From positions 186,001 through 250,000 of the forward strand of contig NZ_LSGQ01000001.1 in the NCBI RefSeq assembly GCF_001675285.1: DNA of 64,000 bases, read 5' to 3'. The notes beneath the pieces were generated by a model, which saw nothing but the letters and a program-made list of their open reading frames with translations, did not search any database and was not told the origin of the DNA. A program made the translations under genes and the position numbers. The DNA comes from Elizabethkingia miricola (GTDB lineage Bacteria > Bacteroidota > Bacteroidia > Flavobacteriales > Weeksellaceae). Shown one piece after another: positions 1-64,000 of the stretch (the stretch's first letter is position 1; each line of letters begins with the position of its first letter).

Positions 1-176
1 CGGAACAAATAAGATATAGCATTGTCTTTACCGGAAATGATCTTGGAATGCTTGCTAATATCGAATCTTTGCCGGAGGGAAGTTTTAGTGATCAGAAAGA
101 AATTCACGAGAAGGCTCAGGAATTATTATTAAAAAATAATATTGAAGAAGCCTGGAAAATTTTAAAAATCAGTTAA
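1..176 (+). CDS. C-terminal end of an unidentified protein (truncated by window edge)
   Basis: The reading frame is open from the left edge (codons start at base 3) to a TAA at 174-176 and encodes about 57 residues ending in EAWKILKIS. It contains an acidic, helical-looking stretch and no motif that I recognise. The stop lies one base before the ATG of the M28 peptidase gene, so the two genes are almost certainly co-transcribed. The start and function of this gene lie outside the window. Confidence 0.75.
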   Translation, partial: EQIRYSIVFTGNDLGMLANIESLPEGSFSDQKEIHEKAQELLLKNNIEEAWKILKIS

Positions 177-177
177 T

Positions 178-1098
178 ATGAAAAATATTGCAATACTTGC
201 ATTTGCCTTGGCTTCAGGCTTATATTTCTCTCAGGAAATAAAGGAAGCAAGAATTAAAGAAATTGTATCAACATTAGCCTCTGATGAGATGAAGGGCAGA
301 AAGTTCGGTACTGAAGAAAATATGAAAGCTGCCCAGTATATTGCTGAGCAATTCAAATTAAATAAGCTGGATTACTGCTATGGTGATTCCTATCTTGTAC
401 CTTTTACTTATAAAGATGGAAAAACATATTATAATGTCTGCGGTGTAAAAAAAGGAACCGAGGACAGCTATATCGCTTTCGGAGCTCACTTCGATCACAT
501 TGGAGAAGCAAAAGAAGGTGAAGATAAAATCTTTAATGGTGCAGATGATGATGCCAGTGGTGTAAGTACGGTTATTGGTCTATCCGATTATTACAAAAGA
601 AAAAAGACTAAAGAAGGGCTTATTTTTATGGCCTTTAATGGTGAAGAAATAGGATTAGTGGGTTCTAAATATCTGGCTAATGATGAAAAATTCCAAACTT
701 ATATCCCTAAAATAAAAGCTTTATTCAATTTCGAAATGCTGGGAACGCCTTCTGCTTTTGGATTAAATAAAGTATATATGACAGGACATGATCAGTCTGA
801 CCTGGATGAAATCATTAATGCTAATGCTCCTAAAGGCTTCGAAGTTGCTCCTGATCCTTATTTATCTGAAAAACTGTTCTTCCGTTCCGATAATGTAAAC
901 TTTGTAAAGAAAGGTATTGTTGCCCACTCCTTCTCTACTGTGGATATGGAGCATCAAAATCATTACCATCAGGTAAATGATGATATCAATGTCATCAACA
1001 CTCAGAATCTTACACAGATTGTTAACAGTTTTGCTAAAACAATTGATCAGCTGATGAAAAAGGACTTTAAACCTAAGTATGTAAAGCCACTTCAATAA
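178..1098 (+). CDS. Secreted M28 family zinc metallopeptidase
   Basis: This 306-residue protein has an N-terminal signal peptide (hydrophobic stretch at residues 3-18, probable cleavage near SQE). The M28 aminopeptidase pattern follows in order: HFDH at 104-107, NGADDDASG around 120-128 (bridging Asp), FNGEEIG around 153-159 (catalytic Glu pair), NFEMLG near 184-189 in the place of the usual Asp/Glu ligand, and a late His-rich segment (MEHQNHYHQ) that should supply the last zinc ligand. M28 enzymes remove N-terminal amino acids from peptides, here presumably in the periplasm or outside the cell. The start follows the previous stop by one base, so translation is probably coupled. A bidirectional terminator follows the stop. 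Confidence 0.9.
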   Translation: MKNIAILAFALASGLYFSQEIKEARIKEIVSTLASDEMKGRKFGTEENMKAAQYIAEQFKLNKLDYCYGDSYLVPFTYKDGKTYYNVCGVKKGTEDSYIAFGAHFDHIGEAKEGEDKIFNGADDDASGVSTVIGLSDYYKRKKTKEGLIFMAFNGEEIGLVGSKYLANDEKFQTYIPKIKALFNFEMLGTPSAFGLNKVYMTGHDQSDLDEIINANAPKGFEVAPDPYLSEKLFFRSDNVNFVKKGIVAHSFSTVDMEHQNHYHQVNDDINVINTQNLTQIVNSFAKTIDQLMKKDFKPKYVKPLQ

Positions 1099-1100
1099 AT

Positions 1101-1130
1101 AAAAAAGGATGAATAATTTCATCCTTTTTT
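1101..1130. terminator. Bidirectional hairpin terminator
   Basis: A 12-bp perfect stem (AAAAAAGGATGA and its complement) encloses a 6-nt loop. With A-runs on one side and T-runs on the other it can serve both the M28 gene and the convergent hydrolase gene at 1165-2007. Confidence 0.85.
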
Positions 1131-1164
1131 ATTTTTACAATAAGCGGTTAAGCATTGATATCCT

Positions 1165-2007
1165 TTATAAAGCACTATTCAGAAACTCTGTCGAGTAATT
1201 AACTACTTTTTCTAAATCCGCTGGTAAAGTATTACTATTCCATGGTTCTCTTCCTCCAAAAACATGGTCTGCTCCATCAATAATTATTAGCTCAGAGTTC
1301 TTTGCCCACTTATGTAACAGCTCAGCTTCTTTTATTTTTACCGCTTCATCCTGAGTTCCATGAATAATAAGATAAGGCTTTTGAAGATTCTGTGCTGCTT
1401 TTTGTATATCCAATTCGGATTCATTTTCTCTGAAATTCTCATAAAATTGCCAATAATGCGGCATTTCCTGTTTTGTTCTTCCATTAGTTACATAGAAAAC
1501 TCCTTTTTCTCTGTATTGTTCTAATCGATCATTTTTCGGGAATCGCATTACAAAATTATTGACTCCAGCCAGTGTAATCAATGCTTTAACTTTAGGATCT
1601 CTTTGCGCCTGCAGAACAGTATCACCACCACCTCTGCTGTGTCCCATAATAGCAATCTTATCAGAATCCACCTTAGGATGATTTTCAAAATAATCGATAA
1701 CCTTCTGATAATCGGATAACTCTTTTGTATAATTATTATTTCCAAAAGCTTCAAGGTCACCAAAATTATCCGGATCATTTATGGTTGTTCCATTATGTGA
1801 AAAGTTGAATTTAACAAAGAAATATCCAGCCTTTGCAAATGCTTCAGCCATTAGCTCCCAGGTTCCCCAATCCTTGTAGCCTTTATAACCATGTGCAAAG
1901 ATTATTAAGGGCAACTTTTCTTCATTTTCCGGGTAATAAGCATCTGCCAGAAAGCTCTTAGTTTCGGGGTTTTCTATAAGAATATTTTTTTCTGTTGTGA
2001 TGTTCAT
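1165..2007 (-). CDS. Alpha/beta hydrolase (dienelactone hydrolase/esterase-like), cytoplasmic
   Basis: The protein is about 280 residues long if it starts at the ATG at 2007 (MNITTEKN). An in-frame upstream start at 2079 exists but would run through the upstream terminator hairpin, so I prefer 2007. The alpha/beta-hydrolase elements are an oxyanion HGYKG, the nucleophile elbow GHSRGG, an acid in HGTQDEAV and the catalytic His in GADHVFGG. There is no signal peptide. The family cleaves ester or related bonds in small molecules, and the substrate cannot be told from sequence. It is a single gene with terminators on both sides. Confidence 0.85.
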   Translation of the reverse strand: MNITTEKNILIENPETKSFLADAYYPENEEKLPLIIFAHGYKGYKDWGTWELMAEAFAKAGYFFVKFNFSHNGTTINDPDNFGDLEAFGNNNYTKELSDYQKVIDYFENHPKVDSDKIAIMGHSRGGGDTVLQAQRDPKVKALITLAGVNNFVMRFPKNDRLEQYREKGVFYVTNGRTKQEMPHYWQFYENFRENESELDIQKAAQNLQKPYLIIHGTQDEAVKIKEAELLHKWAKNSELIIIDGADHVFGGREPWNSNTLPADLEKVVNYSTEFLNSAL

Positions 2008-2041
2008 TTTTATTTTTAAAGTTAAACAATGAATTCCATCT

Positions 2042-2076
2042 AAAAAAGAAAGCTGCCCTTTAAAAGAGCAACTTTC
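2042..2076 (-). terminator. Rho-independent terminator of the first M13 peptidase gene
   Basis: On the minus strand a 14-bp stem (with G-U wobbles) spans 2048-2076 and is followed by six U at 2042-2047. It lies just after the stop of the M13 gene at 2100-4172. Confidence 0.85.
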
Positions 2077-2099
2077 CACTTATATAAATTATTATTTGA

Positions 2100-4172
2100 T
2101 TACCAGATTTTAACTCTGTCCTCAGGTTTCTTATACAATTTATCACCCGGCTTCACATCAAAAGCTTTATAGAAAGCATCTGTATTTACTAACGGACCAA
2201 AAGCTCTGAATTCACCCGGAGCATGCTCATTAGTTTTAATCTGATTGATTGTAGCCTTCTCAGTCATCAATGTTCTCCAAACAGTAGCCCATGACATAAA
2301 GAATCTCTGATCTTGTGTGAATCCACTGATTTTTCCTGGATTGCCCTTATCTTTCAGGTACATTTGCAATGCATCATAAGCTACATTTACACCACCAAGG
2401 TCACCAATATTTTCTCCATTGGTAAATTCACCATTGATGTGTGTTCCTTTTACAGGTTCGTACTGACTAAACTGTTTTGCCAATTTTGTTGTAGCATCCT
2501 TAAAGTTCTTCAAGTCAGCATCAGACCACCAGTTAACCAGATTTCCGTCACCATCGAATGTAGCACCACTATCATCGAAACCATGAGACATCTCGTGACC
2601 GATTACAGCACCAATTCCACCAAAGTTAACAGCAGGATCTGCTTTGATGTTAAAGAATGGCGGCTGTAGAATTGCTGCAGGGAATACAATCTCGTTGTTT
2701 GTAGGATTGTAGTATGCATTTACAGTTTGTGGAGACATTCCCCATTCTGCTTTATCTACTGGCTTACCAATTTTATTCAGTTCTCTCTGGTAGCTCCATT
2801 CCGATACTTTCTGTAGGTTAGCATATAAAGAACCACCGTCTTTCACCGATGTTTGTTCAAGCTTAGTGTAATCTTTCCACTTATCCGGATATCCTACTTT
2901 TACAGTAAATTTATTCAATTTATCTAAAGCTTTTACTTTAGTTTCAGAAGACATCCATGTTAACTCATTAATATGTTTAGCAAAGCTTTTCTTCAGATAA
3001 TCGATTAGCGTTAGCATTTCTGTTTTTGACTGCTGAGGGAAGTATTTTTCTACATACAGTTTACCGAAAGCTTCTCCAAGAACTCCGTTGATAAGAGAAA
3101 GCCCTCTTTTATTCATTGCTCTTTGTTCTTTTTGCCCTCTCAGATACTTGCTGTAGAAGTTAAACTGAATATCATCCAGTTTCTGATCTAAACGTCCGGC
3201 ATTAGAAGAGATAAGGTGGAATTTCAGATAATCTTTAATTAACGGAATATTTTGCTCTGTAAGGAACTTATCAAGGTTTTTAACATAGTTTAATTCACCT
3301 ACGATAACTTTATTTGTATTTACTCCTACAGCTGTCAGATAAGCTGGTAAGTCAACATTTTTCACCAAACCTTTCAGCTGATCCATAGTCTCAGGATTAT
3401 ACTGAAGATTGGCATCACGAATCTGCTCTACGGTAAGCAATGACTTCGCCATATCTTTCTCGTAAGCAAAAATATTTTTAGCAGTTTCAGATGAATTCTT
3501 ATATCCTAAAACATCTAAAATTGAAGCAATATATTTCTGATATTCAGCTACTGTTTTAGCATTTTCAGCATTCTCTTTCTGATAATAATCTCTACCTAAA
3601 CCTAGTTCTGCTGCTCCAAGATATACAGCATTCATTTTAGAATCTTTTAAATCAGCATCTACACCCCACTCATAGAAAGGATTAAAACCTTGTCTTGTAG
3701 ATTCTTTTAGATAAGACTGCAGGTCATTAAGGTTTTTAATAGCATCAATTTTTGCTATGTCAGCCTGAATAGGCTTAATACCATCTGCATTTCTCTTATT
3801 CATGTCCATGAAAGTACCGTAAAGATCCTGAATTTTCTGGCCTTCACTACCTTTTGAAAAAGAGTCTTTCAGAATATTGTTCAAGATTGTCAAAGACTGA
3901 TTGTCCGTAGCTTCAGCAAGCTCATTAAACGCTCCCCAACTTGATTTATCAGAAGGGATTTTTGCTGTTTGCATCCAACTACCGTTTACGTAATTGTAGA
4001 AATCATCCTGTGGACGTACTTTTCTGTCCATATTTTCCAGATGAAGACCTTCATCTTTCATAGTCGAACTTTTTGTACTTTGAATTGTTTTTGTATTCTT
4101 TTTTTGAGCTATTACTACTCCTGTTGAAAGAAGTGAAACGGCCACTAACAGACTGGTAGTCAATTTTTTCAT
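2100..4172 (-). CDS. M13 family (neprilysin-like) zinc metalloendopeptidase, copy 1
   Basis: This 690-residue protein has a signal peptide (residues 1-22, ending GVVIAQ). The zinc site is HEMSH at 526-530 with the third ligand Glu587 in GENIGDLGG. The family NAYYNPTNNEIVFPA segment lies upstream, and the C-terminus is the characteristic KPEDRVKIW, which places the essential Trp at the end. Length and order fit full-length bacterial PepO/neprilysin enzymes, which cleave oligopeptides outside the cytoplasm. It is a close paralogue of the gene at 6275-8338. Its own terminator follows the stop, so it is probably a single-gene unit. Confidence 0.95.
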   Translation of the reverse strand: MKKLTTSLLVAVSLLSTGVVIAQKKNTKTIQSTKSSTMKDEGLHLENMDRKVRPQDDFYNYVNGSWMQTAKIPSDKSSWGAFNELAEATDNQSLTILNNILKDSFSKGSEGQKIQDLYGTFMDMNKRNADGIKPIQADIAKIDAIKNLNDLQSYLKESTRQGFNPFYEWGVDADLKDSKMNAVYLGAAELGLGRDYYQKENAENAKTVAEYQKYIASILDVLGYKNSSETAKNIFAYEKDMAKSLLTVEQIRDANLQYNPETMDQLKGLVKNVDLPAYLTAVGVNTNKVIVGELNYVKNLDKFLTEQNIPLIKDYLKFHLISSNAGRLDQKLDDIQFNFYSKYLRGQKEQRAMNKRGLSLINGVLGEAFGKLYVEKYFPQQSKTEMLTLIDYLKKSFAKHINELTWMSSETKVKALDKLNKFTVKVGYPDKWKDYTKLEQTSVKDGGSLYANLQKVSEWSYQRELNKIGKPVDKAEWGMSPQTVNAYYNPTNNEIVFPAAILQPPFFNIKADPAVNFGGIGAVIGHEMSHGFDDSGATFDGDGNLVNWWSDADLKNFKDATTKLAKQFSQYEPVKGTHINGEFTNGENIGDLGGVNVAYDALQMYLKDKGNPGKISGFTQDQRFFMSWATVWRTLMTEKATINQIKTNEHAPGEFRAFGPLVNTDAFYKAFDVKPGDKLYKKPEDRVKIW

Positions 4173-4182
4173 AATATTATTT

Positions 4183-4207
4183 TAACAAAAGCCTATACAT
4201 AGGCTTT
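4183..4207 (-). terminator. Terminator of the 4246-4824 gene
   Basis: AAAGCCTA (4188-4195) and TAGGCTTT (4200-4207) form a stem with a 4-nt loop. The minus-strand RNA then runs into a short U-rich stretch. Confidence 0.65.
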
Positions 4208-4245
4208 ATAAACTTACACAATGAGTAGATAAAATCACTGAAAAG

Positions 4246-4824
4246 TTACAACTCTTTCTGTAATTTATAGCTTTTAATTGAAGAAAGCTGCACAACCTTT
4301 ACCTCATCATTTTTTAGCAGAAATAAAACGGTTTTAGTCTTTCCTATCAATTGAGCCTGTTCTTCGGTATTATCAGAATACAGAAAGCTCACTGGTTGAT
4401 CTTTTGTTATCTTTTTTTGAGAAAATTTCCCGTATACTCCTGCTGCCAGCCATATATAAAACGGAATAATCAGTAAAATCGAAATCCCATTATAATACAT
4501 GGATGAAAACCAAGATGTATAGTTCTGAAAACTATAGATATTGTAGATTTTAGGGTGCTTTTCCTTGATATAAGAATCGAGTTTGTAAATGGCTCCTAAA
4601 ATAAGCACAGATATAAATGTGAATAGAAAAATTCTGTAATCGGCAAATGGTGCGATCAGAAAATCTGTAATATCGGCGTAGTCGAATATATTGATATTAA
4701 AATGGCTATATTTCCGGTAATTGAAAACCATTCCTATGCCAACTGCGAATAAATAAGCTATAGATAAAATAGTCTGAAAATCCTTCAACAGTCGATTATA
4801 AGTATTCTGTAGAAATTCCTTCAT
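4246..4824 (-). CDS. Hypothetical membrane protein
   Basis: This 192-residue protein is of a family I do not recognise. It has three probable membrane segments, at about residues 17-35, 62-82 and 113-130, and a soluble C-terminal region (about 135-192) rich in Lys, Gln and Val. No catalytic motif is visible. It is transcribed towards the first M13 gene, but the hairpin at 4188-4207 separates them, so no functional link is implied. Confidence 0.7.
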   Translation of the reverse strand: MKEFLQNTYNRLLKDFQTILSIAYLFAVGIGMVFNYRKYSHFNINIFDYADITDFLIAPFADYRIFLFTFISVLILGAIYKLDSYIKEKHPKIYNIYSFQNYTSWFSSMYYNGISILLIIPFYIWLAAGVYGKFSQKKITKDQPVSFLYSDNTEEQAQLIGKTKTVLFLLKNDEVKVVQLSSIKSYKLQKEL

Positions 4825-4880
4825 AAATTATTTTTTATAAAAATAATTTATTTTATTCATTTATAAATATTCTGTTATAA

Positions 4881-4904
4881 AAAAAACACTCTGATCACAG
4901 AGTG
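4881..4904 (-). terminator. Terminator of the DUF2264 gene
   Basis: CACTCTG (4887-4893), loop ATCA and CAGAGTG (4898-4904) form a perfect stem. A long A-run on the left gives the minus-strand transcript its U-tract. Confidence 0.8.
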
Positions 4905-4915
4905 GTTTAAAAATA

Positions 4916-6166
4916 TTAATATTCTACATGATAGTCTTTAGGGAAAGGCTCTCCTGCCCATGCTTTTTTAGCCGTCCACGCAGCGGGAGGATTGGTCCAA
5001 AATTTATCGGTAGCTGGCAAACCTAGTGGTAAGAAGCCTAATGTAGCCATATATAAACTCCCGGTGGATGTATAATAATCCGCTATTCCCGGCTGATGAC
5101 CATTAAATCCTAATACAAGCCATCCTGCTTTATCAAAATTATTAGCATGATCATACATTCTGTGCATAACCGCACTAAGCCCGCATCTTACCTGCGCAGG
5201 ATCTATATAATCGGGTAATTTATGCATCAGCGCTGTTTGCCCAAGTGCCTGGAATGCAGCTGTCCTATAAGTAATACTTCTTCCAAACGGTGGGTAAGTA
5301 CCTTCTGGGCTGATAAATCTCTCTGAAAACTCTGAATAACGAACCATTCTTTTTACAGCCTGATCGTATTCTTGTTGTTGGATCATTTTACGATCCAGTA
5401 AAACTTTGAAAAAATCTACCAGCATAGGATGGATGACATAGGAGTTATAATAATCAATACTCATACTTGGCCCGTCACTATACCAGCCATCTCCCTGATA
5501 CCATTCCAATATTTTTCTTTTAGCAAACTCTATACGTACAGGATCTGGCTGTTCTCCCACACTTAGTAAAAACGCTTCATTTAATCCTGCAAATAACAAC
5601 CAGTTGTTATAAGCTCCGGATCTTGTACGAAGTGCTTTAAATTCTTCGATTACTCTTTTTTTAGTTGTTTCATCCAGAGGTTCCCACAATGCTTTTGGTG
5701 CTCTTATAAAAGCATGTGCCATATAAGCGGCATCTACAATCGGCTGCTTTTCTGTCCTGAAATTAAGGTAATCCGGATTCTGAGGATCAACAGCATTTTT
5801 AATACCCTTCAATAGTTCAGTTCTTAGTCTGGATCTTACTTTAGACTCTTCCGTATTGTCATCCGGTAACGCCAGCCATGGCGCTATACCTGCCATAGTC
5901 CGACCTACAGCTTCCAGATGTGTTACTTTATTAAAAAAATCTGGCTTTAATCCGGGAGGTATTTCCACAGGCATATTTTTCCGAAGAGTACCTTCTGCCA
6001 GATTATGAACTACGGGATAAGCAATTTTGTCTAATGTTTTCACCCAGAATTTACGGTCTTCCTGACCATCTTTGGGTACATATCCTTTGGAGGATTGTCC
6101 GAATAACTGAGATGCACAGCTTAATACAGCAAACTGCATCACAATTATTAATTTGATGTTTCTCAT
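4916..6166 (-). CDS. DUF2264 domain protein, exported
   Basis: The 416-residue protein starts with a hydrophobic export signal; LSC near residues 15-17 could be a lipobox, so it may be a lipoprotein. The rest resembles the DUF2264 family: a KFWVKTLDKIAYPV opening, NWLLFAGLNEAFLL, the conserved DGWYSDGPSMSIDYYNSYVIHPM segment split over about residues 230-255, and TYPPFGRSITYRTAAFQALG. The family has an (alpha/alpha) barrel look and is usually found near carbohydrate-active genes; a role on uronic-acid glycans is inferred, not shown. The neighbouring genes are two M13 peptidases with separate terminators, so the context does not settle the substrate. Confidence 0.85.
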   Translation of the reverse strand: MRNIKLIIVMQFAVLSCASQLFGQSSKGYVPKDGQEDRKFWVKTLDKIAYPVVHNLAEGTLRKNMPVEIPPGLKPDFFNKVTHLEAVGRTMAGIAPWLALPDDNTEESKVRSRLRTELLKGIKNAVDPQNPDYLNFRTEKQPIVDAAYMAHAFIRAPKALWEPLDETTKKRVIEEFKALRTRSGAYNNWLLFAGLNEAFLLSVGEQPDPVRIEFAKRKILEWYQGDGWYSDGPSMSIDYYNSYVIHPMLVDFFKVLLDRKMIQQQEYDQAVKRMVRYSEFSERFISPEGTYPPFGRSITYRTAAFQALGQTALMHKLPDYIDPAQVRCGLSAVMHRMYDHANNFDKAGWLVLGFNGHQPGIADYYTSTGSLYMATLGFLPLGLPATDKFWTNPPAAWTAKKAWAGEPFPKDYHVEY

Positions 6167-6220
6167 GTTGGTTAATTAGTTAGTTTTTATGGTTGACTAA
6201 GTTAACATTTTTATGGCTAT

Positions 6221-6253
6221 AAAAAGCAAAAACCACTCTTTCGGGTGGTTTTT
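6221..6253 (-). terminator. Terminator of the second M13 gene
   Basis: AAAAACCACTC and GGGTGGTTTTT form a stem (one G-U) around a TTTC loop. U-rich sequence follows on the minus strand. Confidence 0.8.
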
Positions 6254-6274
6254 GTATTGTTTTATGGTTTATAA

Positions 6275-8338
6275 TTACCAGATTTTAATTCTGTCTTCTG
6301 GTTTTTTATAAAGTTTATCTCCTGGTTTAATATCAAAGGCATTATAGAATGCATCAACATTTACCAACGGTGCAAAAGCTCTGTACTCTCCCGGTGAATG
6401 CGGATCAGTTTTAACCTGATTCACTTTGTACTGGTCAGTAGATAGAGTTCTCCATACAGTTGCCCAGGACATAAAGAATCTTTGATCCTGAGTAAGGTTA
6501 CTTATTTTACCTGGGTTCCCCTTATCTTTCAAATACATTTGTAAGGCTTCATAAGCAACATTAACACCTCCTAAATCACCAATATTCTCTCCCATTGTAA
6601 ATTTACCATTTACGTGAGATCCTTTTACAGGCTCATAAGTATCGTATTGTGCACCCAATTTTTGAGTTGCTGCCTCAAACTTCTTTCTGTCTTCGTCTGT
6701 CCACCAGTTGTTCAGGTTACCATCACCATCAAAACGGGAACCACTATCGTCGAATCCGTGAGAAATTTCATGTCCAATTACAGCTCCGATTCCGCCGAAG
6801 TTAACCGCAGCATCTGCTTTAAAGTTGAAGAAAGGTGGCTGAAGAATAGCTGCAGGGAATACGATCTCGTTGTTTGAAGAACTATAATAAGCATTAACAG
6901 TCTGTGGTGTCATTCCCCATTCCGTCTTATCTACAGGTTTACCAACTTTTTCAAGACCTTTCTGATACTGCCACTTAGAAATTTCCTGAAGATTGCTATA
7001 AAGTGAACCGCCATCTGCATCAGATTTCAATGTTAATTTAGAATAGTCCTTCCATTTATCAGGATAAGCAACTTTTACAGTAAACTTATTAAGTTTATCC
7101 AGTGCTTTTTCCTTTGTTACAGAAGACATCCAGTCTAGTTTTTTAATACGGCTTGCAAATGCTTTCTTAACATAATCTACTAATACCACCATCTCCGCTT
7201 TTGCCTCTGCAGGGAAATATTTCTCTACATAAAGCTTTCCGAAAGCTTCACCCACAATGCCATTTACAAAAGACAAACCTCTTTTGTCCATAGATCTCTG
7301 TTCTTGCTGACCCTGCATTCTCTTGCTATAGAAATTAAACTGAATATCATCCAATTTCTGATCCAGATTAGAAGCATTAGAAGCTATAATTCTGTATTTA
7401 AGATAATCTTTAATTAAAGGAAGGTTTTCCTGATTGATAAAAGAATCCAGGTTTTTATAATAGTTAATTTCACCTATAATTACTTTGTCAGTATTTACAC
7501 CAACTGTTTTTAAATAGTCAGGAAGGTCTACATTTTTAACCAAAGCAGGAAGCTCAGCAACCGTTTTAGGGTTATATCGAAGATTGGCATCTCTTGCCTG
7601 CTCATTCGTTAATAATGTTTTAGCCATTCTCTTTTCAAAATCTAAAACATTCTGAGCTATTGATGCTGAATTCTGGTAACCAATTACACCTAATAATGTT
7701 GTAATATAGTTTTTATAATCTGCTAAAATTGCAGTATTCGCTTCATTTTCTTTCTGGTAATAATCTTTACCTAATCCTAATCTTGGTCCTCCCAAATAAA
7801 CTGCATTCATTTTGGAGTTTTTCATATCAGCACCAGCTCCCCATCCATAAAATGGATTATCACCTGTAAGGGTTGCCTGATCGATATATTGCTGGAAACT
7901 TTTTAGATCTTTAATAGCATCTACTTTGTCCAGATCGGCTTTAATCGGAGATATCCCTAAAGCATTTCTTTTAGTCCAATCCGTATATGTTGTATAAAGT
8001 GCCTGAATTTTCTGGCCTTCAGACCCCGCAGGATATTTAGATTTCAGAATCTCTTTCAGAATATTCATGGAGTTGTTATCCGTATCTTCTCTTAACTGAT
8101 TAAAAGATCCCCAGCTTGATTTGTCAGAAGGGATTTTTGCGGTTTTCAGCCAACCACCGTTTACATAGTTAAAAAAGTCATCTTGCGGGCGTACAGATGT
8201 ATCTCTGTAACTAAGATTTAGCCCTTCGTCTTTTTGCGTTTTAGTCGCCACAGTCTTTCCTTTTTTTTGTTGAGCACTCACCTGAACTCCTGTAAAACAA
8301 AGAGAAAACGCTAATGCTGCAAAAGTTATTTTTTTCAT
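6275..8338 (-). CDS. M13 family (neprilysin-like) zinc metalloendopeptidase, copy 2
   Basis: The preferred start is the ATG at 8338 (MKKITFAALAF), giving 687 residues with a signal peptide ending in VSAQ; an in-frame ATG six codons upstream would only add residues ahead of the signal. The zinc motif is HEISH, first His at 523, followed by GENIGDLGG with the third ligand. The protein ends KPEDRIKIW. It matches the copy at 2100-4172 along nearly its whole length, including the RPQDDFFNYVNGGWLKTAKIP region, so the two arose by duplication, with the DUF2264 and small membrane genes now between them. It is probably a periplasmic or secreted oligopeptidase. Confidence 0.95.
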   Translation of the reverse strand: MKKITFAALAFSLCFTGVQVSAQQKKGKTVATKTQKDEGLNLSYRDTSVRPQDDFFNYVNGGWLKTAKIPSDKSSWGSFNQLREDTDNNSMNILKEILKSKYPAGSEGQKIQALYTTYTDWTKRNALGISPIKADLDKVDAIKDLKSFQQYIDQATLTGDNPFYGWGAGADMKNSKMNAVYLGGPRLGLGKDYYQKENEANTAILADYKNYITTLLGVIGYQNSASIAQNVLDFEKRMAKTLLTNEQARDANLRYNPKTVAELPALVKNVDLPDYLKTVGVNTDKVIIGEINYYKNLDSFINQENLPLIKDYLKYRIIASNASNLDQKLDDIQFNFYSKRMQGQQEQRSMDKRGLSFVNGIVGEAFGKLYVEKYFPAEAKAEMVVLVDYVKKAFASRIKKLDWMSSVTKEKALDKLNKFTVKVAYPDKWKDYSKLTLKSDADGGSLYSNLQEISKWQYQKGLEKVGKPVDKTEWGMTPQTVNAYYSSSNNEIVFPAAILQPPFFNFKADAAVNFGGIGAVIGHEISHGFDDSGSRFDGDGNLNNWWTDEDRKKFEAATQKLGAQYDTYEPVKGSHVNGKFTMGENIGDLGGVNVAYEALQMYLKDKGNPGKISNLTQDQRFFMSWATVWRTLSTDQYKVNQVKTDPHSPGEYRAFAPLVNVDAFYNAFDIKPGDKLYKKPEDRIKIW

Positions 8339-8435
8339 ATACACAGATTTAATCAATCAGATAAAGATATTAATAATTTTTAAACAATTCTTAACATAAT
8401 TATAACCTGTTATTTTTGTTTATATCTTAATTCAT

Positions 8436-8471
8436 AAAAAAGCTGCTGTGATGTTTCACAGCAGCTTTTTT
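8436..8471. terminator. Strong hairpin terminator
   Basis: A 16-bp perfect stem (AAAAAAGCTGCTGTGA and its complement) has a 4-nt loop. It lies after the stop of the DUF2807 gene and has U-tracts in both directions. Confidence 0.9.
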
Positions 8472-8491
8472 ATGTTTTATTCTATTTTCAT

Positions 8492-9160
8492 TTATTTGAA
8501 GCTAATATTACCTCCGGCAATTTTTTTAGTTTTCTTATCTGCAGGATTTCCATATACTGTAATATTGCCTCCGGCACGCGTTTTAGCATCTACGGATTCC
8601 GTTGCAGAAACCTCTGCTTCGCCTCCTGCATTTACCGTAACACTAGTCGTCGTCGTTGCCAACTGTTTACCATAATATTTAGCCCCTGTATTTACAATTG
8701 CATTTTGATTATTGGCATGACCGGATAATGTTATAAGCCCACCCGTATTAGACTTTACCTCCAATGTTTTGGCTTTAAGCCCCATAATAATTGAGGAGCC
8801 TTCATTGGCAGTAAGTACAATTTTATTTCCTTCTAATACACCTTCATTACTTACTGTTGCTCCCTGACTAGCCTGGATATCATTTAGTCTGTCATAAAAA
8901 ACTCTTACTTTTACATCATCTCCCTGTAAAAGATTAGTTGTTGTCATTCTTACTTTTAGCTCTCCATTTTTATTGACAACCTCTACATCCGAAGATTTTT
9001 TTCCATTCACTTCTACTTTATTGGATGTAGAAGGAATTAATACTACCGGAATTTTATCGTAAACTTTCAGAGAACTGAATGTTCCAACGTTTTTAACCGT
9101 TTGAGCAAAAGAAAACTGAACTGCAACTATGGCGATAGCGCCTGCTATAATATTTTTCAT
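8492..9160 (-). CDS. Secreted DUF2807 (head GIN domain) protein
   Basis: The start is taken at the ATG at 9160 (MKNIIAGAIAIVAVQFSFAQ), which gives 222 residues with a clean signal peptide; the longer frame only adds residues before it. After cleavage the protein is almost all beta-strand with regularly spaced Gly/Asn turns (GTFSSLKVYDKIPVVL, then repeats such as NTGGLITLSGHANN and AGGEAEVSATESV), the pattern of the DUF2807 'putative auto-transporter adhesin, head GIN' family, whose members form a parallel beta-helix. The function is unknown; a cell-surface or periplasmic location is inferred. Confidence 0.85.
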   Translation of the reverse strand: MKNIIAGAIAIVAVQFSFAQTVKNVGTFSSLKVYDKIPVVLIPSTSNKVEVNGKKSSDVEVVNKNGELKVRMTTTNLLQGDDVKVRVFYDRLNDIQASQGATVSNEGVLEGNKIVLTANEGSSIIMGLKAKTLEVKSNTGGLITLSGHANNQNAIVNTGAKYYGKQLATTTTSVTVNAGGEAEVSATESVDAKTRAGGNITVYGNPADKKTKKIAGGNISFK

Positions 9161-9292
9161 AATAGTTATTTTAAAAACAGACGGCAATATTCCTGCCATA
9201 AAATGTTAGAGAAATATTAAACAAGTATAAATTAATTTTAAGTTAATCATTATATTAAAACGCAACTAACTGTATAACAACATACTAAAAAC

Positions 9293-10549
9293 TTACAATT
9301 CCTCTTCTTCCAACCATACAATAAGCGTTTCTATAATTTTTTGAGATACAAAATTCACAAAATCATTTCTTTCAAAGCCAGGCAGAAATAGATGAAAAGC
9401 TCTTGTCTCACTTCCTTTTGCTATTGCATAATATACAGTTCCTATATCTTTACCATCTTCCCCTTTATTGGGCCCCGAAACCCCGGTAGAAGATATTGCA
9501 ATATCTGAATTAAAAAGCTTCTGACAGGATTTTGCCATTTCTATAGCTACTTCTTTACTTACTACAGTATGTTCCTTTATAATATCTTCCGAAACATTCA
9601 ACAACTGTGATTTCATTTCAGTAAAATAAGGAATAATACCTCCTTTATAATAACCGCTGCTTCCTGAGACAGAAGTCAGTAATCTGGCCAATTGTCCTGT
9701 AGTACAACTCTCGGCCGTAGAAACCGTTAATCCTTTATCAAATAAGACAGAAGCCAGTATATTTTCTATAGCATCTTCGGACCAGGCAATTACATTATTT
9801 CCAATTAGAGATTTCAAAGGTTGTATCAGTTGTTCAAGCTGTTCTTCAAGTATAGTCTGATTATCTCCGATTCCGGTTAATCTAAGTTTCACCCTTGTTC
9901 CTACAGGGAGGTAAGACAGACTCACATTTTCAGGTAACGCCAATTCCCAGTCTTCAATAGTATCGGACAGCAAACTTTCAGGAACTCCTACCACGCTGAT
10001 AATACGGGTATGAATAAAACTAAGCTCCCATTGCTGCTTCAGGAATGGTATAATCTGATCCTTTATTAGTGGTTTTACTTCGAAGGGTACTCCGGGTAAA
10101 CAAAAGATAAATTTACCGTTTTGTTCCATCATCTGGCATGGTGCTGTTCCGTAATGGTTATCAAAAATTGTAGCTTTTGATAATACTTCACATTGATTTC
10201 TGTTACGTTCTAATAACTCAAGCCGGCCTCTTTTTTCTAGGTATTTCCCTAATTTTTCATAGAGTTCTTCAGAAAAAATTAATTCATCATGAAAAAATCC
10301 GGCATAGGCCTTTTTGGTTTTATCGTCCTTTGTAGGCCCTAAACCTCCGGTTGTAATTACAAGATCACTGTTTTCTAATGCTATTTTTAAAAAAGTTTCT
10401 ATTTCAGAAATCTCATCCGAAATGGTGAAAATTTGCTGAACTTTTATTCCGATATCTTTTAGCTGCTGCGCTATAAAATTGGAATTGGTATCTACGGTGT
10501 TTCCAGACAAAATCTCGTCACCAATAGTAATAATTGTCGCTGTTTTCAA
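9293..10549 (-). CDS. cinA: CinA family protein (nicotinamide-nucleotide amidase type)
   Basis: This 418-residue protein has two domains. Residues about 1-170 are a MoCF-like domain (IGDEILSGNTVDTN, TTGGLGPTKDD). Residues about 255-415 are the CinA C-terminal amidase domain (STAESCTTGQLARLLTSV, GGIIPY). CinA deamidates nicotinamide mononucleotide to nicotinate mononucleotide in pyridine-nucleotide salvage, and in some bacteria the N-terminal domain has ADP-ribose pyrophosphatase activity. The start lies only three bases after the stop of the dienelactone hydrolase gene, so the two form an operon, although no common pathway is evident. The length is normal for the family. Confidence 0.93.
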   Translation of the reverse strand: MKTATIITIGDEILSGNTVDTNSNFIAQQLKDIGIKVQQIFTISDEISEIETFLKIALENSDLVITTGGLGPTKDDKTKKAYAGFFHDELIFSEELYEKLGKYLEKRGRLELLERNRNQCEVLSKATIFDNHYGTAPCQMMEQNGKFIFCLPGVPFEVKPLIKDQIIPFLKQQWELSFIHTRIISVVGVPESLLSDTIEDWELALPENVSLSYLPVGTRVKLRLTGIGDNQTILEEQLEQLIQPLKSLIGNNVIAWSEDAIENILASVLFDKGLTVSTAESCTTGQLARLLTSVSGSSGYYKGGIIPYFTEMKSQLLNVSEDIIKEHTVVSKEVAIEMAKSCQKLFNSDIAISSTGVSGPNKGEDGKDIGTVYYAIAKGSETRAFHLFLPGFERNDFVNFVSQKIIETLIVWLEEEEL

Positions 10550-10552
10550 TTT

Positions 10553-11386
10553 TTATTTAAAGATTTTATTAAAAAAGGTTATCATTTCTTTCCATGAAGC
10601 TTTATCTGCGGCCTCATTATAAGCAACCTTCAGTTTATATTTTTCCCCAACCGCCGTAGCATCGGGATTGGTAAAAGAATGTATTGCGCCAGGATAGTTA
10701 ACAAACTCATACTTAACTCCGGCAGAATCCATCTGTTTTTTAAAAGATACTATTTCATCTTTAGAAACAAATGTATCATCTTCTCCATTCAATACAAGTA
10801 AAGGTATACTATTAGTTGTTGGCTTTACATCGGTCATCAGATTTCCATGAAAACTAACGACTCCTTTCAGCGGCTCGTTAATTCTGGCCATATTAAGGGC
10901 CATAGCCCCGCCAAAACAATAACCTATAGCCGCCATTTTTCCTGTATCAGCTTTCTCATTTTTTTCTATCTGTTTCAATGCAGCTTCAAAACTTTGCTTT
11001 GCAAGATCTGCATTACCATAAAACGGTTTCGCCAGCTTTCCGGCATCATCCGGATTATCAACCATTTTCCCGTCACCATACATATCTACAGCTATCGCCA
11101 TATATCCTGAATCAGCTAACTGCTTAGCTCTGCTCTTCACATAATTATTCATTCCCCACCATTCCGGGATAATAAAAACCACAGGTAATTTTCCAGTTCT
11201 ACTTTTATCAAAGGCCAGAAAAGATTTAAATGTTTTACCATTTTCGGAATACGTAAGATCTTCGGCAAAAATCTCTTTCCGAAGATTCTTTGTGTATTTA
11301 GCATCAGTATTCTCTGGCGTCTTCTTACAAGCTATTGTTCCTGACAGCAAGAGCAATAAAGACATGGATAAGATTTGTATTTTCAT
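10553..11386 (-). CDS. Dienelactone hydrolase family lipoprotein
   Basis: The 277-residue protein begins with a lipoprotein-like signal (hydrophobic run then TIAC, Cys20). The catalytic triad of the dienelactone hydrolase family is visible: Cys157 in GYCFGG, an Asp in NGEDDTFVSKDE and His in GAIHSFTNP. The conserved PEWWGMNNYVKSRA segment is also present. Such enzymes hydrolyse lactones or esters; an outer-membrane or periplasmic location is inferred from the lipobox. It is the first gene of a two-gene operon with cinA. Confidence 0.88.
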   Translation of the reverse strand: MKIQILSMSLLLLLSGTIACKKTPENTDAKYTKNLRKEIFAEDLTYSENGKTFKSFLAFDKSRTGKLPVVFIIPEWWGMNNYVKSRAKQLADSGYMAIAVDMYGDGKMVDNPDDAGKLAKPFYGNADLAKQSFEAALKQIEKNEKADTGKMAAIGYCFGGAMALNMARINEPLKGVVSFHGNLMTDVKPTTNSIPLLVLNGEDDTFVSKDEIVSFKKQMDSAGVKYEFVNYPGAIHSFTNPDATAVGEKYKLKVAYNEAADKASWKEMITFFNKIFK

Positions 11387-11417
11387 ATTATTGTTTTTTT
11401 GGTAAAGTAAAATTAAA

Positions 11418-11443
11418 AAATATGCTTTTAATAAAGCATATTT
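11418..11443. terminator. Hairpin between the fimbrillin-like gene and the hydrolase operon
   Basis: AAATATGCTTT and AAAGCATATTT form an 11-bp A/T-rich stem with a TAAT loop. It may be a backup terminator for the fimbrillin transcript or lie in the leader of the hydrolase operon. Its role is uncertain. Confidence 0.45.
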
Positions 11444-11462
11444 ATATTCTTTTATTGATCAC

Positions 11463-11496
11463 TGCAAATAAAAACAGACATCCCTTCGGATGTCTG
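11463..11496 (-). terminator. Terminator of the fimbrillin-like gene
   Basis: CAGACATCC (11475-11483), loop CTTC and GGATGTCTG (11488-11496) form a perfect stem. On the minus strand UUUUUAUUU follows it. Confidence 0.85.
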
Positions 11497-11601
11497 CCTT
11501 CAGACTGTTAACTAACAAAAATAGGATGATGACAAATAAGCACCGGATATTAACAGTTTTTCTTCTTCTTTATGGAAAGTAATAAGTGATTGAATATATT
11601 A

Positions 11602-13194
11602 TTATGGGCAAGCTATTATTTTCTTACCGACTCCTAAACCTCTCATTACAGTGACTCCGGTCACCAACATTGTTGCCACTACAGTGTTGGAACCTGTAGT
11701 TTTCCACGTAACAGTATTGAAAAGGGTTCCACCATACAATTCAAGAGGCTCCAGATTGGACGTCAAACTTCTTCTCCCCATCATAGATACCGAACCATCA
11801 GGCCCGATTGTAATTCTAATGATAGCTATTGATGTATTTGCTGAAGTACCCAATGCATAGATTTGAGGCACTCCATTTTCACCCCATCGTGATCCATCTG
11901 ATTTAAATCTGATATTTTGGGGATAATTATCTACACCTGATTGAAACTGAATTTCCTGAGTTGCCAAATCCACTCCGTTAATTGTCATGTTAAAAGAGTT
12001 ATCCAGCTCATAAACATCAAATACAAAACCAGCATCTGCAGCTGGTGCATTGAATGTTCTTGTTAGTCTTGTTCCTGATCCAGAATCAGACATATTAAAA
12101 GGCCAGGTTGGCGTTGCATCCGTTGTACATGCAAACTTCAGCTTAAGGTTATATTTCACTCCTGGTGTAACAACTAAGTTACTAACAGAAAAATTTCTTT
12201 TGGTCTTAGATCCTACAGTAATTGTTCCGCTTGCATTATTTGGGAAGGTCAATGTTGACATATTCGCAGCTGTTCCTCCTGGATTAGCCAATAGTGTAGG
12301 ATTACTTGTCCAGATTGCACTTGTTGGTGTTGGAGCAGTAAAACTAACCGCTTTTGTAGTTGTTGCAGCTCCAAAAGTAACGGTTCCATCAGATAACTTT
12401 ATACTATTAACAGCCGCTCCACGATGCCTATCAAAATTAATCCCATTACCTATAGAGGAAATAGGTGTTCCTGGTGCTACAGCTGAAGCATCTATAGTTG
12501 TCGTGATCTGGCTGAATTTATGTGTCAGCACAACATTCAATACATTATCTCCTTTGGACACCCTTACATTATTGGTACGGAAATACATCAGATCATTATC
12601 TCCCGAGATACTGGATAAAGAAGCTGTTGAGATATTTCCTGTAACATCCCCCGGAGCTGTTGAATTATTATATGACAACACCACAAAATCATATTTGTTA
12701 GTTGCTTCAGTATCTCCATCCAGCATCATATCACCAGTATCTGCTGTAGAAACTCCATTAGCATCTATAGTATAAACATTAGTAGCTACTTTGACACCTG
12801 TACTTGTTCTGTATGCAATAACACGATATTTTACATTAGGACCTTTCAATGGGTTTCTAATAACATCTGCCATAGGATTAATTGATGCCTGTGGAGCAAT
12901 TGCTGATGAGATAACCGGTGTAAGCGTAGCAATAACTGGTTGCTCACCTGCCATAAATGTACTTACCTGTTCTTTTACAACAGAAGATACACCTGTATTT
13001 TTAACAGATGCCTGCGTAGAGATCGTTTCCGTTTCATATTCACTTCCTAGCAAGTTCATCTTGATAAGAGCAGAACCATTCGTAATTAAATTTTCACCAG
13101 AATTATCTACAGCATTGTCAGAGCTTCTGCATGATGTTATCAGAAGTGAACCGGATAACATAAAAGCTGCAATTGTTATTTTTAAATTTTTCAT
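11602..13194 (-). CDS. Fimbrillin-like surface lipoprotein
   Basis: This 530-residue protein has a lipoprotein signal peptide with lipobox ITSC (Cys22). The mature part is Thr/Ser/Asn-rich and strand-rich. It carries the two-domain look of Bacteroidetes fimbrillins: an N-terminal region with YRVIAYRTSTGVKVATN and YDFVVLSYNN, then LTHKFSQITTTIDAS near residue 225, which resembles the conserved 'H.fsk' turn of fimbrillin N-domains, then a long C-terminal domain with VTPGVKYNLKLKF. Fimbrillins are exported as lipoproteins and polymerise into adhesive fimbriae. The assignment rests on this resemblance and is moderate. A 57-residue gene lies just upstream, and three TPR/AraC regulators precede that. 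Confidence 0.55.
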   Translation of the reverse strand: MKNLKITIAAFMLSGSLLITSCRSSDNAVDNSGENLITNGSALIKMNLLGSEYETETISTQASVKNTGVSSVVKEQVSTFMAGEQPVIATLTPVISSAIAPQASINPMADVIRNPLKGPNVKYRVIAYRTSTGVKVATNVYTIDANGVSTADTGDMMLDGDTEATNKYDFVVLSYNNSTAPGDVTGNISTASLSSISGDNDLMYFRTNNVRVSKGDNVLNVVLTHKFSQITTTIDASAVAPGTPISSIGNGINFDRHRGAAVNSIKLSDGTVTFGAATTTKAVSFTAPTPTSAIWTSNPTLLANPGGTAANMSTLTFPNNASGTITVGSKTKRNFSVSNLVVTPGVKYNLKLKFACTTDATPTWPFNMSDSGSGTRLTRTFNAPAADAGFVFDVYELDNSFNMTINGVDLATQEIQFQSGVDNYPQNIRFKSDGSRWGENGVPQIYALGTSANTSIAIIRITIGPDGSVSMMGRRSLTSNLEPLELYGGTLFNTVTWKTTGSNTVVATMLVTGVTVMRGLGVGKKIIACP

Positions 13195-13249
13195 TGTTTG
13201 TGAGGTAATAGATTTATTTCATATTTGCTTGTTATTTCAATCCGGATAC

Positions 13250-13423
13250 CTACCATTCAATGGTTCTGTTATCGTCATCACCCTGAGTCCATTCTTCCTG
13301 TACCTGGCCACCTGAATTTGGCGGAAGTACTTTAGCTGAACCAGTTGCTATTCCTTGTTCCATTTCTATTAGGAACATCTCAAATTTTGGAGATATATAC
13401 TCCTCTTTTTTTAAATCATTCAT
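13250..13423 (-). CDS. Small acidic protein of 57 residues upstream of the fimbrillin-like gene
   Basis: This open frame is too short for usual gene calling but is convincing. It starts at ATG 13423 (MNDLKKEEYISPKFEMF), has no signal peptide, contains a Gly/Pro-rich middle (SAKVLPPNSGGQ) and ends in the distinctive EEWTQGDDDNRTIEW before TAG at 13250-13252. The stop is 55 bases before the fimbrillin-like ATG, so the two are probably co-transcribed. I do not recognise a characterised family. The sharply patterned acidic tail with two Trp residues suggests a selected sequence, perhaps a peptide precursor, assembly partner or leader. The function is unknown. Confidence 0.6.
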   Translation of the reverse strand: MNDLKKEEYISPKFEMFLIEMEQGIATGSAKVLPPNSGGQVQEEWTQGDDDNRTIEW

Positions 13424-13884
13424 TAATACATTTGTTTGTGTTGTAATCTTCTTCTTTATGGGATAAGGGCGCTAGAAATAACCGGACAGTAATTTTAACT
13501 ACTGACCATAATATTATTTAGGCACTCTGATAAAGTTTATTATTCGGAGTATCCTATACGATTAAATCCAATGTTTGTTATCACCTGTCTTTGGCGATCG
13601 ATAAAGACGTGCAAAAATACTAGTAATAAAGACTACCACGGAAGTACTACTATTATCAAAATCCGGAAAATGGCAAATAAAAGTCAAAAACCAACATTTA
13701 CATAAACAACTAATAATCAGTAATATAAAATTGTAAAATATAATTAAGAGCTATTTTGTAGTCATACCTTTTTATATTATTCAGAATGAGGATCAAAAAA
13801 TTCAATATATGAATAGAGCACTTGTATTATGGTATAAATTGTATTTAGAAGATATAATTTGATAGATCTAGAACACAAAAAGCA
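13424..13884. other. 461-bp intergenic region upstream of the small gene/fimbrillin unit
   Basis: No convincing gene is seen. On the minus strand a TATTTTTG (-7-like) element lies at 13612-13619, which would imply a leader of roughly 180 nt before the small gene; no -33 element sits at the usual distance. The rest is A/T-rich. This is where the promoter of the fimbrillin unit and possible regulator binding sites should lie, but I see no clear repeat. Confidence 0.5.
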
Positions 13885-14866
13885 TTAATGATTTTCATTT
13901 TTACTAATAAACTTAATAAACTCCGAGGGCGAAACACCTGCCACATTTTTAAAAGTAGTCGTAAATTTACTATGAGAACTCATCCCTACCTCATCAGCTA
14001 GTGCGCTTATTTTATATTGTCTGTATATAGGTTCGGTACTTAATTTTTTTAAAATATAATTAATTCGAAGCTCATTGGTGTAAGTAGCAAAATCTTTCGC
14101 CCTATATTTCTTAATAATATAGGAGAGGTATTTAGTATTGGCATCCATAAAAGTTACCATATAAGACAAAGACATATTTTTATCCATAAAACGTACTTCC
14201 TGTTCGAATATATTTAGTTTTTCCAGAAGTGTTTTTTCTGTTTCTTCCGGCATTACTGAAGTTGTATTATTTTCAGATTTTTTGGATCAGTTTGCACCAA
14301 CTTATTTTCTTCAGCAAGCCTGTTCAGTATATCCTTAATTTTATTAATTCGTTTTTTTTGCCTGTATCTGTATATAATGAAAAACAATATATTTCCTAAT
14401 ATAAAAAGGACAGTCACATATACCAATATACTTTTAGTGAATCCTTTTTTAGTTTTTTCAACACCTTCTTTCTCCAGGTTGAAGTATTTATTATTAAATA
14501 CCTGAACTTACTATAAAGCTTTATAAGTCTGTATTGAGAAGCTAAAAACCCATATACTCTGGCTTGCCATGCATAATCATCTGTATACTCAACAATATCT
14601 TCAGCCTTTTCTGCATAGCTTATCGCCTTTTCTATATTATTCTTTTGTTGATATAGTGTTGCTATGAGTAATAAACTACGAACCTTGTAAGCAGGTAAAA
14701 CAGTAGTCTTATGTAATGAATCTGCAGCTATAAGCGCTTTATCAAAGTCTTTTTGTGCTATTTCATGGAGTATTTTTCTATAAACTTTACTGTAAGCTTC
14801 ATAATCCTGGCCCTTCATTGATAATACGGAAAAGCATATAACAAGTAAATAAATTTTATGAATCAT
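13885..14866 (-). pseudogene. Decayed TPR/AraC regulator (third tandem copy)
   Basis: Read on the minus strand, 14866 to 14414 encodes a signal peptide and the first TPRs (about 120 residues) closely like the paralogue at 14884-16452. The frame then jumps, by loss of about 187 codons near 14500-14510, to sequence matching the juxtamembrane and membrane part (NKYFNLEKEGVEKTKKGF, then VTVLFILGNILFF). A second frame change occurs at an A6 tract near 14280, after which 14253-13885 encodes an intact AraC-type HTH ending KFTTTFKNVAGVSPSEFIKF. Both changes are needed to restore homology, so the full regulator is not made. The HTH part has its own ATG at 14253 and could conceivably be expressed alone. 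Confidence 0.85.
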
Positions 14867-14883
14867 AGCTTTTAATCATCAAA

Positions 14884-16452
14884 CTATTCGGTTACACTCT
14901 GATTGTCCTTACTCTCGATATATTTAATAAAATGTGATGGAGATACATCCGTAACACTTTTAAAGATTGTTGTAAACTTGCTGTGAGAAGAAAAACCAGC
15001 ATCTTCGGCCAGTGTACTTATCTTATATTGCCTGTATACAGGTTCTGTATTAAGTTTTTCCAATATATAATTGATCCTGAGCTCGTTGATATAAGTATTA
15101 AAATCTTTCCCTTTGTATTTTTTTATAACAAAGGACAAATATTTCGTATTGGTTCCTATATGAGTTGCAACATAGGATAGTGAAACTTTTTTGTCCGTAA
15201 ATAATTGTTCTCGCTCAAAATTTTCGAGTTTTGTCAAAAGTAACTGTTCCGTTTCTGAAGACATTAAACTTGTACCTGGATCTGTATTATCATCAGACTT
15301 CCTTGTTACTTCTATTTCAGCTTGTTCATTATTCTTTTCTTTCAGATTTTTTAAAACATTTCTGATTTTTAATATCTGCCTCTTCTTTGCTCTGCTGTAG
15401 AAAAAGAAGAATAGCAGATTTCCGATAATGAAAATACCGCTTATTGCAATAAATATACTCTTGGTAAAATTTTTTTCCTCCTGTTCAGTGTTTTGTTTTT
15501 CAAGCTTTGAAAATTGCTGATTCAGAAAACGTGTATTAAGAGAAGCAATCAGTTCGGATAAAGAATCTTTTTTTTCTGTAGCCAATGTAAAATTTTGTGC
15601 ATCATTTCTCTTTGCATAATATTCCTGTGATGTACTGTAAATTTCCTGATTAAGCCCCAAATACTTGGAATCTTTCACATAATCTTCAGCTTTATCCAGG
15701 TATTCTTTTGCTTCATCCAACTCTCCATTCCGGACATAAGCCAGTGCTAAGCCCTGAAATACTTTTCCTGCCAGAGTACTTTTAGGAAGGTTTTTGTTTG
15801 CATATGCCAAAGCTTCTTTATAATAAGTAATCGCTTTATCATACATTCCTGCACCAATATAGCAGACACCCATCAGTTGGTTATTTGTGGCCGTAAAGAA
15901 ATCTTTTTCACGGAGAAGACTGAATTTTTCCTGAGCCTTCTCTAATTTAAAAATTGCTTTTTTATATTGCTTCGTTTTAATGTCATAATGAGCCAATTCC
16001 TGTAGCATCAACCCCGTTACATTATTTGATTCAGCAGGATCTTTGATATACTTTACAGCACTAAGTGCTTTCTCAGTATAAGATTTTGATTTATCATATA
16101 GACTGATAATTCTGTATTGTGATGCCAGGAAACCGAATACCCTCGCACTATAGTCATATATTTGGTACTTCTCTATAATATCTTCCGATTTCTCTGCATA
16201 ACTAACAGCCTTCTCTACGTCCCCTTTCCGCTGGTATAATTGCGCTAACAGCATAAGACTTTTAACCTGAAATACGGGTTTAGCCGAATTTCTGTATAGT
16301 GAGTCACCTGCAATTATAGCTTTATCAAAATTCTTGTGGTAGGTCTCATGCAATATTTTCGAATATACTTTATCATAGTTTTTGGCATTTTGCGCCTGCA
16401 ACAACAATAAAAAAAGAATTGCTATACATGTATAAGTCTTACGGAGCATCAT
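14884..16452 (-). CDS. Membrane-bound TPR/AraC-type transcriptional regulator, copy 2
   Basis: The 522 residues run as follows: signal peptide or anchor (1-20), helical TPR repeats (about 25-300), a Gln/Glu-rich linker, one membrane helix (about 331-352), a basic cytoplasmic linker and an AraC-type HTH domain (about 420-515; ELRINYILEKLNTE, FSSHSKFTTIFKSVTDVSPSHF). The layout predicts a periplasmic TPR sensor coupled through one helix to a cytoplasmic DNA-binding domain. It is paralogous along its length to 16500-18056 and to the decayed copy at 13885-14866, all in one orientation with 17-47 bp gaps, so an operon is likely. The target may be the fimbrillin-like unit just downstream. Confidence 0.88.
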   Translation of the reverse strand: MMLRKTYTCIAILFLLLLQAQNAKNYDKVYSKILHETYHKNFDKAIIAGDSLYRNSAKPVFQVKSLMLLAQLYQRKGDVEKAVSYAEKSEDIIEKYQIYDYSARVFGFLASQYRIISLYDKSKSYTEKALSAVKYIKDPAESNNVTGLMLQELAHYDIKTKQYKKAIFKLEKAQEKFSLLREKDFFTATNNQLMGVCYIGAGMYDKAITYYKEALAYANKNLPKSTLAGKVFQGLALAYVRNGELDEAKEYLDKAEDYVKDSKYLGLNQEIYSTSQEYYAKRNDAQNFTLATEKKDSLSELIASLNTRFLNQQFSKLEKQNTEQEEKNFTKSIFIAISGIFIIGNLLFFFFYSRAKKRQILKIRNVLKNLKEKNNEQAEIEVTRKSDDNTDPGTSLMSSETEQLLLTKLENFEREQLFTDKKVSLSYVATHIGTNTKYLSFVIKKYKGKDFNTYINELRINYILEKLNTEPVYRQYKISTLAEDAGFSSHSKFTTIFKSVTDVSPSHFIKYIESKDNQSVTE

Positions 16453-16499
16453 TTGTATTATTAGTTTTTATACATCTGAAGTTTGTATAAATAAAAACT

Positions 16500-18056
16500 T
16501 CAGATCTTCTTATGGCTTATATAATTAATAAAATGTGAAGGAGATACATCTGTAATATTTTTAAAAATTGTTGCAAACTTGCTGTGGGAAGAAAAGCCGG
16601 CTTCATCTGCAAGTACACTTATTTTATATTGTCTGTATACTGGGTCTGTTGTCAACTTTTCTATAATATAATCAACTCTGAGTTCATTAATATAGCTTGT
16701 GAAATCTTTTTGCCTGTGTTTTTTAATTATATAAGAAAGATATTTTGTATTGGTTTCCATATAAGAGGCTACATAGGATAGTGAAGCATCTTTATCTTTA
16801 TAAAGCTGTTGTTTTTCAAACTTATGCAAAGCTTCCAGTAAAGCATCTTCCGTCTCCGGAGGCATCATCTGTCTGCTTTTTTCTTTTGCAGCACTATGTT
16901 CTGGCGCAGATGAATTTAAAGATACATAAGATTCTTTTTGCCTTTTTTTATGCTGATCCAGAATATACTGCATTCTGACCAATTGCTGCTTTTGCCTTCT
17001 CCGGTAGAATGTGAAAATTAATATCCCGCACAAAATACCCATACCAGCTATCAGAATTACAATATTTTTCAGAGAGCCGGTTTCTTTTGTTTTAATATTA
17101 TTATTCTCTAACTGGACATAAGCATTATTGATAAAAGCATCCGTTTTTTTGGAAATTTTCTCTTCTACAACATCTTTTTTATTATTTATTTTACGAAGGT
17201 TCTCAATATCCTGTACTTTGCTGTAATATTCCTGAGTTATTTTATAAACTTCCTTTTTCAACTGCAGATATTCTGATTTATCTGCTATTTTTACAGCTTT
17301 AGCCAGATACTCCTTAGCTTTAGCCAATTCATCTTTCTTCATATATACCTCAGCTATTCCAGAATAAACAATCCCTGTAAGGTAATTTTCTGGTCCATCT
17401 TTCAACAACGTTAAAGCTTCAGTATAATATTTGAGGGAACGCTCCATATCTCCTAAATTATTATAACACAAGCCTAAAAGTTGCTTATTACCAGCTGTCA
17501 TAAAATCTTTATTCTGACTGATATTATCAAAATACTTTTGAGAAGCTTCTATATTCTCGATAGCTTTTTGATATTTCTGAACTGCTATATTATAATAAGC
17601 CAATTCCTGTGATACCAAACCTTTGGCACTATTAGCAGCTTCTTTATTTTCTATTTTTTCGGCATATTCCAATGCCTTTTCCGAATAAGCTCTGGATTTA
17701 TTGAACAAGCCCAAAAGACGGTACTGAGTGGAAAGAAAACCTAAAACCCGTGCATTCCAAGATGCATCACTTGTCTGTTCTATAATTTTTTCTGCTTTCA
17801 AGGCATAGTCCACGGATCTTTTAAGATCATGAGCTTGTTGATATAAAGTAGCAGAAAGCATAAGACTCTTTGTCTGTAACAAAGGAGTTTGTGATATATT
17901 AAAGAGAGAATCTGAAACAGCCAAGGCTTTTTTGAAATCTTTCTGAGAAGTTTCAAGATATGTTTTCACATATATTTTATTAAAAGCTTCAGCATCCTGG
18001 CCTTTCACTATTAATGTAAGAAACAGACCGAGAAAGCAAATTTTTATCTTCAACAT
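16500..18056 (-). CDS. Membrane-bound TPR/AraC-type transcriptional regulator, copy 1
   Basis: The 518 residues have the same layout as copy 2: signal peptide (1-19), TPR repeats (about 25-300), a membrane helix in the segment IVILIAGMGILCGILIFTF (about 330-350), a basic Gln/Lys linker and a C-terminal AraC HTH (RVDYIIEKLTTD, FSSHSKFATIFKNITDVSPSHF). It is the first gene of the regulator array. A consensus promoter lies about 140 bp upstream, with two AATGTAT direct repeats in its spacer that could serve autoregulation. The ligand or stimulus sensed by the TPR domain is unknown. Confidence 0.88.
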   Translation of the reverse strand: MLKIKICFLGLFLTLIVKGQDAEAFNKIYVKTYLETSQKDFKKALAVSDSLFNISQTPLLQTKSLMLSATLYQQAHDLKRSVDYALKAEKIIEQTSDASWNARVLGFLSTQYRLLGLFNKSRAYSEKALEYAEKIENKEAANSAKGLVSQELAYYNIAVQKYQKAIENIEASQKYFDNISQNKDFMTAGNKQLLGLCYNNLGDMERSLKYYTEALTLLKDGPENYLTGIVYSGIAEVYMKKDELAKAKEYLAKAVKIADKSEYLQLKKEVYKITQEYYSKVQDIENLRKINNKKDVVEEKISKKTDAFINNAYVQLENNNIKTKETGSLKNIVILIAGMGILCGILIFTFYRRRQKQQLVRMQYILDQHKKRQKESYVSLNSSAPEHSAAKEKSRQMMPPETEDALLEALHKFEKQQLYKDKDASLSYVASYMETNTKYLSYIIKKHRQKDFTSYINELRVDYIIEKLTTDPVYRQYKISVLADEAGFSSHSKFATIFKNITDVSPSHFINYISHKKI

Positions 18057-18198
18057 AAAGCATTTTTAACCTAATGAGTTTGTATAACTTTAGCAAGATT
18101 AACTTATGATCTCAGATTTTGCTCAGCAATCCATCTCAATTTCCTTAAAAGAAAATCACAATATACATTTATCTGCACACAATAGTCAATTCAGACTG

Positions 18199-18230
18199 CA
18201 AATGTATACAAACAATGTATTTATAACAAA
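18199..18230 (-). promoter_or_regulatory. Bacteroidetes-type promoter of the regulator array
   Basis: On the minus strand TTTG (18230-18227), 20 nt, then TACATTTG (18206-18199) matches the TTTG/TAnnTTTG consensus. The expected start is near 18193, giving a leader of about 135 nt. Within the spacer and -7 box AATGTAT occurs twice (18201-18207 and 18214-18220, plus-strand reading), 13 bp apart. Confidence 0.7.
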
Positions 18231-18414
18231 AACATATTGAATAAAAATAACTTACACATGCAATTTAAATAAAAATAAGCGTAATAAAGTACATGATTAT
18301 ATTAAAAAAATATAAAATAAAATAATTTAAAATACCAAATAAAAATAGTAATAATATTTTACAAATGAGACAATTACCATAGTACACCCTTCAAAAAAAC
18401 CATAAAATCGCAGG

Positions 18415-18448
18415 TTAAAAAAATACCCTTCGGAATTCCGAAGGGTAT
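18415..18448 (-). terminator. Terminator of the sigma factor-lipA operon
   Basis: A 26-bp perfect palindrome (ATACCCTTCGGAA and its complement) spans 18423-18448. A U-run follows on the minus strand. Confidence 0.88.
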
Positions 18449-18466
18449 CATTTCACAAATTAAATT

Positions 18467-19339
18467 TTAGTGGATATGTTTTTCTGCATGATAAGAAGAA
18501 CGCACCAGTGGGGAGCTTTCCACATGTCTGAAGCCTAGGCTTCTCGCAAAAGTTCCATATTCATCGAACTCTTCCGGTGTAATAAATCTTTTTACCGGTA
18601 AGTGTTTCTTCGTAGGTTGTAAATATTGTCCAAGTGTAATAACGTCTACATTTGCATTTCTGATATCTTCGATAGTCTGGAAAACCTCATCTTTTTCTTC
18701 ACCCAATCCCAGCATTACTCCGGTTTTGGTACGACGCTGCCCCGCCTCTTTCATATATCTAAGTACCTCCAGACTTCTTTCGTATTTTGCCTGAATACGC
18801 ACCTCACGGGTCAGTCTTTTTACAGTTTCCATGTTATGAGAAATGACCTCCGGAGCTACCTCTATAAGTCTGTCAATATGTTTTGTTATCCCTTGAAAAT
18901 CCGGAATTAATGTTTCCATTGTTGTTCCCGGAGATATTCTTCGCACTGCATTTACTGTTTCTGCCCACAGGATAGATCCCATATCTTTCAGGTCATCTCT
19001 GTCTACAGAAGTTAATACAGCATGCTTGATTTTCATTAACTTAATGGAACGTGCTACTTTTTCAGGTTCATCCCAGTTAACATCAAGTGGCTTTCCGGTT
19101 TTTACCCCGCAAAATCCACAGCTTCTGGTACAGATATTCCCCAGAATCATAAACGTTGCAGTTCCTTCTCCCCAACATTCCCCCATATTCGGGCAGCTTC
19201 CACTCTGACAAATTGTATTTAGTTTATATTTATCTACAAGTGTTCTTAACTCGCGGTAATTTTTCCCTGTTGGTAGTTTTACCCTAATCCATTTAGGTTT
19301 CTGAGTTGTAGTATCGTTAGTTAATGTCTCGTTACTCAT
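18467..19339 (-). CDS. lipA: Lipoyl synthase
   Basis: The 290-residue protein inserts two sulfurs into the octanoyl chain carried by GcvH or E2 subunits to make the lipoyl cofactor. Both iron-sulfur clusters are marked: the auxiliary cluster cysteines C44, C49 and C55 ([12 protein letters not shown]), and the radical-SAM motif C70, C74 and C77 (CTRSCGFC). The C-terminal [14 protein letters not shown] has the conserved RSSYHA. The ATG overlaps the end of the upstream sigma factor gene by 8 bp, indicating translational coupling. The length is normal. Confidence 0.97.
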
Positions 19340-19892
19340 TGTATAACTCGTTATTTTTTAATAATTCTGCCAATACCTTTTTCGCCCGCATAATTCTGAC
19401 TTTAGTATTAGCAACTGAGAGATTCAGCTCTTCAGCAATTTCTTTTATACTCTTTTCTTCAAAGAATCTAAGTCTGATAATATCCTGATAATTTGCATCC
19501 ATAGAGGCAACAATTTGCAGGATCTCATCATTTTCTTCTTCAGAAATCAATAGTTCTTCCGGTGATTTTACAAAAACATTTTTCACTTCTTCCAGATCTC
19601 CGGTCGCATCTTCTGCTTCACGGCTTTTCTTTCTCCAGTAATCAATTACAGTGTTCTGGGCAATCGTCAGAATCCATGTTTTAAACTGAAAGCTAGGATC
19701 AAATAAATCCAGCTTCGTTAAAACTTTGGAAAATACATTTACTGTAATTTCATCTGCCAGGATATCATCCTGAACCTTCTTCATTATAAAAGAAAAAACA
19801 TCCACCCAGAACATATTGATCAATTGGGTCTGTGCCTTCTGATCTTTGCTTTGTGCCTTCCGGATAAGATGGATTAAGGATTCCTCGTTCAA
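19332..19892 (-). CDS. ECF-type RNA polymerase sigma factor
   Basis: The 186-residue protein has region 2 (about 10-85: [47 protein letters not shown]) and region 4 (about 120-175: [38 protein letters not shown]). It is an ECF sigma-70 family member that should direct polymerase to alternative promoters. The start is TTG at 19892: an in-frame TAG lies three codons upstream, and the next ATG would remove conserved region 2 residues. No anti-sigma gene is adjacent. The gene overlaps lipA by 8 bp, an unusual partner, so co-expression with lipoate synthesis is likely but a direct functional link is not shown. Confidence 0.92.
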
Positions 19893-19914
19893 AACTTTTT
19901 TCTAAAAAACAATA

Positions 19915-19922
19915 CAAAGATA
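19915..19922 (-). promoter_or_regulatory. -7 element for the sigma factor-lipA operon
   Basis: TATCTTTG on the minus strand matches TAnnTTTG exactly. It places transcription start about 17 nt before the TTG start codon. The -33 region is only T-rich. Confidence 0.55.
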
Positions 19923-20067
19923 CTGAAGAGTTTGCTGAAAAAAAAGTCAGCATTTTTCGTTTTTCCATATCGCCATAAGTGATGATAACGATAGTCATCC
20001 AATTCATTTATTTTTTTTCTTTAATTTAACACCTAATAATAGCCTACAAGGCAACTACAATACAAAT

Positions 20068-21390
20068 ATGAATAACTATAGTATGAAAAGAATTTTAAGT
20101 ATATTCTTAACCTGTGTCATAGCAATAGGCATTTCCGCACAGAGGAAAACCGCAAAAAAACAACCTAAAAAGTCTTCCGGAAAAACGACTATGGTAGATA
20201 TTGCTGGAGTTACTGATGCTTTTTCTGATAAATCTGAAGTTGACACTTTAAAGCTAAAAGCAGGCAAAGCATATGTTATATTAATAGATGTTGCTCCCAA
20301 TATGAAAGGAGTATCTGTGGGAGGAGACGATCAGGAGAAGAATGAACTAATAAAGAACTTCAGAAAAAGCACACCGGAAATTATTCAGTTATACACTTAT
20401 ACCTATGTACTTGCTGAAAATGGTCAATATATTGATCTTACAGGTGATGGCAATACTTATCAGGCTGTTGCCTACTGGAGCGGAAAGATGAATGATAATA
20501 TTGTAGCACAGGAAGGAAAAAATAGGGCAACAGAGTTTGTTGCAACCCAGATGGGAGAGCAAAAAGAATCTTCTTATATCACCAACAGCAAGAAATACAA
20601 GGAGGAAATTAAAACCCTGCAGGGTAAGAATAATTTCACAAAAAAATCAGCAGAAGTAATGCAGTCATATTTACAACATCTCGCTGTACCCAAAATTTGC
20701 TTTATTGAAAATACAATGCTTTTCAATAAGGACCAATCCAAAATAAAAACAATTACAACCTATATTACAGGAGATAATGGCAAAAAGCAAAAATATATGG
20801 CTACAGAGCTTAATGAATTAGGTCAACCCATTACGATTACAGAATACAGATCTGATGAAAAATCTGTTCAGAAGTTCACCTATAAAGACGGTATTCTTAC
20901 AAACATCCAGACCCCTGTAAATACTACGGATATAAGCTATGATAATGACAGAATGATTACTTCCAGCGATTTGGGCGGAGGTATAGAAACGGAGATATAC
21001 CATCTGGAAAAAAATGAACTGCTCCGAAAAAGCTATATTATTATGAAAGATGATAACAGTGATAATATGAATGCTGCTACTGATGAAAAAATAGAAAAAT
21101 CCTGTACCAATTTCTATATTGACAATGTTATACAAACTGCCAATTGCAGCAGCAATGCTAATGAATTTCCTTTTATCCATACCAGCACTGTTTATCAGGA
21201 CGGAAAATTAATGCAGGAAACAAAATACAGAATTGAAAAAAAATCACCCGTATTATATGAAAGTCAATATACAAGAGACAATAATGTAAGAAAAGCGGCA
21301 TATCATCTGAACGATAAAGGATTATTGGAGTCTTATCAGAGGTATGATAATAACAGAAAAAACACGGTTTGGTTAGAATACACTTATTAG
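20068..21390 (+). CDS. Secreted protein of unknown function
   Basis: The 440-residue protein may instead start at the second ATG, 20083 (MKRILSIF), which directly begins the signal peptide ending in GISAQ. The mature N-terminus is Lys-rich (RKTAKKQPKKSSGK). The middle carries an alpha/beta region, and residues from about 220 hold several 'YKDG.L..' type beta-hairpin motifs (FTYKDGILTN, YQDGKLMQETKY) like those of MORN/YwqK-type antitoxin repeats. I do not recognise the family as a whole. It is divergent from the sigma factor operon and alone in its unit. Confidence 0.75.
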   Translation: MNNYSMKRILSIFLTCVIAIGISAQRKTAKKQPKKSSGKTTMVDIAGVTDAFSDKSEVDTLKLKAGKAYVILIDVAPNMKGVSVGGDDQEKNELIKNFRKSTPEIIQLYTYTYVLAENGQYIDLTGDGNTYQAVAYWSGKMNDNIVAQEGKNRATEFVATQMGEQKESSYITNSKKYKEEIKTLQGKNNFTKKSAEVMQSYLQHLAVPKICFIENTMLFNKDQSKIKTITTYITGDNGKKQKYMATELNELGQPITITEYRSDEKSVQKFTYKDGILTNIQTPVNTTDISYDNDRMITSSDLGGGIETEIYHLEKNELLRKSYIIMKDDNSDNMNAATDEKIEKSCTNFYIDNVIQTANCSSNANEFPFIHTSTVYQDGKLMQETKYRIEKKSPVLYESQYTRDNNVRKAAYHLNDKGLLESYQRYDNNRKNTVWLEYTY

Positions 21391-21469
21391 CTTTAGTATA
21401 TAAATGGTAACAATCTAAAGTTCCTAAAAAAATCAAATCTTTTTATAAGCCTGTGCAAAAGCATTTTTG

Positions 21470-21477
21470 TACCTTTG
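21470..21477 (+). promoter_or_regulatory. -7 element of tyrS
   Basis: TACCTTTG matches TAnnTTTG exactly, about 20 nt before the tyrS ATG. The upstream -33 region is T-rich but not a clear TTTG. Confidence 0.6.
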
Positions 21478-21497
21478 CATCTTAAAATTTTTATATA

Positions 21498-22793
21498 ATG
21501 AATGCTTTTATTGAAGAACTGAAATGGCGCGGGCTATGGGCTGACATGACGCCGGGGACTGAAGATCAACTCAACAAAGAGATGACTACAGCCTATATCG
21601 GTTTCGATCCAACAGCAGATTCGTTACACATTGGGAGCCTTATTCCGATTAAGATTTTGGCTCATTTTCAACGTCACGGCCATAAACCAATTGCTTTGGT
21701 AGGCGGTGCAACAGGAATGATAGGTGACCCATCCGGCAAGTCCGCAGAACGTAATCTGTTAGATGAGGAGACCCTATTGTATTACGTAGACTGTTTAAAA
21801 AATCAGTTGTCAAGATTTTTAGATTTTGAAGGTGATGGCCCTAACAGAGCTGAGCTGGTAAACAACTACGACTGGATGAAAAATGTTACTTTCCTTGATT
21901 TTGCAAAAAATATCGGAAAGCACATTACTGTAAACTACATGATGGCTAAAGACTCTGTAAAAAAACGTTTTTCGGGAGAGGATGGCGCCGACGGAATGAG
22001 CTTTACAGAATTTACTTATCAGTTATTGCAAGGTTACGATTACCTGCATTTATATAAAGAGAAAGGTGTAAAATTACAAATGGGAGGTTCTGACCAGTGG
22101 GGAAATATCACTACAGGAACTGAACTTATCCGTAGAAAAGCACAGGGTGAAGCTTTTGCACTTACCACTAAATTAATCACTAAAGCAGACGGATCCAAGT
22201 TTGGAAAATCTGAAAGTGGCGAAAACTATTGGTTGGATGCTAAAAGAACTTCTCCATACAGATTCTACCAATTCTGGTTAAATGCTACAGATGAAGATGG
22301 TGAAAGATTCATCAGATTCTATACTTTCCTTGAAAAAGAAGAGATAGAAAAACTAATCGAAGAGCACAGAACAGCTCCGCATGAGCGTAAACTTCAGAAA
22401 AAATTAGCTGAAGAAGTTACGGTATGGGTACATGGCCGTGCAGAATATGAAAGAGCTCTTAAAGCTTCTGAAATCTTATTTGGACGTTCTACTGCTGAGG
22501 ATTTAGTTAGCCTTGACGAAGAGCTTTTCCTTCAGATTTTTGATGGTGTTCCTCAAAAAGAAGTTGCAAAATCTGAAGTTATCGGAAGCAATATTGTAGA
22601 TCTTATTTCAGATAAATCAGGTTTCCTAAAATCTAAAGGTGAAGCCAAAAGAGAACTTACCGGAAATGCTATTTCTGTAAATAAAGAGAAAGTGAACGAT
22701 ACTTTTGAAGTTTCAGAAAAAGATCTTATTGACGGCAAATTCCTTTTACTACAAAAAGGAAAGAAAAGTTACTTTATAGTAAAGACTGTATAA
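21498..22793 (+). CDS. tyrS: Tyrosyl-tRNA synthetase
   Basis: The 431-residue class I synthetase charges tRNA-Tyr in the cytoplasm. The HIGH-type motif is HIGS at 44-47 ([11 protein letters not shown]), the KMSKS-type motif is KFGKS at 234-238, and the tyrosine pocket contains QGYDYLHLY and [10 protein letters not shown]. An S4-like RNA-binding domain occupies the C-terminus (about 360-431; [22 protein letters not shown]). The length is typical of the bacterial TyrRS group. A terminator follows, so it is monocistronic. Confidence 0.97.
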
Positions 22794-22818
22794 TTTATAA
22801 ATTATATTGATAACAATG

Positions 22819-22846
22819 AGCCATCTCTTTTGAGGTGGCTTTTTTT
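22819..22846 (+). terminator. Terminator of tyrS
   Basis: AGCCATCTC, loop TTTT, GAGGTGGCT (one G-U pair) and then T-run 22841-22846. Confidence 0.9.
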
Positions 22847-22857
22847 ATGCAAAAATA

Positions 22858-22890
22858 TTTTTGCGATATTATATCTTTTTTCTAATTTCA
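22858..22890 (+). promoter_or_regulatory. Promoter of the 22920 gene
   Basis: TTTTTG (22858-22863), a 19-nt spacer, then TAATTTCA (22883-22890), a near match to TAnnTTTG. The start codon follows 30 bp later. Confidence 0.5.
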
Positions 22891-22919
22891 CATTCATAAC
22901 ACTCAAAAAATATGATAAA

Positions 22920-23561
22920 ATGAAAAAAATACTTCCTTTAATATCTTTATTATTCTTTGGGCTTATTATCAAGGCTCAATATGTAGAACCTGAAAAAGCA
23001 GACAAAGAGGCTGCCAAGAGAAAAGCTTCCGAAGTAATTACAATGCCTACTCAGAAATTTGATTCGCTACAGGCTAAAAGTATGCTTGCGCTAGGAAAAG
23101 GAACAATTGTAGGTGAAGCTTTTACCAGACAAAAGAACGGATACGGAATGAAAATTTTAGGAAAGGTAAAAGCCAATAAGATAAAAGTAATTCTGTTCCC
23201 TGTTACACCTTATTTCGAAGAGTATTACAAACTTTGGAGTGATAAAAGCAAAAATAATCCTAAGAAAAACAGATATGTCTATATGGACAGAAATGCGATG
23301 AGATACCGTATAGAAGCTATAACCAACAGCGATGGAGAATTTACATTCCCCAATATGAAGCCTGGGAAATATTACCTTTACGGAAGTATGGATTATAGTC
23401 TGAATTACAACTATAATAAATATACAGGAAGTGGCTATGACAATTATGGAAGAATAGACTATTACTCCCCTAGTTCTTATACTAAGGATTTTAATGAATT
23501 TTTAGAAACCTTTGTTGAAGTAAAGGCTGATGGAGAGGTTGTAAAAGTAAAACTGAAATAA
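22920..23561 (+). CDS. Secreted protein with a carboxypeptidase-regulatory-like fold
   Basis: The start is placed at ATG 22920 (MKKILPLISLLFFG), which gives a 213-residue protein with a signal peptide ending IIKAQ; a longer frame would begin inside the tyrS terminator. The mature protein has a helical, charged N-terminus and then a beta-sandwich-like stretch with GEFTFPNMKPGKYYLYG, the usual 'G.F.f.n.pPG.Y.l' signature of CarboxypepD-reg/prealbumin-like domains. A Tyr/Asn/Gly-rich segment follows (about 150-180). No catalytic residues are seen. It is probably a surface or periplasmic protein of unknown role. Confidence 0.75.
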   Translation: MKKILPLISLLFFGLIIKAQYVEPEKADKEAAKRKASEVITMPTQKFDSLQAKSMLALGKGTIVGEAFTRQKNGYGMKILGKVKANKIKVILFPVTPYFEEYYKLWSDKSKNNPKKNRYVYMDRNAMRYRIEAITNSDGEFTFPNMKPGKYYLYGSMDYSLNYNYNKYTGSGYDNYGRIDYYSPSSYTKDFNEFLETFVEVKADGEVVKVKLK

Positions 23562-23569
23562 GAAAAAAA

Positions 23570-23593
23570 ATCCACCAGAAAGGTGGATCTTTT
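23570..23593 (+). terminator. Terminator of the 22920 gene
   Basis: ATCCACC, loop AGAAA, GGTGGAT, followed by CTTTTT. Confidence 0.85.
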
Positions 23594-23636
23594 TATAGTA
23601 TGTTTCATGGATTAGTTTATGACAATAGTAAATTAT

Positions 23637-23671
23637 AAAAAAGAGACTACTCTGAAAGACGCAGCCTCTTT
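23637..23671 (-). terminator. Terminator of the ATP-grasp gene
   Basis: On the minus strand an 11-bp stem with G-U pairs (23640-23671) encloses a 10-nt loop and is followed by a U-run. Confidence 0.75.
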
Positions 23672-23700
23672 CCACTTATTATTACTATTTACTTATAAAA

Positions 23701-24567
23701 TTAAATATGCTGTAACAAAGCCTGATAATAGTTTTCGAATAATGCAGCATCCGAGTTTAAGAATAAATATGGTTCTATAAGTTCTAACTCCATTAGCTGA
23801 AATGTATTATTTATAAGCACTCCATCTACACGGGCATAGAGTGTTTGCTGAGGAACTACTTTCAGATAATCTTCTGCCTGAGAGACATGTTTCGGATCTG
23901 CCTCAGGATAACTGATGCTTCCACCATGATAATGCTGCACTCTGAAATCTCCCAGCTTTGGCTTTTTCAATACACAATGGCTGTACTTACCATTAAAAAA
24001 CAAAAACGACCACTCCCCTTCCTTTATCTCATTTACAAAAGGCTGAACCATATAATCTTCTTCCGAGATCAAAGTATTTATTTCAGCTCTTTTATCGGAA
24101 ACAGTCTCTTTACTTACTGTTATTGTATTCTTGGCACCAGCACTTACACAAGGTTTTACAACAAGATTATTTGTACCAAACATTTCAAAAAATTCATCCC
24201 GAAATTCGTTTCCTTTAGAAATATACGCCGTCTGAATCGCTGGAAGCCCCTTGTCACTAATATCTTTAAGATAATGTTTATTACTGTTCCATTTAATAGT
24301 ATCTACAGGATTCAAAACTTTAATCTGCAGCTTGTCAAGAGAATCCAGCCAATCCGAAAATTCAGTAACATGCTCATGATAATCCCATGGAGATTTTATA
24401 ATAACTACATCATAATCTGTCCAGTTTATATTGTTGTCATTCCATATGGCTAAACTAATATCCAGCCCCTTTTCTTTCAGAAAATTTAACAGATCTGTAT
24501 CTTCATCATTAGTTGTTCCTGTAGAAAACTTTTCCTGTAACTTATTACCTACAAATGCTAATTTCAT
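23701..24567 (-). CDS. ATP-grasp domain ligase of unknown substrate
   Basis: The 288-residue protein looks like the glutathione-synthetase/RimK type of ATP-grasp. It has an N-terminal Rossmann-like part with VVIIKSPWDYHEH (about 54-66), a middle ATP-grasp lid with NLVVKPCVSAGAKNT (about 134-148), DYMVQPFVNEIKEGEWSFLFFNGKY split around 171-195, and the metal-binding MELELIEPYLFL (about 258-269). Similar proteins ligate a carboxylate to an amine, for example DcsG-like ligases. No biosynthetic partner lies next to it, so the product is unknown. It is a single-gene unit. Confidence 0.8.
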   Translation of the reverse strand: MKLAFVGNKLQEKFSTGTTNDEDTDLLNFLKEKGLDISLAIWNDNNINWTDYDVVIIKSPWDYHEHVTEFSDWLDSLDKLQIKVLNPVDTIKWNSNKHYLKDISDKGLPAIQTAYISKGNEFRDEFFEMFGTNNLVVKPCVSAGAKNTITVSKETVSDKRAEINTLISEEDYMVQPFVNEIKEGEWSFLFFNGKYSHCVLKKPKLGDFRVQHYHGGSISYPEADPKHVSQAEDYLKVVPQQTLYARVDGVLINNTFQLMELELIEPYLFLNSDAALFENYYQALLQHI

Positions 24568-24590
24568 AATTCAGTTTGTATTTGATAAAG

Positions 24591-24598
24591 CAAATTTA
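24591..24598 (-). promoter_or_regulatory. -7 element of the ATP-grasp gene
   Basis: TAAATTTG on the minus strand matches TAnnTTTG, about 24 nt before the ATG at 24567. Confidence 0.5.
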
Positions 24599-24737
24599 GG
24601 TGAGAGCAATGGATAAACACAGTATCAGTTTTACTATTTTAAATAGGTACAGTTTTGAAAACTCAGAATCTTTTTAGAATGTCTCATTCAGGATTAACTA
24701 TTCGTACATTTAAACTTGCAAATAAATAGTGTATTTC

Positions 24738-25367
24738 ATGAACATATCTATATTTTCCTTTTTATTAACTATTACAACACTTACTTTTGGGCAAAATATT
24801 AACTCTGATGGTTTTACTAAAATCCCGGATAGTCTGTCCTATAAACACAATCTCTATAAGTATATTAATCCTTCCGATAGTTTTAATCATTGGAAAGTAA
24901 TAAGAAAGAACGCTCCCAAAGTATCACTTAATGAATATGAGATTTTATATGATTCAAAAAATTCAAAGAAAATAAATAATTCTGCAAAAGAACTAACTCC
25001 TAAGAAAGGCTTTTTCATAGAATGTATGCCTAGCTATTGTTTTACGTTCATTATTGCTTACAAGCAAAAAGGAGTAAATTGTTATAGTTCTTTTGAAGAA
25101 TTCCGCTCTTTTATTGGATATATTGATAATCTTCCGGAAGCTTTATTAACCATAGCAACTTATGATTTGTGGTATGATGAAAACTATTTTAATGCAGGAT
25201 CATATAAAATAGAAAAAGATTTCATTTATCTATATCTAAAAAAGAGCACTGCCTGTCCATACACACTGGAATCCATATTTGTAACACTTAACAGACAGAC
25301 AGGAGAAATTACCACAAAAAATCTGGGAGTATATTACCGATTTGAAAAAGACTGCACTATATCATAA
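24738..25367 (+). CDS. Hypothetical secreted protein
   Basis: The start is taken at ATG 24738 (MNISIFSFLLTITTLTFGQ), giving about 209 residues with a signal peptide; an upstream GTG in frame adds only three residues. The mature part has five Cys residues (ECMPSYC, NCYSSF, TACPY, KDCTIS) that may form disulfides, and an aromatic-rich middle. I do not recognise the family. It stands alone between divergent and convergent neighbours. Confidence 0.7.
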   Translation: MNISIFSFLLTITTLTFGQNINSDGFTKIPDSLSYKHNLYKYINPSDSFNHWKVIRKNAPKVSLNEYEILYDSKNSKKINNSAKELTPKKGFFIECMPSYCFTFIIAYKQKGVNCYSSFEEFRSFIGYIDNLPEALLTIATYDLWYDENYFNAGSYKIEKDFIYLYLKKSTACPYTLESIFVTLNRQTGEITTKNLGVYYRFEKDCTIS

Positions 25368-25393
25368 AAAAACGCCTGCATTTACTACAGGCG
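25366..25393. terminator. Shared terminator of convergent genes
   Basis: CGCCTG and CAGGCG form a stem with a 9-nt loop. The A-run at 25366-25372 gives the minus-strand transcript (2OG oxygenase) its U-tract, and the hairpin overlaps the stop of the plus-strand gene. Confidence 0.75.
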
Positions 25394-25418
25394 CTTAATA
25401 AATTATTTTGAATAATAA

Positions 25419-26369
25419 TTACTTCTTAATCAATCCTAATTCTACAAGTCTTTCATGTAAGAATTCTCCGGCAGTTGTATCAGGATACAATTTTGGATTG
25501 TTTTCGTCAATCGTTTTTTCCAATGCATTTAGTGGCATTTCGCTCACCGGGTGCATAAAGAAAGGAATAGAAAATCTGGAAGTACTCCACAATTCTCTTG
25601 GAGGATTAACAACTCTGTGAATTGTAGATTTCAGTTTGTTGTTGGTATGTCTGGATAACATATCTCCAACATTAATCATTAATTCATCCGGTTCAGCAAT
25701 AGCATCGATCCAATCACCATTGTGATTCTGAACCTGAAGACCTTTCCCTTGCGCCCCCATAAGAAGAGTAATAAGGTTAATGTCTCCATGTGCTGCAGCA
25801 CGTACCGCATCATCTGGTTCGTGAGTGATTGGCGGATAATGAATTGGTCTAAGGATTGAATTACCTTCTGCAATGTACTTGTCAAAGTAAAACTCGTCCA
25901 GTCCAAGGTGAAGAGCCAAAGCTCTCAATACATACTGTCCTGTTTTCTCCAACATCTGATAAGTTTCTTTTCCAACTTCGTTGAATTTGGGTAACTCATC
26001 TACAATTACATTGTCTGGGTACTCAGTTGCATATTTGGAACCTTCCTGAAGGTATTGTCCAAAATGCCAAAATTCTTTAAGGTCTCCCTTTTTAAAACCT
26101 TTTGCCGTTTCTTTTCCAAAACCAACATAACCACGTTGTCCTCCAATTCCCTGGATTTCGTACTTCTGTTTAGTTTCTAGTGGCAGTTCGAAGAAATTTC
26201 TTACTTCTCCGTAGAGATTGTCTACCAGATTGTCGTCCAAAAAGTGTCCTTTAAGGGCAACAAATCCAATTTCTTCGTAAGCTTTTCCGATTTCATTTAC
26301 AAATTTCTGTTTGCGTTCCGGGTTATCCGAAAGGAAATCACGCAGGTCTACACTTGGGATTTTATCCAT
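25419..26369 (-). CDS. 2-oxoglutarate/Fe(II) oxygenase of the isopenicillin-N-synthase type
   Basis: The 316-residue protein has the DIOX_N region at the N-terminus (SVDLRDFLSD, EEIGFVALKGH) and the catalytic jelly roll with the iron-binding triad His194, Asp196 (AHGDINLITLL) and His251 (TIHRVVNP). Arg265 and Ser267 of SRFSIPFF are the usual 2-oxoglutarate clamp. The enzyme should couple 2OG decarboxylation to oxidation of a small molecule. The bacterial substrate is unknown, and no secondary-metabolite cluster surrounds it. Confidence 0.92.
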   Translation of the reverse strand: MDKIPSVDLRDFLSDNPERKQKFVNEIGKAYEEIGFVALKGHFLDDNLVDNLYGEVRNFFELPLETKQKYEIQGIGGQRGYVGFGKETAKGFKKGDLKEFWHFGQYLQEGSKYATEYPDNVIVDELPKFNEVGKETYQMLEKTGQYVLRALALHLGLDEFYFDKYIAEGNSILRPIHYPPITHEPDDAVRAAAHGDINLITLLMGAQGKGLQVQNHNGDWIDAIAEPDELMINVGDMLSRHTNNKLKSTIHRVVNPPRELWSTSRFSIPFFMHPVSEMPLNALEKTIDENNPKLYPDTTAGEFLHERLVELGLIKK

Positions 26370-26556
26370 TTTATATTTAGAAATTTTCGTGCTGTAAATT
26401 TACATTTTTTTAATATAAGTGGGATAATTACTGATGCAGTTATTGAAGTTATCATTTAATGGACCAAAATACCCTGTATATATTGCACAGATGCAGCTTT
26501 TGGCTAAAAAACACGATCTTAACCTATCTTTAATCAAAATATTGCCTAACTTAATA

Positions 26557-26564
26557 TATATTTG
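26557..26564 (+). promoter_or_regulatory. -7 element immediately before the esterase start
   Basis: TATATTTG matches TAnnTTTG and ends four bases before the ATG at 26569. If used, transcription would start at or next to the start codon, giving a leaderless message. No good -33 is seen. Confidence 0.35.
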
Positions 26565-26568
26565 TGGT

Positions 26569-27201
26569 ATGAACATAAATTATTTGGTGAGAAAACCTGA
26601 AGTTATCACTCCAAAAACACAACTTTTGGTTATGCTTCACGGTTACGGAAGTAATGAAGAAGATCTTTTTAGCTTTGTACCCACTCTGCCGGAAGACTGG
26701 TTAATCGTTAGCCTAAGAGCCCCTAAGGATTCTCCTTACGGAGGTTATTCTTGGTACGATATAGATTTTTCTTCTGCGGACAGATTTATCGATATAGAAG
26801 AGGCTACTGATGCTATGAAAAGCATACTGAACCTGATCAGAGATATAAAAGAGGAATATCAGCTTACTGAAAGAACTCATTTAATGGGATTCAGCCAGGG
26901 TGGTATTTTATCCTATTCTATGGCCTTAACATATCCTGAACTCTTTAATAAAATTGCAATACTCAGTGCTTATCCTGAGACTAAGATTCTTCAGAATATC
27001 AGCAAGGATAAAAAAGCATTTACAGAAATGCGTTTCTTTATTTCCCACGGAATGGAAGATGCTGTAATCCCTTTGGATATGGGAAGAACGGCGGCAGATA
27101 TGTTGTATGACCTCGGATGCTTTTTCTCATTCCGGGAATATGTAAGCGGGCACAATATCAATCAGAAAAACTACATGGACTTAATGGTGTTTCTTTCTTA
27201 A
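26569..27201 (+). CDS. Phospholipase/carboxylesterase family hydrolase
   Basis: The start is set at ATG 26569 (MNINYLVRKPEV), giving 210 residues, the usual size of this family; a 45-residue N-terminal extension from an upstream ATG shows no family similarity. The catalytic set is visible: LHGYGSNEEDL, nucleophile GFSQGG, Asp in HGMEDAVIPL and His in VSGHNINQ. It is a cytoplasmic serine esterase acting on acyl esters. The next gene starts two bases after its stop, so they form an operon. Confidence 0.9.
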   Translation: MNINYLVRKPEVITPKTQLLVMLHGYGSNEEDLFSFVPTLPEDWLIVSLRAPKDSPYGGYSWYDIDFSSADRFIDIEEATDAMKSILNLIRDIKEEYQLTERTHLMGFSQGGILSYSMALTYPELFNKIAILSAYPETKILQNISKDKKAFTEMRFFISHGMEDAVIPLDMGRTAADMLYDLGCFFSFREYVSGHNINQKNYMDLMVFLS

Positions 27202-27202
27202 A

Positions 27203-30082
27203 ATGAAAATTCGGGACATTTATCAAAATATTTCAAATCGGGAAATCCGTATACAGTCAGGAATACATCCTGTCCCGAAAATTATTGCCTGTTTCTTTCT
27301 GTTCTCATCTTTCTGTGTAAAGGCTCAGAAAGATAGCATAAGTCTGCAGATAAAGCTGGACGAAAACATATATGTTGCGCACATACAGCAAAAAATCGTC
27401 TATCAGAACAGACTTTCACGTCCTGTAGATTCTATAAAATTATTATCATGGGCAAATGCCTACCGAAACAGAAGGACACCTTTAGGCAAGCGAAAATTAC
27501 AGGAGAGAAAAACTGCATTATACTTCAGTAACAAAGAAAAACTGGGCTATATAGAGAATCTGAGAGTAGATTTCTCGAAAGATGTGAAGTCTTATTCTGA
27601 TGAAAGGGGTGAAAATATATATCTTGGGTTGAAACAACCTCTTCCACAAAACGGGAAAATAACATTAAACCTGGAGTACGACATCCATATTCCTGCATCC
27701 GATTTTACAGGTTACGGTTATGGAGACAATCAGATGCTTCTGAAATATTTCTTCATTGTTCCGGATAGTTTTGAAGATTCAAAATTATCTGAAAAATCAT
27801 ATCTGGATTTGGATGAAAATCAGAATAATGGCAGCTATTGGAATATTATTTTTGAAAAAGGCCCTTATATTATTCAGTCCAACCTGCATCAGAAAGACAA
27901 TTATACCTTTGAGGGTTCCCTGTATGAAGATCCGGAATTTATGATTTCTCATACAGAAAACACCAAAATGGATTTCGATGTAGACAAGCAAAAAGTCACA
28001 CTGGACTTAGGTTACACTATATCCTCGGAAGAGCAGGCAAATCTTGCATTTCTGATTCCTTTACAATTAAAATTTATTAAAGATAAAATCGGCTTTTTAC
28101 CGGGCAAGATTTTCATTTCTGACAGAGCAAGAGACCGAAATGGTTTTATTGGAAGTGATGATATAAAATTCCGCAAATGGAAATTCAAATTATTTTCTGA
28201 TGCTGAAAAATCTGATTTTAATTACTTTAGTGTTATTTCGCAGAATGTCGTTAATCAATCTTTTTTGGCTGACAAAAATACCGACCACTGGCTATATAAT
28301 GGGTTAAGAACTTATCTGGAAATAGAATACCTGAATAAAAATTACAGTGATAAAAAACTAGCCGGAAATCTTCCAGATCAGGTCAGATTATGGAAAATAA
28401 AGCCTCTGAAATGGTTTGAGGTTTCAAAAATAAAATTGACAGACCGTTATGGACTTGCTTATGATTATATTCTCAATCAGAATTTAGACCAAAGCATAAA
28501 TACCCATTTACAAGATCTTAGTAAATTTAATATAACAGCTGTAAGCAGCTTCGAAACCGGGCTTATCTTCAGTATGCTAAATAATAAGACGCAAAAATTC
28601 GATAGTTTTGTTCAGGAATATCTAGCAAAAAACCGTGGTCATAAAATCGACAGTAAAGACTTTATGACTCAGTTGGATTCTTATACTAACCATACAAGTG
28701 AATTTTTAGAAAAATTTGTTCAGCATAAAAACAGGGTAAACTTTAATCTCAGATCTTTTAAAAAGACTGATGACAATCAGCTGGAGTTAAGAATATCTAA
28801 GAATACACCACTAAAAATTCCTTTCAAAGTAGAAGCTGAAGACTATAACGGGAAAATAAAATCTTATTGGTTCAACACCACTGAAAGTACTGACAAACAG
28901 GTTTACAGAATACCAAATGACAGCACAAAAAAAATTTCTATAAATAACGATTACACTTTCCCTGAAGCCAACTTCAGAGATAACTATCTTTATACAAAAG
29001 GAATGTTTTCTAATATGAAAAAAATAAGGTTTAAGTTATTTACTGACATTCCTAACCCGGAGTACAACGAAGTGTATGTTGCACCGATATTATCATGGAA
29101 TAACTATGACAAATTCCTTCTCGGAATGAGATTTACGAACAGAAGCCTTATAGATCGTAAATTTGTTTACTCTCTTGTTCCGTATTATAGTACCGGGACC
29201 AGTCAGTTAACGGGTTCTGCCGGGGTTAGTTATCAGTTTATGCCTGCCGATTCCTTCTTCAGAAGCTGGATGTTTGCTGCTAACGGCTCCTATTTCCATT
29301 ACGATTATAATCTTCCATATAAAAAGATTAATCTTCTTACCAGCATCAATTTCGCAAAAGACCCAAGGAGTCAGGTAAGCCGTAATTTAGGATTCTCTTA
29401 CAGCTATTTTGAAAGAACACTTTCCCCTGCTCTGATTGCAAGAAATGATTATGATAAATATAACTTGTGGAATATTTCTTATTCATATTCTGATAACAAA
29501 GCTATTCATGAAAATTTTTTGATGACTAACCTTCAATGGATGGAGGATTTCCAGAAATTATCTGCAGAATATTATTACCGTTGGGAATATGCTAAAGATA
29601 AAAAGATAATGCTAAGAGCTTTCGGAGGTTTGTTTATAGAAAATAAAACCCGAAATAATCTTTTCAATTTTGGCCTTTCCAGAGTTTCCAATTATTCATT
29701 TAGCTATGGGCTGTTAGGTCAATCTGCTACAGACGGAGTCCTTTCTCAGCAGTTTATTCTCGCAGAGGGTGGATTTAAATCTGATTTTAAAAATTTTGTA
29801 AACAGCTGGGTTGTTTCCACCAATGTAGATGCTCACTTGTGGAAGATGTTCAATGTTTATGCAGATGCCGGTTTATACAAAAACAAAGGTCAGAATATGA
29901 AGTTTATCTGGGATAGTGGTATCAAACTAAAAGTAATCCCTGATTTTCTGGAAATCTATTTTCCGGTACAGTCTTCTCTGGGATTCGAACCTGCATTCAA
30001 GGGATACGGAAGCCGAATCCGATACATGCTGAATCTTAATTTGGGTGCAGTGATTGGATACTTCAGAAGAGGAGTTTTCTAA
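27203..30082 (+). CDS. Degenerate M1-aminopeptidase-like protein fused to an outer-membrane beta-barrel
   Basis: In this 959-residue protein an N-terminal hydrophobic segment (about 25-42) precedes a region like the beta-rich domain of M1 gluzincins. Around 348-376, NVVNQSFLADK.. and DHWLYNGLRTYLE align with the M1 motif HExxH...WLNEG..YLE, but the zinc ligands and catalytic Glu are absent (Asn348, Gln352, Asn366). From about 620 to the end alternating aromatic/polar strands suggest a barrel of around 12-14 strands. It may be an outer-membrane protein whose periplasmic domain binds peptides without cleaving them. The fold assignment is inferred by eye. It is translationally close to the esterase gene. 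Confidence 0.6.
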   Translation: MKIRDIYQNISNREIRIQSGIHPVPKIIACFFLFSSFCVKAQKDSISLQIKLDENIYVAHIQQKIVYQNRLSRPVDSIKLLSWANAYRNRRTPLGKRKLQERKTALYFSNKEKLGYIENLRVDFSKDVKSYSDERGENIYLGLKQPLPQNGKITLNLEYDIHIPASDFTGYGYGDNQMLLKYFFIVPDSFEDSKLSEKSYLDLDENQNNGSYWNIIFEKGPYIIQSNLHQKDNYTFEGSLYEDPEFMISHTENTKMDFDVDKQKVTLDLGYTISSEEQANLAFLIPLQLKFIKDKIGFLPGKIFISDRARDRNGFIGSDDIKFRKWKFKLFSDAEKSDFNYFSVISQNVVNQSFLADKNTDHWLYNGLRTYLEIEYLNKNYSDKKLAGNLPDQVRLWKIKPLKWFEVSKIKLTDRYGLAYDYILNQNLDQSINTHLQDLSKFNITAVSSFETGLIFSMLNNKTQKFDSFVQEYLAKNRGHKIDSKDFMTQLDSYTNHTSEFLEKFVQHKNRVNFNLRSFKKTDDNQLELRISKNTPLKIPFKVEAEDYNGKIKSYWFNTTESTDKQVYRIPNDSTKKISINNDYTFPEANFRDNYLYTKGMFSNMKKIRFKLFTDIPNPEYNEVYVAPILSWNNYDKFLLGMRFTNRSLIDRKFVYSLVPYYSTGTSQLTGSAGVSYQFMPADSFFRSWMFAANGSYFHYDYNLPYKKINLLTSINFAKDPRSQVSRNLGFSYSYFERTLSPALIARNDYDKYNLWNISYSYSDNKAIHENFLMTNLQWMEDFQKLSAEYYYRWEYAKDKKIMLRAFGGLFIENKTRNNLFNFGLSRVSNYSFSYGLLGQSATDGVLSQQFILAEGGFKSDFKNFVNSWVVSTNVDAHLWKMFNVYADAGLYKNKGQNMKFIWDSGIKLKVIPDFLEIYFPVQSSLGFEPAFKGYGSRIRYMLNLNLGAVIGYFRRGVF

Positions 30083-30171
30083 ATTTAGAAGCTAGAAGTC
30101 AGAAATTGGAAACCGAAAACCGAAAAGTTTCAAAGTATTTATAAACACCAAAAACAAACAAAATTTTTCTG

Positions 30172-31230
30172 ATGAAGCATTTAAACAGAAAGATATTAAT
30201 TACATTACTTTTAATTTTTTCATATTCTCATATCAATGCTCAACGAGGGCAAAACATTGTAAAAAACAAAATAGATTCTTTGCTGGGTGCTGAAACAGAT
30301 AAGCCCTTTAATGGAGTAATCCTGATATCTCAAAATGGAAAAAATCTGTATTTAAAAGCAAAAGGGTATTCTAATCTGGAGCACAAAACGCTTCTAAAAG
30401 CAGATGACCAGTTTATTAGCGGATCTATAGCAAAACAGTTTACTTCTGCTTTAGTATTACAGGCCTATGAAAATAATTTATTGGCTCTAGATGTTCCCAT
30501 TCGAAAGTATCTGCCAGAATTATCACAATCCTGGAAAGATACGATCACAATAAGACTGCTTCTAAATCATACAAGCGGTATAGAAGCTTTGGATAAGCCT
30601 ACATTATTTGTATCGGGAACTCAGTTCGACTATTCCCACTCTACTATCACTTATGATCTTCTGGCTAAAATACTGGAAAAGCTATATCATAAATCTTTCG
30701 CGGAAATCACAGCAGCACTATTTCAAAAATGTGGAATGAAAGACACCTATCATCCGGATATCAAAAAGTACACGAAACTAACAACCCCCTATACTGAAAA
30801 TAAAAATGGGCAATTAAATATTGAAACCAACAGCTTTATGTATTCTTATGCTCCTGCAGGGGGAAGCTTTATAACAACAGCATTAGATCTGGGTAAGTGG
30901 AATCAGCTTTATTTTGAGGGGAAATTATTAAAAAAGAAAACAATGGAACAATTGTTTACCAAGCAAAAGAATTCGGTAAGAAATCATCCTGTTTTTGGAT
31001 TAACCGAATATGGACTGGGAGTTACTATTGATACCAGTGACAATCTTCTAATGGTTGGCCAAACCGGATTTGTTCCCGGCTATGTTACAGAAAATTATTA
31101 TTTTCCGAAAAACCATGTCGGCGTTACTGTTCTGAGTAATGCAGATTATAATTCCGGTGGATTTAAAGAAAGCTTCAGATACCACACAGCAATTCTAAAC
31201 ATTGTACGAAAGTATCTGAATGACCATTAA
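30172..31230 (+). CDS. Exported serine hydrolase of the beta-lactamase/class C PBP family
   Basis: The 352-residue protein has a signal peptide ending SHINAQ. The SxxK motif is SIAK in ISGSIAKQFTS (about 89-92), a YxN-like YSH lies in FDYSHSTI, and LLLNHTSGIE is the conserved family segment. Such proteins are D-Ala-D-Ala peptidases or esterases and are seldom true beta-lactamases; no resistance function should be assumed. An AraC regulator starts nine bases after its stop, suggesting co-transcription. Confidence 0.88.
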   Translation: MKHLNRKILITLLLIFSYSHINAQRGQNIVKNKIDSLLGAETDKPFNGVILISQNGKNLYLKAKGYSNLEHKTLLKADDQFISGSIAKQFTSALVLQAYENNLLALDVPIRKYLPELSQSWKDTITIRLLLNHTSGIEALDKPTLFVSGTQFDYSHSTITYDLLAKILEKLYHKSFAEITAALFQKCGMKDTYHPDIKKYTKLTTPYTENKNGQLNIETNSFMYSYAPAGGSFITTALDLGKWNQLYFEGKLLKKKTMEQLFTKQKNSVRNHPVFGLTEYGLGVTIDTSDNLLMVGQTGFVPGYVTENYYFPKNHVGVTVLSNADYNSGGFKESFRYHTAILNIVRKYLNDH

Positions 31231-31238
31231 TATTGTTT

Positions 31239-32060
31239 ATGACCCAGCAGCGTATTTTCAAAACATATAAACCCCAGAATAAAACAATATCCGAATTTAT
31301 TGAGTATTACTATATTCATTGGGATTCTGAGAATACAAAAACTGAATTTGTAGGTTTTCCACATACCAATACTACTCTTTCATTATATCCTTCGCATGTC
31401 AGAAAACCCATACAGGAAACCCACTATGATCCTTTAGCTACATTTTTACAGAGCTTTACTCCTATACGGGATACAATTCTTGTATCCAGATTATTTGGGG
31501 AAATTAATAAGATTACGATAGTATTCAAAGCATTGGGTATACAACAGTTTTACCGTGATATTGACACAACCAAACACATTAATGACTACTCTTTTTTCAC
31601 CACTGAAGAGCTTCAGCTTCTTTTCACAAACAACAATTTTGAACATATAGTCCCCTTGCTAGATAAATTTTTATCTAAACGTTATCAACGATTTACTCAG
31701 GATATCATTAGTTTTAGTATAGAGTATATTAGTACCCACGTTGCAGATTTTAATGTTGAACAACTTTCAAAAAAGACAGGTTTTAGCAGAAGGCATCTTA
31801 ACAGGCTCTTCAAGCAACATCTGGGAGTTAGCATTAAGAAGTTTCATGAGATTATTGTATTTCGGAGTATACTCAACAGCAAACAATTTGAAAAAAGCAA
31901 TTTAAATTTCACACAGCTGGCTCATCATATTAATCTAAGTGACCAGTCTCATTTAAATAAGATCTTTGAAAATATGACCTCACAATCGCCGACTTCATTT
32001 TTCAAAAAAGGAATACATCTTGGCGATGAAGATACTTTCTGGCACCTGGATTCTGAATAA
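31239..32060 (+). CDS. AraC family transcriptional regulator
   Basis: The start is placed at ATG 31239 (MTQQRIFKTYK), giving 273 residues; an in-frame TTG two codons upstream is less likely. The N-terminal half (about 1-150) is a ligand-binding-like beta domain and the C-terminal half an AraC double HTH (FNVEQLSKKTGFSRRHLNRLFKQHLG; LNFTQLAHHINLSDQSHLNKIF). It probably controls the adjacent serine hydrolase or DUF6624 gene. The ligand is unknown. Confidence 0.88.
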   Translation: MTQQRIFKTYKPQNKTISEFIEYYYIHWDSENTKTEFVGFPHTNTTLSLYPSHVRKPIQETHYDPLATFLQSFTPIRDTILVSRLFGEINKITIVFKALGIQQFYRDIDTTKHINDYSFFTTEELQLLFTNNNFEHIVPLLDKFLSKRYQRFTQDIISFSIEYISTHVADFNVEQLSKKTGFSRRHLNRLFKQHLGVSIKKFHEIIVFRSILNSKQFEKSNLNFTQLAHHINLSDQSHLNKIFENMTSQSPTSFFKKGIHLGDEDTFWHLDSE

Positions 32061-32097
32061 TGTCCCATTTTTACAAGTTTATAATATCTGATGCTTT

Positions 32098-32105
32098 TAC
32101 TTTTG
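32098..32105 (+). promoter_or_regulatory. -7 element of the DUF6624 gene
   Basis: TACTTTTG matches TAnnTTTG, 13 nt before the ATG at 32119. Confidence 0.5.
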
Positions 32106-32118
32106 TAAAAAAGAAGAT

Positions 32119-33135
32119 ATGAAAACACTATGGAAATTAATTTTAACGGGAATAATCATTTTTACTGGAATTACTGTAAAAGCACAACTAACATACTACG
32201 ATTATATTGAGCAGGCAGAATCTCTTTATTCTAAGGATAAAAAATATCTGGAAAGTGCGGAGGCTTATGACAAAGCTTTTAAAATAAATAAAGGAAAATC
32301 TATACAAACTAATTTTTATAATGCAGCCTGTATGTGGGCTTTGGCAAATAATCCCAAAAAAGCAGTTTATTATCTGAAAATGATATTGAATAAAAGCAAA
32401 AATATTATTCCTTCCTGGACTGACCCATCGGAGCTTTATAATAATCTACAGCAAGATCAGGATCTAGAAATATTAAGAGCCCGTTCCGACTGGAATAATC
32501 TTCTGGCTAAGGCAAAACAGAATACAGACCATTTTATAACGGGGATTGATGAAAATCTTTCCAATGAAATTTCTATACTTCGTGAAAAGGATCAGTCTAT
32601 CCGCTTGAAACTGGATGAGCTAAGAAAAGACAAAAGCAAAATAAATTCACCTGAAGAAAAAGATCTTTTAGTGCAGATTAAGGCACAGGATACACAGGTA
32701 TTGAAACAGGCTGAAGAAATAATAACAAAAAATGGATGGCCCTCTATACAGAAAGTGGGTTACAAAAATAGCCAAACAATGTGGCTGATTATTCAACACT
32801 CGGATTTGACTACGATGAAGAAATATTATCCTGTAATGAAAAAAGCTGCTGAACAAAGAGAACTTCTGCCCCGCGATTTTGCTTTCCTGGAGGACAGAAT
32901 GTTGATGTACTCTAAAAAGCAACAAATCTATGGTTCACAAACAGTAATTGACAGAGAAAGTAAAAAATTCTATCTATACCCTGTTGAGAATGTAGATCAA
33001 ATAGACCAAAGAAGAGCTTCTGTAGGGCTGGAATCTATAAAAAAATATCTTAAGGGATATAATATAGACTGGGATATACTTCAGTACAAGGAGCAGCTTC
33101 CTGCATTGATACAAAAAAATAAAGTGGAATTATAA
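32119..33135 (+). CDS. Secreted TPR-DUF6624 protein
   Basis: The 338-residue protein has a signal peptide ending VKAQ. The N-terminal part has TPR-like helices (YIEQAESLYSKDKKYLESA, FYNAACMWALANNPKKAVYYL). The C-terminal part (about 140-338) matches DUF6624, with TMWLIIQHSD, MKKAAEQREL, LEDRMLMYSKKQQIYGSQ and the closing YPVENVDQIDQRRASVGL. The role of DUF6624 is unknown. The terminator hairpin begins inside the last codons. Confidence 0.85.
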   Translation: MKTLWKLILTGIIIFTGITVKAQLTYYDYIEQAESLYSKDKKYLESAEAYDKAFKINKGKSIQTNFYNAACMWALANNPKKAVYYLKMILNKSKNIIPSWTDPSELYNNLQQDQDLEILRARSDWNNLLAKAKQNTDHFITGIDENLSNEISILREKDQSIRLKLDELRKDKSKINSPEEKDLLVQIKAQDTQVLKQAEEIITKNGWPSIQKVGYKNSQTMWLIIQHSDLTTMKKYYPVMKKAAEQRELLPRDFAFLEDRMLMYSKKQQIYGSQTVIDRESKKFYLYPVENVDQIDQRRASVGLESIKKYLKGYNIDWDILQYKEQLPALIQKNKVEL

Positions 33136-33150
33136 AATTCCACTTTTTAT
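33121..33150 (+). terminator. Terminator overlapping the stop codon of the DUF6624 gene
   Basis: AAAGTGGAATT (33121-33131) and AATTCCACTTT (33136-33146) form the stem and are followed by T-rich sequence. The TAA stop at 33133-33135 lies in the loop. Confidence 0.8.
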
Positions 33151-33164
33151 TATATGTAATTCAC

Positions 33165-34355
33165 TTACTTTATCTCAAAAGCTTTACGGAAAGTTTCTTC
33201 TGTATTTTCAGTACGTATTCCGGGAACAAAATCTTCTCTGGGCGTTCCATTTACATGATACAATCTTTCTGTAGGAAATTGGTATCCAATCTTAGTTTCC
33301 GTCATCTGAAAACCCGATATTGCTCCTAATAATCCTGCCATTTTTGTCCCAATTATTTTGGCTCTTTTCATTCCGTCAAAACCAATAGCCATTCCCTCTC
33401 CCATACTTCCTGTCCAGTGCCCTACTAAAATATAAAGTTTTCCTTTATAAGTTTTACCTCTGGGTACAACATATTCTACCCAGTGTCTTTTGGTCTGGTA
33501 TTTTGCCTCATCAAACTCATGAACCTGATATGGAAGCATTTTATCTGTAAACCTACCCATAATAGCTCTTGCAACAGTTGTATTTCCGCCACTCGGGGTT
33601 TCAGTTAAATCAATTATTACGTTTTTGTAATTCAATAATGAATCGAGCGCTTTATCAAAGGCTGACATTAAATTATTATTTCCTAATGAGTTGTTTACTT
33701 TTAAATAAGCTGTTTTTTTATTTAGTATTTTGCTTTCTAAAAGCTGTTTATTACCAGACTGAACAGTAGAATTATCAGGATAAAAGTTTACAGATTTGCC
33801 CTTCTCAGCTATAGTAATTTCTCTTTTCACATTATGGGTACCTGCAAAAAGCATATCCAGTGCATATTGATACATAGCAGGTGTATACTGATCTGTATAT
33901 TGGGGAAGGAATTGTTTCAGCTGGTTATCTATATTCTTCCCATTAAATAAACTTGCCTCCATTCCTGCTTTTAATCCAGCTTTCTCCGCACCGGAGCCTT
34001 TTCTCACATCAGCTATTATATATCTATTTTGATCTTTTTCAACATATATATCTTGCCCGGAAGGGACTAATTTATTTGAAATATCAAGGTTAGTATTCAG
34101 AGACGAATGACCATTGTGAAGTTCATTAAGAACTTTTTCCAAAAACTGGACAAATGCATAAGTATTATTGATTTCCGCTACTTTCGGACCGTATATTTCT
34201 TTTACTTTCTGCCAGTTAATTTGTTGTTCATTCAAATAAGCATAGTTTTGATCTATATCGTTCCAAAATTCGTTAAAATCTTTCTGATACTTAGTTTGCG
34301 ACCATATCGTATTTAAAGAAAATAAAAATCCAAAAAGTAAAATTCGTTTAATCAT
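33165..34355 (-). CDS. S41 family serine protease (C-terminal-processing type)
   Basis: The 396-residue exported protein (signal peptide 1-19, ending IWSQ) has an S41 N-terminal helical part (FNEFWNDIDQNYAYL), a PDZ-like region (about 100-150; GSGAEKAGLKAGMEASLFNG) and the S41 core with LTETPSGGNTTVARAI and Ser317 in HWTGSMGEG followed by GTKMAGLLGA. Such enzymes cleave at exposed C-termini in the periplasm. The gene lies 11 bp behind the amylase gene in the same direction and is probably co-transcribed. Confidence 0.9.
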   Translation of the reverse strand: MIKRILLFGFLFSLNTIWSQTKYQKDFNEFWNDIDQNYAYLNEQQINWQKVKEIYGPKVAEINNTYAFVQFLEKVLNELHNGHSSLNTNLDISNKLVPSGQDIYVEKDQNRYIIADVRKGSGAEKAGLKAGMEASLFNGKNIDNQLKQFLPQYTDQYTPAMYQYALDMLFAGTHNVKREITIAEKGKSVNFYPDNSTVQSGNKQLLESKILNKKTAYLKVNNSLGNNNLMSAFDKALDSLLNYKNVIIDLTETPSGGNTTVARAIMGRFTDKMLPYQVHEFDEAKYQTKRHWVEYVVPRGKTYKGKLYILVGHWTGSMGEGMAIGFDGMKRAKIIGTKMAGLLGAISGFQMTETKIGYQFPTERLYHVNGTPREDFVPGIRTENTEETFRKAFEIK

Positions 34356-34366
34356 TCTATATAATA

Positions 34367-35650
34367 TTATTTCTCAAAAACCATGTATTCATAAGGCTGT
34401 AATGTAAATGCTGTTTGACTGGTAAAATCTTGCTCCGCATCAGAAAACAGACTTCTGAAGATACCCGAAACATACGGATCCGTAAAACTGAAATTAAGTT
34501 CTGTTTCTCTGGACATATTAAGAATTACCAGAACCTCATCATCCCCATTTTTGCGCAGATAAGAAAATACTTTGTCCGGTGCTGTATTCTGAAGCAGAAT
34601 TGTTACAACATTTTTATCAGCACCTCTTAAAGCCGGATTATTAGATTTTAAAGTCAGCAGTTTTTTATAAAACACTGCCATCTCATAAGTTCCGTTCCAC
34701 GGGATAGGATCTTTCTCAAAAAACTCCAGTCTTTTTGTTCTCAAAGGTAATTCCTGACCACTGTAAATTAAAGGAATTCCATCCCATGTAATACTGAACA
34801 CGGCTAAAGATTTAGCCATTTCACCATATTTCTCATACTCGGTACCATTCCAGCTGTTTTCATCGTGATTAGATGTAAACCAAGCCCGCATACTGGAATA
34901 CTGAATACTCGAATATTGCCTTAACAGATCTATAAGATTCGAAAGTGGCAGATTGTTTTTATAAAAATCTTCCGTCAGGTGCATCCATTTCCATGAATAA
35001 CTGGCATCAAATGTTTTTCCATATTCAGGATTTTCCAGTTCGTCGTATTCACCAATAAAAAATAAAGGTTTTATTTTCTCTGTTTCAGGACGTGCCTGTT
35101 CCCAGAAATCAGCTTCTACCCAGGACGCCAGATCGCATCTGAATCCGTCTATATCGGTTTCCCTTACCCAAAATTTCATTGCTTCAATCATTTCCCGGCG
35201 CATTTCCTGATTTGTATAATCAAGCTCTATAATATCGTCCATACCTGAAGCTTTGTGAAAGCTCCCATCGGCATCATGCAGATAATATTCAGGATGTGTT
35301 TTAGTCCATATATGATCCCAACCCGTATGATTGGCTACCCAGTCTATAATTACCTTAAAACCTTGCTGATGCGCTGTATTAACAAGATCTTTAAAATCCT
35401 GTAAAGTTCCGAATTCCGGATTAACAGATGTATAATCCTGTGCAGCATACGGGCTCCCCATACTCCCTTTCTTCTGCTCCTGAGCAATAGGAGTAATGGG
35501 CATAAACCACAATACTTTTATTCCCATATCCTTTAGCCGGGGCAATTCCTTTTCAAAAGCTTTGAAAGTTCCTTCTTCTGTATATTGCCTTACATTAACC
35601 TCATAAATATTAGCTGTATGCTTCCAATCCGTTGGTAATTGTCCAATCAT
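34367..35650 (-). CDS. GH13 alpha-amylase family enzyme, cytoplasmic
   Basis: The 427-residue protein has the four GH13 regions: DWVANHTGWD (region I), GFRCDLA with nucleophile Asp173 (II), IGEYDE with acid/base Glu201 (III), and TSNHDEN with His262 and Asp263 (IV). It has no signal peptide and only a short C-terminal beta domain. It should hydrolyse or rearrange alpha-1,4-glucans or maltodextrins inside the cell. It is the first gene of an apparent two-gene unit with the S41 protease, which is not an obvious metabolic partner. Confidence 0.93.
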   Translation of the reverse strand: MIGQLPTDWKHTANIYEVNVRQYTEEGTFKAFEKELPRLKDMGIKVLWFMPITPIAQEQKKGSMGSPYAAQDYTSVNPEFGTLQDFKDLVNTAHQQGFKVIIDWVANHTGWDHIWTKTHPEYYLHDADGSFHKASGMDDIIELDYTNQEMRREMIEAMKFWVRETDIDGFRCDLASWVEADFWEQARPETEKIKPLFFIGEYDELENPEYGKTFDASYSWKWMHLTEDFYKNNLPLSNLIDLLRQYSSIQYSSMRAWFTSNHDENSWNGTEYEKYGEMAKSLAVFSITWDGIPLIYSGQELPLRTKRLEFFEKDPIPWNGTYEMAVFYKKLLTLKSNNPALRGADKNVVTILLQNTAPDKVFSYLRKNGDDEVLVILNMSRETELNFSFTDPYVSGIFRSLFSDAEQDFTSQTAFTLQPYEYMVFEK

Positions 35651-35743
35651 AGTTATTCAGGAATTGTGTTTACATGAAATTACACCAATATCAACAATGC
35701 AGTTTCATCATTATTCAGGTGCTAAGTTGAAACTTCAAGATAA

Positions 35744-35769
35744 TAAAAAAACCGGTTAAAAACCGGTTT
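35744..35769 (-). terminator. Terminator of the PRiA4-ORF3-like gene
   Basis: AAACCGGTT, loop AAA, AACCGGTTT, with seven U following on the minus strand. Confidence 0.85.
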
Positions 35770-35777
35770 AATATTTT

Positions 35778-36356
35778 TTAGATTTTATCGAGATCCTCTT
35801 CATCATAAAGATCGTCTCCATATCCTCCTTCTTCTTCTTCCTCGTCATCGTCAAAGTCATCAAAATCGTCTCCTTTAAAATCAGAAGAGATGTCTCCAAA
35901 CTCATCATCTGCCATAGGCATTGCCATTTTACCGCCTCCGTTACCAGATTTAGATGGTGCCTTTAATGGCATATTTCCAAATCTAAAAGCTGTGATAGGA
36001 TAGTTAACTGCTGGCTTTTCTTCGGTTATTTCCTGCAATTCGCAGAAGAATTCCCATAGGTCCAAAAGGCCATACTTGAAAAGCATTTTTGCTCCTTTCT
36101 CGGCAAATGCTTCATTTAAATAAATATCCGACATGGTTTCCCCATCTCCTTCATCTGACATATCTTCTAATGGGATTGCATTACCTTCTGTCCATTCTTC
36201 ATCTGAAAAATAAAAAGAAGAAAGTTCTTCTCCCTGCAGGCTGAAAGCACTTTTAATTCCTAAGTGCAAATTCCATAGAGTTTGTTTGTCCTTGATTTCT
36301 ATATCACGGAAAACACTGTCTTTAGCATCTAAAATTACTCTTACTTTGTAAATCAT
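35778..36356 (-). CDS. PRiA4-ORF3-like (IS1096 passenger TnpR family) protein
   Basis: In this 192-residue protein, residues 1-125 match the family named after plasmid pRiA4b ORF-3: YKVRVILDAKDSVFRDIEI, TLWNLHLGIKSAFSL, SSFYFSDEEW and a helical KMLFKYGLLDLWEFF segment. The last 50 residues are a very acidic Asp/Glu/Gly tail. Despite the family name there is no transposase or inverted repeat nearby, and the gene looks like a stable chromosomal one. The molecular role is unknown. Confidence 0.85.
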   Translation of the reverse strand: MIYKVRVILDAKDSVFRDIEIKDKQTLWNLHLGIKSAFSLQGEELSSFYFSDEEWTEGNAIPLEDMSDEGDGETMSDIYLNEAFAEKGAKMLFKYGLLDLWEFFCELQEITEEKPAVNYPITAFRFGNMPLKAPSKSGNGGGKMAMPMADDEFGDISSDFKGDDFDDFDDDEEEEEGGYGDDLYDEEDLDKI

Positions 36357-36412
36357 TTTGGATTACTTGTCTATTTTACTTTACTGTTTAAATTAAGGTC
36401 TAAATTCAGCTA

Positions 36413-36420
36413 CAAATATA
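36413..36420 (-). promoter_or_regulatory. -7 element of the PRiA4-ORF3-like gene
   Basis: TATATTTG on the minus strand matches TAnnTTTG, about 57 nt before the ATG. Confidence 0.5.
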
Positions 36421-36483
36421 AAACAGCGTTTGTATAAAAGAAGACTTTTTTTCAAAAATAATTTTTCCTATTTTCCGGGCCGA

Positions 36484-37512
36484 TTATTTCACTAAATCGA
36501 GTCTGAAACTAAAGCTTGTTCCCTCCAAATAGACACTTTTTACATCAATATTTTTCTTATGGGCTTCCAGAATATGCTTTACAATCGCAAGTCCCAGCCC
36601 GGATCCGCCATCTTTACGGCTACGGCTGGATTCTACACGGTAAAAACGTTCAAAAATACGGGGAAGGCTTTCAGGTTTTATTCCCATTCCATTATCTTTT
36701 ACTTCAACAAGTACTTCATTACCTGTAATAATTGTATTGACAACAATTTGTGCTTTTTCCCGGTTGGCGTAATGAATAGCATTAGCCAAAAGGTTTATAA
36801 GTACCTGTGAAATCTTGTTACGGTCTGCATTTACCATTACTGCACTTTGTGATGTAGTCAGTAAAAATTTAGCCCCCGTTTTATGGGCTTCCAGATCCAG
36901 AAGATCGAAGATATCGCGGACAAGAATATTAATATCAAATTTGGATAAAGAGAGGCTTATCTGCCCGGATTCTAGACGGCTGATCATATCCAGGTCCTGA
37001 ACAATATTCAGAATTCTCTCAACCGATTTATCAATCCTTTCCAAATATTTATCGCGGATATTCATATCGTCCACTCCACCATCCATCAATGTTTCTACAT
37101 ATCCCTGGATGGAAAACAGTGGTGTTTTCAATTCGTGGGCTACGTTACCCAAATATTCTTTACGGTAGTTTTCCATTTCCTTCATGGTTACCATTCTGGC
37201 ATCTGCCTCTTCCCGCATTCCGGTAATTTTCTCTCCGAGCTCGGTAAAGGTGGTAGGATTTTCTTCCTGAATAAAATACTCCGGAAATGTCTGGGAAATT
37301 TTACGTATCTGTCGCTGATCGTAGTTTCTGAAAAGGAAAACCAGAACCACATAATTGATTCCGGTAATTATAAGTAATGCTATTATTACAAGTAATAGTG
37401 TGATATTTCTGCTGTCATAAAGGTGATGAAATTTCTCATACAGCATGGCTATTGCTGCCATACAGAGCGTGAGGAATATTGCAGAAATAATTTTAACGGG
37501 GCTTACATTCAT
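36484..37512 (-). CDS. PhoR-like sensor histidine kinase
   Basis: The 342-residue protein has two membrane helices (about 8-25 and 38-62) with almost no periplasmic loop, a short cytoplasmic linker, and a HisKA domain with phospho-acceptor His126 (GNVAHELKTPL). The HATPase domain has N-box NLLANAIHYAN, G1 VKDNGMGI, F-box FERFYRV and G2 GGSGLGLAIV. It should phosphorylate the response regulator encoded nine bases upstream. The tiny periplasmic part suggests that it senses a membrane or transport signal rather than a periplasmic ligand, as in PhoR. The Pho assignment is supported by the 11-bp repeats at 38282-38331. Confidence 0.9.
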   Translation of the reverse strand: MNVSPVKIISAIFLTLCMAAIAMLYEKFHHLYDSRNITLLLVIIALLIITGINYVVLVFLFRNYDQRQIRKISQTFPEYFIQEENPTTFTELGEKITGMREEADARMVTMKEMENYRKEYLGNVAHELKTPLFSIQGYVETLMDGGVDDMNIRDKYLERIDKSVERILNIVQDLDMISRLESGQISLSLSKFDINILVRDIFDLLDLEAHKTGAKFLLTTSQSAVMVNADRNKISQVLINLLANAIHYANREKAQIVVNTIITGNEVLVEVKDNGMGIKPESLPRIFERFYRVESSRSRKDGGSGLGLAIVKHILEAHKKNIDVKSVYLEGTSFSFRLDLVK

Positions 37513-37521
37513 AGTGAGAAA

Positions 37522-38199
37522 TTACACTACCAATTTATACCCGATACCTTTAAGAGTCTGAATGGTATCTATTCCCAACTTTTCTCTAAGTCTACGAATA
37601 TGTACATCGATGGTTCTTTCTCCAACAATAACATCATTACCCCAAACTTTTTCTAAAATCTCGTCTCTTTTGAAGACTTTCTGAGTGTTAGAAGCTAGTA
37701 AATAAAGTAAGTCGAACTCTTTCTTTGGTAATAAAAACTGTTGAGTCCCTTTTGTTACTCTGAAGTTATCCTTATCTATAGTAAGACTTCCGATTTTCAA
37801 TTGTTGTGCCTGTGTTGCTACACGGGTTGTAAGCTCCATCAGTGCATTAACTTTTGAAATAAGTACTTTTGGCTTTATTACCTTAGTAATATAATCATTA
37901 GCACCAGCCTGGAAACCTGCTAGTTGAGAAAATTCTTCACCACGTGCAGAAAGGAAAATAATTAAAGTTTTTTCAAGCTCTTTAATATTACGCAGATCCT
38001 GACACGTTTCTATTCCGTCTTTCTCAGGCATCATTACATCCAGAAGTATCATATCCGGAATAAGCTCTTTTGCTTTCTCAATTCCTTCTACTCCGTTTTT
38101 AGCGGTTTCAACCAAATATCCTTCTTTGGTAAGATTATAGGATAATAATTCTAAAATATCCGGTTCATCATCTATTAAAAGGATTTTTTTAGTGCTCAT
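37522..38199 (-). CDS. PhoB-like response regulator (OmpR/PhoB family)
   Basis: The start is taken at ATG 38199 (MSTKKILLIDDEP), giving 225 residues; the longer frame begins in the promoter region. The receiver domain (1-120) has Asp10, Asp11 and phospho-acceptor Asp54 (ILLDVMMPEKDG). The winged-helix effector domain (about 130-225) has FLLPKKEFDLLYLLA, EILEKVWGND and GERTIDVHIRRLREKLG. PhoB-type effectors bind direct repeats with an 11-bp period, and such repeats lie in the adjacent divergent promoter. It is co-transcribed with the kinase. Confidence 0.92.
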   Translation of the reverse strand: MSTKKILLIDDEPDILELLSYNLTKEGYLVETAKNGVEGIEKAKELIPDMILLDVMMPEKDGIETCQDLRNIKELEKTLIIFLSARGEEFSQLAGFQAGANDYITKVIKPKVLISKVNALMELTTRVATQAQQLKIGSLTIDKDNFRVTKGTQQFLLPKKEFDLLYLLASNTQKVFKRDEILEKVWGNDVIVGERTIDVHIRRLREKLGIDTIQTLKGIGYKLVV

Positions 38200-38217
38200 G
38201 TTTACTTTTTTAAAACC

Positions 38218-38225
38218 CAAAATTA
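38218..38225 (-). promoter_or_regulatory. -7 element of the two-component operon
   Basis: TAATTTTG on the minus strand matches TAnnTTTG. A TTG lies 16 nt upstream (38244-38242). Expected start is near 38211. Confidence 0.45.
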
Positions 38226-38281
38226 ACAAATTTTAATAAATCAATACCTCATTAACAATAATTTAATATTAACAACATTCT

Positions 38282-38331
38282 GTTAACACAAACTTAAAAA
38301 TTACTTAAATATAGCTTAAAAAAAACTTAAA
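38282..38331 (+). promoter_or_regulatory. Pho-box-like operator: 11-bp direct repeats
   Basis: CTTAAA occurs at 38293, 38304, 38315 and 38326, exactly 11 bp apart, and a diverged copy GTTAAC lies one period earlier at 38282. The period and the TTAA(A/C) core match PhoB/PhoP binding sites. The array ends 10 bp before a TTTCTTTG -7-like element (38342-38349), so the last repeats overlap the -33 region, the placement expected of an activator. Confidence 0.7.
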
Positions 38332-38363
38332 CAATTCTTGGTTTCTTTGCCCCAATAAAATAA

Positions 38364-40967
38364 ATGAAAAGTAAAATGAGAATAACTAAACTCTCAATTG
38401 GTGTTTTATTCACTTTTATTTCTACCACTTCTCTAATGGCTCAGGCAACGCAGGATACCATTAAAAAGAATGAGGCTAAAAATATTGAAGGAGTAAAATT
38501 ACAAGGTCAAAGGAATAAAAAAACCGAAACGGCCATTTTACAAGAGCAGAAAAAAGCTGTTATCCAAAAGCAAGCTATGGGAGCTGAAGAAATTTCCAGA
38601 AAAGGGATTTCTAATGTAGAACAAGGTTTGACAAAGGTAACAGGAATCAACTCTGTAGAAGGAAGAGGGCTATTTGTAAGAGGATTGGAAGAGAGATATA
38701 GTTATTTGTTGATCAATGGGCTGGGATCACCATCTAATAACCCTTTTCAGAAAATAATTGCATTAAAACAGTTTCCAACTGATGTTGTAGGTAAACTTAA
38801 TATTTACAAAACATTTAATGCAGATTTATATGGTGACTTTGCCGGAGCAACTTTCGATATTGAAACCCTTACCTACGAGAAGCCTTTTACAAAAATAGAA
38901 TTTAGTGTAGGGGTTAATTCTCAGAATACTTTCAGAAATAATTTTAAAATCAATCCTAATGCAGATACTTTCAGAGGTTATTTAGGATTAAACTCAGATA
39001 AAAGACAGCTTCCTGATCCTATAAACGGATACCAGCCAAGCGGATATGAACTCACAAAGGAAGAATCTCTGCATAATTTTAAAGAGTCATGGGATGTTAA
39101 CAATGTAAAATCATTACCAAATACAGGGATCGGATTTACAACAGCTCAGAAATTTAAAGCTGGAAATACAGGCAGCGTAGGTTTCTTATTATCCTTAAAC
39201 CAGGCTAACTCTTACGAATACAGAAACGGAAACAAAAATAACTTTAATGAATCCGGGGATTACAGAAACCGCTTAATGAGAGAAACTTATACTTATGGTA
39301 TAGAATCTTCTGCATTATTAGGCGTTGGCTATAAGAACAAAGGAACGAAAATAGATTTGAGTGCTATGTTCTTACAAAACTCGGATAATGTTATTGAAGA
39401 CTTCTATGGATACAGAGATCAACAGAAACAAACACCATTATTTTTCCGTGTTAACCAGCAGGATATTTCCAGATTTACAAATATTCAGTTAATCGCATCC
39501 CAGAAAATAGGAGACCGGCATTTTATAAAAGCAGGAGGAAGCTGGGTGAATAATTTCTTCCAACAACCAGATCGGAAGATATTTGCTGGGCAAGAAATTC
39601 CCGGGACTCAGGATCTTTCTATGAACTATGGAGGTAATAACCTTATCCGTCAATACTTTGATGTAAATGGTAAGAATTACTTTTCAGCTTTTGCAGAATA
39701 TAATGTTGGATTGGGTGAAAGAAATGAGAAAAATGAATTCCCTGTTAATATAGCTGCAGGGTATAATGGTTTTGCTGACATCAGGAATATATCTTACCGC
39801 TTTATATATGGTAGATTGCTAGATCCTGCAAATGCAAATGTAATTGTTAATAAAGATAAGCCTCAGGCACAATTCAACAACGGATTAACCAAAGGCTATT
39901 ATAGTTATTTCGAAGGCTCTCCGCAACATTACAAAAAACATCTTTACCAGTTTGTCAATGCTGGATATATTAACCTGAATTATAAACCAAATGAAACCTG
40001 GGATATATTAATTGGTGGCCGTGTAGAAAACAACATGAACATTACACGTTACAAAGATCCTAAAAGCAATAAGTATCCGGACACTGAAAACATTACTAAG
40101 AATCAGTACTTTATACTACCCTCTTTGGCAATTAAAAAGGCTCTTAATAATAGCTCTAACATCAGATTTGCTGCTAGTAAATCTATCACAAGACCTATTC
40201 TTATAGAATATATGCCGATTGAATATATGAATCCGGATAACGAAAATATCGTAGGTAACCCATTATTGAAAAATAGTGAAAACTATAACATCGATTTAAA
40301 ATATGAATGGTTCCCAACCAGTAAGGAGATGATTGCTTTTAATGCTTTTGGTAAAATACTGGATTATGCTATTGAAAGATCATATATTTCTTCCGGGAAT
40401 TCTACAGGAACAACTATTACTTATTTCAATTCTAAAAGAGCCAAAGTACTCGGTCTTGAAGTAGAAGGTTTAGTTGGTCTTAACAGAATTTTCGAAGGAT
40501 TAGACAGGTGGTCATTAGGAGCTAATGCAACCTTTATGTATACAGATGTAGAAAGAAGTGAGGAACAGAAAAATGAAACCGACTTCCTTGCAAACAGAAA
40601 CAGAAAATTACAGGGTGCTGCCCCATGGACTGTGAATGCAGATTTAAAATACGAATTCAAAAACTCACAGAATCTTACTAACACATTCTCTCTTGTTTAC
40701 AATGTTTCAGGTAAAAAAATCTACGGAGTTGGATTTGGTAGACTGGACAATGTATACGAAAGTCCTTTCCACCAACTAGACTTTATTTACAATACACAGT
40801 TGACTAAGAACTGGAATCTGAAATTTGCAATACAGAATATTCTTAATCAGCAGTACAAACTGGATTTAGGCGATAGAAGTTTAATTCCGATCAATGAAAC
40901 CTCTTTGAGAATGGTAGACTTCAAACGTGGTACAAACTTTAACCTGACAATAGGTTATACATTTTAA
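38364..40967 (+). CDS. TonB-dependent outer-membrane receptor, predicted Pho-regulated
   Basis: The 867-residue protein has a signal peptide ending LMAQ; the start may be the first ATG or the one at 38376. A plug domain follows (about 55-165; GISNVEQGLTKVTGINSVEGRGLFVRG split by the usual turns, then LINGLGSPSN). The 22-strand barrel occupies the rest and ends with a C-terminal aromatic (IGYTF). There is no SusC-type N-terminal carboxypeptidase domain. TonB receptors import scarce solutes across the outer membrane. The Pho-box-like promoter and divergent PhoBR-like genes suggest phosphate or a phosphorus compound. The lipoprotein gene follows 26 bp behind. Confidence 0.92.
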   Translation: MKSKMRITKLSIGVLFTFISTTSLMAQATQDTIKKNEAKNIEGVKLQGQRNKKTETAILQEQKKAVIQKQAMGAEEISRKGISNVEQGLTKVTGINSVEGRGLFVRGLEERYSYLLINGLGSPSNNPFQKIIALKQFPTDVVGKLNIYKTFNADLYGDFAGATFDIETLTYEKPFTKIEFSVGVNSQNTFRNNFKINPNADTFRGYLGLNSDKRQLPDPINGYQPSGYELTKEESLHNFKESWDVNNVKSLPNTGIGFTTAQKFKAGNTGSVGFLLSLNQANSYEYRNGNKNNFNESGDYRNRLMRETYTYGIESSALLGVGYKNKGTKIDLSAMFLQNSDNVIEDFYGYRDQQKQTPLFFRVNQQDISRFTNIQLIASQKIGDRHFIKAGGSWVNNFFQQPDRKIFAGQEIPGTQDLSMNYGGNNLIRQYFDVNGKNYFSAFAEYNVGLGERNEKNEFPVNIAAGYNGFADIRNISYRFIYGRLLDPANANVIVNKDKPQAQFNNGLTKGYYSYFEGSPQHYKKHLYQFVNAGYINLNYKPNETWDILIGGRVENNMNITRYKDPKSNKYPDTENITKNQYFILPSLAIKKALNNSSNIRFAASKSITRPILIEYMPIEYMNPDNENIVGNPLLKNSENYNIDLKYEWFPTSKEMIAFNAFGKILDYAIERSYISSGNSTGTTITYFNSKRAKVLGLEVEGLVGLNRIFEGLDRWSLGANATFMYTDVERSEEQKNETDFLANRNRKLQGAAPWTVNADLKYEFKNSQNLTNTFSLVYNVSGKKIYGVGFGRLDNVYESPFHQLDFIYNTQLTKNWNLKFAIQNILNQQYKLDLGDRSLIPINETSLRMVDFKRGTNFNLTIGYTF

Positions 40968-40993
40968 TTAAAAATAAAATAATACTAAGTAAT

Positions 40994-42214
40994 ATGAAAA
41001 AGAACATCCTAACGCTTTTGTCTTTAACATTTCTATTAAGCGTTTCTTCATGTACGATTGATATTCGTGAAGACAATGACATCCCTACAAACCCAACCAA
41101 TCCTGGAAATAACAATGGTTCTGTAATGGAAGGCTCAGGAAATCTAACTGGTACAATTACTAAAGATTTATTGATAAAAAAAGGTAACTACACATTAACA
41201 GGTATTGTAAAGGTATCCGATGGCGTTACTCTAACAATAGAGGCTGGTGCTAATTTTACGGCTACAACTAATATTGATAGTAGTTTAGTTATCCTGAAAG
41301 GTGGAAAAATAAAAGCTGAGGGTACAGCAGATCAGCCAATTGTTTTCACAACAGCTTCCAAAAAACCAGGTGACTGGGGTGGTATTACAATCTATGGTAA
41401 TGCGCCGATAAAGGCGGTTGGCGGTGCTTCAACAGCACTTTCAGAAGATGGATTATCTCAGACGTACGGAGGTAATGATGCAAATTCTAATTCTGGTGTA
41501 ATGAAATTCGTAAGAGTTGAATACGGAGGCCGTAAAATTGGAGATGGAACATCTGAAACAAACTCTATGACTTTCTATGCTGTAGGTGCAGGAACTATTT
41601 TGGAAAACCTAGTATCTTATAAAGGTACAGATGATGGTTTTGAATTCTTCGGCGGTACTGCAAGCGGAAGTAATCTAATCTCTTACGGAAACTATGACGA
41701 TTCTTTCGACTGGCAAGATGGTTGGTCTGGCCAAAATAATTCTAACTGGTATGCATACCAAACAGGTATTGGTAACTTTGGTATGGAGATCGAAGCTTCT
41801 TCTAACGCTGATAACACTGCTCCAAAAGTAAACGGAATTACTTTAATCAGAGAAGCAGGTACTCAGCCTGAGGTTGCCGGATCCGCAGAAATTACTGCAA
41901 TTCAGTTTAAAAAGCATGGATCAGGAATCTTTACCAATGTTTACATAGATGGGTATAAAAATATGGGTACTCAGCAAGCTTATGCAGTTTTAATTCAGGA
42001 TTTAGCTACTGAAACCGATCAGTTAAATAAAGGAAAAATTAAAGTTACTCCGATAAATTACCTAAATTCTGATAATCCGGGTGTATATGGATATGCATTT
42101 GCTACAACCAAACCTGTATCATTTACCAACGGAGATGTTAAGAAAACTCAGTTTACATCCGGTGCATGGGCAACTGTTGATGGTGTAGACTTGTTAGCAC
42201 CTGTGAAAAAATAA
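40994..42214 (+). CDS. Surface lipoprotein with right-handed beta-helix, partner of the TonB receptor
   Basis: The 406-residue protein has a lipoprotein signal with VSSC (Cys20). After an Asn/Pro-rich linker, residues about 45-400 form short regular strands with Gly-rich turns (GVTLTIEAGANFTA, ILKGGKIKAEGTADQPIVFT, DDGFEFFGGTASGSNLISYGNYDDSFDW), typical of a right-handed beta-helix. It has no catalytic signature that I can name. Its position directly after the TonB receptor and before a terminator suggests a surface substrate-binding or processing partner in the same uptake system, under the same predicted Pho control. Confidence 0.8.
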   Translation: MKKNILTLLSLTFLLSVSSCTIDIREDNDIPTNPTNPGNNNGSVMEGSGNLTGTITKDLLIKKGNYTLTGIVKVSDGVTLTIEAGANFTATTNIDSSLVILKGGKIKAEGTADQPIVFTTASKKPGDWGGITIYGNAPIKAVGGASTALSEDGLSQTYGGNDANSNSGVMKFVRVEYGGRKIGDGTSETNSMTFYAVGAGTILENLVSYKGTDDGFEFFGGTASGSNLISYGNYDDSFDWQDGWSGQNNSNWYAYQTGIGNFGMEIEASSNADNTAPKVNGITLIREAGTQPEVAGSAEITAIQFKKHGSGIFTNVYIDGYKNMGTQQAYAVLIQDLATETDQLNKGKIKVTPINYLNSDNPGVYGYAFATTKPVSFTNGDVKKTQFTSGAWATVDGVDLLAPVKK

Positions 42215-42243
42215 TCAATTTTTTATTCATAAGTTCAAATTCA

Positions 42244-42277
42244 AAAAAATCCCGAAGTTATATGACTTCGGGATTTT
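42244..42277. terminator. Terminator after the receptor/lipoprotein operon
   Basis: AAAATCCCGAAGT, loop TATATG, ACTTCGGGATTTT. It can serve both this operon and the convergent barstar gene. Confidence 0.88.
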
Positions 42278-42329
42278 ATATTATTTTAATTTAAAGATTT
42301 CTTTTTGAATCTTATACTGCTATATTAGT

Positions 42330-42617
42330 TTAATCTTCATCTTCAAATTGTTCCAGAAAATAGGAGAATGTAAAGCCTTCAACATTTTCTTCAGCATCTT
42401 CCATTGTTTCTAACAAATCTTCAAAAGTCTCCAGCTGGTCTACACTAAGATTAACGAACTCTATATGCAAAGGCATTTCTACATCACCTGTTAACACATC
42501 ATACAAACCATCCAGATTGTCCCCGAAATAATCAGGTAACGGGAGCTTCTCCTTTAGTTGTTCGTAAAATTCTTCATAGTCACCTATCTGACTAAAATCT
42601 ATGAATACTTCTTTCAT
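42330..42617 (-). CDS. Barstar family ribonuclease inhibitor
   Basis: The 95-residue acidic protein has the barstar pattern: FIDFSQIGDYEEFYEQLKEKL, PDYFGDNLDGLYDVLTG (the DNLDALWD-like loop that plugs the barnase active site) and helices rich in Glu/Asp. It should bind and neutralise the ribonuclease encoded 13 bp upstream, protecting the cell before export. The length matches barstar (about 90 residues). Confidence 0.93.
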   Translation of the reverse strand: MKEVFIDFSQIGDYEEFYEQLKEKLPLPDYFGDNLDGLYDVLTGDVEMPLHIEFVNLSVDQLETFEDLLETMEDAEENVEGFTFSYFLEQFEDED

Positions 42618-42630
42618 TTGTTTCTATTCG

Positions 42631-43122
42631 TTATTTCTGTTCAAAACTTTTATAATGATCTTTACTTATAAACACCAATCCGTCATTACTAAATACCATA
42701 CGTTCAGCATCTCTTCTTCCGCAATCGTAGTTTACATCGGCTTCAAAGTATTTTCTGCCATTTTCCTTAGGCAGCTTTCCTTCTCTGTTCCCAAAGTAAT
42801 CTCCACCTATTGCCTTGCCTGGTAAAATATCACAAAGATTTCCTTTAGATGGCTCCCAACCTTTTTCTCTGGCTTCTCTTTTAGTAATATAATAATCAGG
42901 CAGTCTTTTATTTTTCTTCACATAATCTGCTACAACTTTCTCATTTGTTAGCGTAGCTATATCTGTCTGCGTATTTTTAGTAGTTGTAGGATCATAGTTT
43001 ACTACCTCATCGGCAGTAGGCATTCTCTTTCCTGTATTTTTATTAATCAGAGACATCACTCCTATTCCTGCTGTAAAAGCAACAACGAAAAGAAGCATAA
43101 TCTTTAAAAACTTGGAGTTCAT
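42631..43122 (-). CDS. Barnase-like ribonuclease, exported or membrane-anchored
   Basis: The 163-residue protein has an N-terminal hydrophobic segment (about 6-25), a 35-residue linker and a barnase domain from about 60. The domain aligns closely with Bacillus barnase (VADYVKKNKRLPDYYITK, SKGNLCDILPGKAIGGD, FGNREGKLP). The catalytic residues are all present: Lys81 (K27), Glu127 (E73), Arg137 (R83), Arg141 (R87) and His156 (H102), barnase numbering in brackets. It is a guanine-preferring extracellular RNase. No clear signal-peptidase site follows the hydrophobic segment, so it may stay membrane-tethered. The pair forms an operon with barstar downstream. Confidence 0.95.
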   Translation of the reverse strand: MNSKFLKIMLLFVVAFTAGIGVMSLINKNTGKRMPTADEVVNYDPTTTKNTQTDIATLTNEKVVADYVKKNKRLPDYYITKREAREKGWEPSKGNLCDILPGKAIGGDYFGNREGKLPKENGRKYFEADVNYDCGRRDAERMVFSNDGLVFISKDHYKSFEQK

Positions 43123-43195
43123 TCTTTTATAGTTTATAGTTGTTGGTTATCTGATCCGATTTTCATTCTGAATACTGATTCTCAATCTCTATTTA

Positions 43196-43987
43196 TTAAT
43201 TCAATAAGGTTTCCGGAATTTCACAGACTGGTATCGGATTTATTTTATGCAGAGTTGCTCTGTGCAATTTATCGTAAATCTGAAAAACTTCTTTTTCTCT
43301 CCCCGAAAAATCATCGGCTTTATGGGTATTATAAACACTCATTGCCCATTCAAGTTCTGGATAAGAAGCCCCCATTTGTTGTTCGTCGGTTCTTTCCTCA
43401 TCCCATAATCCATCTGTAGGAATTGCTTTTTGAATACTTTCTACAATATCCAGGTGTCTTGCAACTTCATATACCTGTGTTTTTACCAGATCTGCAATCG
43501 GACTGATATCTACCCCGCCATCACCGTACTTAGTAAAAAAACCTACACCGAAATCTTCAATTTTATTTCCTGTTCCGGTAACTAAAAGATTGTGAATCTG
43601 TCCGTAATAATATAGTGTAATCATACGCAAACGGGAACGTGAATTGGCTAAAGCCAGCTGTTCGTTCGGAAAATCAGCATCGTTTACATCTACCTGGCTC
43701 TGAAAAGTATCGAATGTAGGAGTAAGATCTACTCTAAAACCATCTACATTAGGAAATTTGTTTTTCAGAAAATCAATATGCTCCTGAGCTCGGTTCACCT
43801 GATCTTCTTTCTGACGGATAGGCATTTCTAAAACCAAAGTTTTCATACCTGTCATCGCTGCTAGCGTAGAAACTACTGCTGAATCAATTCCGCCGGATAC
43901 TCCGACTACGAAACCTTTCATGCCTGCTTTTTCTGCATAGTTTTTCAGCCATGCTACAATATGTTCTATAACTTTTTCTGATTGCAT
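43196..43987 (-). CDS. nadE: NH3-dependent NAD synthetase
   Basis: The 263-residue protein carries the PP-loop SGGIDS at 31-36, DLTPTFDTFQ, the nucleotide-binding GTGNKIEDFGVGFFTKYGDGGVDISPIADL region (about 140-170) and LWDEERTDEQQMG. It amidates nicotinate adenine dinucleotide to NAD using ammonia. It lacks the glutaminase domain of the long form. The start is seven bases behind the GNAT gene stop, so the two are co-transcribed. Confidence 0.95.
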   Translation of the reverse strand: MQSEKVIEHIVAWLKNYAEKAGMKGFVVGVSGGIDSAVVSTLAAMTGMKTLVLEMPIRQKEDQVNRAQEHIDFLKNKFPNVDGFRVDLTPTFDTFQSQVDVNDADFPNEQLALANSRSRLRMITLYYYGQIHNLLVTGTGNKIEDFGVGFFTKYGDGGVDISPIADLVKTQVYEVARHLDIVESIQKAIPTDGLWDEERTDEQQMGASYPELEWAMSVYNTHKADDFSGREKEVFQIYDKLHRATLHKINPIPVCEIPETLLN

Positions 43988-43994
43988 ATTTTAT

Positions 43995-44525
43995 CTAGTT
44001 CTGTTTGTAATTTTCTTTCTCTAGTTTATACCAATAGCACAGATCACCATCGTCTAAGAAAGTCCCGAGTTCCTCGAAGTCTAATTTCCGCAAAACACGA
44101 TTAGATCCGGCATTTTCAGTAACAGCCATGGCGTATACCACGTCAGTCTTTATTTCATTAAATGCATAATTCAGTGCTGCTATTGCTGTCTCTGTAGCAT
44201 AGCCCTTTCCCCAATATTCTGGTAAAAAACGGTATCCTAATTCATATACGTTTTTCATACCGTTTATTTCTTTTGTCAGGTATTTTAGTCCGCTCCATCC
44301 GATTAGGATATTGCTGCTTTTTTCGATTACAGCAAGTCTTCCAACACCATTTTCTTTATACTGGTTTTGTATAAATTCAATCATTTGGCGGCTTTGTTCA
44401 ACTTCAGTAGAAACTATACCTCCAACGTACTTCATTACTTCGGGGTTAGAGTCTAAAAGAAAGAGACCTTCTGCGTCTGTTTCTTCAAATGGTCTCATTA
44501 TTAATCGGTTGGTTTCTAACTGCAC
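43995..44525 (-). CDS. GNAT N-acetyltransferase (RimJ/RimL type)
   Basis: The 176-residue protein starts with GTG at 44525 (MQLETNRLIMRPFEETDAEGL, the usual family opening); the next ATG would cut into the fold. The acetyl-CoA site is RFLPEYWGKGYATE (about 108-121), and the late motif AVTENAGSNRVLRKLDFEELG is typical of RimJ/RimL-like enzymes that acetylate protein N-termini or small amines. The substrate is unknown. It forms an operon with nadE. Confidence 0.9.
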   Translation of the reverse strand: MQLETNRLIMRPFEETDAEGLFLLDSNPEVMKYVGGIVSTEVEQSRQMIEFIQNQYKENGVGRLAVIEKSSNILIGWSGLKYLTKEINGMKNVYELGYRFLPEYWGKGYATETAIAALNYAFNEIKTDVVYAMAVTENAGSNRVLRKLDFEELGTFLDDGDLCYWYKLEKENYKQN

Positions 44526-44704
44526 TTTGTCCTTAGAATTTATTATTTTTGCACATTAAAATATAATGTAAAAGTAAAGAAGTTTTTCGAAAACTTTTAT
44601 ATCTGTTTTTCCTTTTGGTAAGGTTTTATTTTCCTTATCAGTAATATAAACAGATAGCAGGTTCAATTTTGGGAAATATTCAGATTAAACAGACTGTAGA
44701 AATT

Positions 44705-45031
44705 ATGAGACAAACACAGATATCTATCAATGTAGAACTAGACGAAAATCACGTACCGGAAAAACTAACATGGAATGCTCAGGACGGGGGTATCGACAAC
44801 CAGGAAACTAAAGCTGTCATGATCTCTGTATGGGATGAAAAGAAACATGAAGCGCTACGTATAGACCTATGGACAAAAGAAATGCCTGTTGATCAGATGA
44901 AGATGTTTTTCCATCAGATTCTTGTTTCATTAGGTCATACTTATGAAAGAGCTACCGGCGAAGAAGATGTTGCTGAAAAAGTAATGGAATTTGCTGAGGA
45001 GTTTGCTGCTCTTGCAAAGATCAAAGGATAA
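44705..45031 (+). CDS. gldC: Gliding motility protein GldC
   Basis: The start is set at ATG 44705 (MRQTQISINVELDEN), giving 108 residues; the longer frame needs a TTG start. It matches GldC of flavobacteria along its length: VELDENHVPEKLTWNAQDGGI, SVWDEKKHEALRIDLWTKEMPVDQMKMFFHQ (in pieces) and LGHTYERATGEED. GldC is a small cytoplasmic protein associated with gliding motility; its presence does not by itself prove that the strain glides. It is the first gene of a plus-strand run with the lipoprotein and cystathionine gamma-synthase genes. Confidence 0.93.
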   Translation: MRQTQISINVELDENHVPEKLTWNAQDGGIDNQETKAVMISVWDEKKHEALRIDLWTKEMPVDQMKMFFHQILVSLGHTYERATGEEDVAEKVMEFAEEFAALAKIKG

Positions 45032-45059
45032 CAGACACAAACCAACACCAAATATTAAT

Positions 45060-45599
45060 ATGAAAAAAACATTTTTAGTACTAAGCATACTCTCTTTATT
45101 TGCCTGTCAGAAAAAGACAGAAACTAAAGAAATAAACGCTAAAGATAGTATCACTACAAAAAAAGATACTGTAAAGACAGATAAAGTAGCTGAAGCTCCG
45201 GCGGCGCAATTAAACATTGTGGATTTTAAACCGGATGAGATTACTGCTGAAATGCTAAAAGGCAGCCTCCATCCATATGATATGGAAGGAGAATCTATTA
45301 TGGAACTGGTGCCAAGTATGAAAGATTTTATAAAAGGTACTCCTTTAAATGTTGTTTATATTGATCTGTCCTTGAAAAAAGCTTTTATAAAGGCAGATGG
45401 TAAGATTGTTGCTCTTAAGGAAACCGGAAAAGATCAGTATGCTAATAACGAATATAAACTGTCTTTTACTTCTAAAACTCCTGAAAAACTACCACAGGAA
45501 ATAGAAGTTGTAACGTATGCTTACGAAGGAAAAATAACAATTATCAGAAATTCTGACCAAAGTACAGTAGTAAGAGACTATTTTGCTGCAGGTCTGTAA
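45060..45599 (+). CDS. Hypothetical lipoprotein
   Basis: The start is placed at ATG 45060 (MKKTFLVLSILSLFAC), giving 179 residues with a clear lipobox (LFAC, Cys16); a longer frame overlapping gldC is unlikely. A Lys/Thr-rich linker (about 18-50) is followed by a compact domain (about 55-179) with strand/helix pattern and no recognisable active site. The family is unknown to me. It sits 28 bp after gldC and 13 bp before the cystathionine gamma-synthase gene. Confidence 0.75.
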   Translation: MKKTFLVLSILSLFACQKKTETKEINAKDSITTKKDTVKTDKVAEAPAAQLNIVDFKPDEITAEMLKGSLHPYDMEGESIMELVPSMKDFIKGTPLNVVYIDLSLKKAFIKADGKIVALKETGKDQYANNEYKLSFTSKTPEKLPQEIEVVTYAYEGKITIIRNSDQSTVVRDYFAAGL

Positions 45600-45612
45600 A
45601 TACAAATAAAAA

Positions 45613-46761
45613 ATGAAATTCAATACTAAAGTAATTCATGGAAACCAACATGCAGAGCCTCATACAGGTTCTGTAAATGTACCGATATTCCTTACTTCAA
45701 CTTTCGCACAAAAAAGTCCTGGACAACTGCGTGCAGGATATGAATATTCCCGTGGTGCAAACCCAACACGTCAGGCATTAGAAGATGCTCTGGCAAGTAT
45801 AGAGAACGGGGCCAGAGGTTTAGCTTTCGGTTCAGGCCTTGCTGCTATAGATTGTGTACTTAAATTATTAAATCCTGGTGATGAAGTTATTGCTGTAGAC
45901 GATCTTTACGGTGGTACTTACAGAATGTTTACCCGCCTTTTTGAAAAATATCAGTTAAAGTTTACGTTCGTTAACTTCGATGATGTTTCAAAAATAGCTG
46001 ACCTTATTAATGATAAGACAAAGCTAATCTGGTTAGAAACGCCGACGAATCCTTTAATGAAATTAGTAGACATTAAAGCTGTTGCGGATCTTATTCAGGG
46101 GAAAGATATTCTTTTAGCTGTAGACAATACTTTTGCATCACCATACCTTCAACAGCCTTTAGATTTAGGCGCGGATATCATCATGCATTCTGCTACTAAA
46201 TATCTTGGAGGTCACTCTGATGTTGTTGCAGGAGCTTTGGTTGCTAAAACAGAAGAATTAGGAGAAAAACTACACTTTATTCAGTTTGCATCCGGAGGTA
46301 TCTTAGGTCCGCACGATTCTTATTTAGTACTAAGAGGTATTAAAACTTTAGCATTGAGAATGCAAAGACATTCTGAAAACGGAATCAAAGTTGCTCAGTT
46401 CTTGGAAAAACATCCGGCTATTGAACAAGTATTTTATCCGGGATTAGAAAGCCATCCACAAAATGATTTGGCTAAAAAACAAATGAAAGACTTTGGCGGA
46501 ATGGTTTCTTTTACCTTCAAATCTGGTAAAAAAGAAGACTCGGTTAAGTTCCTGGAAAATCTTCGTGTTTTCACATTAGCAGAATCACTTGGTGGTGTAG
46601 AGTCTTTAGCAAATCACCCAGCTATGATGACACACGCATCTATTCCTGCTGAAAAACGTGCTGAGTTAGGTATCACTGATGATCTTGTACGTCTTAGTGC
46701 AGGTATTGAGGATATTGAAGATCTATTACAGGATCTGGAGCAAGCGCTGAACGCTATATAG
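45613..46761 (+). CDS. Cystathionine gamma-synthase/lyase family PLP enzyme
   Basis: The 382-residue protein has the Cys/Met-metabolism PLP-enzyme signature with the PLP lysine Lys196 in HSATKYLGGHSDVVAG, the N-terminal YEYSRGANPTR, and VESLANHPAMMTHASIP near the C-terminus. Sequence cannot cleanly separate gamma-synthase (MetB) from gamma-lyase; I favour the synthase/lyase level only. It acts in transsulfuration between homoserine esters, cysteine and methionine. No SAM riboswitch lies before it, unlike the TonB receptor at 49703. Confidence 0.9.
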   Translation: MKFNTKVIHGNQHAEPHTGSVNVPIFLTSTFAQKSPGQLRAGYEYSRGANPTRQALEDALASIENGARGLAFGSGLAAIDCVLKLLNPGDEVIAVDDLYGGTYRMFTRLFEKYQLKFTFVNFDDVSKIADLINDKTKLIWLETPTNPLMKLVDIKAVADLIQGKDILLAVDNTFASPYLQQPLDLGADIIMHSATKYLGGHSDVVAGALVAKTEELGEKLHFIQFASGGILGPHDSYLVLRGIKTLALRMQRHSENGIKVAQFLEKHPAIEQVFYPGLESHPQNDLAKKQMKDFGGMVSFTFKSGKKEDSVKFLENLRVFTLAESLGGVESLANHPAMMTHASIPAEKRAELGITDDLVRLSAGIEDIEDLLQDLEQALNAI

Positions 46762-46784
46762 GCCACCCAACAGAAAACTATAAT

Positions 46785-46818
46785 TAAATTTGACTAGAGG
46801 CGGGTAAAACCCGTCTCT
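46785..46818 (+). promoter_or_regulatory. -7 element and hairpin between the PLP enzyme and Sua5-like genes
   Basis: TAAATTTG at 46785-46792 matches TAnnTTTG. A 10-bp stem (AGAGGCGGGT 46796-46805, loop AAA, ACCCGTCTCT 46809-46818) follows. It lacks a U-run, so it is more likely a leader hairpin or weak attenuator than a terminator. Confidence 0.4.
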
Positions 46819-46830
46819 GCTATAAAATAA

Positions 46831-47379
46831 ATGGAACAGATAATCAACATACTAAAATCCGGAGGTACTATTGTATACCCTACCGATACGATATGGGGAA
46901 TTGGCTGTGATGCTACTAATATCGAAGCAATAAAAAAAATCTACGATATAAAGCACCGTGATGCCAACAAATCTATGATCATTCTCGTAGAAAGCGAGCG
47001 TCGCCTTCAGGAATTAGTAGAAGTACCTGAACTGGCATGGGAAATGATGGACCTCAGCGAGAAACCTATTACCTTTATCTATGATAACCCAAAAGGGCTT
47101 CCAAAAGAGCTTTTAGCAGAAGATGGCAGTATAGGTATCCGTTTGGTAAAAAATGATTTTTGCAAGAAACTTATTTCCAAACTCAACAAGCCATTGGTAT
47201 CTACCTCTGCTAACCTGAGTGGCAGCAAAAGCCCGTTAAAATTTGCAGATATAGATCCTGAGATCCTGAAAGGAGTTGATTATGTTGTAGAAGAGTTTCA
47301 CGATGTGGTTTCTGAATATCCCGGATCATCTGTGATCAAAATCGGTCAGGATGGGAAAATAAAAATCATTAGAGAATAA
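46831..47379 (+). CDS. L-threonylcarbamoyladenylate synthase (Sua5/YrdC/YciO family)
   Basis: The 182-residue single-domain protein has the YrdC-type pattern: GGTIVYPTDTIWGIGCDA, IKHRDANKSMIILV (KxR...K), PLVSTSANLSG and EYPGSSVIKI. This family makes threonylcarbamoyl-AMP for tRNA t6A37, although YciO-type members may do otherwise. The CCA-adding enzyme gene follows 14 bp later, making a small tRNA-maturation pair. Confidence 0.92.
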   Translation: MEQIINILKSGGTIVYPTDTIWGIGCDATNIEAIKKIYDIKHRDANKSMIILVESERRLQELVEVPELAWEMMDLSEKPITFIYDNPKGLPKELLAEDGSIGIRLVKNDFCKKLISKLNKPLVSTSANLSGSKSPLKFADIDPEILKGVDYVVEEFHDVVSEYPGSSVIKIGQDGKIKIIRE

Positions 47380-47393
47380 CGAAAAGATATATT

Positions 47394-48818
47394 TTGAAGA
47401 TCAATCTTAACCAAAATAAACACTTAAAAATATTCAAACTGGTCTCTGAGGCCGCAGAACAAAATACACAATCTGCTTATATAGTAGGCGGATATGTTCG
47501 TGATTTGCTTATGCAGCGTAAGGAGCCAACAGATATAGATTTTGTAACGGAAAGCAGCGGAATTAAGCTTGCGGAAACCGTAGCAGAAAATATCAATCCA
47601 AAACCTAAGGTTTCGGTTTTCAAAACTTATGGTACTGCTATGATTAAATACCAGAATCTTGATCTGGAATTTGTTGGGGCACGTAAAGAGAGTTATACTG
47701 AAAACAGCCGTAATCCGGAGGTAGAAATCGGTACACTGGAAGACGACCAAAAACGTCGGGATTTTACTATTAATGCAATGGCAATATCTCTGGGAAAGGA
47801 AAATTTCGGAGAACTGATTGATCCATTCAACGGGATGCAGGATTTAAGTGATAAAATCCTCCGTACTCCATTGGAACCCGTACAAACCTATTCTGATGAC
47901 CCTTTACGTATGATGCGTGCTATAAGATTCGCATCTACTCTTAATTTCAGAATTGAAGACAAGTCATTACAGGCTATTAAACAGGAAGCTAAGCGTATAG
48001 AAATTGTATCTATGGAACGCATTATGACGGAGTTCAATAAAATAATGCTATCTGAAAAGCCATCTACAGGGTTAAGTATTCTGGAGAAAACAGGACTTTT
48101 TGATATTATTCTTCCTGAAATTACGGCTCTTAAAGGAATTGAAGAAAAAGAAGGGCAAACCCATAAAGACAATTTCTATCATACATTGGAAGTTGTAGAC
48201 AATATTTCTGTAAATACAGACAATCTATGGCTGCGTTGGGCTGCATTGCTTCACGATGTAGGAAAAGCACCTACCAAGAAATTCACACCTGAACAGGGCT
48301 GGTCTTTCCACGGTCATGAGTTTCTGGGTTCTAAAATGGTAAAAACACTATTCCAAAGACTGAAACTTCCTTTAGGTGCTGAAATGAAGTATGTACAAAA
48401 AATGGTAAAGCTATCTTCCCGCCCTATAGCCCTTATTACGGATGATACATCGGATAGTGCATTAAGAAGACTTCTTTTTGATGCAGGAAAAGACCTTGAA
48501 GATCTTTTCACCTTATGTAAAGCTGATATTACAACTAAAAATTCGAGCAAACAGAAACGTTTCAAGAAAAATTTTGAGTATGTAGAACAAAAAATAAAGG
48601 AAGTAGAAGAGAAAGATCATGTACGTAATTTCCAGCCTCCTATCTCCGGAGAAGAAATTATGGAAATGTTTTCTTTAAAGCCTGGTAAGGAAATTGGCAT
48701 TCTGAAAGAAAAAGTAAAAGAAGCTATTCTGGAGGGTGAAATTCCGAACGAAAAAGAAGCTGCCAGAAGTTTTGTTATAGAACAAGCTTCATTGATTGGT
48801 GTTGAAATAAAAAAATAA
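47394..48818 (+). CDS. CCA tRNA nucleotidyltransferase with HD domain
   Basis: The 474-residue protein starts with TTG at 47394 (MKINLNQNKHLKI); the first ATG lies after the GGYVRDLL nucleotide-binding motif and so cannot be the start. The nucleotidyltransferase head has IVGGYVRDLL (30-39) and DID (48-50), followed by RRDFTINAMA and the RMMRAIRFA RNA-binding region. An HD phosphohydrolase domain has LLHDVGKAPTKK (about residue 287). It adds or repairs the 3' CCA end of tRNA. Confidence 0.95.
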   Translation: MKINLNQNKHLKIFKLVSEAAEQNTQSAYIVGGYVRDLLMQRKEPTDIDFVTESSGIKLAETVAENINPKPKVSVFKTYGTAMIKYQNLDLEFVGARKESYTENSRNPEVEIGTLEDDQKRRDFTINAMAISLGKENFGELIDPFNGMQDLSDKILRTPLEPVQTYSDDPLRMMRAIRFASTLNFRIEDKSLQAIKQEAKRIEIVSMERIMTEFNKIMLSEKPSTGLSILEKTGLFDIILPEITALKGIEEKEGQTHKDNFYHTLEVVDNISVNTDNLWLRWAALLHDVGKAPTKKFTPEQGWSFHGHEFLGSKMVKTLFQRLKLPLGAEMKYVQKMVKLSSRPIALITDDTSDSALRRLLFDAGKDLEDLFTLCKADITTKNSSKQKRFKKNFEYVEQKIKEVEEKDHVRNFQPPISGEEIMEMFSLKPGKEIGILKEKVKEAILEGEIPNEKEAARSFVIEQASLIGVEIKK

Positions 48819-48823
48819 ACAGA

Positions 48824-48858
48824 TAAAGCGTTTCAGAAATTTGAAACGCTTTATTTTG
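48824..48858 (+). terminator. Terminator of the Sua5-like/CCA-adding operon
   Basis: TAAAGCGTTTCA (48824-48835), loop GAAATT, TGAAACGCTTTA (48842-48853), then T-rich sequence. Confidence 0.88.
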
Positions 48859-48919
48859 TAAATATTTTAGGAGAACTAATTATCATACATGGATTATCCT
48901 AATTAAAAGATAACCTTAA

Positions 48920-49642
48920 ATGAACCACATTCAAAATCTAATATCCGATACACATCACAGACCCTGGAAGCTGCCAATCGGAAAATGGCAATACTACCAG
49001 GAGTGGAATGATGCTTTATTCTTACATTTTGAAGTGGACTTCAATATACTTAGGAAACTTGTTCCTGAAAATTTAAATATTGATAGTTTTGAAGGGAAAT
49101 ATTATGTCTCGGTTGTCGCTTTTAAGATGGAAAAAATACGTCCCAGAAACCTTCCTTCAGTAGGATTTATTTCGGATTTCTATGAGATAAATGTCCGTAC
49201 TTATATAAACAATGACGATAAGCAGGGTGTGTATTTCCTTAATATTGAAGCCGAAAAACAAATTTCCGCTTTTGTAGCAAGAACATTGTCAGGATTGCCT
49301 TATGAAAAATCTGAGATCAAACGCGGTACTAAAAGTTATAGCAGTAGAAATATAAAAAAGAAATTCTCTCTCATAGCGAACTTTGAGCCTTGTGAAAGAA
49401 TAGAGAACAAAACAGCTTTCGACTTATGGTTAACTGAGAGATATTGTTTATATCTTATCAAAGATCAGAAAACATTAAGATATGAGATACATCACGCAGA
49501 ATGGCCATTGCATTCTGTTAATCATTCAGATTTATCTTTAAATTATGGTTTTGAGGCAATTAATTTAAATGCCGAAAATGTTATAGCCTGCCATTACTCA
49601 CCCGGAGTAAAAGTACTTTCCTGGACGGCAGAAAAGCTCTAA
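48920..49642 (+). CDS. DUF2071 (YqjF-like) protein
   Basis: The 240-residue protein opens with HRPWKLPIGKWQYYQEWND and LFLHFEVDFNILRKLVPENL, the standard DUF2071 start, followed by FEINVRTYI-like YEINVRTYI and GVYFLNIEAEK, and ends HYSPGVKVLSW. The family is probably related to acetoacetate-decarboxylase-like folds and has no established activity. It is cytoplasmic and monocistronic, with a terminator on each side. Confidence 0.88.
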   Translation: MNHIQNLISDTHHRPWKLPIGKWQYYQEWNDALFLHFEVDFNILRKLVPENLNIDSFEGKYYVSVVAFKMEKIRPRNLPSVGFISDFYEINVRTYINNDDKQGVYFLNIEAEKQISAFVARTLSGLPYEKSEIKRGTKSYSSRNIKKKFSLIANFEPCERIENKTAFDLWLTERYCLYLIKDQKTLRYEIHHAEWPLHSVNHSDLSLNYGFEAINLNAENVIACHYSPGVKVLSWTAEKL

Positions 49643-49660
49643 ACTAAATAAACAGAAAAT

Positions 49661-49692
49661 AAAACCCGCATCAGAATCTGGTGCGGGTTTTT
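49661..49692. terminator. Bidirectional terminator
   Basis: A 14-bp stem (AAAACCCGCATCAG with one G-U pair) and AAT loop, between the convergent DUF2071 and TonB receptor genes. Confidence 0.9.
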
Positions 49693-49702
49693 AATGTATC
49701 AA

Positions 49703-52483
49703 TTAGAAATTAAAATTAAGCCTTGTGAAAACATAACGTCCGTTCATTCCGAACTGTGATGTAGATCTGGTATATACGAACTGATCGTTATTAGAAGATA
49801 CCGGAAGGTTTCTGGAAGGATAAACATCAAATACATTGTTAGCCCCCAATGTCAAGCTAATATTTTTGCTGAATCCATAAGCTACAGAAAGATCTGTAAT
49901 CACTCTGTCGGACATAATCTGGTGAGTATCCGGTTGTACAATTATATCTGCACCTGTAACTTTACCATAATAAGTATTTCTTACATACACATCTAACTTA
50001 CCAAATTGTAAAGTATGTGCAAGACTGGCTTTTACTCTTGGAACAGCTTCTTCCAGATAAACTCTGGATTTTTCAGAAAAATATACATTATCCAAACCTG
50101 CATTATGCAATAAGTCTGACGAATGAATATCTCCTACTCTTTTTGTTTTATTCAGGTTAATGGCAAAATCATTCTTAAGAGAAAAACCAGCTGTTTTATA
50201 ATTATGACTGATTACAACATCTACCCCGCGGGTTTCTGTATCTATGGCATTAGCAAAGAACTGTGCTCCGTCAACACCTAAAGCATTCATTGTATTGTTA
50301 ACTTCTTGTTGTGCTGGTGTAAGATTTGCCCCTTTAAATTTGGAGAATAAATCTGTAAGTACAATTCTGTTTTTTACTTTAATCCAATAACCATCAGCTG
50401 TAATGTTCAGGTTTAAAGCCGGAATTTTATAAGTAAATCCGGCACTGATTGATTGAGAAGTTTCCTGCTTTAACTTTGGTATTCCAAAACCTCTTGCTAT
50501 TTGTGAATCATTACTGAAAGTTCCTACTTCCTGAATCTCCCCAACTGGATTTCCAGGTATTGTAACATATAAGCTGGATGTTGTATTATAATAAATCTGA
50601 TGAATGGACGGTGCCCGGAATCCTGTAGATCCTGCAAATCTAAAATTAAGATCCTTTGTTAATTTTATACGGGAAGCTAATTTGAAATTAACTGTATTTC
50701 CAAAATCTGAATAATTTTCATAACGCACAGCTCCGTCTACCAATAGCCAATTGGTAAAGTTAACTTCTGCATCTGCATAAGCCGCATAAGAATTACGATT
50801 TTTACTTACTGCATTCACACTTCTGTATCCGCTAAATACTTGTGATCCTCCAGGCAATGCGTTACCAAAAAAATCTGTTGGTCTTAGTTGATTTACATAG
50901 TCTGTAACAGGATTTCCATTAATATCGTATGTAAGATAAGAAACTGGTTCTCCTTCATTTATTTTAAAACTTTCATGTCTTTGTTCACCTCCAAAAGCAA
51001 AGTTTAGTCCGTCAAAAACATCAAACTTTTTACTGAAGTCCAGGTTAATGGTATTTTGTAAAAACCTAAGTCCCCCTGCTTTAAATTTACTTGGAGAATT
51101 AAATCTTAAACTGGTATTTCCTGTATTACTGATAGTATAATCAAAAGAGTTTTGTCCAAAAGTATTACTGAAATCCACATTCCAACCATCCCATGTACCT
51201 TTCACACCTGCAGAAAGTGATACATCCTGTATATCTGTATTAATCTTAGGTAAATAACCATCTAAATATAATCCTGTAAATGTCCTGGATTGATTTGGCT
51301 TTCTGAAGAAACCTCCAGAAGTTCCGTATCTATAGCCATAGCCACCGAATGTATATACTTTCCATGTGTCACTTAATGGGATTTCGGCATTCACAAAAAT
51401 CTGATTATTATTCAGTTTGGACTGTCCAACCCACATATTAAAATCACGTCTTTCCTGTCCTCTATAAGCCAATTCCTGATCGGTATAATTAGCTCCCAAC
51501 AGCCCCTGAAGTGTCGAAATATTACTAGCATTTTGAATTTGTTGCTGGTAGGCATTATCAAAATAATTTACTTTTTGTGCATACTGTTTTATAACTCCAA
51601 TCAATTGTTGTTGTTGCTGGTTACTAAGCTGATCCATACGCGTGAAATATGAGGAAAGATTCACACCTCCTTCAGCAGCTCTCTTTTCGATCGCATTATA
51701 GGCATTGTATATATTACCGCTTTCAACTCCTGCTCTGAAGGTAGGATTACGGTATTGGGAAGAAAAAGTAACATTAACAAACCCTCCTTTTTTACCTACT
51801 TTAGCACCATAATTAAGGTCTACCTGAATCTGATCTCCATCCCAGTTACCTGTATGATTCTTGGCTGCATCTGTTAAATATCCACCATAACTGACTTGCC
51901 CTGTAAGTTTCCCCGTATCTCTTTTTAACTGTAGGTTCATAACGCCGGCAATAGCATCGGATCCGTATTGTGCAGAAGCACCATCACGCAATACCTCTAT
52001 TCTGCTTAAAGCAAAAGAAGGAATAGCATTAAGGTCTGTTCCTACGGTCCCTCTTCCGGGTGAACCATTTACATTGATTAAAGCTGAAGTATGCCGTCTC
52101 TTACCGTTTACCAATACTAAAACCTGATCTGGTCCTAAACCTCTTAACTGCGCAGGATCCAAGTGGTCTGTACCGTCTGCATTGGTTTGCACTGTAGATG
52201 TAAAAGATGGTGCTACAGCATTAAGAATCTGATTAATATTGGTTTGTGGTAATACTAAAGAAGCTTCTTTAAGATTGAAAACATCCACCGGAACCGGGCT
52301 ATCTGCCTTAGAACGCCCTCCGGAACGCGAACCTACAATAACAACCTCGTCTATGCTTTTATCTTTAAGGCTGTCCTTTTTTGTTTCCTGTCCGTATACC
52401 TGCCCAAAACCTGCAAAAAATAGAACAGAAGCTGTAAGTACAACTCTGGATTTCTTTTCAGTCAAAATGTTTTTCTTTATCAT
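49703..52483 (-). CDS. TonB-dependent receptor under SAM riboswitch control
   Basis: The 926-residue protein has a hydrophobic signal (about 14-31, ending VYGQ), a TonB-box-like DEVVIVGSRSG, a plug domain (about 60-180; QILNAVAPSFTST, LRGLGPDQVLVLVNGKRRH, IEVLRDGASAQYGSDAIAGV) and a beta-barrel ending in Phe (TRLNFNF). It belongs to the ligand-gated TonB receptor class rather than SusC. The SAM-I riboswitch and terminator in its leader predict expression when S-adenosylmethionine is low, so the substrate may be methionine, a related sulfur compound or a cofactor for methionine synthesis. That is inference. Confidence 0.94.
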   Translation of the reverse strand: MIKKNILTEKKSRVVLTASVLFFAGFGQVYGQETKKDSLKDKSIDEVVIVGSRSGGRSKADSPVPVDVFNLKEASLVLPQTNINQILNAVAPSFTSTVQTNADGTDHLDPAQLRGLGPDQVLVLVNGKRRHTSALINVNGSPGRGTVGTDLNAIPSFALSRIEVLRDGASAQYGSDAIAGVMNLQLKRDTGKLTGQVSYGGYLTDAAKNHTGNWDGDQIQVDLNYGAKVGKKGGFVNVTFSSQYRNPTFRAGVESGNIYNAYNAIEKRAAEGGVNLSSYFTRMDQLSNQQQQQLIGVIKQYAQKVNYFDNAYQQQIQNASNISTLQGLLGANYTDQELAYRGQERRDFNMWVGQSKLNNNQIFVNAEIPLSDTWKVYTFGGYGYRYGTSGGFFRKPNQSRTFTGLYLDGYLPKINTDIQDVSLSAGVKGTWDGWNVDFSNTFGQNSFDYTISNTGNTSLRFNSPSKFKAGGLRFLQNTINLDFSKKFDVFDGLNFAFGGEQRHESFKINEGEPVSYLTYDINGNPVTDYVNQLRPTDFFGNALPGGSQVFSGYRSVNAVSKNRNSYAAYADAEVNFTNWLLVDGAVRYENYSDFGNTVNFKLASRIKLTKDLNFRFAGSTGFRAPSIHQIYYNTTSSLYVTIPGNPVGEIQEVGTFSNDSQIARGFGIPKLKQETSQSISAGFTYKIPALNLNITADGYWIKVKNRIVLTDLFSKFKGANLTPAQQEVNNTMNALGVDGAQFFANAIDTETRGVDVVISHNYKTAGFSLKNDFAINLNKTKRVGDIHSSDLLHNAGLDNVYFSEKSRVYLEEAVPRVKASLAHTLQFGKLDVYVRNTYYGKVTGADIIVQPDTHQIMSDRVITDLSVAYGFSKNISLTLGANNVFDVYPSRNLPVSSNNDQFVYTRSTSQFGMNGRYVFTRLNFNF

Positions 52484-52502
52484 ATTCTAATATTTTTCGA
52501 TT

Positions 52503-52531
52503 AAAAAACCTCATTAGTAAAGCTAATGAGG
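52503..52531 (-). terminator. Riboswitch-controlled terminator (expression platform)
   Basis: On the minus strand CCTCATTAG-type stem (52523-52531 with 52509-52517), loop of 5 nt, then six U at 52508-52503, ending 20 bp before the TonB receptor ATG. Its CUUUACU segment (52522-52516) is complementary to AGUAAAG (52551-52545) at the riboswitch P1 end, which allows an antiterminator. Confidence 0.88.
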
Positions 52532-52544
52532 CATTGCATTATAT

Positions 52545-52645
52545 CTTTACTTATTTTCCCTTTCGGCTGAATGTAACACCTTACCTTTCGGCAGGTTGTC
52601 AAGACTTCATAGGTTCAGTTCCCTCCGTCTTTCTTAATAAGCTAT
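52545..52645 (-). promoter_or_regulatory. SAM-I (S-box) riboswitch
   Basis: On the minus strand the S-box features appear in order. P1 is CUUAUU/AAUAAG (52641-52636 with 52555-52550). P2 is AAGAC/GUCUU enclosing the GGAGGGA k-turn side and UGAAG. The conserved GACAACC follows, then a P3 hairpin with a GAAA loop, AAGGUGUUACAUUC (the AAGGUGCUAAUUC box) and a P4 hairpin CC-GAAA-GG. The order and spacing match SAM-I riboswitches that turn expression off when SAM is bound. A terminator follows directly. Confidence 0.92.
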
Positions 52646-52669
52646 TAATTCTGTGAAATAATTTCGGTA

Positions 52670-52700
52670 CAAAGATATAAAAAATCTAAAATACTACAAA
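52670..52700 (-). promoter_or_regulatory. Consensus promoter of the riboswitch-TonB receptor unit
   Basis: On the minus strand TTTG (52700-52697), a 19-nt spacer and TATCTTTG (52677-52670) match the Bacteroidetes consensus exactly. Expected start is near 52663, just ahead of riboswitch P1. Confidence 0.85.
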
Positions 52701-52716
52701 TCTGATAGGAGTTATT

Positions 52717-53250
52717 TTATTCTTTTATTTTTGACTTAAACTTTGACTGAAATTTATCCCATTCATCTCTTGTCTTTATCGTTTTATAAGCTTCTGTAGA
52801 AATAAGGCTCAGATAGGGTTCCATTTCTTTCGGAGTAAAGAACCCCATAAGATTGGTAATCTGCATATAATCTTCATCCATAAAAACTGTAGATGGGTAA
52901 GAGTATATATTCATGAACCTTGCAAACTCATGCTGTACTCCCCTGCCAGGTGTTTTCTTAAAATTAGGATTGTCAAAATCTCTTCCGTTAAAAAAAAGTT
53001 TTTCTTTTCCTTCAGCATTAAATTTTACCGGATAAAAGTTATCATTGATAAATTTAGAGATAATCGGGTTTGTATAAGTCTGATTATCCATCATTTTACA
53101 AGGCCCACACCAGTCTGCATAAAAGTCAATTAAAATCTTCTTAGGCTTCTTTTTCATAGCTTCCATAGCATCAGTCATAGTCATCCATTTAACCTGACTA
53201 TATCCAAAGCTTATAAAAAGTATGCTGAAAAATAAAATTATTCTCTTCAT
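52717..53250 (-). CDS. Exported thioredoxin-fold protein
   Basis: The start is set at ATG 53250 (MKRIILFFSILFISFGYSQ), giving 177 residues with a signal peptide; the alternative TTG at 53259 adds three residues. The redox motif is WCGPC with Cys48 and Cys51 in DFYADWCGPCKMMD. The later part keeps the thioredoxin fold (FMNIYSYPSTVFMDEDY with the cis-Pro). It probably reduces or forms disulfides in periplasmic proteins. It lies 32 bp after the POT transporter gene in the same direction; a TAAATTTG box (53264-53257) sits just before the ATG. Confidence 0.88.
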   Translation of the reverse strand: MKRIILFFSILFISFGYSQVKWMTMTDAMEAMKKKPKKILIDFYADWCGPCKMMDNQTYTNPIISKFINDNFYPVKFNAEGKEKLFFNGRDFDNPNFKKTPGRGVQHEFARFMNIYSYPSTVFMDEDYMQITNLMGFFTPKEMEPYLSLISTEAYKTIKTRDEWDKFQSKFKSKIKE

Positions 53251-53282
53251 CTTATTCAAATTTAGGCATTGTTATGAATATA

Positions 53283-54758
53283 TTAACGCACTTCCTGCAT
53301 TAATTTTTTCACCACAGGCGATATCAAAATCAATACCACTCCGGCTATTAATGCATAGATACCCAACATTTTATAACCCTCTGTATAAGCAATAAGTTTT
53401 GAAGCAAGTGTTCCGCCGGTATTTGCAGCCGACATTTCAGCACCGATTTTCCCAGCAAAAAACTGCCCGAATGCGCTTGCCAAAAACCACATTCCCATCA
53501 TCATTCCAAATAATCTCTTAGGAGATAGTTTCGTGATAATAGACATTCCTATTGGTCCTAAACATAGTTCACCCAGTGTAATAACCAACCATGTGAATGT
53601 AAATAAGTTTAATGATGACTTGCCTGCATCATTTGCGAAAAACCGTAATGAATAAAACAAGAAGAAACCACCTGCTAAAAATAAAAACCCAATTCCGAAT
53701 TTAATTATCGTATTCGGTTCTAGTTTTTTCTTTGCCAGCCATACCCAAAGCAAACCGACAATTGGGCTAAAAATAATAATGAAGAATGAGTTCGCACTGT
53801 TATTAATAATGTTAGGATCAATATGGAAGAACATTAAATTGCTCACCAGATTATCCTTTGCAAACAAGGAAAGTGAACCTCCACTTTGCTCATAAATTGC
53901 ATTGAAAATTAAGTACATTACAATGAAAACAAATGCTGCTATTACTTTCTTGCGATATGCATTATTAAGTTTTGTAAGTTCGAAACCAAGGTAAACCAGT
54001 GACACAATACCAATCCCATACATAAAATAGTCGGTAAAATTACTATTATGAATTAGTATATAAATAATAGGCAGCATTATAATTGCACCTACAATAACCA
54101 TTAGTTCTTTACGAACTCTAACTTCTTTTTTATTTTCCAATAAAGGGGAATTCCCAATCGGTTCAATCGATTTTTTGATAACAAAATACGTCACCAAACC
54201 AATAATCATTACAATTGCTGCTGCAAGAAAGCACAAACTCCATGAATAATATTTCCCCAAGTAAACACATAGTGCCCCTCCTAAAAGACCACCAATATTA
54301 ATCCCGGCATAAAACATTCCGTAACCTGCATCCCTTCTTACATCATCTTCCTTATAAAGCTCCCCTACCATTGAGGAAATATTAGGCTTGAAAAAACCAG
54401 TACCAATAATAGAACATGTAATCCCAAAATAAAATAAATCATGAGGATTATAGGCAATAATTAAATTCCCTATAGCCATAATAATTCCACCAAAAACCAA
54501 GGACTTTTTAAATCCTAAAATCTTATCCGCAAAAATTCCTCCAATAAAAGTGAATGCATAAATAAATGCCTGAATTGCCCCATATTTAAGGTTGGCATCC
54601 TTTTCAAAAAGACCAAGCTGATCGGTCATAAAAATTACCAAAACGCCACGCATTCCGTAGAAACAAAAACGCTCCCACATTTCTATTGTAAAAAGATACC
54701 ATAACTGTTTCGGATATTTGCCTTTAAAATCCTGAATTTGCTCTAATGTTAAACTCAT
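53283..54758 (-). CDS. POT family proton-coupled oligopeptide transporter 1
   Basis: The 491-residue protein has 12 or more membrane segments and the POT/PTR2 signatures: MWERFCFYGMR (the E-x-x-E-R type motif at TM1), the TGFFKPNISSMVG segment (about 120-133), DAGYGMFYAGINIGGLLGG and LGELCLGPIGMSIITKLSP. POT proteins take up di- and tripeptides with protons across the inner membrane. It is one of three in a row, together with a DPP-IV peptidase. Confidence 0.95.
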   Translation of the reverse strand: MSLTLEQIQDFKGKYPKQLWYLFTIEMWERFCFYGMRGVLVIFMTDQLGLFEKDANLKYGAIQAFIYAFTFIGGIFADKILGFKKSLVFGGIIMAIGNLIIAYNPHDLFYFGITCSIIGTGFFKPNISSMVGELYKEDDVRRDAGYGMFYAGINIGGLLGGALCVYLGKYYSWSLCFLAAAIVMIIGLVTYFVIKKSIEPIGNSPLLENKKEVRVRKELMVIVGAIIMLPIIYILIHNSNFTDYFMYGIGIVSLVYLGFELTKLNNAYRKKVIAAFVFIVMYLIFNAIYEQSGGSLSLFAKDNLVSNLMFFHIDPNIINNSANSFFIIIFSPIVGLLWVWLAKKKLEPNTIIKFGIGFLFLAGGFFLFYSLRFFANDAGKSSLNLFTFTWLVITLGELCLGPIGMSIITKLSPKRLFGMMMGMWFLASAFGQFFAGKIGAEMSAANTGGTLASKLIAYTEGYKMLGIYALIAGVVLILISPVVKKLMQEVR

Positions 54759-54826
54759 TAACCATACATATTTAATTAATCTCCGTGAAGTTGTTTTTTG
54801 ATAAAAAACAATCTGACCAAATTACG

Positions 54827-54855
54827 AAAAAACCTCTGAGCAATCAGAGGTTTTT
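54827..54855 (-). terminator. Terminator of POT transporter 2
   Basis: AACCTCTGA, loop GCAA, TCAGAGGTT with A/T runs on both sides. Confidence 0.88.
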
Positions 54856-54885
54856 ATAATTATCTTCTAGTGAATAGGTCTAATT

Positions 54886-56595
54886 TTATTTTATACCATT
54901 CATCATTTTCTTTAAAAGAGGTGATATTAAAGCTAATACTACAGATGCAATACCACATAGTACAACAAATACCATAAAGAATTCAAATAAGTTATGAATC
55001 TCAAATCCGGCAAAAGTATGATTCTCTAAAGGAATCTGATTTTTCGTTAACAAATCTGTCTGCTCTGCTGTAAGCGCAACCTTCTTGTCTAAAACATCCT
55101 GAAGATTAACCCCCAATTCCTGAGCTTTTTTAAATTTATCTCCCGTAGCCGGAAGGATAGATCCTAAAATCCCTGCTAGAGCGTAACCGGCAGCGTTAGA
55201 GATAAAGAATACCCCGTATAATAATGAAGCAAATCTCTTAGGTGCTAATTTACCTACTAATGAAAGTCCGATAGGAGATAAGCAAAGCTCACCACAAGTC
55301 TGGATAAAATATAGTAATATTAACCACTTAATAGCCAGTAATCCTGAACTACCAAGATCTTTTACATTATGTGCAATAATAAAGTAAGACAATGCAATCA
55401 GTGCAAGTCCAAATGCTTGTTTTAACGGAGAAACCGGCTCCTTACCTGCAGCTCTTAATTTATCCCATAATAAACTAAAAGGCACCGCTAAAAGAACCAC
55501 AAATATTCCGTTAAAGATCTGCACCATAGATGCAGGCATCTGCCATCCGAATAAGAACGTTCTGTCTGTCTGATTGGAAGCTATAAAGGTTAGTGATGAA
55601 CCTGCCTGCTCGAATGCAGCCCAGAAGAAAATAATAAAGAACGAAATAATATAAATTACTAAGATTCTCTGTGTCTCTACTTTTGTAAGGGTTTTATCCA
55701 ATAAAATAAGAACGGCAAGCGATATCCCCGATGCATAAATAATAGGATAAATAATACCTTTTACTAGTGTTCCGATTTCGAAGCTGCTAAAGAAGATTTC
55801 ATCTACCAAAAGGTATCTGAATCCAAAGAACAATGCAACTAAAAGTACAAGAAATACAGCCAAAGATGAACCAGTAAACTTAGCTTGCTCTACAACCTCA
55901 CCTTCTGCAGTATTTTTAGAAGGTACACCGCCAATTGGCTTTCCTTCAGGTGTAACAACATATTTGTTTTTAAGAATAAAGAACAATACAGTTCCCAAGA
56001 TCATAGCAATACCTGCCATTAAATATCCCCACTTGAATGCAAATACATCCTGTTTTCCATTCACAACAACATCTGCAAACATTGGTACAAAATACTGGCT
56101 TAAAAGTGCCCCGATGTTGATACCCATGTAGAAAATAGTAAATGCTGAATCTAGTTTAGTCTTCTCTTGTGGCGGGTATAAACTTCCCACCATAGAAGAA
56201 ATATTCGGTTTAAAGAATCCGTTTCCGAATATAATGACAAGTAGCCCTAACCAGAATACGCTCTTGGAAGATTCTATACCTGTATCGAAAATACAAGCAC
56301 TATAGAACAAAAGTAACTGTCCTATAGCCATTAAAGATCCTCCTAAGATGATACAATTCCTGTTACCTAAATACTTATCTGAAATAAATCCACCTAAAAG
56401 TGGTGTTAAATAGCAAAGTGCCAAGAAACCTCCATAAATGATCGAGGCATTCGATTCACCAAGCATAAGGGCATGAACCATGAAAAGCGTAAGAATAGCA
56501 CGCATTCCGTAGAAGTTAAAACGTTCCCACATTTCTGTGCCGAACAATACCCATAAACCTTTTGGATGTCTCGACTGAGATTGAACTGTCTCCAT
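54886..56595 (-). CDS. POT family proton-coupled oligopeptide transporter 2
   Basis: The 569-residue protein shows the same signatures: MWERFNFYGMRAIL near residue 22, NGFFKPNISSMVGSLYP, FTIFYMGINIGALL and CGELCLSPIGLSLVGKLAP. It is longer than copy 1 because of an extended central loop and a soluble insert before the last helices (about 490-525, LGVNLQDVLDKK). Expected to import small peptides. It has its own -7 element and terminator, so it is transcribed separately from its neighbours. Confidence 0.95.
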   Translation of the reverse strand: METVQSQSRHPKGLWVLFGTEMWERFNFYGMRAILTLFMVHALMLGESNASIIYGGFLALCYLTPLLGGFISDKYLGNRNCIILGGSLMAIGQLLLFYSACIFDTGIESSKSVFWLGLLVIIFGNGFFKPNISSMVGSLYPPQEKTKLDSAFTIFYMGINIGALLSQYFVPMFADVVVNGKQDVFAFKWGYLMAGIAMILGTVLFFILKNKYVVTPEGKPIGGVPSKNTAEGEVVEQAKFTGSSLAVFLVLLVALFFGFRYLLVDEIFFSSFEIGTLVKGIIYPIIYASGISLAVLILLDKTLTKVETQRILVIYIISFFIIFFWAAFEQAGSSLTFIASNQTDRTFLFGWQMPASMVQIFNGIFVVLLAVPFSLLWDKLRAAGKEPVSPLKQAFGLALIALSYFIIAHNVKDLGSSGLLAIKWLILLYFIQTCGELCLSPIGLSLVGKLAPKRFASLLYGVFFISNAAGYALAGILGSILPATGDKFKKAQELGVNLQDVLDKKVALTAEQTDLLTKNQIPLENHTFAGFEIHNLFEFFMVFVVLCGIASVVLALISPLLKKMMNGIK

Positions 56596-56628
56596 ATTTT
56601 ATTTAATGTTAACTTTTGTTAAGATGAG

Positions 56629-56636
56629 CAAATATA
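56629..56636 (-). promoter_or_regulatory. -7 element of POT transporter 2
   Basis: TATATTTG on the minus strand, exact TAnnTTTG, about 34 nt before the ATG. Confidence 0.5.
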
Positions 56637-56733
56637 GTTTTTTTTAGTATGTAAGCCGGAATAATATTCAATATTACACCTTGTTGTAACATATTTTCAG
56701 TTAATTATATTCCAAAAAAAACTATAAAAAAAG

Positions 56734-56763
56734 AAAAACCATCCTATGTATCGGATGGTTTTT
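56734..56763 (-). terminator. Terminator of POT transporter 3
   Basis: AAAAACCATCC, 8-nt loop, GGATGGTTTTT, with an A-rich left flank giving the minus-strand U-tract. Confidence 0.88.
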
Positions 56764-56776
56764 ATCCGGACAACTT

Positions 56777-58435
56777 TTAGTTTAGTCCTTTCTCTTTCAT
56801 TACTTTATTTAAGAATTTCAGCATTAATAAGCCTATGAAGAAGGCAAAAATTAACAATCCAAAATTCACTAAGAAATAGTATTCTTTATTCTCATAGTTG
56901 TACCATGTACTTGCCAAAATACCGGAAAGCTTGTTACCTACGGAGTTAGCCAGGAAGAATCCTCCCATCATTAACGCTGTAATCCTTGGTGGTGAAAGCT
57001 TGGATACCACGGATAATCCCATTGGTGAAAGACATAACTCTCCTACTGTTACTACACCATAGCTGGCAACCAGCCATAAAGCAGAAACTTTTACGGCACC
57101 ATTACTTCCGACGTAGGCCGCTCCTACCATTACCAGACAGGACAATGCTGTAATAAACAGTCCCAGTACAATCTTGGTTGGTGTAGAAGGCTCTTTCTTC
57201 TTTCGTCGTAATAAAGTCCAAAATCCTACAACAACAGGTGTCAATACAATTACCCAGAAAGGATTAATGGACTGGAATAGCTCTGTATTGTAGAGATAGA
57301 CATTCTTATTTTCTCCCGATTCCAGTTCTGCGCGTTTTTCAGGAGTGATATTCTTGAAATAAACATCCTTTCCTTGTTCCTTTAAAGTCTTACCATCTGC
57401 ATCTTTCTGTGCACGGAACTGGTCGTCATATGCTGTAACTTCTTTCGTTTCATAACTTTTAGTTTCAACCAGATATATATTTTCCAATGGTTTTTCAACT
57501 GCTGCCGGAACTGTTCTGTCCGTATAATAGTTAGCCCAACGAGTAAGTGCTGTACCATTCTGTTTGAAAATCGCCCAGAAGAACATAGAAACAAGGAAAA
57601 TAAGCAACAACGCTCCAATAGGTCTCTTTTCATCCGACTTCGCTTTGAAGTATAATGAAATATAAAAATAAATTACGGGTATACATGCGAAGATAAATGC
57701 ATCGGTATTATCACTTCCGAAGATATTCCCCGGGATTACCCAACCAATAACTCCGGCAACAATTGCAGGAACAAATACTTTAATCAGTACATCGGAAATT
57801 TTGGTATCCCCTTTTTCTGCAGGTTTCATTTCAGTTGCATGACGGATATGTCTTCTTCCTAAACTGAATATAACCAAACCTAATAACATTCCTACACCAG
57901 CTGTAATGAAGGCTTCTCCCCATCCGAATTTATTCCGCATAAAGGCAGCAATAATATTACAGATAAATGCCCCTATATTAATCCCCATATAGAAGATATT
58001 ATAACCCGAGTCTTTATTTGCTTTATAAGGCTCCTCGCTATAAAGGTTCCCCAATACAGTAGAAATTGTTGGCTTAAAGAATCCATTCCCAACAATAATT
58101 AATGCAAGAGAAGTATAGAAAAGTCCAGGTTCTTTGAAAAGTCCCAGACCTATATATCCGGCAGCCATTAATATCCCGCCCAGATAAATAGATTTAATAT
58201 ATCCTAAAACACGGTCTGCAAGGAAACCTCCCAGAAACGGCGTAAGATAAGTTAATGCAATATAAGTCCCGAAAATGTCATCTGCCATTTTATCAGGGAA
58301 TCCCAATCCTCCTTTCGGACCTTCCGGATCAATCATATACAATACGAAAATTCCAAGGATCAGGTAATAACCAAAACGTTCCCACATTTCGGTAAAAAAT
58401 AAGTAGGGTAAGCCTTTAGGATGCTTGCTCTTCAT
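56777..58435 (-). CDS. POT family proton-coupled oligopeptide transporter 3
   Basis: The start is set at ATG 58435 (MKSKHPKGLPYLFFTEMWERFGYYL), giving 552 residues; the longer frame begins in repeat-rich intergenic sequence. POT motifs: TEMWERFGYYL, NGFFKPTISTVLGNLY, NIFYMGINIGAF and VGELCLSPMGLSVVSKLSP. A soluble insert of about 80 residues between later helices (TVPAAVEKPLENIYLVET through YLYNTELFQ) is a distinctive feature of this copy and may be periplasmic. Same predicted function as copies 1 and 2. Confidence 0.95.
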   Translation of the reverse strand: MKSKHPKGLPYLFFTEMWERFGYYLILGIFVLYMIDPEGPKGGLGFPDKMADDIFGTYIALTYLTPFLGGFLADRVLGYIKSIYLGGILMAAGYIGLGLFKEPGLFYTSLALIIVGNGFFKPTISTVLGNLYSEEPYKANKDSGYNIFYMGINIGAFICNIIAAFMRNKFGWGEAFITAGVGMLLGLVIFSLGRRHIRHATEMKPAEKGDTKISDVLIKVFVPAIVAGVIGWVIPGNIFGSDNTDAFIFACIPVIYFYISLYFKAKSDEKRPIGALLLIFLVSMFFWAIFKQNGTALTRWANYYTDRTVPAAVEKPLENIYLVETKSYETKEVTAYDDQFRAQKDADGKTLKEQGKDVYFKNITPEKRAELESGENKNVYLYNTELFQSINPFWVIVLTPVVVGFWTLLRRKKKEPSTPTKIVLGLFITALSCLVMVGAAYVGSNGAVKVSALWLVASYGVVTVGELCLSPMGLSVVSKLSPPRITALMMGGFFLANSVGNKLSGILASTWYNYENKEYYFLVNFGLLIFAFFIGLLMLKFLNKVMKEKGLN

Positions 58436-58451
58436 TCTTTTAATTTTTAGT

Positions 58452-58565
58452 TTACAGTAAATATTTACATTGAATAGTGTACAGTATACAGTTGGCAATG
58501 TATTGTTTCCAAATCATAGTATACTGTAAGATCATGTAGAATATATTCTATACCTTACAGTACAC
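58452..58565. repeat. Cluster of TACAGTA-type inverted and direct repeats
   Basis: Between the DPP-IV stop and the third POT gene the motif TACAGTA recurs: TTTACAGTAAA (58451-58461), GTACAGTATAC (58480-58490), inverted GTATACTGTA (58519-58528) and TTACAGTACAC (58555-58565). A 14-bp palindrome TAGAATATATTCTA sits at 58537-58550, flanked by CTGTAAG and CTTACAG. The stretch can form large hairpins or hold regulator sites. Confidence 0.55.
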
Positions 58566-58578
58566 CTATTTTGTACTT

Positions 58579-60714
58579 TTAAAGATTTTCCAGAATATAA
58601 TTGGTCATCTTTTCATACAATTGCGGACGTGTATTACCTCCGGAAATTCCATGGTTCTTATCCGGATAAGCCATGAAATCGAATTGCTTCTTATTCTGAA
58701 TCAATGCCTCGGAGAACTCCATAGAATTCTGGAAATGTACATTATCATCAGCCGTACCATGAATTAATAAGAACTTACCTTTTAATAGTTTTGCATATGT
58801 TGTAGGAGAATTCAGGTCATAACCATCTTTATTCTCCTGTGGTGTCTGTAAGAATCTCTCGGTATAAACACTGTCATAAAATCTCCAGTTGGTTACCGGT
58901 GCTACAGCAATACCCATTTTGAAAACATCGGCACCTTTAGTCATCGCCAATGAAGCCATGTAGCCTCCAAAGCTCCATCCAAAGATTCCGATTCTGGATT
59001 TGTCTACATAAGACTGATTACCTAACCATTTCGCAGCAGTAATCTGATCTTCTATTTCGTATTTACCAAGATTTTTATAAGTAACTTTTTTGTATTTGGT
59101 TCCACGGAAACCAGTTCCTCTACCATCCACACAAACTACAATATAGCCTTTTTGTGCCAGCATATCGAACCAGATACCATTTCCGCCATCCCAACTGTTG
59201 GATACCTGCTGAGAGCCAGGTCCTGAATATTGGAACATGAATACAGGATATTTTTTAGCAGGGTTGAAATCTTTGGGCTTAATTACCCATGCATTCATTT
59301 GATCTCCTGCCGTATTTGGTATTGATATAAATTCCTTATTCAGGAAGTTATCTCCTTTTAACTTACCTAGTAAGTCGTTGTTGTTTTGTAATTCTTTTAC
59401 ATCTTTCCCGTTAGCATCTTTTAGTACATAGCTGGTCGGAACTTTCGCTGTAGAAGAAGTATTGATGAAATAATTAAATGTTTTGCTGAATGCAGCACTG
59501 TTATTCCCTTCTGCATTGGAAAGTAATTGTGTTTTCCCTGTATTAATATTTAATTTGGAAACCACCTTGTTTATACTTCCCTTTTCAGTTGTCTGAATAT
59601 AAGCCTCTTTTGTTTTTGGATTATAACCATAATAGTTTATAATTTCCCAGTCTCCTTTAGACACTTGCTTTTTTAGCTTACCATTGGTATCATACCAGTA
59701 AAGATGTCTGTGTCCGTCTCTCTCAGAAGCCCAAAGGAATGAATTGTCATCCAAAAACTCCATAGTAAGATGATCTGTTTCTATCCAGGCATTATCTGTT
59801 TCTGTAAACAATTTACTAACAGATGCAGTCTTTGTATTTACCTTCAATAAATCTACCTTGTTCTGGTGTCTGTTAGAGGTTGCTACAACGATTTCGTCAT
59901 TAGCATTCGTTTGGAATATCTGCGGAATATAATAATTCTCGAAACTGCCCAAGTTCAGCTGTGAAGTTTTCTCTGCAGACAACTGGTATAAATGAGCCGT
60001 TACAACAGAGTTTTCCTCTCCTGCTTTCGGATATTTATAAGTCATCATCTTTGGATACAGATTCTGATAATAGATTGGAATATTAATTTCCGGCACCTTA
60101 CGCTCATCGAATCTTACAAAAATTATAGCATCTCCGGCTTTATTCCATTGGTAGTAATCCGGATGTCCGAATTCCTCTTCATATACCCAGTCTCCTAAAC
60201 CGTTAATAATTTCATTTTTCTTACCATCAGTAGTAATTTGGGTAATTTTACCACTATCCAGATCCTGATAGTAAAGGTTATTATCTGCAATAAAAGCTAC
60301 CTTGCTTCCATCCGGAGAAAATTTTGGTTCTTGTACCCAGTTTCCGTTATTAAGGCTTACTACCTTACCGGATTTCAAATCTTTAACATCAAATTTCCCA
60401 AGGAATGAATGTCTGTAAATAGGTTCACTGCTTTTTTGCAATAATATTTTAGATTCATCATTAGAGAAAGTATAACCTTCAAAACGTCCATCTACAATAT
60501 TCTTTTCCTTCTGAGAGGTTTTATAAGAATATTTGGCAATTCCCGCAGGTTCAATTGTTGCATAATTCTCTCCGTCATTTAGTGACGCTATTCCTGTAAT
60601 ACCTTTTGCACGGTAATATCCGGAATAGATTTTGTCCAGAGTAATTTCCTGCGCCGACACCCCATGAAAGGCAACAACCGCAATACTTAGCAAACCAAAA
60701 AACTTCTTCTTCAT
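58579..60714 (-). CDS. S9 family dipeptidyl peptidase IV
   Basis: The 711-residue protein has a signal peptide ending VSAQ, an N-terminal eight-bladed beta-propeller (about 30-470; ends of blades such as GDWVYEEEFGHPDYYQW with the substrate Glu pair) and the alpha/beta-hydrolase domain. The triad is Ser581 (GWSFGGY), Asp656/657 (HGTADDNVHF) and His688 (DKNHGISGG). It cleaves X-Pro or X-Ala dipeptides from peptide N-termini in the periplasm. It feeds dipeptides to the adjacent POT transporters. Confidence 0.95.
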   Translation of the reverse strand: MKKKFFGLLSIAVVAFHGVSAQEITLDKIYSGYYRAKGITGIASLNDGENYATIEPAGIAKYSYKTSQKEKNIVDGRFEGYTFSNDESKILLQKSSEPIYRHSFLGKFDVKDLKSGKVVSLNNGNWVQEPKFSPDGSKVAFIADNNLYYQDLDSGKITQITTDGKKNEIINGLGDWVYEEEFGHPDYYQWNKAGDAIIFVRFDERKVPEINIPIYYQNLYPKMMTYKYPKAGEENSVVTAHLYQLSAEKTSQLNLGSFENYYIPQIFQTNANDEIVVATSNRHQNKVDLLKVNTKTASVSKLFTETDNAWIETDHLTMEFLDDNSFLWASERDGHRHLYWYDTNGKLKKQVSKGDWEIINYYGYNPKTKEAYIQTTEKGSINKVVSKLNINTGKTQLLSNAEGNNSAAFSKTFNYFINTSSTAKVPTSYVLKDANGKDVKELQNNNDLLGKLKGDNFLNKEFISIPNTAGDQMNAWVIKPKDFNPAKKYPVFMFQYSGPGSQQVSNSWDGGNGIWFDMLAQKGYIVVCVDGRGTGFRGTKYKKVTYKNLGKYEIEDQITAAKWLGNQSYVDKSRIGIFGWSFGGYMASLAMTKGADVFKMGIAVAPVTNWRFYDSVYTERFLQTPQENKDGYDLNSPTTYAKLLKGKFLLIHGTADDNVHFQNSMEFSEALIQNKKQFDFMAYPDKNHGISGGNTRPQLYEKMTNYILENL

Positions 60715-60833
60715 ATTATTTATTGATTTTTTTAACTAAAAGTCCGTAAATATAAGCTTTTTAGTAAATATGCTAAAACACTGAATAAAGCTCTTTTAAA
60801 CATTAGTATAATCACAAAATATGATAAGAATAA

Positions 60834-60864
60834 TTGCTTTGTTTTTAACAAAAAAATATATTTG
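60834..60864 (+). promoter_or_regulatory. Promoter of the fucosidase gene
   Basis: TTG (60834-60836), a 20-nt spacer and TATATTTG (60857-60864), an exact -7 match, 21 bp before the ATG at 60886. Confidence 0.6.
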
Positions 60865-60885
60865 TAAACAAAGACTTTACTAACC

Positions 60886-62257
60886 ATGAAAAAAATTATT
60901 CTATCACTCTTACTATGCTCTTCTCTGGGAGCTGCCGCTCAGGGCTATATTCCACCCAAAGAGCCGGAAGTACAGCAGAAACTAAAACAATGGCAGGACA
61001 AAAAATTTGGTATTATTATCCATTGGGGACTTTACAGCATTCCCGGAATTGTGGAATCTTTGTTCTGAAGAAGAAGATTGGATTCCCCGCCCCAAAAACA
61101 TTAATTATGATGATTATAAAAAATGGTACTGGGGACTCAGCAAACAGTTTAATCCGGTAAAATTTAATCCGGAAGCATGGGCAAAAATGGCCAAAGATGC
61201 AGGTATGCAATATGTCGTATTTTCCACCAAACATCATGATGGTTTCAATATGTTCGATACCAAGCAAACCGACTTTAAAATAACAAATCCGGAAGTTCCG
61301 TTTTCTAAAAATCCAAAAAGCAATATTGCCAAAGAAGTATTTAATGCTTTCAGAAAAGAAGGATTATGGGTTGGTGCTTATTTCTCTAAGCCTGACTGGC
61401 ATTCGGAAAACTACTGGTGGCCATACTATGCTACCTCCAACAGAAATAACAATTATAGTATAGACAAAAATCCCGAACGTTGGGACGCTTTTAAAAAATA
61501 TACGTACAACCAGTTAGAAGAATTAGCTTCTCAATATGGTAAGCTCGATTTATTCTGGCTGGATGGTGGCTGGGTAAGACCTTCTAATCCGGAAAAGTTT
61601 AAAGGTGACAAAATTTATAAAGGCAGTCAGGACATCGATATGGATAAAATAGCAGGTATGCTTCGTGGATATCAGAAAGATCTTATTATAGTTGACCGGT
61701 CAGTACATGGCATTTACGAAAACTACACAACACCCGAAAGAGAAATTCCGGAAAAGCCATTGAACTATCCATGGGAAGCATGCGATCCTTTGGGAGATAA
61801 TTGGGGATATGTACCCAACGATCCTATGAAATCGACAAATAAGGTGATCCATACATTGGCTGAGATTATTTCCAAAGGTGGCAATTACCTTTTAGGAATT
61901 GGTCCGGACGGAAATGGTGAATTTGATCCAAGAGTAACCAAAACATTAAAGGAAATTGGTGACTGGATGAAAACTAATGGAGAAGCTGTTTATGGTACGA
62001 AACCTGTTGCACCTTATGCTGATGGTAACTTCCGATTTACTCAAAAAGGAAATAGTGTTTACGCTTTCTATCTTGTTCCGGAAAATAATACGCAACTGCC
62101 TCCAAATTTACAATTCTCTTTTCCTAAGAAGTTTAAGAAGATTTCTGTATTGGGAAGTAGCAAAGCTGTAAAGTTTGAACAGCAGGCTAATAATATCAGT
62201 ATCCCAACTTCCGATATCAAGCAACAGCCACATGCTGTAGTTTTCAAAATGGAATAA
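60886..62257 (+). pseudogene. Alpha-L-fucosidase (GH29) gene broken by a frameshift
   Basis: The first frame (60886-61068) encodes a signal peptide (ending AAAQG) and the GH29 opening KFGIIIHWGLYSIPGIVES, then stops at TGA. The rest of the enzyme (LCSEEEDWIPRPK, STKHHDGFNMFDTKQTDF, nucleophile Asp in LFWLDGGW at 61562, C-terminal beta domain) continues in another frame to 62257. The frames meet near 61055. The sequence fits loss of one copy of an 8-bp tandem unit TGGAATCT, which would have read V-E-S-W-N-L-C-S-E. Internal starts could make only a truncated protein without the signal. It could also be a sequencing error. Confidence 0.85.
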
Positions 62258-62261
62258 ATTT

Positions 62262-62300
62262 AAAGCCCTGTCAAGGTTTAAAACCTTGACAGGGCTTTTT
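62262..62300. terminator. Long hairpin terminator
   Basis: AAGCCCTGTCAAGGTTT and its complement form a 17-bp stem with almost no loop, followed by TTTTT. It follows the fucosidase stop. Confidence 0.9.
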
Positions 62301-62353
62301 ATAATATAAGGATCAATCCTTAGCTGTATTAATAAAGTAAAGTTTATTCTAAT

Positions 62354-62375
62354 ACTCTTCGACTACGCTCAGAGT
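62354..62375. repeat. Short hairpin-forming intergenic motif
   Basis: ACTCTTCGACTACGCTCAGA.. with 5-bp ends ACTCT/AGAGT. It resembles a motif often dispersed between genes in this bacterial group (recalled, not searched). Confidence 0.3.
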
Positions 62376-62442
62376 GACAGCAGATTATAAACTACGTAGA
62401 TTCGTTATTTTTTACTTACCCGGTGATATTTGTACCTCGCAC

Positions 62443-62463
62443 TTCTAACTTCTAACTTCTAAC
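62443..62463. repeat. Heptamer tandem repeat
   Basis: TTCTAAC occurs three times in a row (62443, 62450, 62457) just beyond the AEC transporter stop. No function is apparent. Confidence 0.6.
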
Positions 62464-62470
62464 TTCGTCC

Positions 62471-63379
62471 TTAGAAAAGGTATTCCACAACTCCAAACCA
62501 CAGAAGTATAGAGAAGAATCCTACTACAATACTAATCCCAATAATCAGGTTGGTGAGTTTTGTATTCAGTTTAAATTGTTCGGCAATAATACTGGATGAT
62601 ATTAGTGTAGGCATTGCAGATTCCAGAATACTTACTTTCGCTACATTCCCTTTTATCCCGAAAAGTAATGCCAATCCAAGCACCACAGCCGGAGCTAATA
62701 ACAATTTATAAAACATTGAGGTAGAAATCTGCGGAATAAGCTTTCTCCAGCCGTTAAACTTCAGCTGCAGACCTACTGAAAACAGGGCCAACGGACCTAC
62801 AGTAGCAGCCAGTTTATCAAAGAATGGTTCTACAGGTGCAAGATCTACTACCTGCGAAAGAACTAGAGCACTGATGCAACCTAAAAATGGTGGAAAAGTA
62901 AATAAGCGTTTAAGTATAAATTTAGCACTGATGGTTCCAGATGAATTTCCGCCTCTTAAAGCAGCTATAATTCCTAATGTAGAAAGTGCCAAAAACATAG
63001 TCTGATCACAAATAATGGCAATACTCAGCAAACCTTCACCGTATAAAGCACTGATTAATGGAAAACCAATGAAAGAAGTATTGCTATACCCGCTTGCCAA
63101 TTCCAGTGTACTTCTTGATCTGGCCGAATAGCCTTTTTTCTTACTGTACAACAACATAAAAAACCAGCTGCCTATAGCAATAAGAAAGGTAGAAATAATA
63201 GGAAATAACATTTCCTGTGACCACTGAACTTTTGGAAGATATTTAAAAGAAACCGCCGGCAGGGCAATATAAAGAATCCAGGTATTGATTCCTTTATGTG
63301 CATCGGGATGAATGGACTTAGTGGCTTTAAAAATCATCCCCGCTACAATACAAACCACAATCAGCACAAAATTAATCAT
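62471..63379 (-). CDS. AEC family transporter
   Basis: The start is set at ATG 63379 (MINFVLIVVCIVAGM), giving 302 residues; a GTG one codon upstream is the only longer option. About ten membrane helices, in two halves with a central soluble linker (around residue 150), and the family pattern WILYIALPAVSFKYLP, SGYSNTSFIGFPLISALYGE and LESAMPTLISSSIIAEQF. AEC proteins are secondary carriers, in bacteria often for malate or other organic acids. The substrate is unknown. It is monocistronic, with a promoter at 63397-63430. Confidence 0.92.
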   Translation of the reverse strand: MINFVLIVVCIVAGMIFKATKSIHPDAHKGINTWILYIALPAVSFKYLPKVQWSQEMLFPIISTFLIAIGSWFFMLLYSKKKGYSARSRSTLELASGYSNTSFIGFPLISALYGEGLLSIAIICDQTMFLALSTLGIIAALRGGNSSGTISAKFILKRLFTFPPFLGCISALVLSQVVDLAPVEPFFDKLAATVGPLALFSVGLQLKFNGWRKLIPQISTSMFYKLLLAPAVVLGLALLFGIKGNVAKVSILESAMPTLISSSIIAEQFKLNTKLTNLIIGISIVVGFFSILLWFGVVEYLF

Positions 63380-63396
63380 CACGTATTTTTAAAGTG

Positions 63397-63430
63397 CAAA
63401 GGTACTTCAGTCAATTGTATAATTTCCAAA
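63397..63430 (-). promoter_or_regulatory. Promoter of the AEC transporter gene
   Basis: On the minus strand TTTG (63430-63427), 22 nt, TACCTTTG (63404-63397), an exact -7 match, 18 bp before the ATG. Confidence 0.6.
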
Positions 63431-63578
63431 AACAGTATCGATTTTTTATAAAAAACACATTACCTATTTCAATCATTTTTTTGCTTCATTTTTCAACTTT
63501 CTGAAACATAAGGCCTCATAGGTATTGCCGAAATATTCTTCCGGATTTATTAAACAATATTTGGGAAAAACACCAGAA

Positions 63579-63617
63579 AAAAAGCCTCACATATCTACAT
63601 GATATGTGAGGCTTTTT
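63579..63617. terminator. Strong terminator of the beta-mannosidase gene
   Basis: A 17-bp perfect stem (AAAAAGCCTCACATATC and its complement) with a TACAT loop and U-runs in both directions. Confidence 0.92.
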
Positions 63618-63632
63618 ATAAAAATTCTTATT

Positions 63633-64000
63633 CTATTTCTGAGTATCCCAAAGACTCATTATGTCAATCTTCTCCAATGGCTTACTAAGGCTAATTCTTT
63701 TCTTAGTATTTGGCATCAGATCAAAGAAATTATCACTAAAATGAGTATCTCCCATCAGGTAAATATCTTTTGCCAGAACATCTGTGGAAACCTCAATCTC
63801 TGTAGCAGAAATCCTTTTAACAAGCAGGTTAGGCTTTGTCAGTTTCAGATCTTTAGGATATACAAAGTAGAAATTACTCTCCGCTAACACACGATTGTTT
63901 TCATCTTTCAACGTATAATGCATTACTACCTGATCCTGAATTCCTTTAGCAACTAAATCTGCAATTTTTAAAGGATGATATTCTATAATAGAATTTGCAT
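63633..64000 (-). CDS. C-terminal end of a GH2 beta-mannosidase-like enzyme (truncated by window edge)
   Basis: The frame is open from base 64000 to a stop at 63633, about 122 residues. It matches the C-terminal immunoglobulin-like domain of GH2 beta-mannosidases (VLAESNFYFVYPKDLKL, VSTDVLAKDIYLMG, FSDNFFDLMPNTKKRISL). These enzymes remove beta-linked mannose from glycans; the catalytic domain lies outside the window. It neighbours the fucosidase gene, which suggests glycan breakdown. Confidence 0.75.
   Translation of the reverse strand, partial: ANSIIEYHPLKIADLVAKGIQDQVVMHYTLKDENNRVLAESNFYFVYPKDLKLTKPNLLVKRISATEIEVSTDVLAKDIYLMGDTHFSDNFFDLMPNTKKRISLSKPLEKIDIMSLWDTQK

Follow-up and report, generated by a model that had tools for sequence, protein, structure and literature searches.

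An 11-bp repeat array in fixed register with a TonB-dependent receptor promoter of Elizabethkingia miricola: a predicted PhoB-family operator

Introduction

Between a PhoB-like response regulator gene and a divergent TonB-dependent receptor gene of Elizabethkingia miricola, one hexamer recurs with strict periodicity. This raises the question of which regulator the repeats would serve, and whether such a site is recognisable by its letters or by its distance from the promoter. The original prediction, made from the DNA letters, read the repeats as a Pho box and the genes behind them as a member of a phosphate-starvation regulon. We followed it up in the window (the whole stretch of DNA analysed, 64,000 nucleotides), in the genome to which the window belongs and in related genomes.

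In Escherichia coli, the Pho box is made of 11-bp direct repeats with the core TGTCA; it covers the -35 region, ahead of the -10 element, and is bound head to tail by PhoB.

The accounts of Bacteroidota given here are drawn from the accessible portions of the papers cited. Plant-microbiome Bacteroidetes are described as prominent contributors to phosphorus mobilisation; PstSABC is reported absent from plant-associated members, where outer-membrane receptors stand in for the Pst transporter (PMC8115612). The PhoB of Bacteroides fragilis acts on pst: a BF1576 (PhoRB) mutant showed only trace pstC expression in low phosphate, and the accessible text mentions a Pho box but not its sequence (PMC3547664). 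The PhoP of Riemerella anatipestifer, which is reported to be raised in phosphate starvation, has a binding site upstream of the operon that encodes it, and its DAP-seq motif (583 peaks) is ArcA-like, with TTTAACA as its most conserved letters (PMC9603813). Its authors tie this motif to ArcA and virulence, and no unit spacing relative to the promoter is given in the accessible text (PMC9603813); we compare this PhoP with the window regulator on these points. Among open-licence papers we found neither a Bacteroidota Pho-box sequence nor a description of a register rule or of promoter choice by a Bacteroidetes phosphate regulator. The array described below is real and conserved and belongs to a type of locus whose response to phosphate had been described before; what is new is the register rule.

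Results and Discussion

A five-unit array facing the receptor promoter

The features of the locus are as follows (window coordinates).

36484 to 37512, minus strand: PhoR-like histidine kinase gene; best NCBIfam matches PnpS and PhoR, below cut-off
37522 to 38199, minus strand: response regulator gene, receiver and winged-helix domains; best NCBIfam matches PhoB models, below cut-offs
38251 to 38267, no strand assigned: two-unit box ATTAAC-N5-TTTAAT, nearer phoB, its start 31 bp ahead of that of the array
38282 to 38331, plus strand: five-unit 11-bp direct-repeat array (GTTAAC and four CTTAAA), a predicted PhoB-family operator for the receptor operon
38342 to 38349, plus strand: predicted -7 element TTTCTTTG, whose TTTG starts at 38346
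38364 to 40967, plus strand: TonB-dependent receptor gene, syntenic with Fjoh_0545; product of 867 aa with a Pfam Plug domain and a TIGR01782 match below cut-off
40994 to 42214, plus strand: lipoprotein gene, cysteine at position 20; counterpart of the published FII lipoprotein

All five repeats were found where they had been reported: GTTAAC at 38282 and CTTAAA at 38293, 38304, 38315 and 38326, with a period of exactly 11 bp. They lie in an intergenic region of 164 bp with 19.5% GC, between the response-regulator gene on the minus strand and the receptor gene on the plus strand. When this region was shuffled with its dinucleotides preserved (n=20,000), two plus-strand CTTAAA at 11 bp were seen in 22 shuffles and three or four in none. 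Likewise, no hexamer of any kind occurred four times at a constant spacing of 8 to 25 in 5,000 shuffles. Runs of four TTAA spaced by 11 bp are present at only two places of the 4.29-Mb genome, the window array and C8:49526; the reversed-pattern control gave 0.

The -7 element fits TAnnTTTG, which we take to be the consensus of the Bacteroidota-type -7 box, and CTTTG is invariant across the 22-promoter alignment. Counted from the TTTG of TTTCTTTG, the array units begin 64, 53, 42, 31 and 20 bp upstream. The array had been expected to end over the -33 region; the fourth repeat (38315, at -31) does cover it, but the array ends with the fifth (38326), between -33 and -7. Like the E. coli Pho box, the array consists of 11-bp direct repeats over the -35/-33 region. 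It differs in its core (TTAA, TTMA or GTAAC), in having four to five units in its own family and in its TAnnTTTG-type -7 anchor; the E. coli consensus core TGTCA does not occur in the window array, whose core is TTAA/TTMA. As for a Pho box, the 11-bp direct repeats stand upstream of the promoter, the phosphate regulation of which is argued by homology only.

Register and letters across the family and the order

Loss of the repeats in related genomes had been named beforehand as one outcome that would refute the original prediction. A receptor ortholog (E <= 1e-80) was found in 38 of 148 family genomes, and 31 intergenic regions were aligned, from 30 of these 38 genomes and from G005. The phoB gene is divergent from the receptor gene in every one of them. 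The ungapped alignment displays the two-unit box and then four 11-bp units that start 31 bp after the start of the box. Array units one to three fit N[TG]T[AC]A in 31/31 regions, and the distance from the start of the fourth unit to the start of TTTG is 31 bp in 17 regions and 32 bp in the other 14. Information content is highest on the TTMA core, with mean bits of 1.16-1.66 at phases 1-4 and of 0.36-0.78 elsewhere. The fourth unit reads CTTAAA in the four own-genus genomes and ends in AAC in 26 of the 27 other regions (CTAAAC, CGAAAC, CGCAAC and others), and an unbroken series of perfect CTTAAA is peculiar to these four genomes. A fifth TTMA unit is likewise found in 4/4 own-genus genomes, and in 2/27 other family regions.

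At the level of the order, at least 86 of 118 genomes carry one PhoB homolog each (E <= 1e-60, with no more than 25 candidates scored in a genome). We inspected 20 such regions, and 17 of them, the exceptions being L132, L134 and L139, have a receptor-sized gene and a lipoprotein-like gene beside phoB, as judged by length, homology and signal sequence; the receptors of L128, L137 and L138 were confirmed by Pfam. A further set of 43 receptor-homolog loci, mostly from Flavobacterium, was collected, in 33 of which phoB was recognised by a simple motif, and 41 of which had a usable anchor (L180 and L194 did not). The loose core NNT[AC]A occupies both the -42 and the -31 position relative to TTTG in 41/41 of these Flavobacteriaceae loci, and the -20 position in 10/41; the -20 unit is often CTTTAC, a form outside the loose core. 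The register is firm at -42 and -31, not at -20. The unit letters of these loci (CATAAC, CGTAAC) differ from those of the window, but the register is the same. The repeats are thus conserved in relatives, in 31/31 family regions and 41/41 Flavobacteriaceae loci. An origin of the array as a chance product of AT-rich DNA is ruled out by the shuffles together with this conservation.

The genes on either side

The original prediction described the divergent neighbours as a PhoR/PhoB-like pair whose kinase lacks a periplasmic domain, and this architecture fits what we found. Pfam recognises a receiver and winged-helix regulator with an adjoining HisKA/HATPase kinase. The N-terminus of the kinase contains two hydrophobic stretches joined by a linker of about a dozen residues, so that a periplasmic domain is unlikely. 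None of the equivalog cut-offs is reached: the regulator scored 199.4 of 296.2 bits with TIGR02154 and 183.8 of 270 with NF053854, its two best PhoB models, and the kinase 246.5 of 400 with PnpS and 226.2 of 334.2 with TIGR02966. Two Flavobacterium-group PhoBs at the syntenic locus likewise miss the NCBIfam cut-offs, and in 0 of the 5 genomes searched was a regulator above that of NF053854.

On the other side, the lipobox cysteine Cys20 of the lipoprotein is invariant in 22 aligned sequences. The lipoprotein gene starts 26 bp past the stop codon of the receptor gene and lacks a separate lattice promoter (lattice meaning 11-bp units in register with TTTG), for which reasons it is probably co-transcribed with the receptor gene; in the Flavobacteriaceae group, the FII lipoprotein gene has its own lattice in 8/9 cases. 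A beta-helix fold had been proposed for this lipoprotein. When signs of such a pectin-lyase-like fold were sought, no Pfam family was found for the protein, its profile gave no match among PDB sequences at E<=0.01, and the single sequence gave only weak PDB matches, to alginate-binding proteins (E 0.44 and 0.54); InterPro IPR011050 is listed for the homologue in the accessible part of PMC8115612.

With phoB divergent from a TonB-dependent receptor gene and a lipoprotein gene, the window has the same gene set as the PUSIV/phoBR locus described for Flavobacterium johnsoniae (phoR Fjoh_0543, phoB 0544, receptor 0545, lipoprotein 0546; PMC8115612). The receptor subfamily differs: the window protein shares 28% identity with a Flavobacterium-group relative, and the CarboxypepD_reg-like domain of the Flavobacterium-group receptors is not found in it. 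Taking the FC column of the published table as log2, phosphate depletion of F. johnsoniae raised the receptor Fjoh_0545 by 8.0, the lipoprotein 0546 by 9.9 and phoB 0544 by 3.06, as well as the phytase-cluster receptor 1368 (9.2), the sigma factor 3859 (7.9) and the S41 peptidase 3853 (9.1), while Fjoh_0542, the porin counterpart, was not induced (-1.3; PMC8115612). Neither Pho box nor motif appears as a term in the accessible text of that paper (PMC8115612).

The lattice at other phosphate genes

In the own genome, a 70-nt promoter model gave a strong hit at its training locus alone (E 3e-9, the next hit being at 0.05). As this model failed to generalise, scoring was done at the level of units, with 6-letter matrices trained on receptor promoters (19 non-redundant ones of the own family and 16 of Flavobacteriaceae). 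The lattice score of a gene was that of its best-matching run of three adjoining units in register with an upstream TTTG, and the threshold of 12 was chosen after viewing the score distributions. Scanned over both strands of the whole window, the own-family matrix gave a single site at or above 11, the array; the Flavobacteriaceae matrix gave the array at 12.4 and one more site (anchor 26561) at 12.7.

Eight stretches of the own genome (99 genes) contained five promoters above 13, all others scoring 3.2 or less. The five belong to the window array, the phytase-operon receptor, a PUSIII-like S41 peptidase, a PUSIII-like ECF sigma factor and an RND efflux operon; the stretch with the RND operon (L012) had been picked by its repeat pattern, L045 and L053 by protein homology. 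The phytase operon consists of a receptor gene, a lipoprotein-like gene and a Pfam phytase gene, in this order, and the recurrence of the repeat before phytase genes, which the original prediction had proposed as a check, was indeed observed there, ahead of the receptor gene. The PUSIII-like cluster of L045 (G000:C3:226000-236000) includes a divergent ECF sigma factor gene, FecR, a receptor, a lipoprotein, a small protein and an S41 peptidase, and its lattice promoters lie before the sigma factor and before the peptidase. The genes of this cluster and the porin, MauG, RND and ribonuclease genes were first identified by eye and afterwards checked with Pfam.

Over three genome groups (357 genes; those with less than 150 bp upstream were dropped, L265 was left out and reading frames were called mechanically), 50/141 phosphate-class genes reached 12, compared with 2/216 others, namely the RND operon and, beside phoR, the gene L127:9385, which has no Pfam family. 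Classes were assigned by the best blastp match above 60 bits, so that one paralogous pair (L012) is counted within the PhoB and PhoR classes, and many phosphate-class genes lie inside operons, where a promoter of their own is not expected. Twelve of the 50 scoring genes are receptors beside phoB in the training groups; once all 14 receptor-beside-phoB genes were removed (these 12 plus L137 and L138), 36/127 phosphate-class genes still scored 12 or more. Since promoters are nearly identical among species of one genus, these counts are not independent. Control periods of 8, 9, 10, 12, 13 and 14 gave no gene at 12 or above. When the offset was changed to 12, 14, 16, 18, 22, 24, 26 or 28, the phosphate-class genes numbered 4, 0, 1, 7, 0, 0, 0 and 1, and offset 18 added 1 gene outside the phosphate classes.

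Outside the training set, the phytase-type receptor has a lattice in 3/3 cases in the own genome and family group and in 1/9 in the Flavobacteriaceae group. The PUSIII-like sigma factor (3/3) and S41 peptidase (4/4) have one as well, in the own genus only and with near-identical promoters. The FI-class lipoprotein scored in 9/18 cases in the Flavobacteriaceae group and in 0/8 in the own genome and family group, most of these genes being inside operons, and MauG and PhoX in 1/3 and 1/4. No PhoX (PF05787, E<=0.001) was found in the own genome or in three others of its genus; in a family relative (L243, G021:C1:1557000-1567000), lattice promoters stand at a MauG-like gene (16.7) and at a PhoX gene (14.1). 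In the Flavobacteriaceae group, 6/7 Porin_O_P genes adjoining phoR carry the lattice. Loci where a Porin_O_P gene with a strong lattice promoter is found beside phoR are L122, L123, L124, L125, L126 and L128.

A predicted operator for the receptor operon

Taken together, we consider it probable, from the arrangement of the sequence, that the array is the operator of the adjoining PhoB-type regulator and controls the receptor and the lipoprotein on phosphate scarcity. Membership in a phosphate-starvation regulon, as originally predicted, is supported by the conservation of the array, by its recurrence at the phytase operon and by the reported induction of the homologous F. johnsoniae locus (PMC8115612). 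When phosphate is scarce, the PhoR-like kinase would phosphorylate the PhoB-like regulator, dimers of which, to judge from the lattice, would bind the 11-bp units head to tail and cover the -33 region. The fourth unit would replace the -33 element, and the complex would bring RNA polymerase to the -7 box in a register that is fixed. The receptor and the lipoprotein would thus be switched on and probably capture organic phosphate at the cell surface, the nature of the substrate being presumed. Several observations count against this reading: 6/7 porin genes have the lattice although Fjoh_0542 is not induced, and 8/9 Flavobacteriaceae phytase-type receptors are without it although Fjoh_1368 is. 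The same holds for the -20 core, seen in only 10/41 Flavobacteriaceae loci, for the phoB promoters, which fail to score, for the 70-nt model, strong at this locus alone, for the regulator and kinase scores below the NCBIfam cut-offs and for the lattice before the RND operon.

With less assurance, we lean towards a wider rule, in which the PhoB of Flavobacteriales uses an 11-bp lattice in fixed register with TAnnTTTG (-20, -31, -42, -53, -64) while the letters drift, on a grid that other OmpR-family regulators may share. A register that is fixed while letters drift would make many phosphate promoters across the order readable from sequence; if true, this operator rule would render phosphate regulons predictable throughout the order, and could be tested by a few promoter shifts.

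Lattices outside phosphate genes

TTAA lattices are not exclusive to PhoB, as seen from two loci. The first is the RND efflux operon beside its own two-component pair (score 13.2; L012:7527-7563, G000:C8:49526-49562), which suggests a grid common to OmpR-family regulators. At the second, GTTAAT triplets at 11 bp (L088 and L089, G000:C14 at about 100907 and 101808) lie on both sides of a Porph_ging (GLPGLI-type) gene and ahead of a histidine kinase gene, and are probably the site of another regulator. Three STTMA units occur at nine places in the own genome, with 0 for the reversed-pattern control: four inside reading frames, and five at the window array, the phytase-operon receptor, the RND operon and, twice, the Porph_ging/kinase locus. 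CTTAAA-N5-CTTAAA pairs were found at five other places of the genome, one being the RND operon and four (L013-L016) having no lattice-scoring gene nearby.

These lattices would be explained if the grid were a general architecture of the OmpR/PhoB family, with another regulator or a non-phosphate signal controlling the receptor. The own genome offers candidates: the Bacteroidetes PhoB profile recognises ten loci (E<=1e-25), among which the window regulator comes first by a narrow lead only (183.3 bits, the next scoring 180.4). We nevertheless regard this explanation as unlikely, because the regulator gene is divergent in 31/31 regions, the lattice is concentrated on homologues of the phosphate regulon and, in F. 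johnsoniae, depletion of phosphate turns on the homologous locus.

The two-unit box near phoB

The box that starts 31 bp before the array, which the original prediction does not mention, has both units in register in 26/31 family regions, and is a predicted autoregulatory site of phoB. At L132, L134 and L139, which have no divergent receptor, an 11-bp pair is visible by eye next to phoB, an arrangement that suggests autoregulation of this gene. Having two units only, phoB promoters scored 0/13 on the lattice, in a class that includes one paralogue. In the proposed scheme, this separate box would serve phoB.

The array itself, lying between both genes, might instead act mainly on the divergent phoB and not on the receptor, and Fjoh_0544 is indeed induced (3.06; PMC8115612). 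This is very improbable in view of the register of the array, which is fixed to the -7 box of the receptor, and of the three loci lacking a divergent receptor, which have the pair without an array. Most improbable of all are phased A-tracts that bend the DNA or act as a UP-like element without a specific regulator: the region is 80% A+T and the repeats are in 11-bp phase, but relatives hold the register with CATAAC, CGTAAC and CTTCAC units, which are not A-tracts, and conservation peaks on the TTMA core. The operator of the adjoining PhoB-type regulator thus remains the preferred reading of the array.

Directly after the lipoprotein gene, at 42330-43122 of the window, a Barstar gene (PF01337) adjoins a Ribonuclease-domain gene (PF00545), and a similar protein was noticed by eye at L015:5536-6012.
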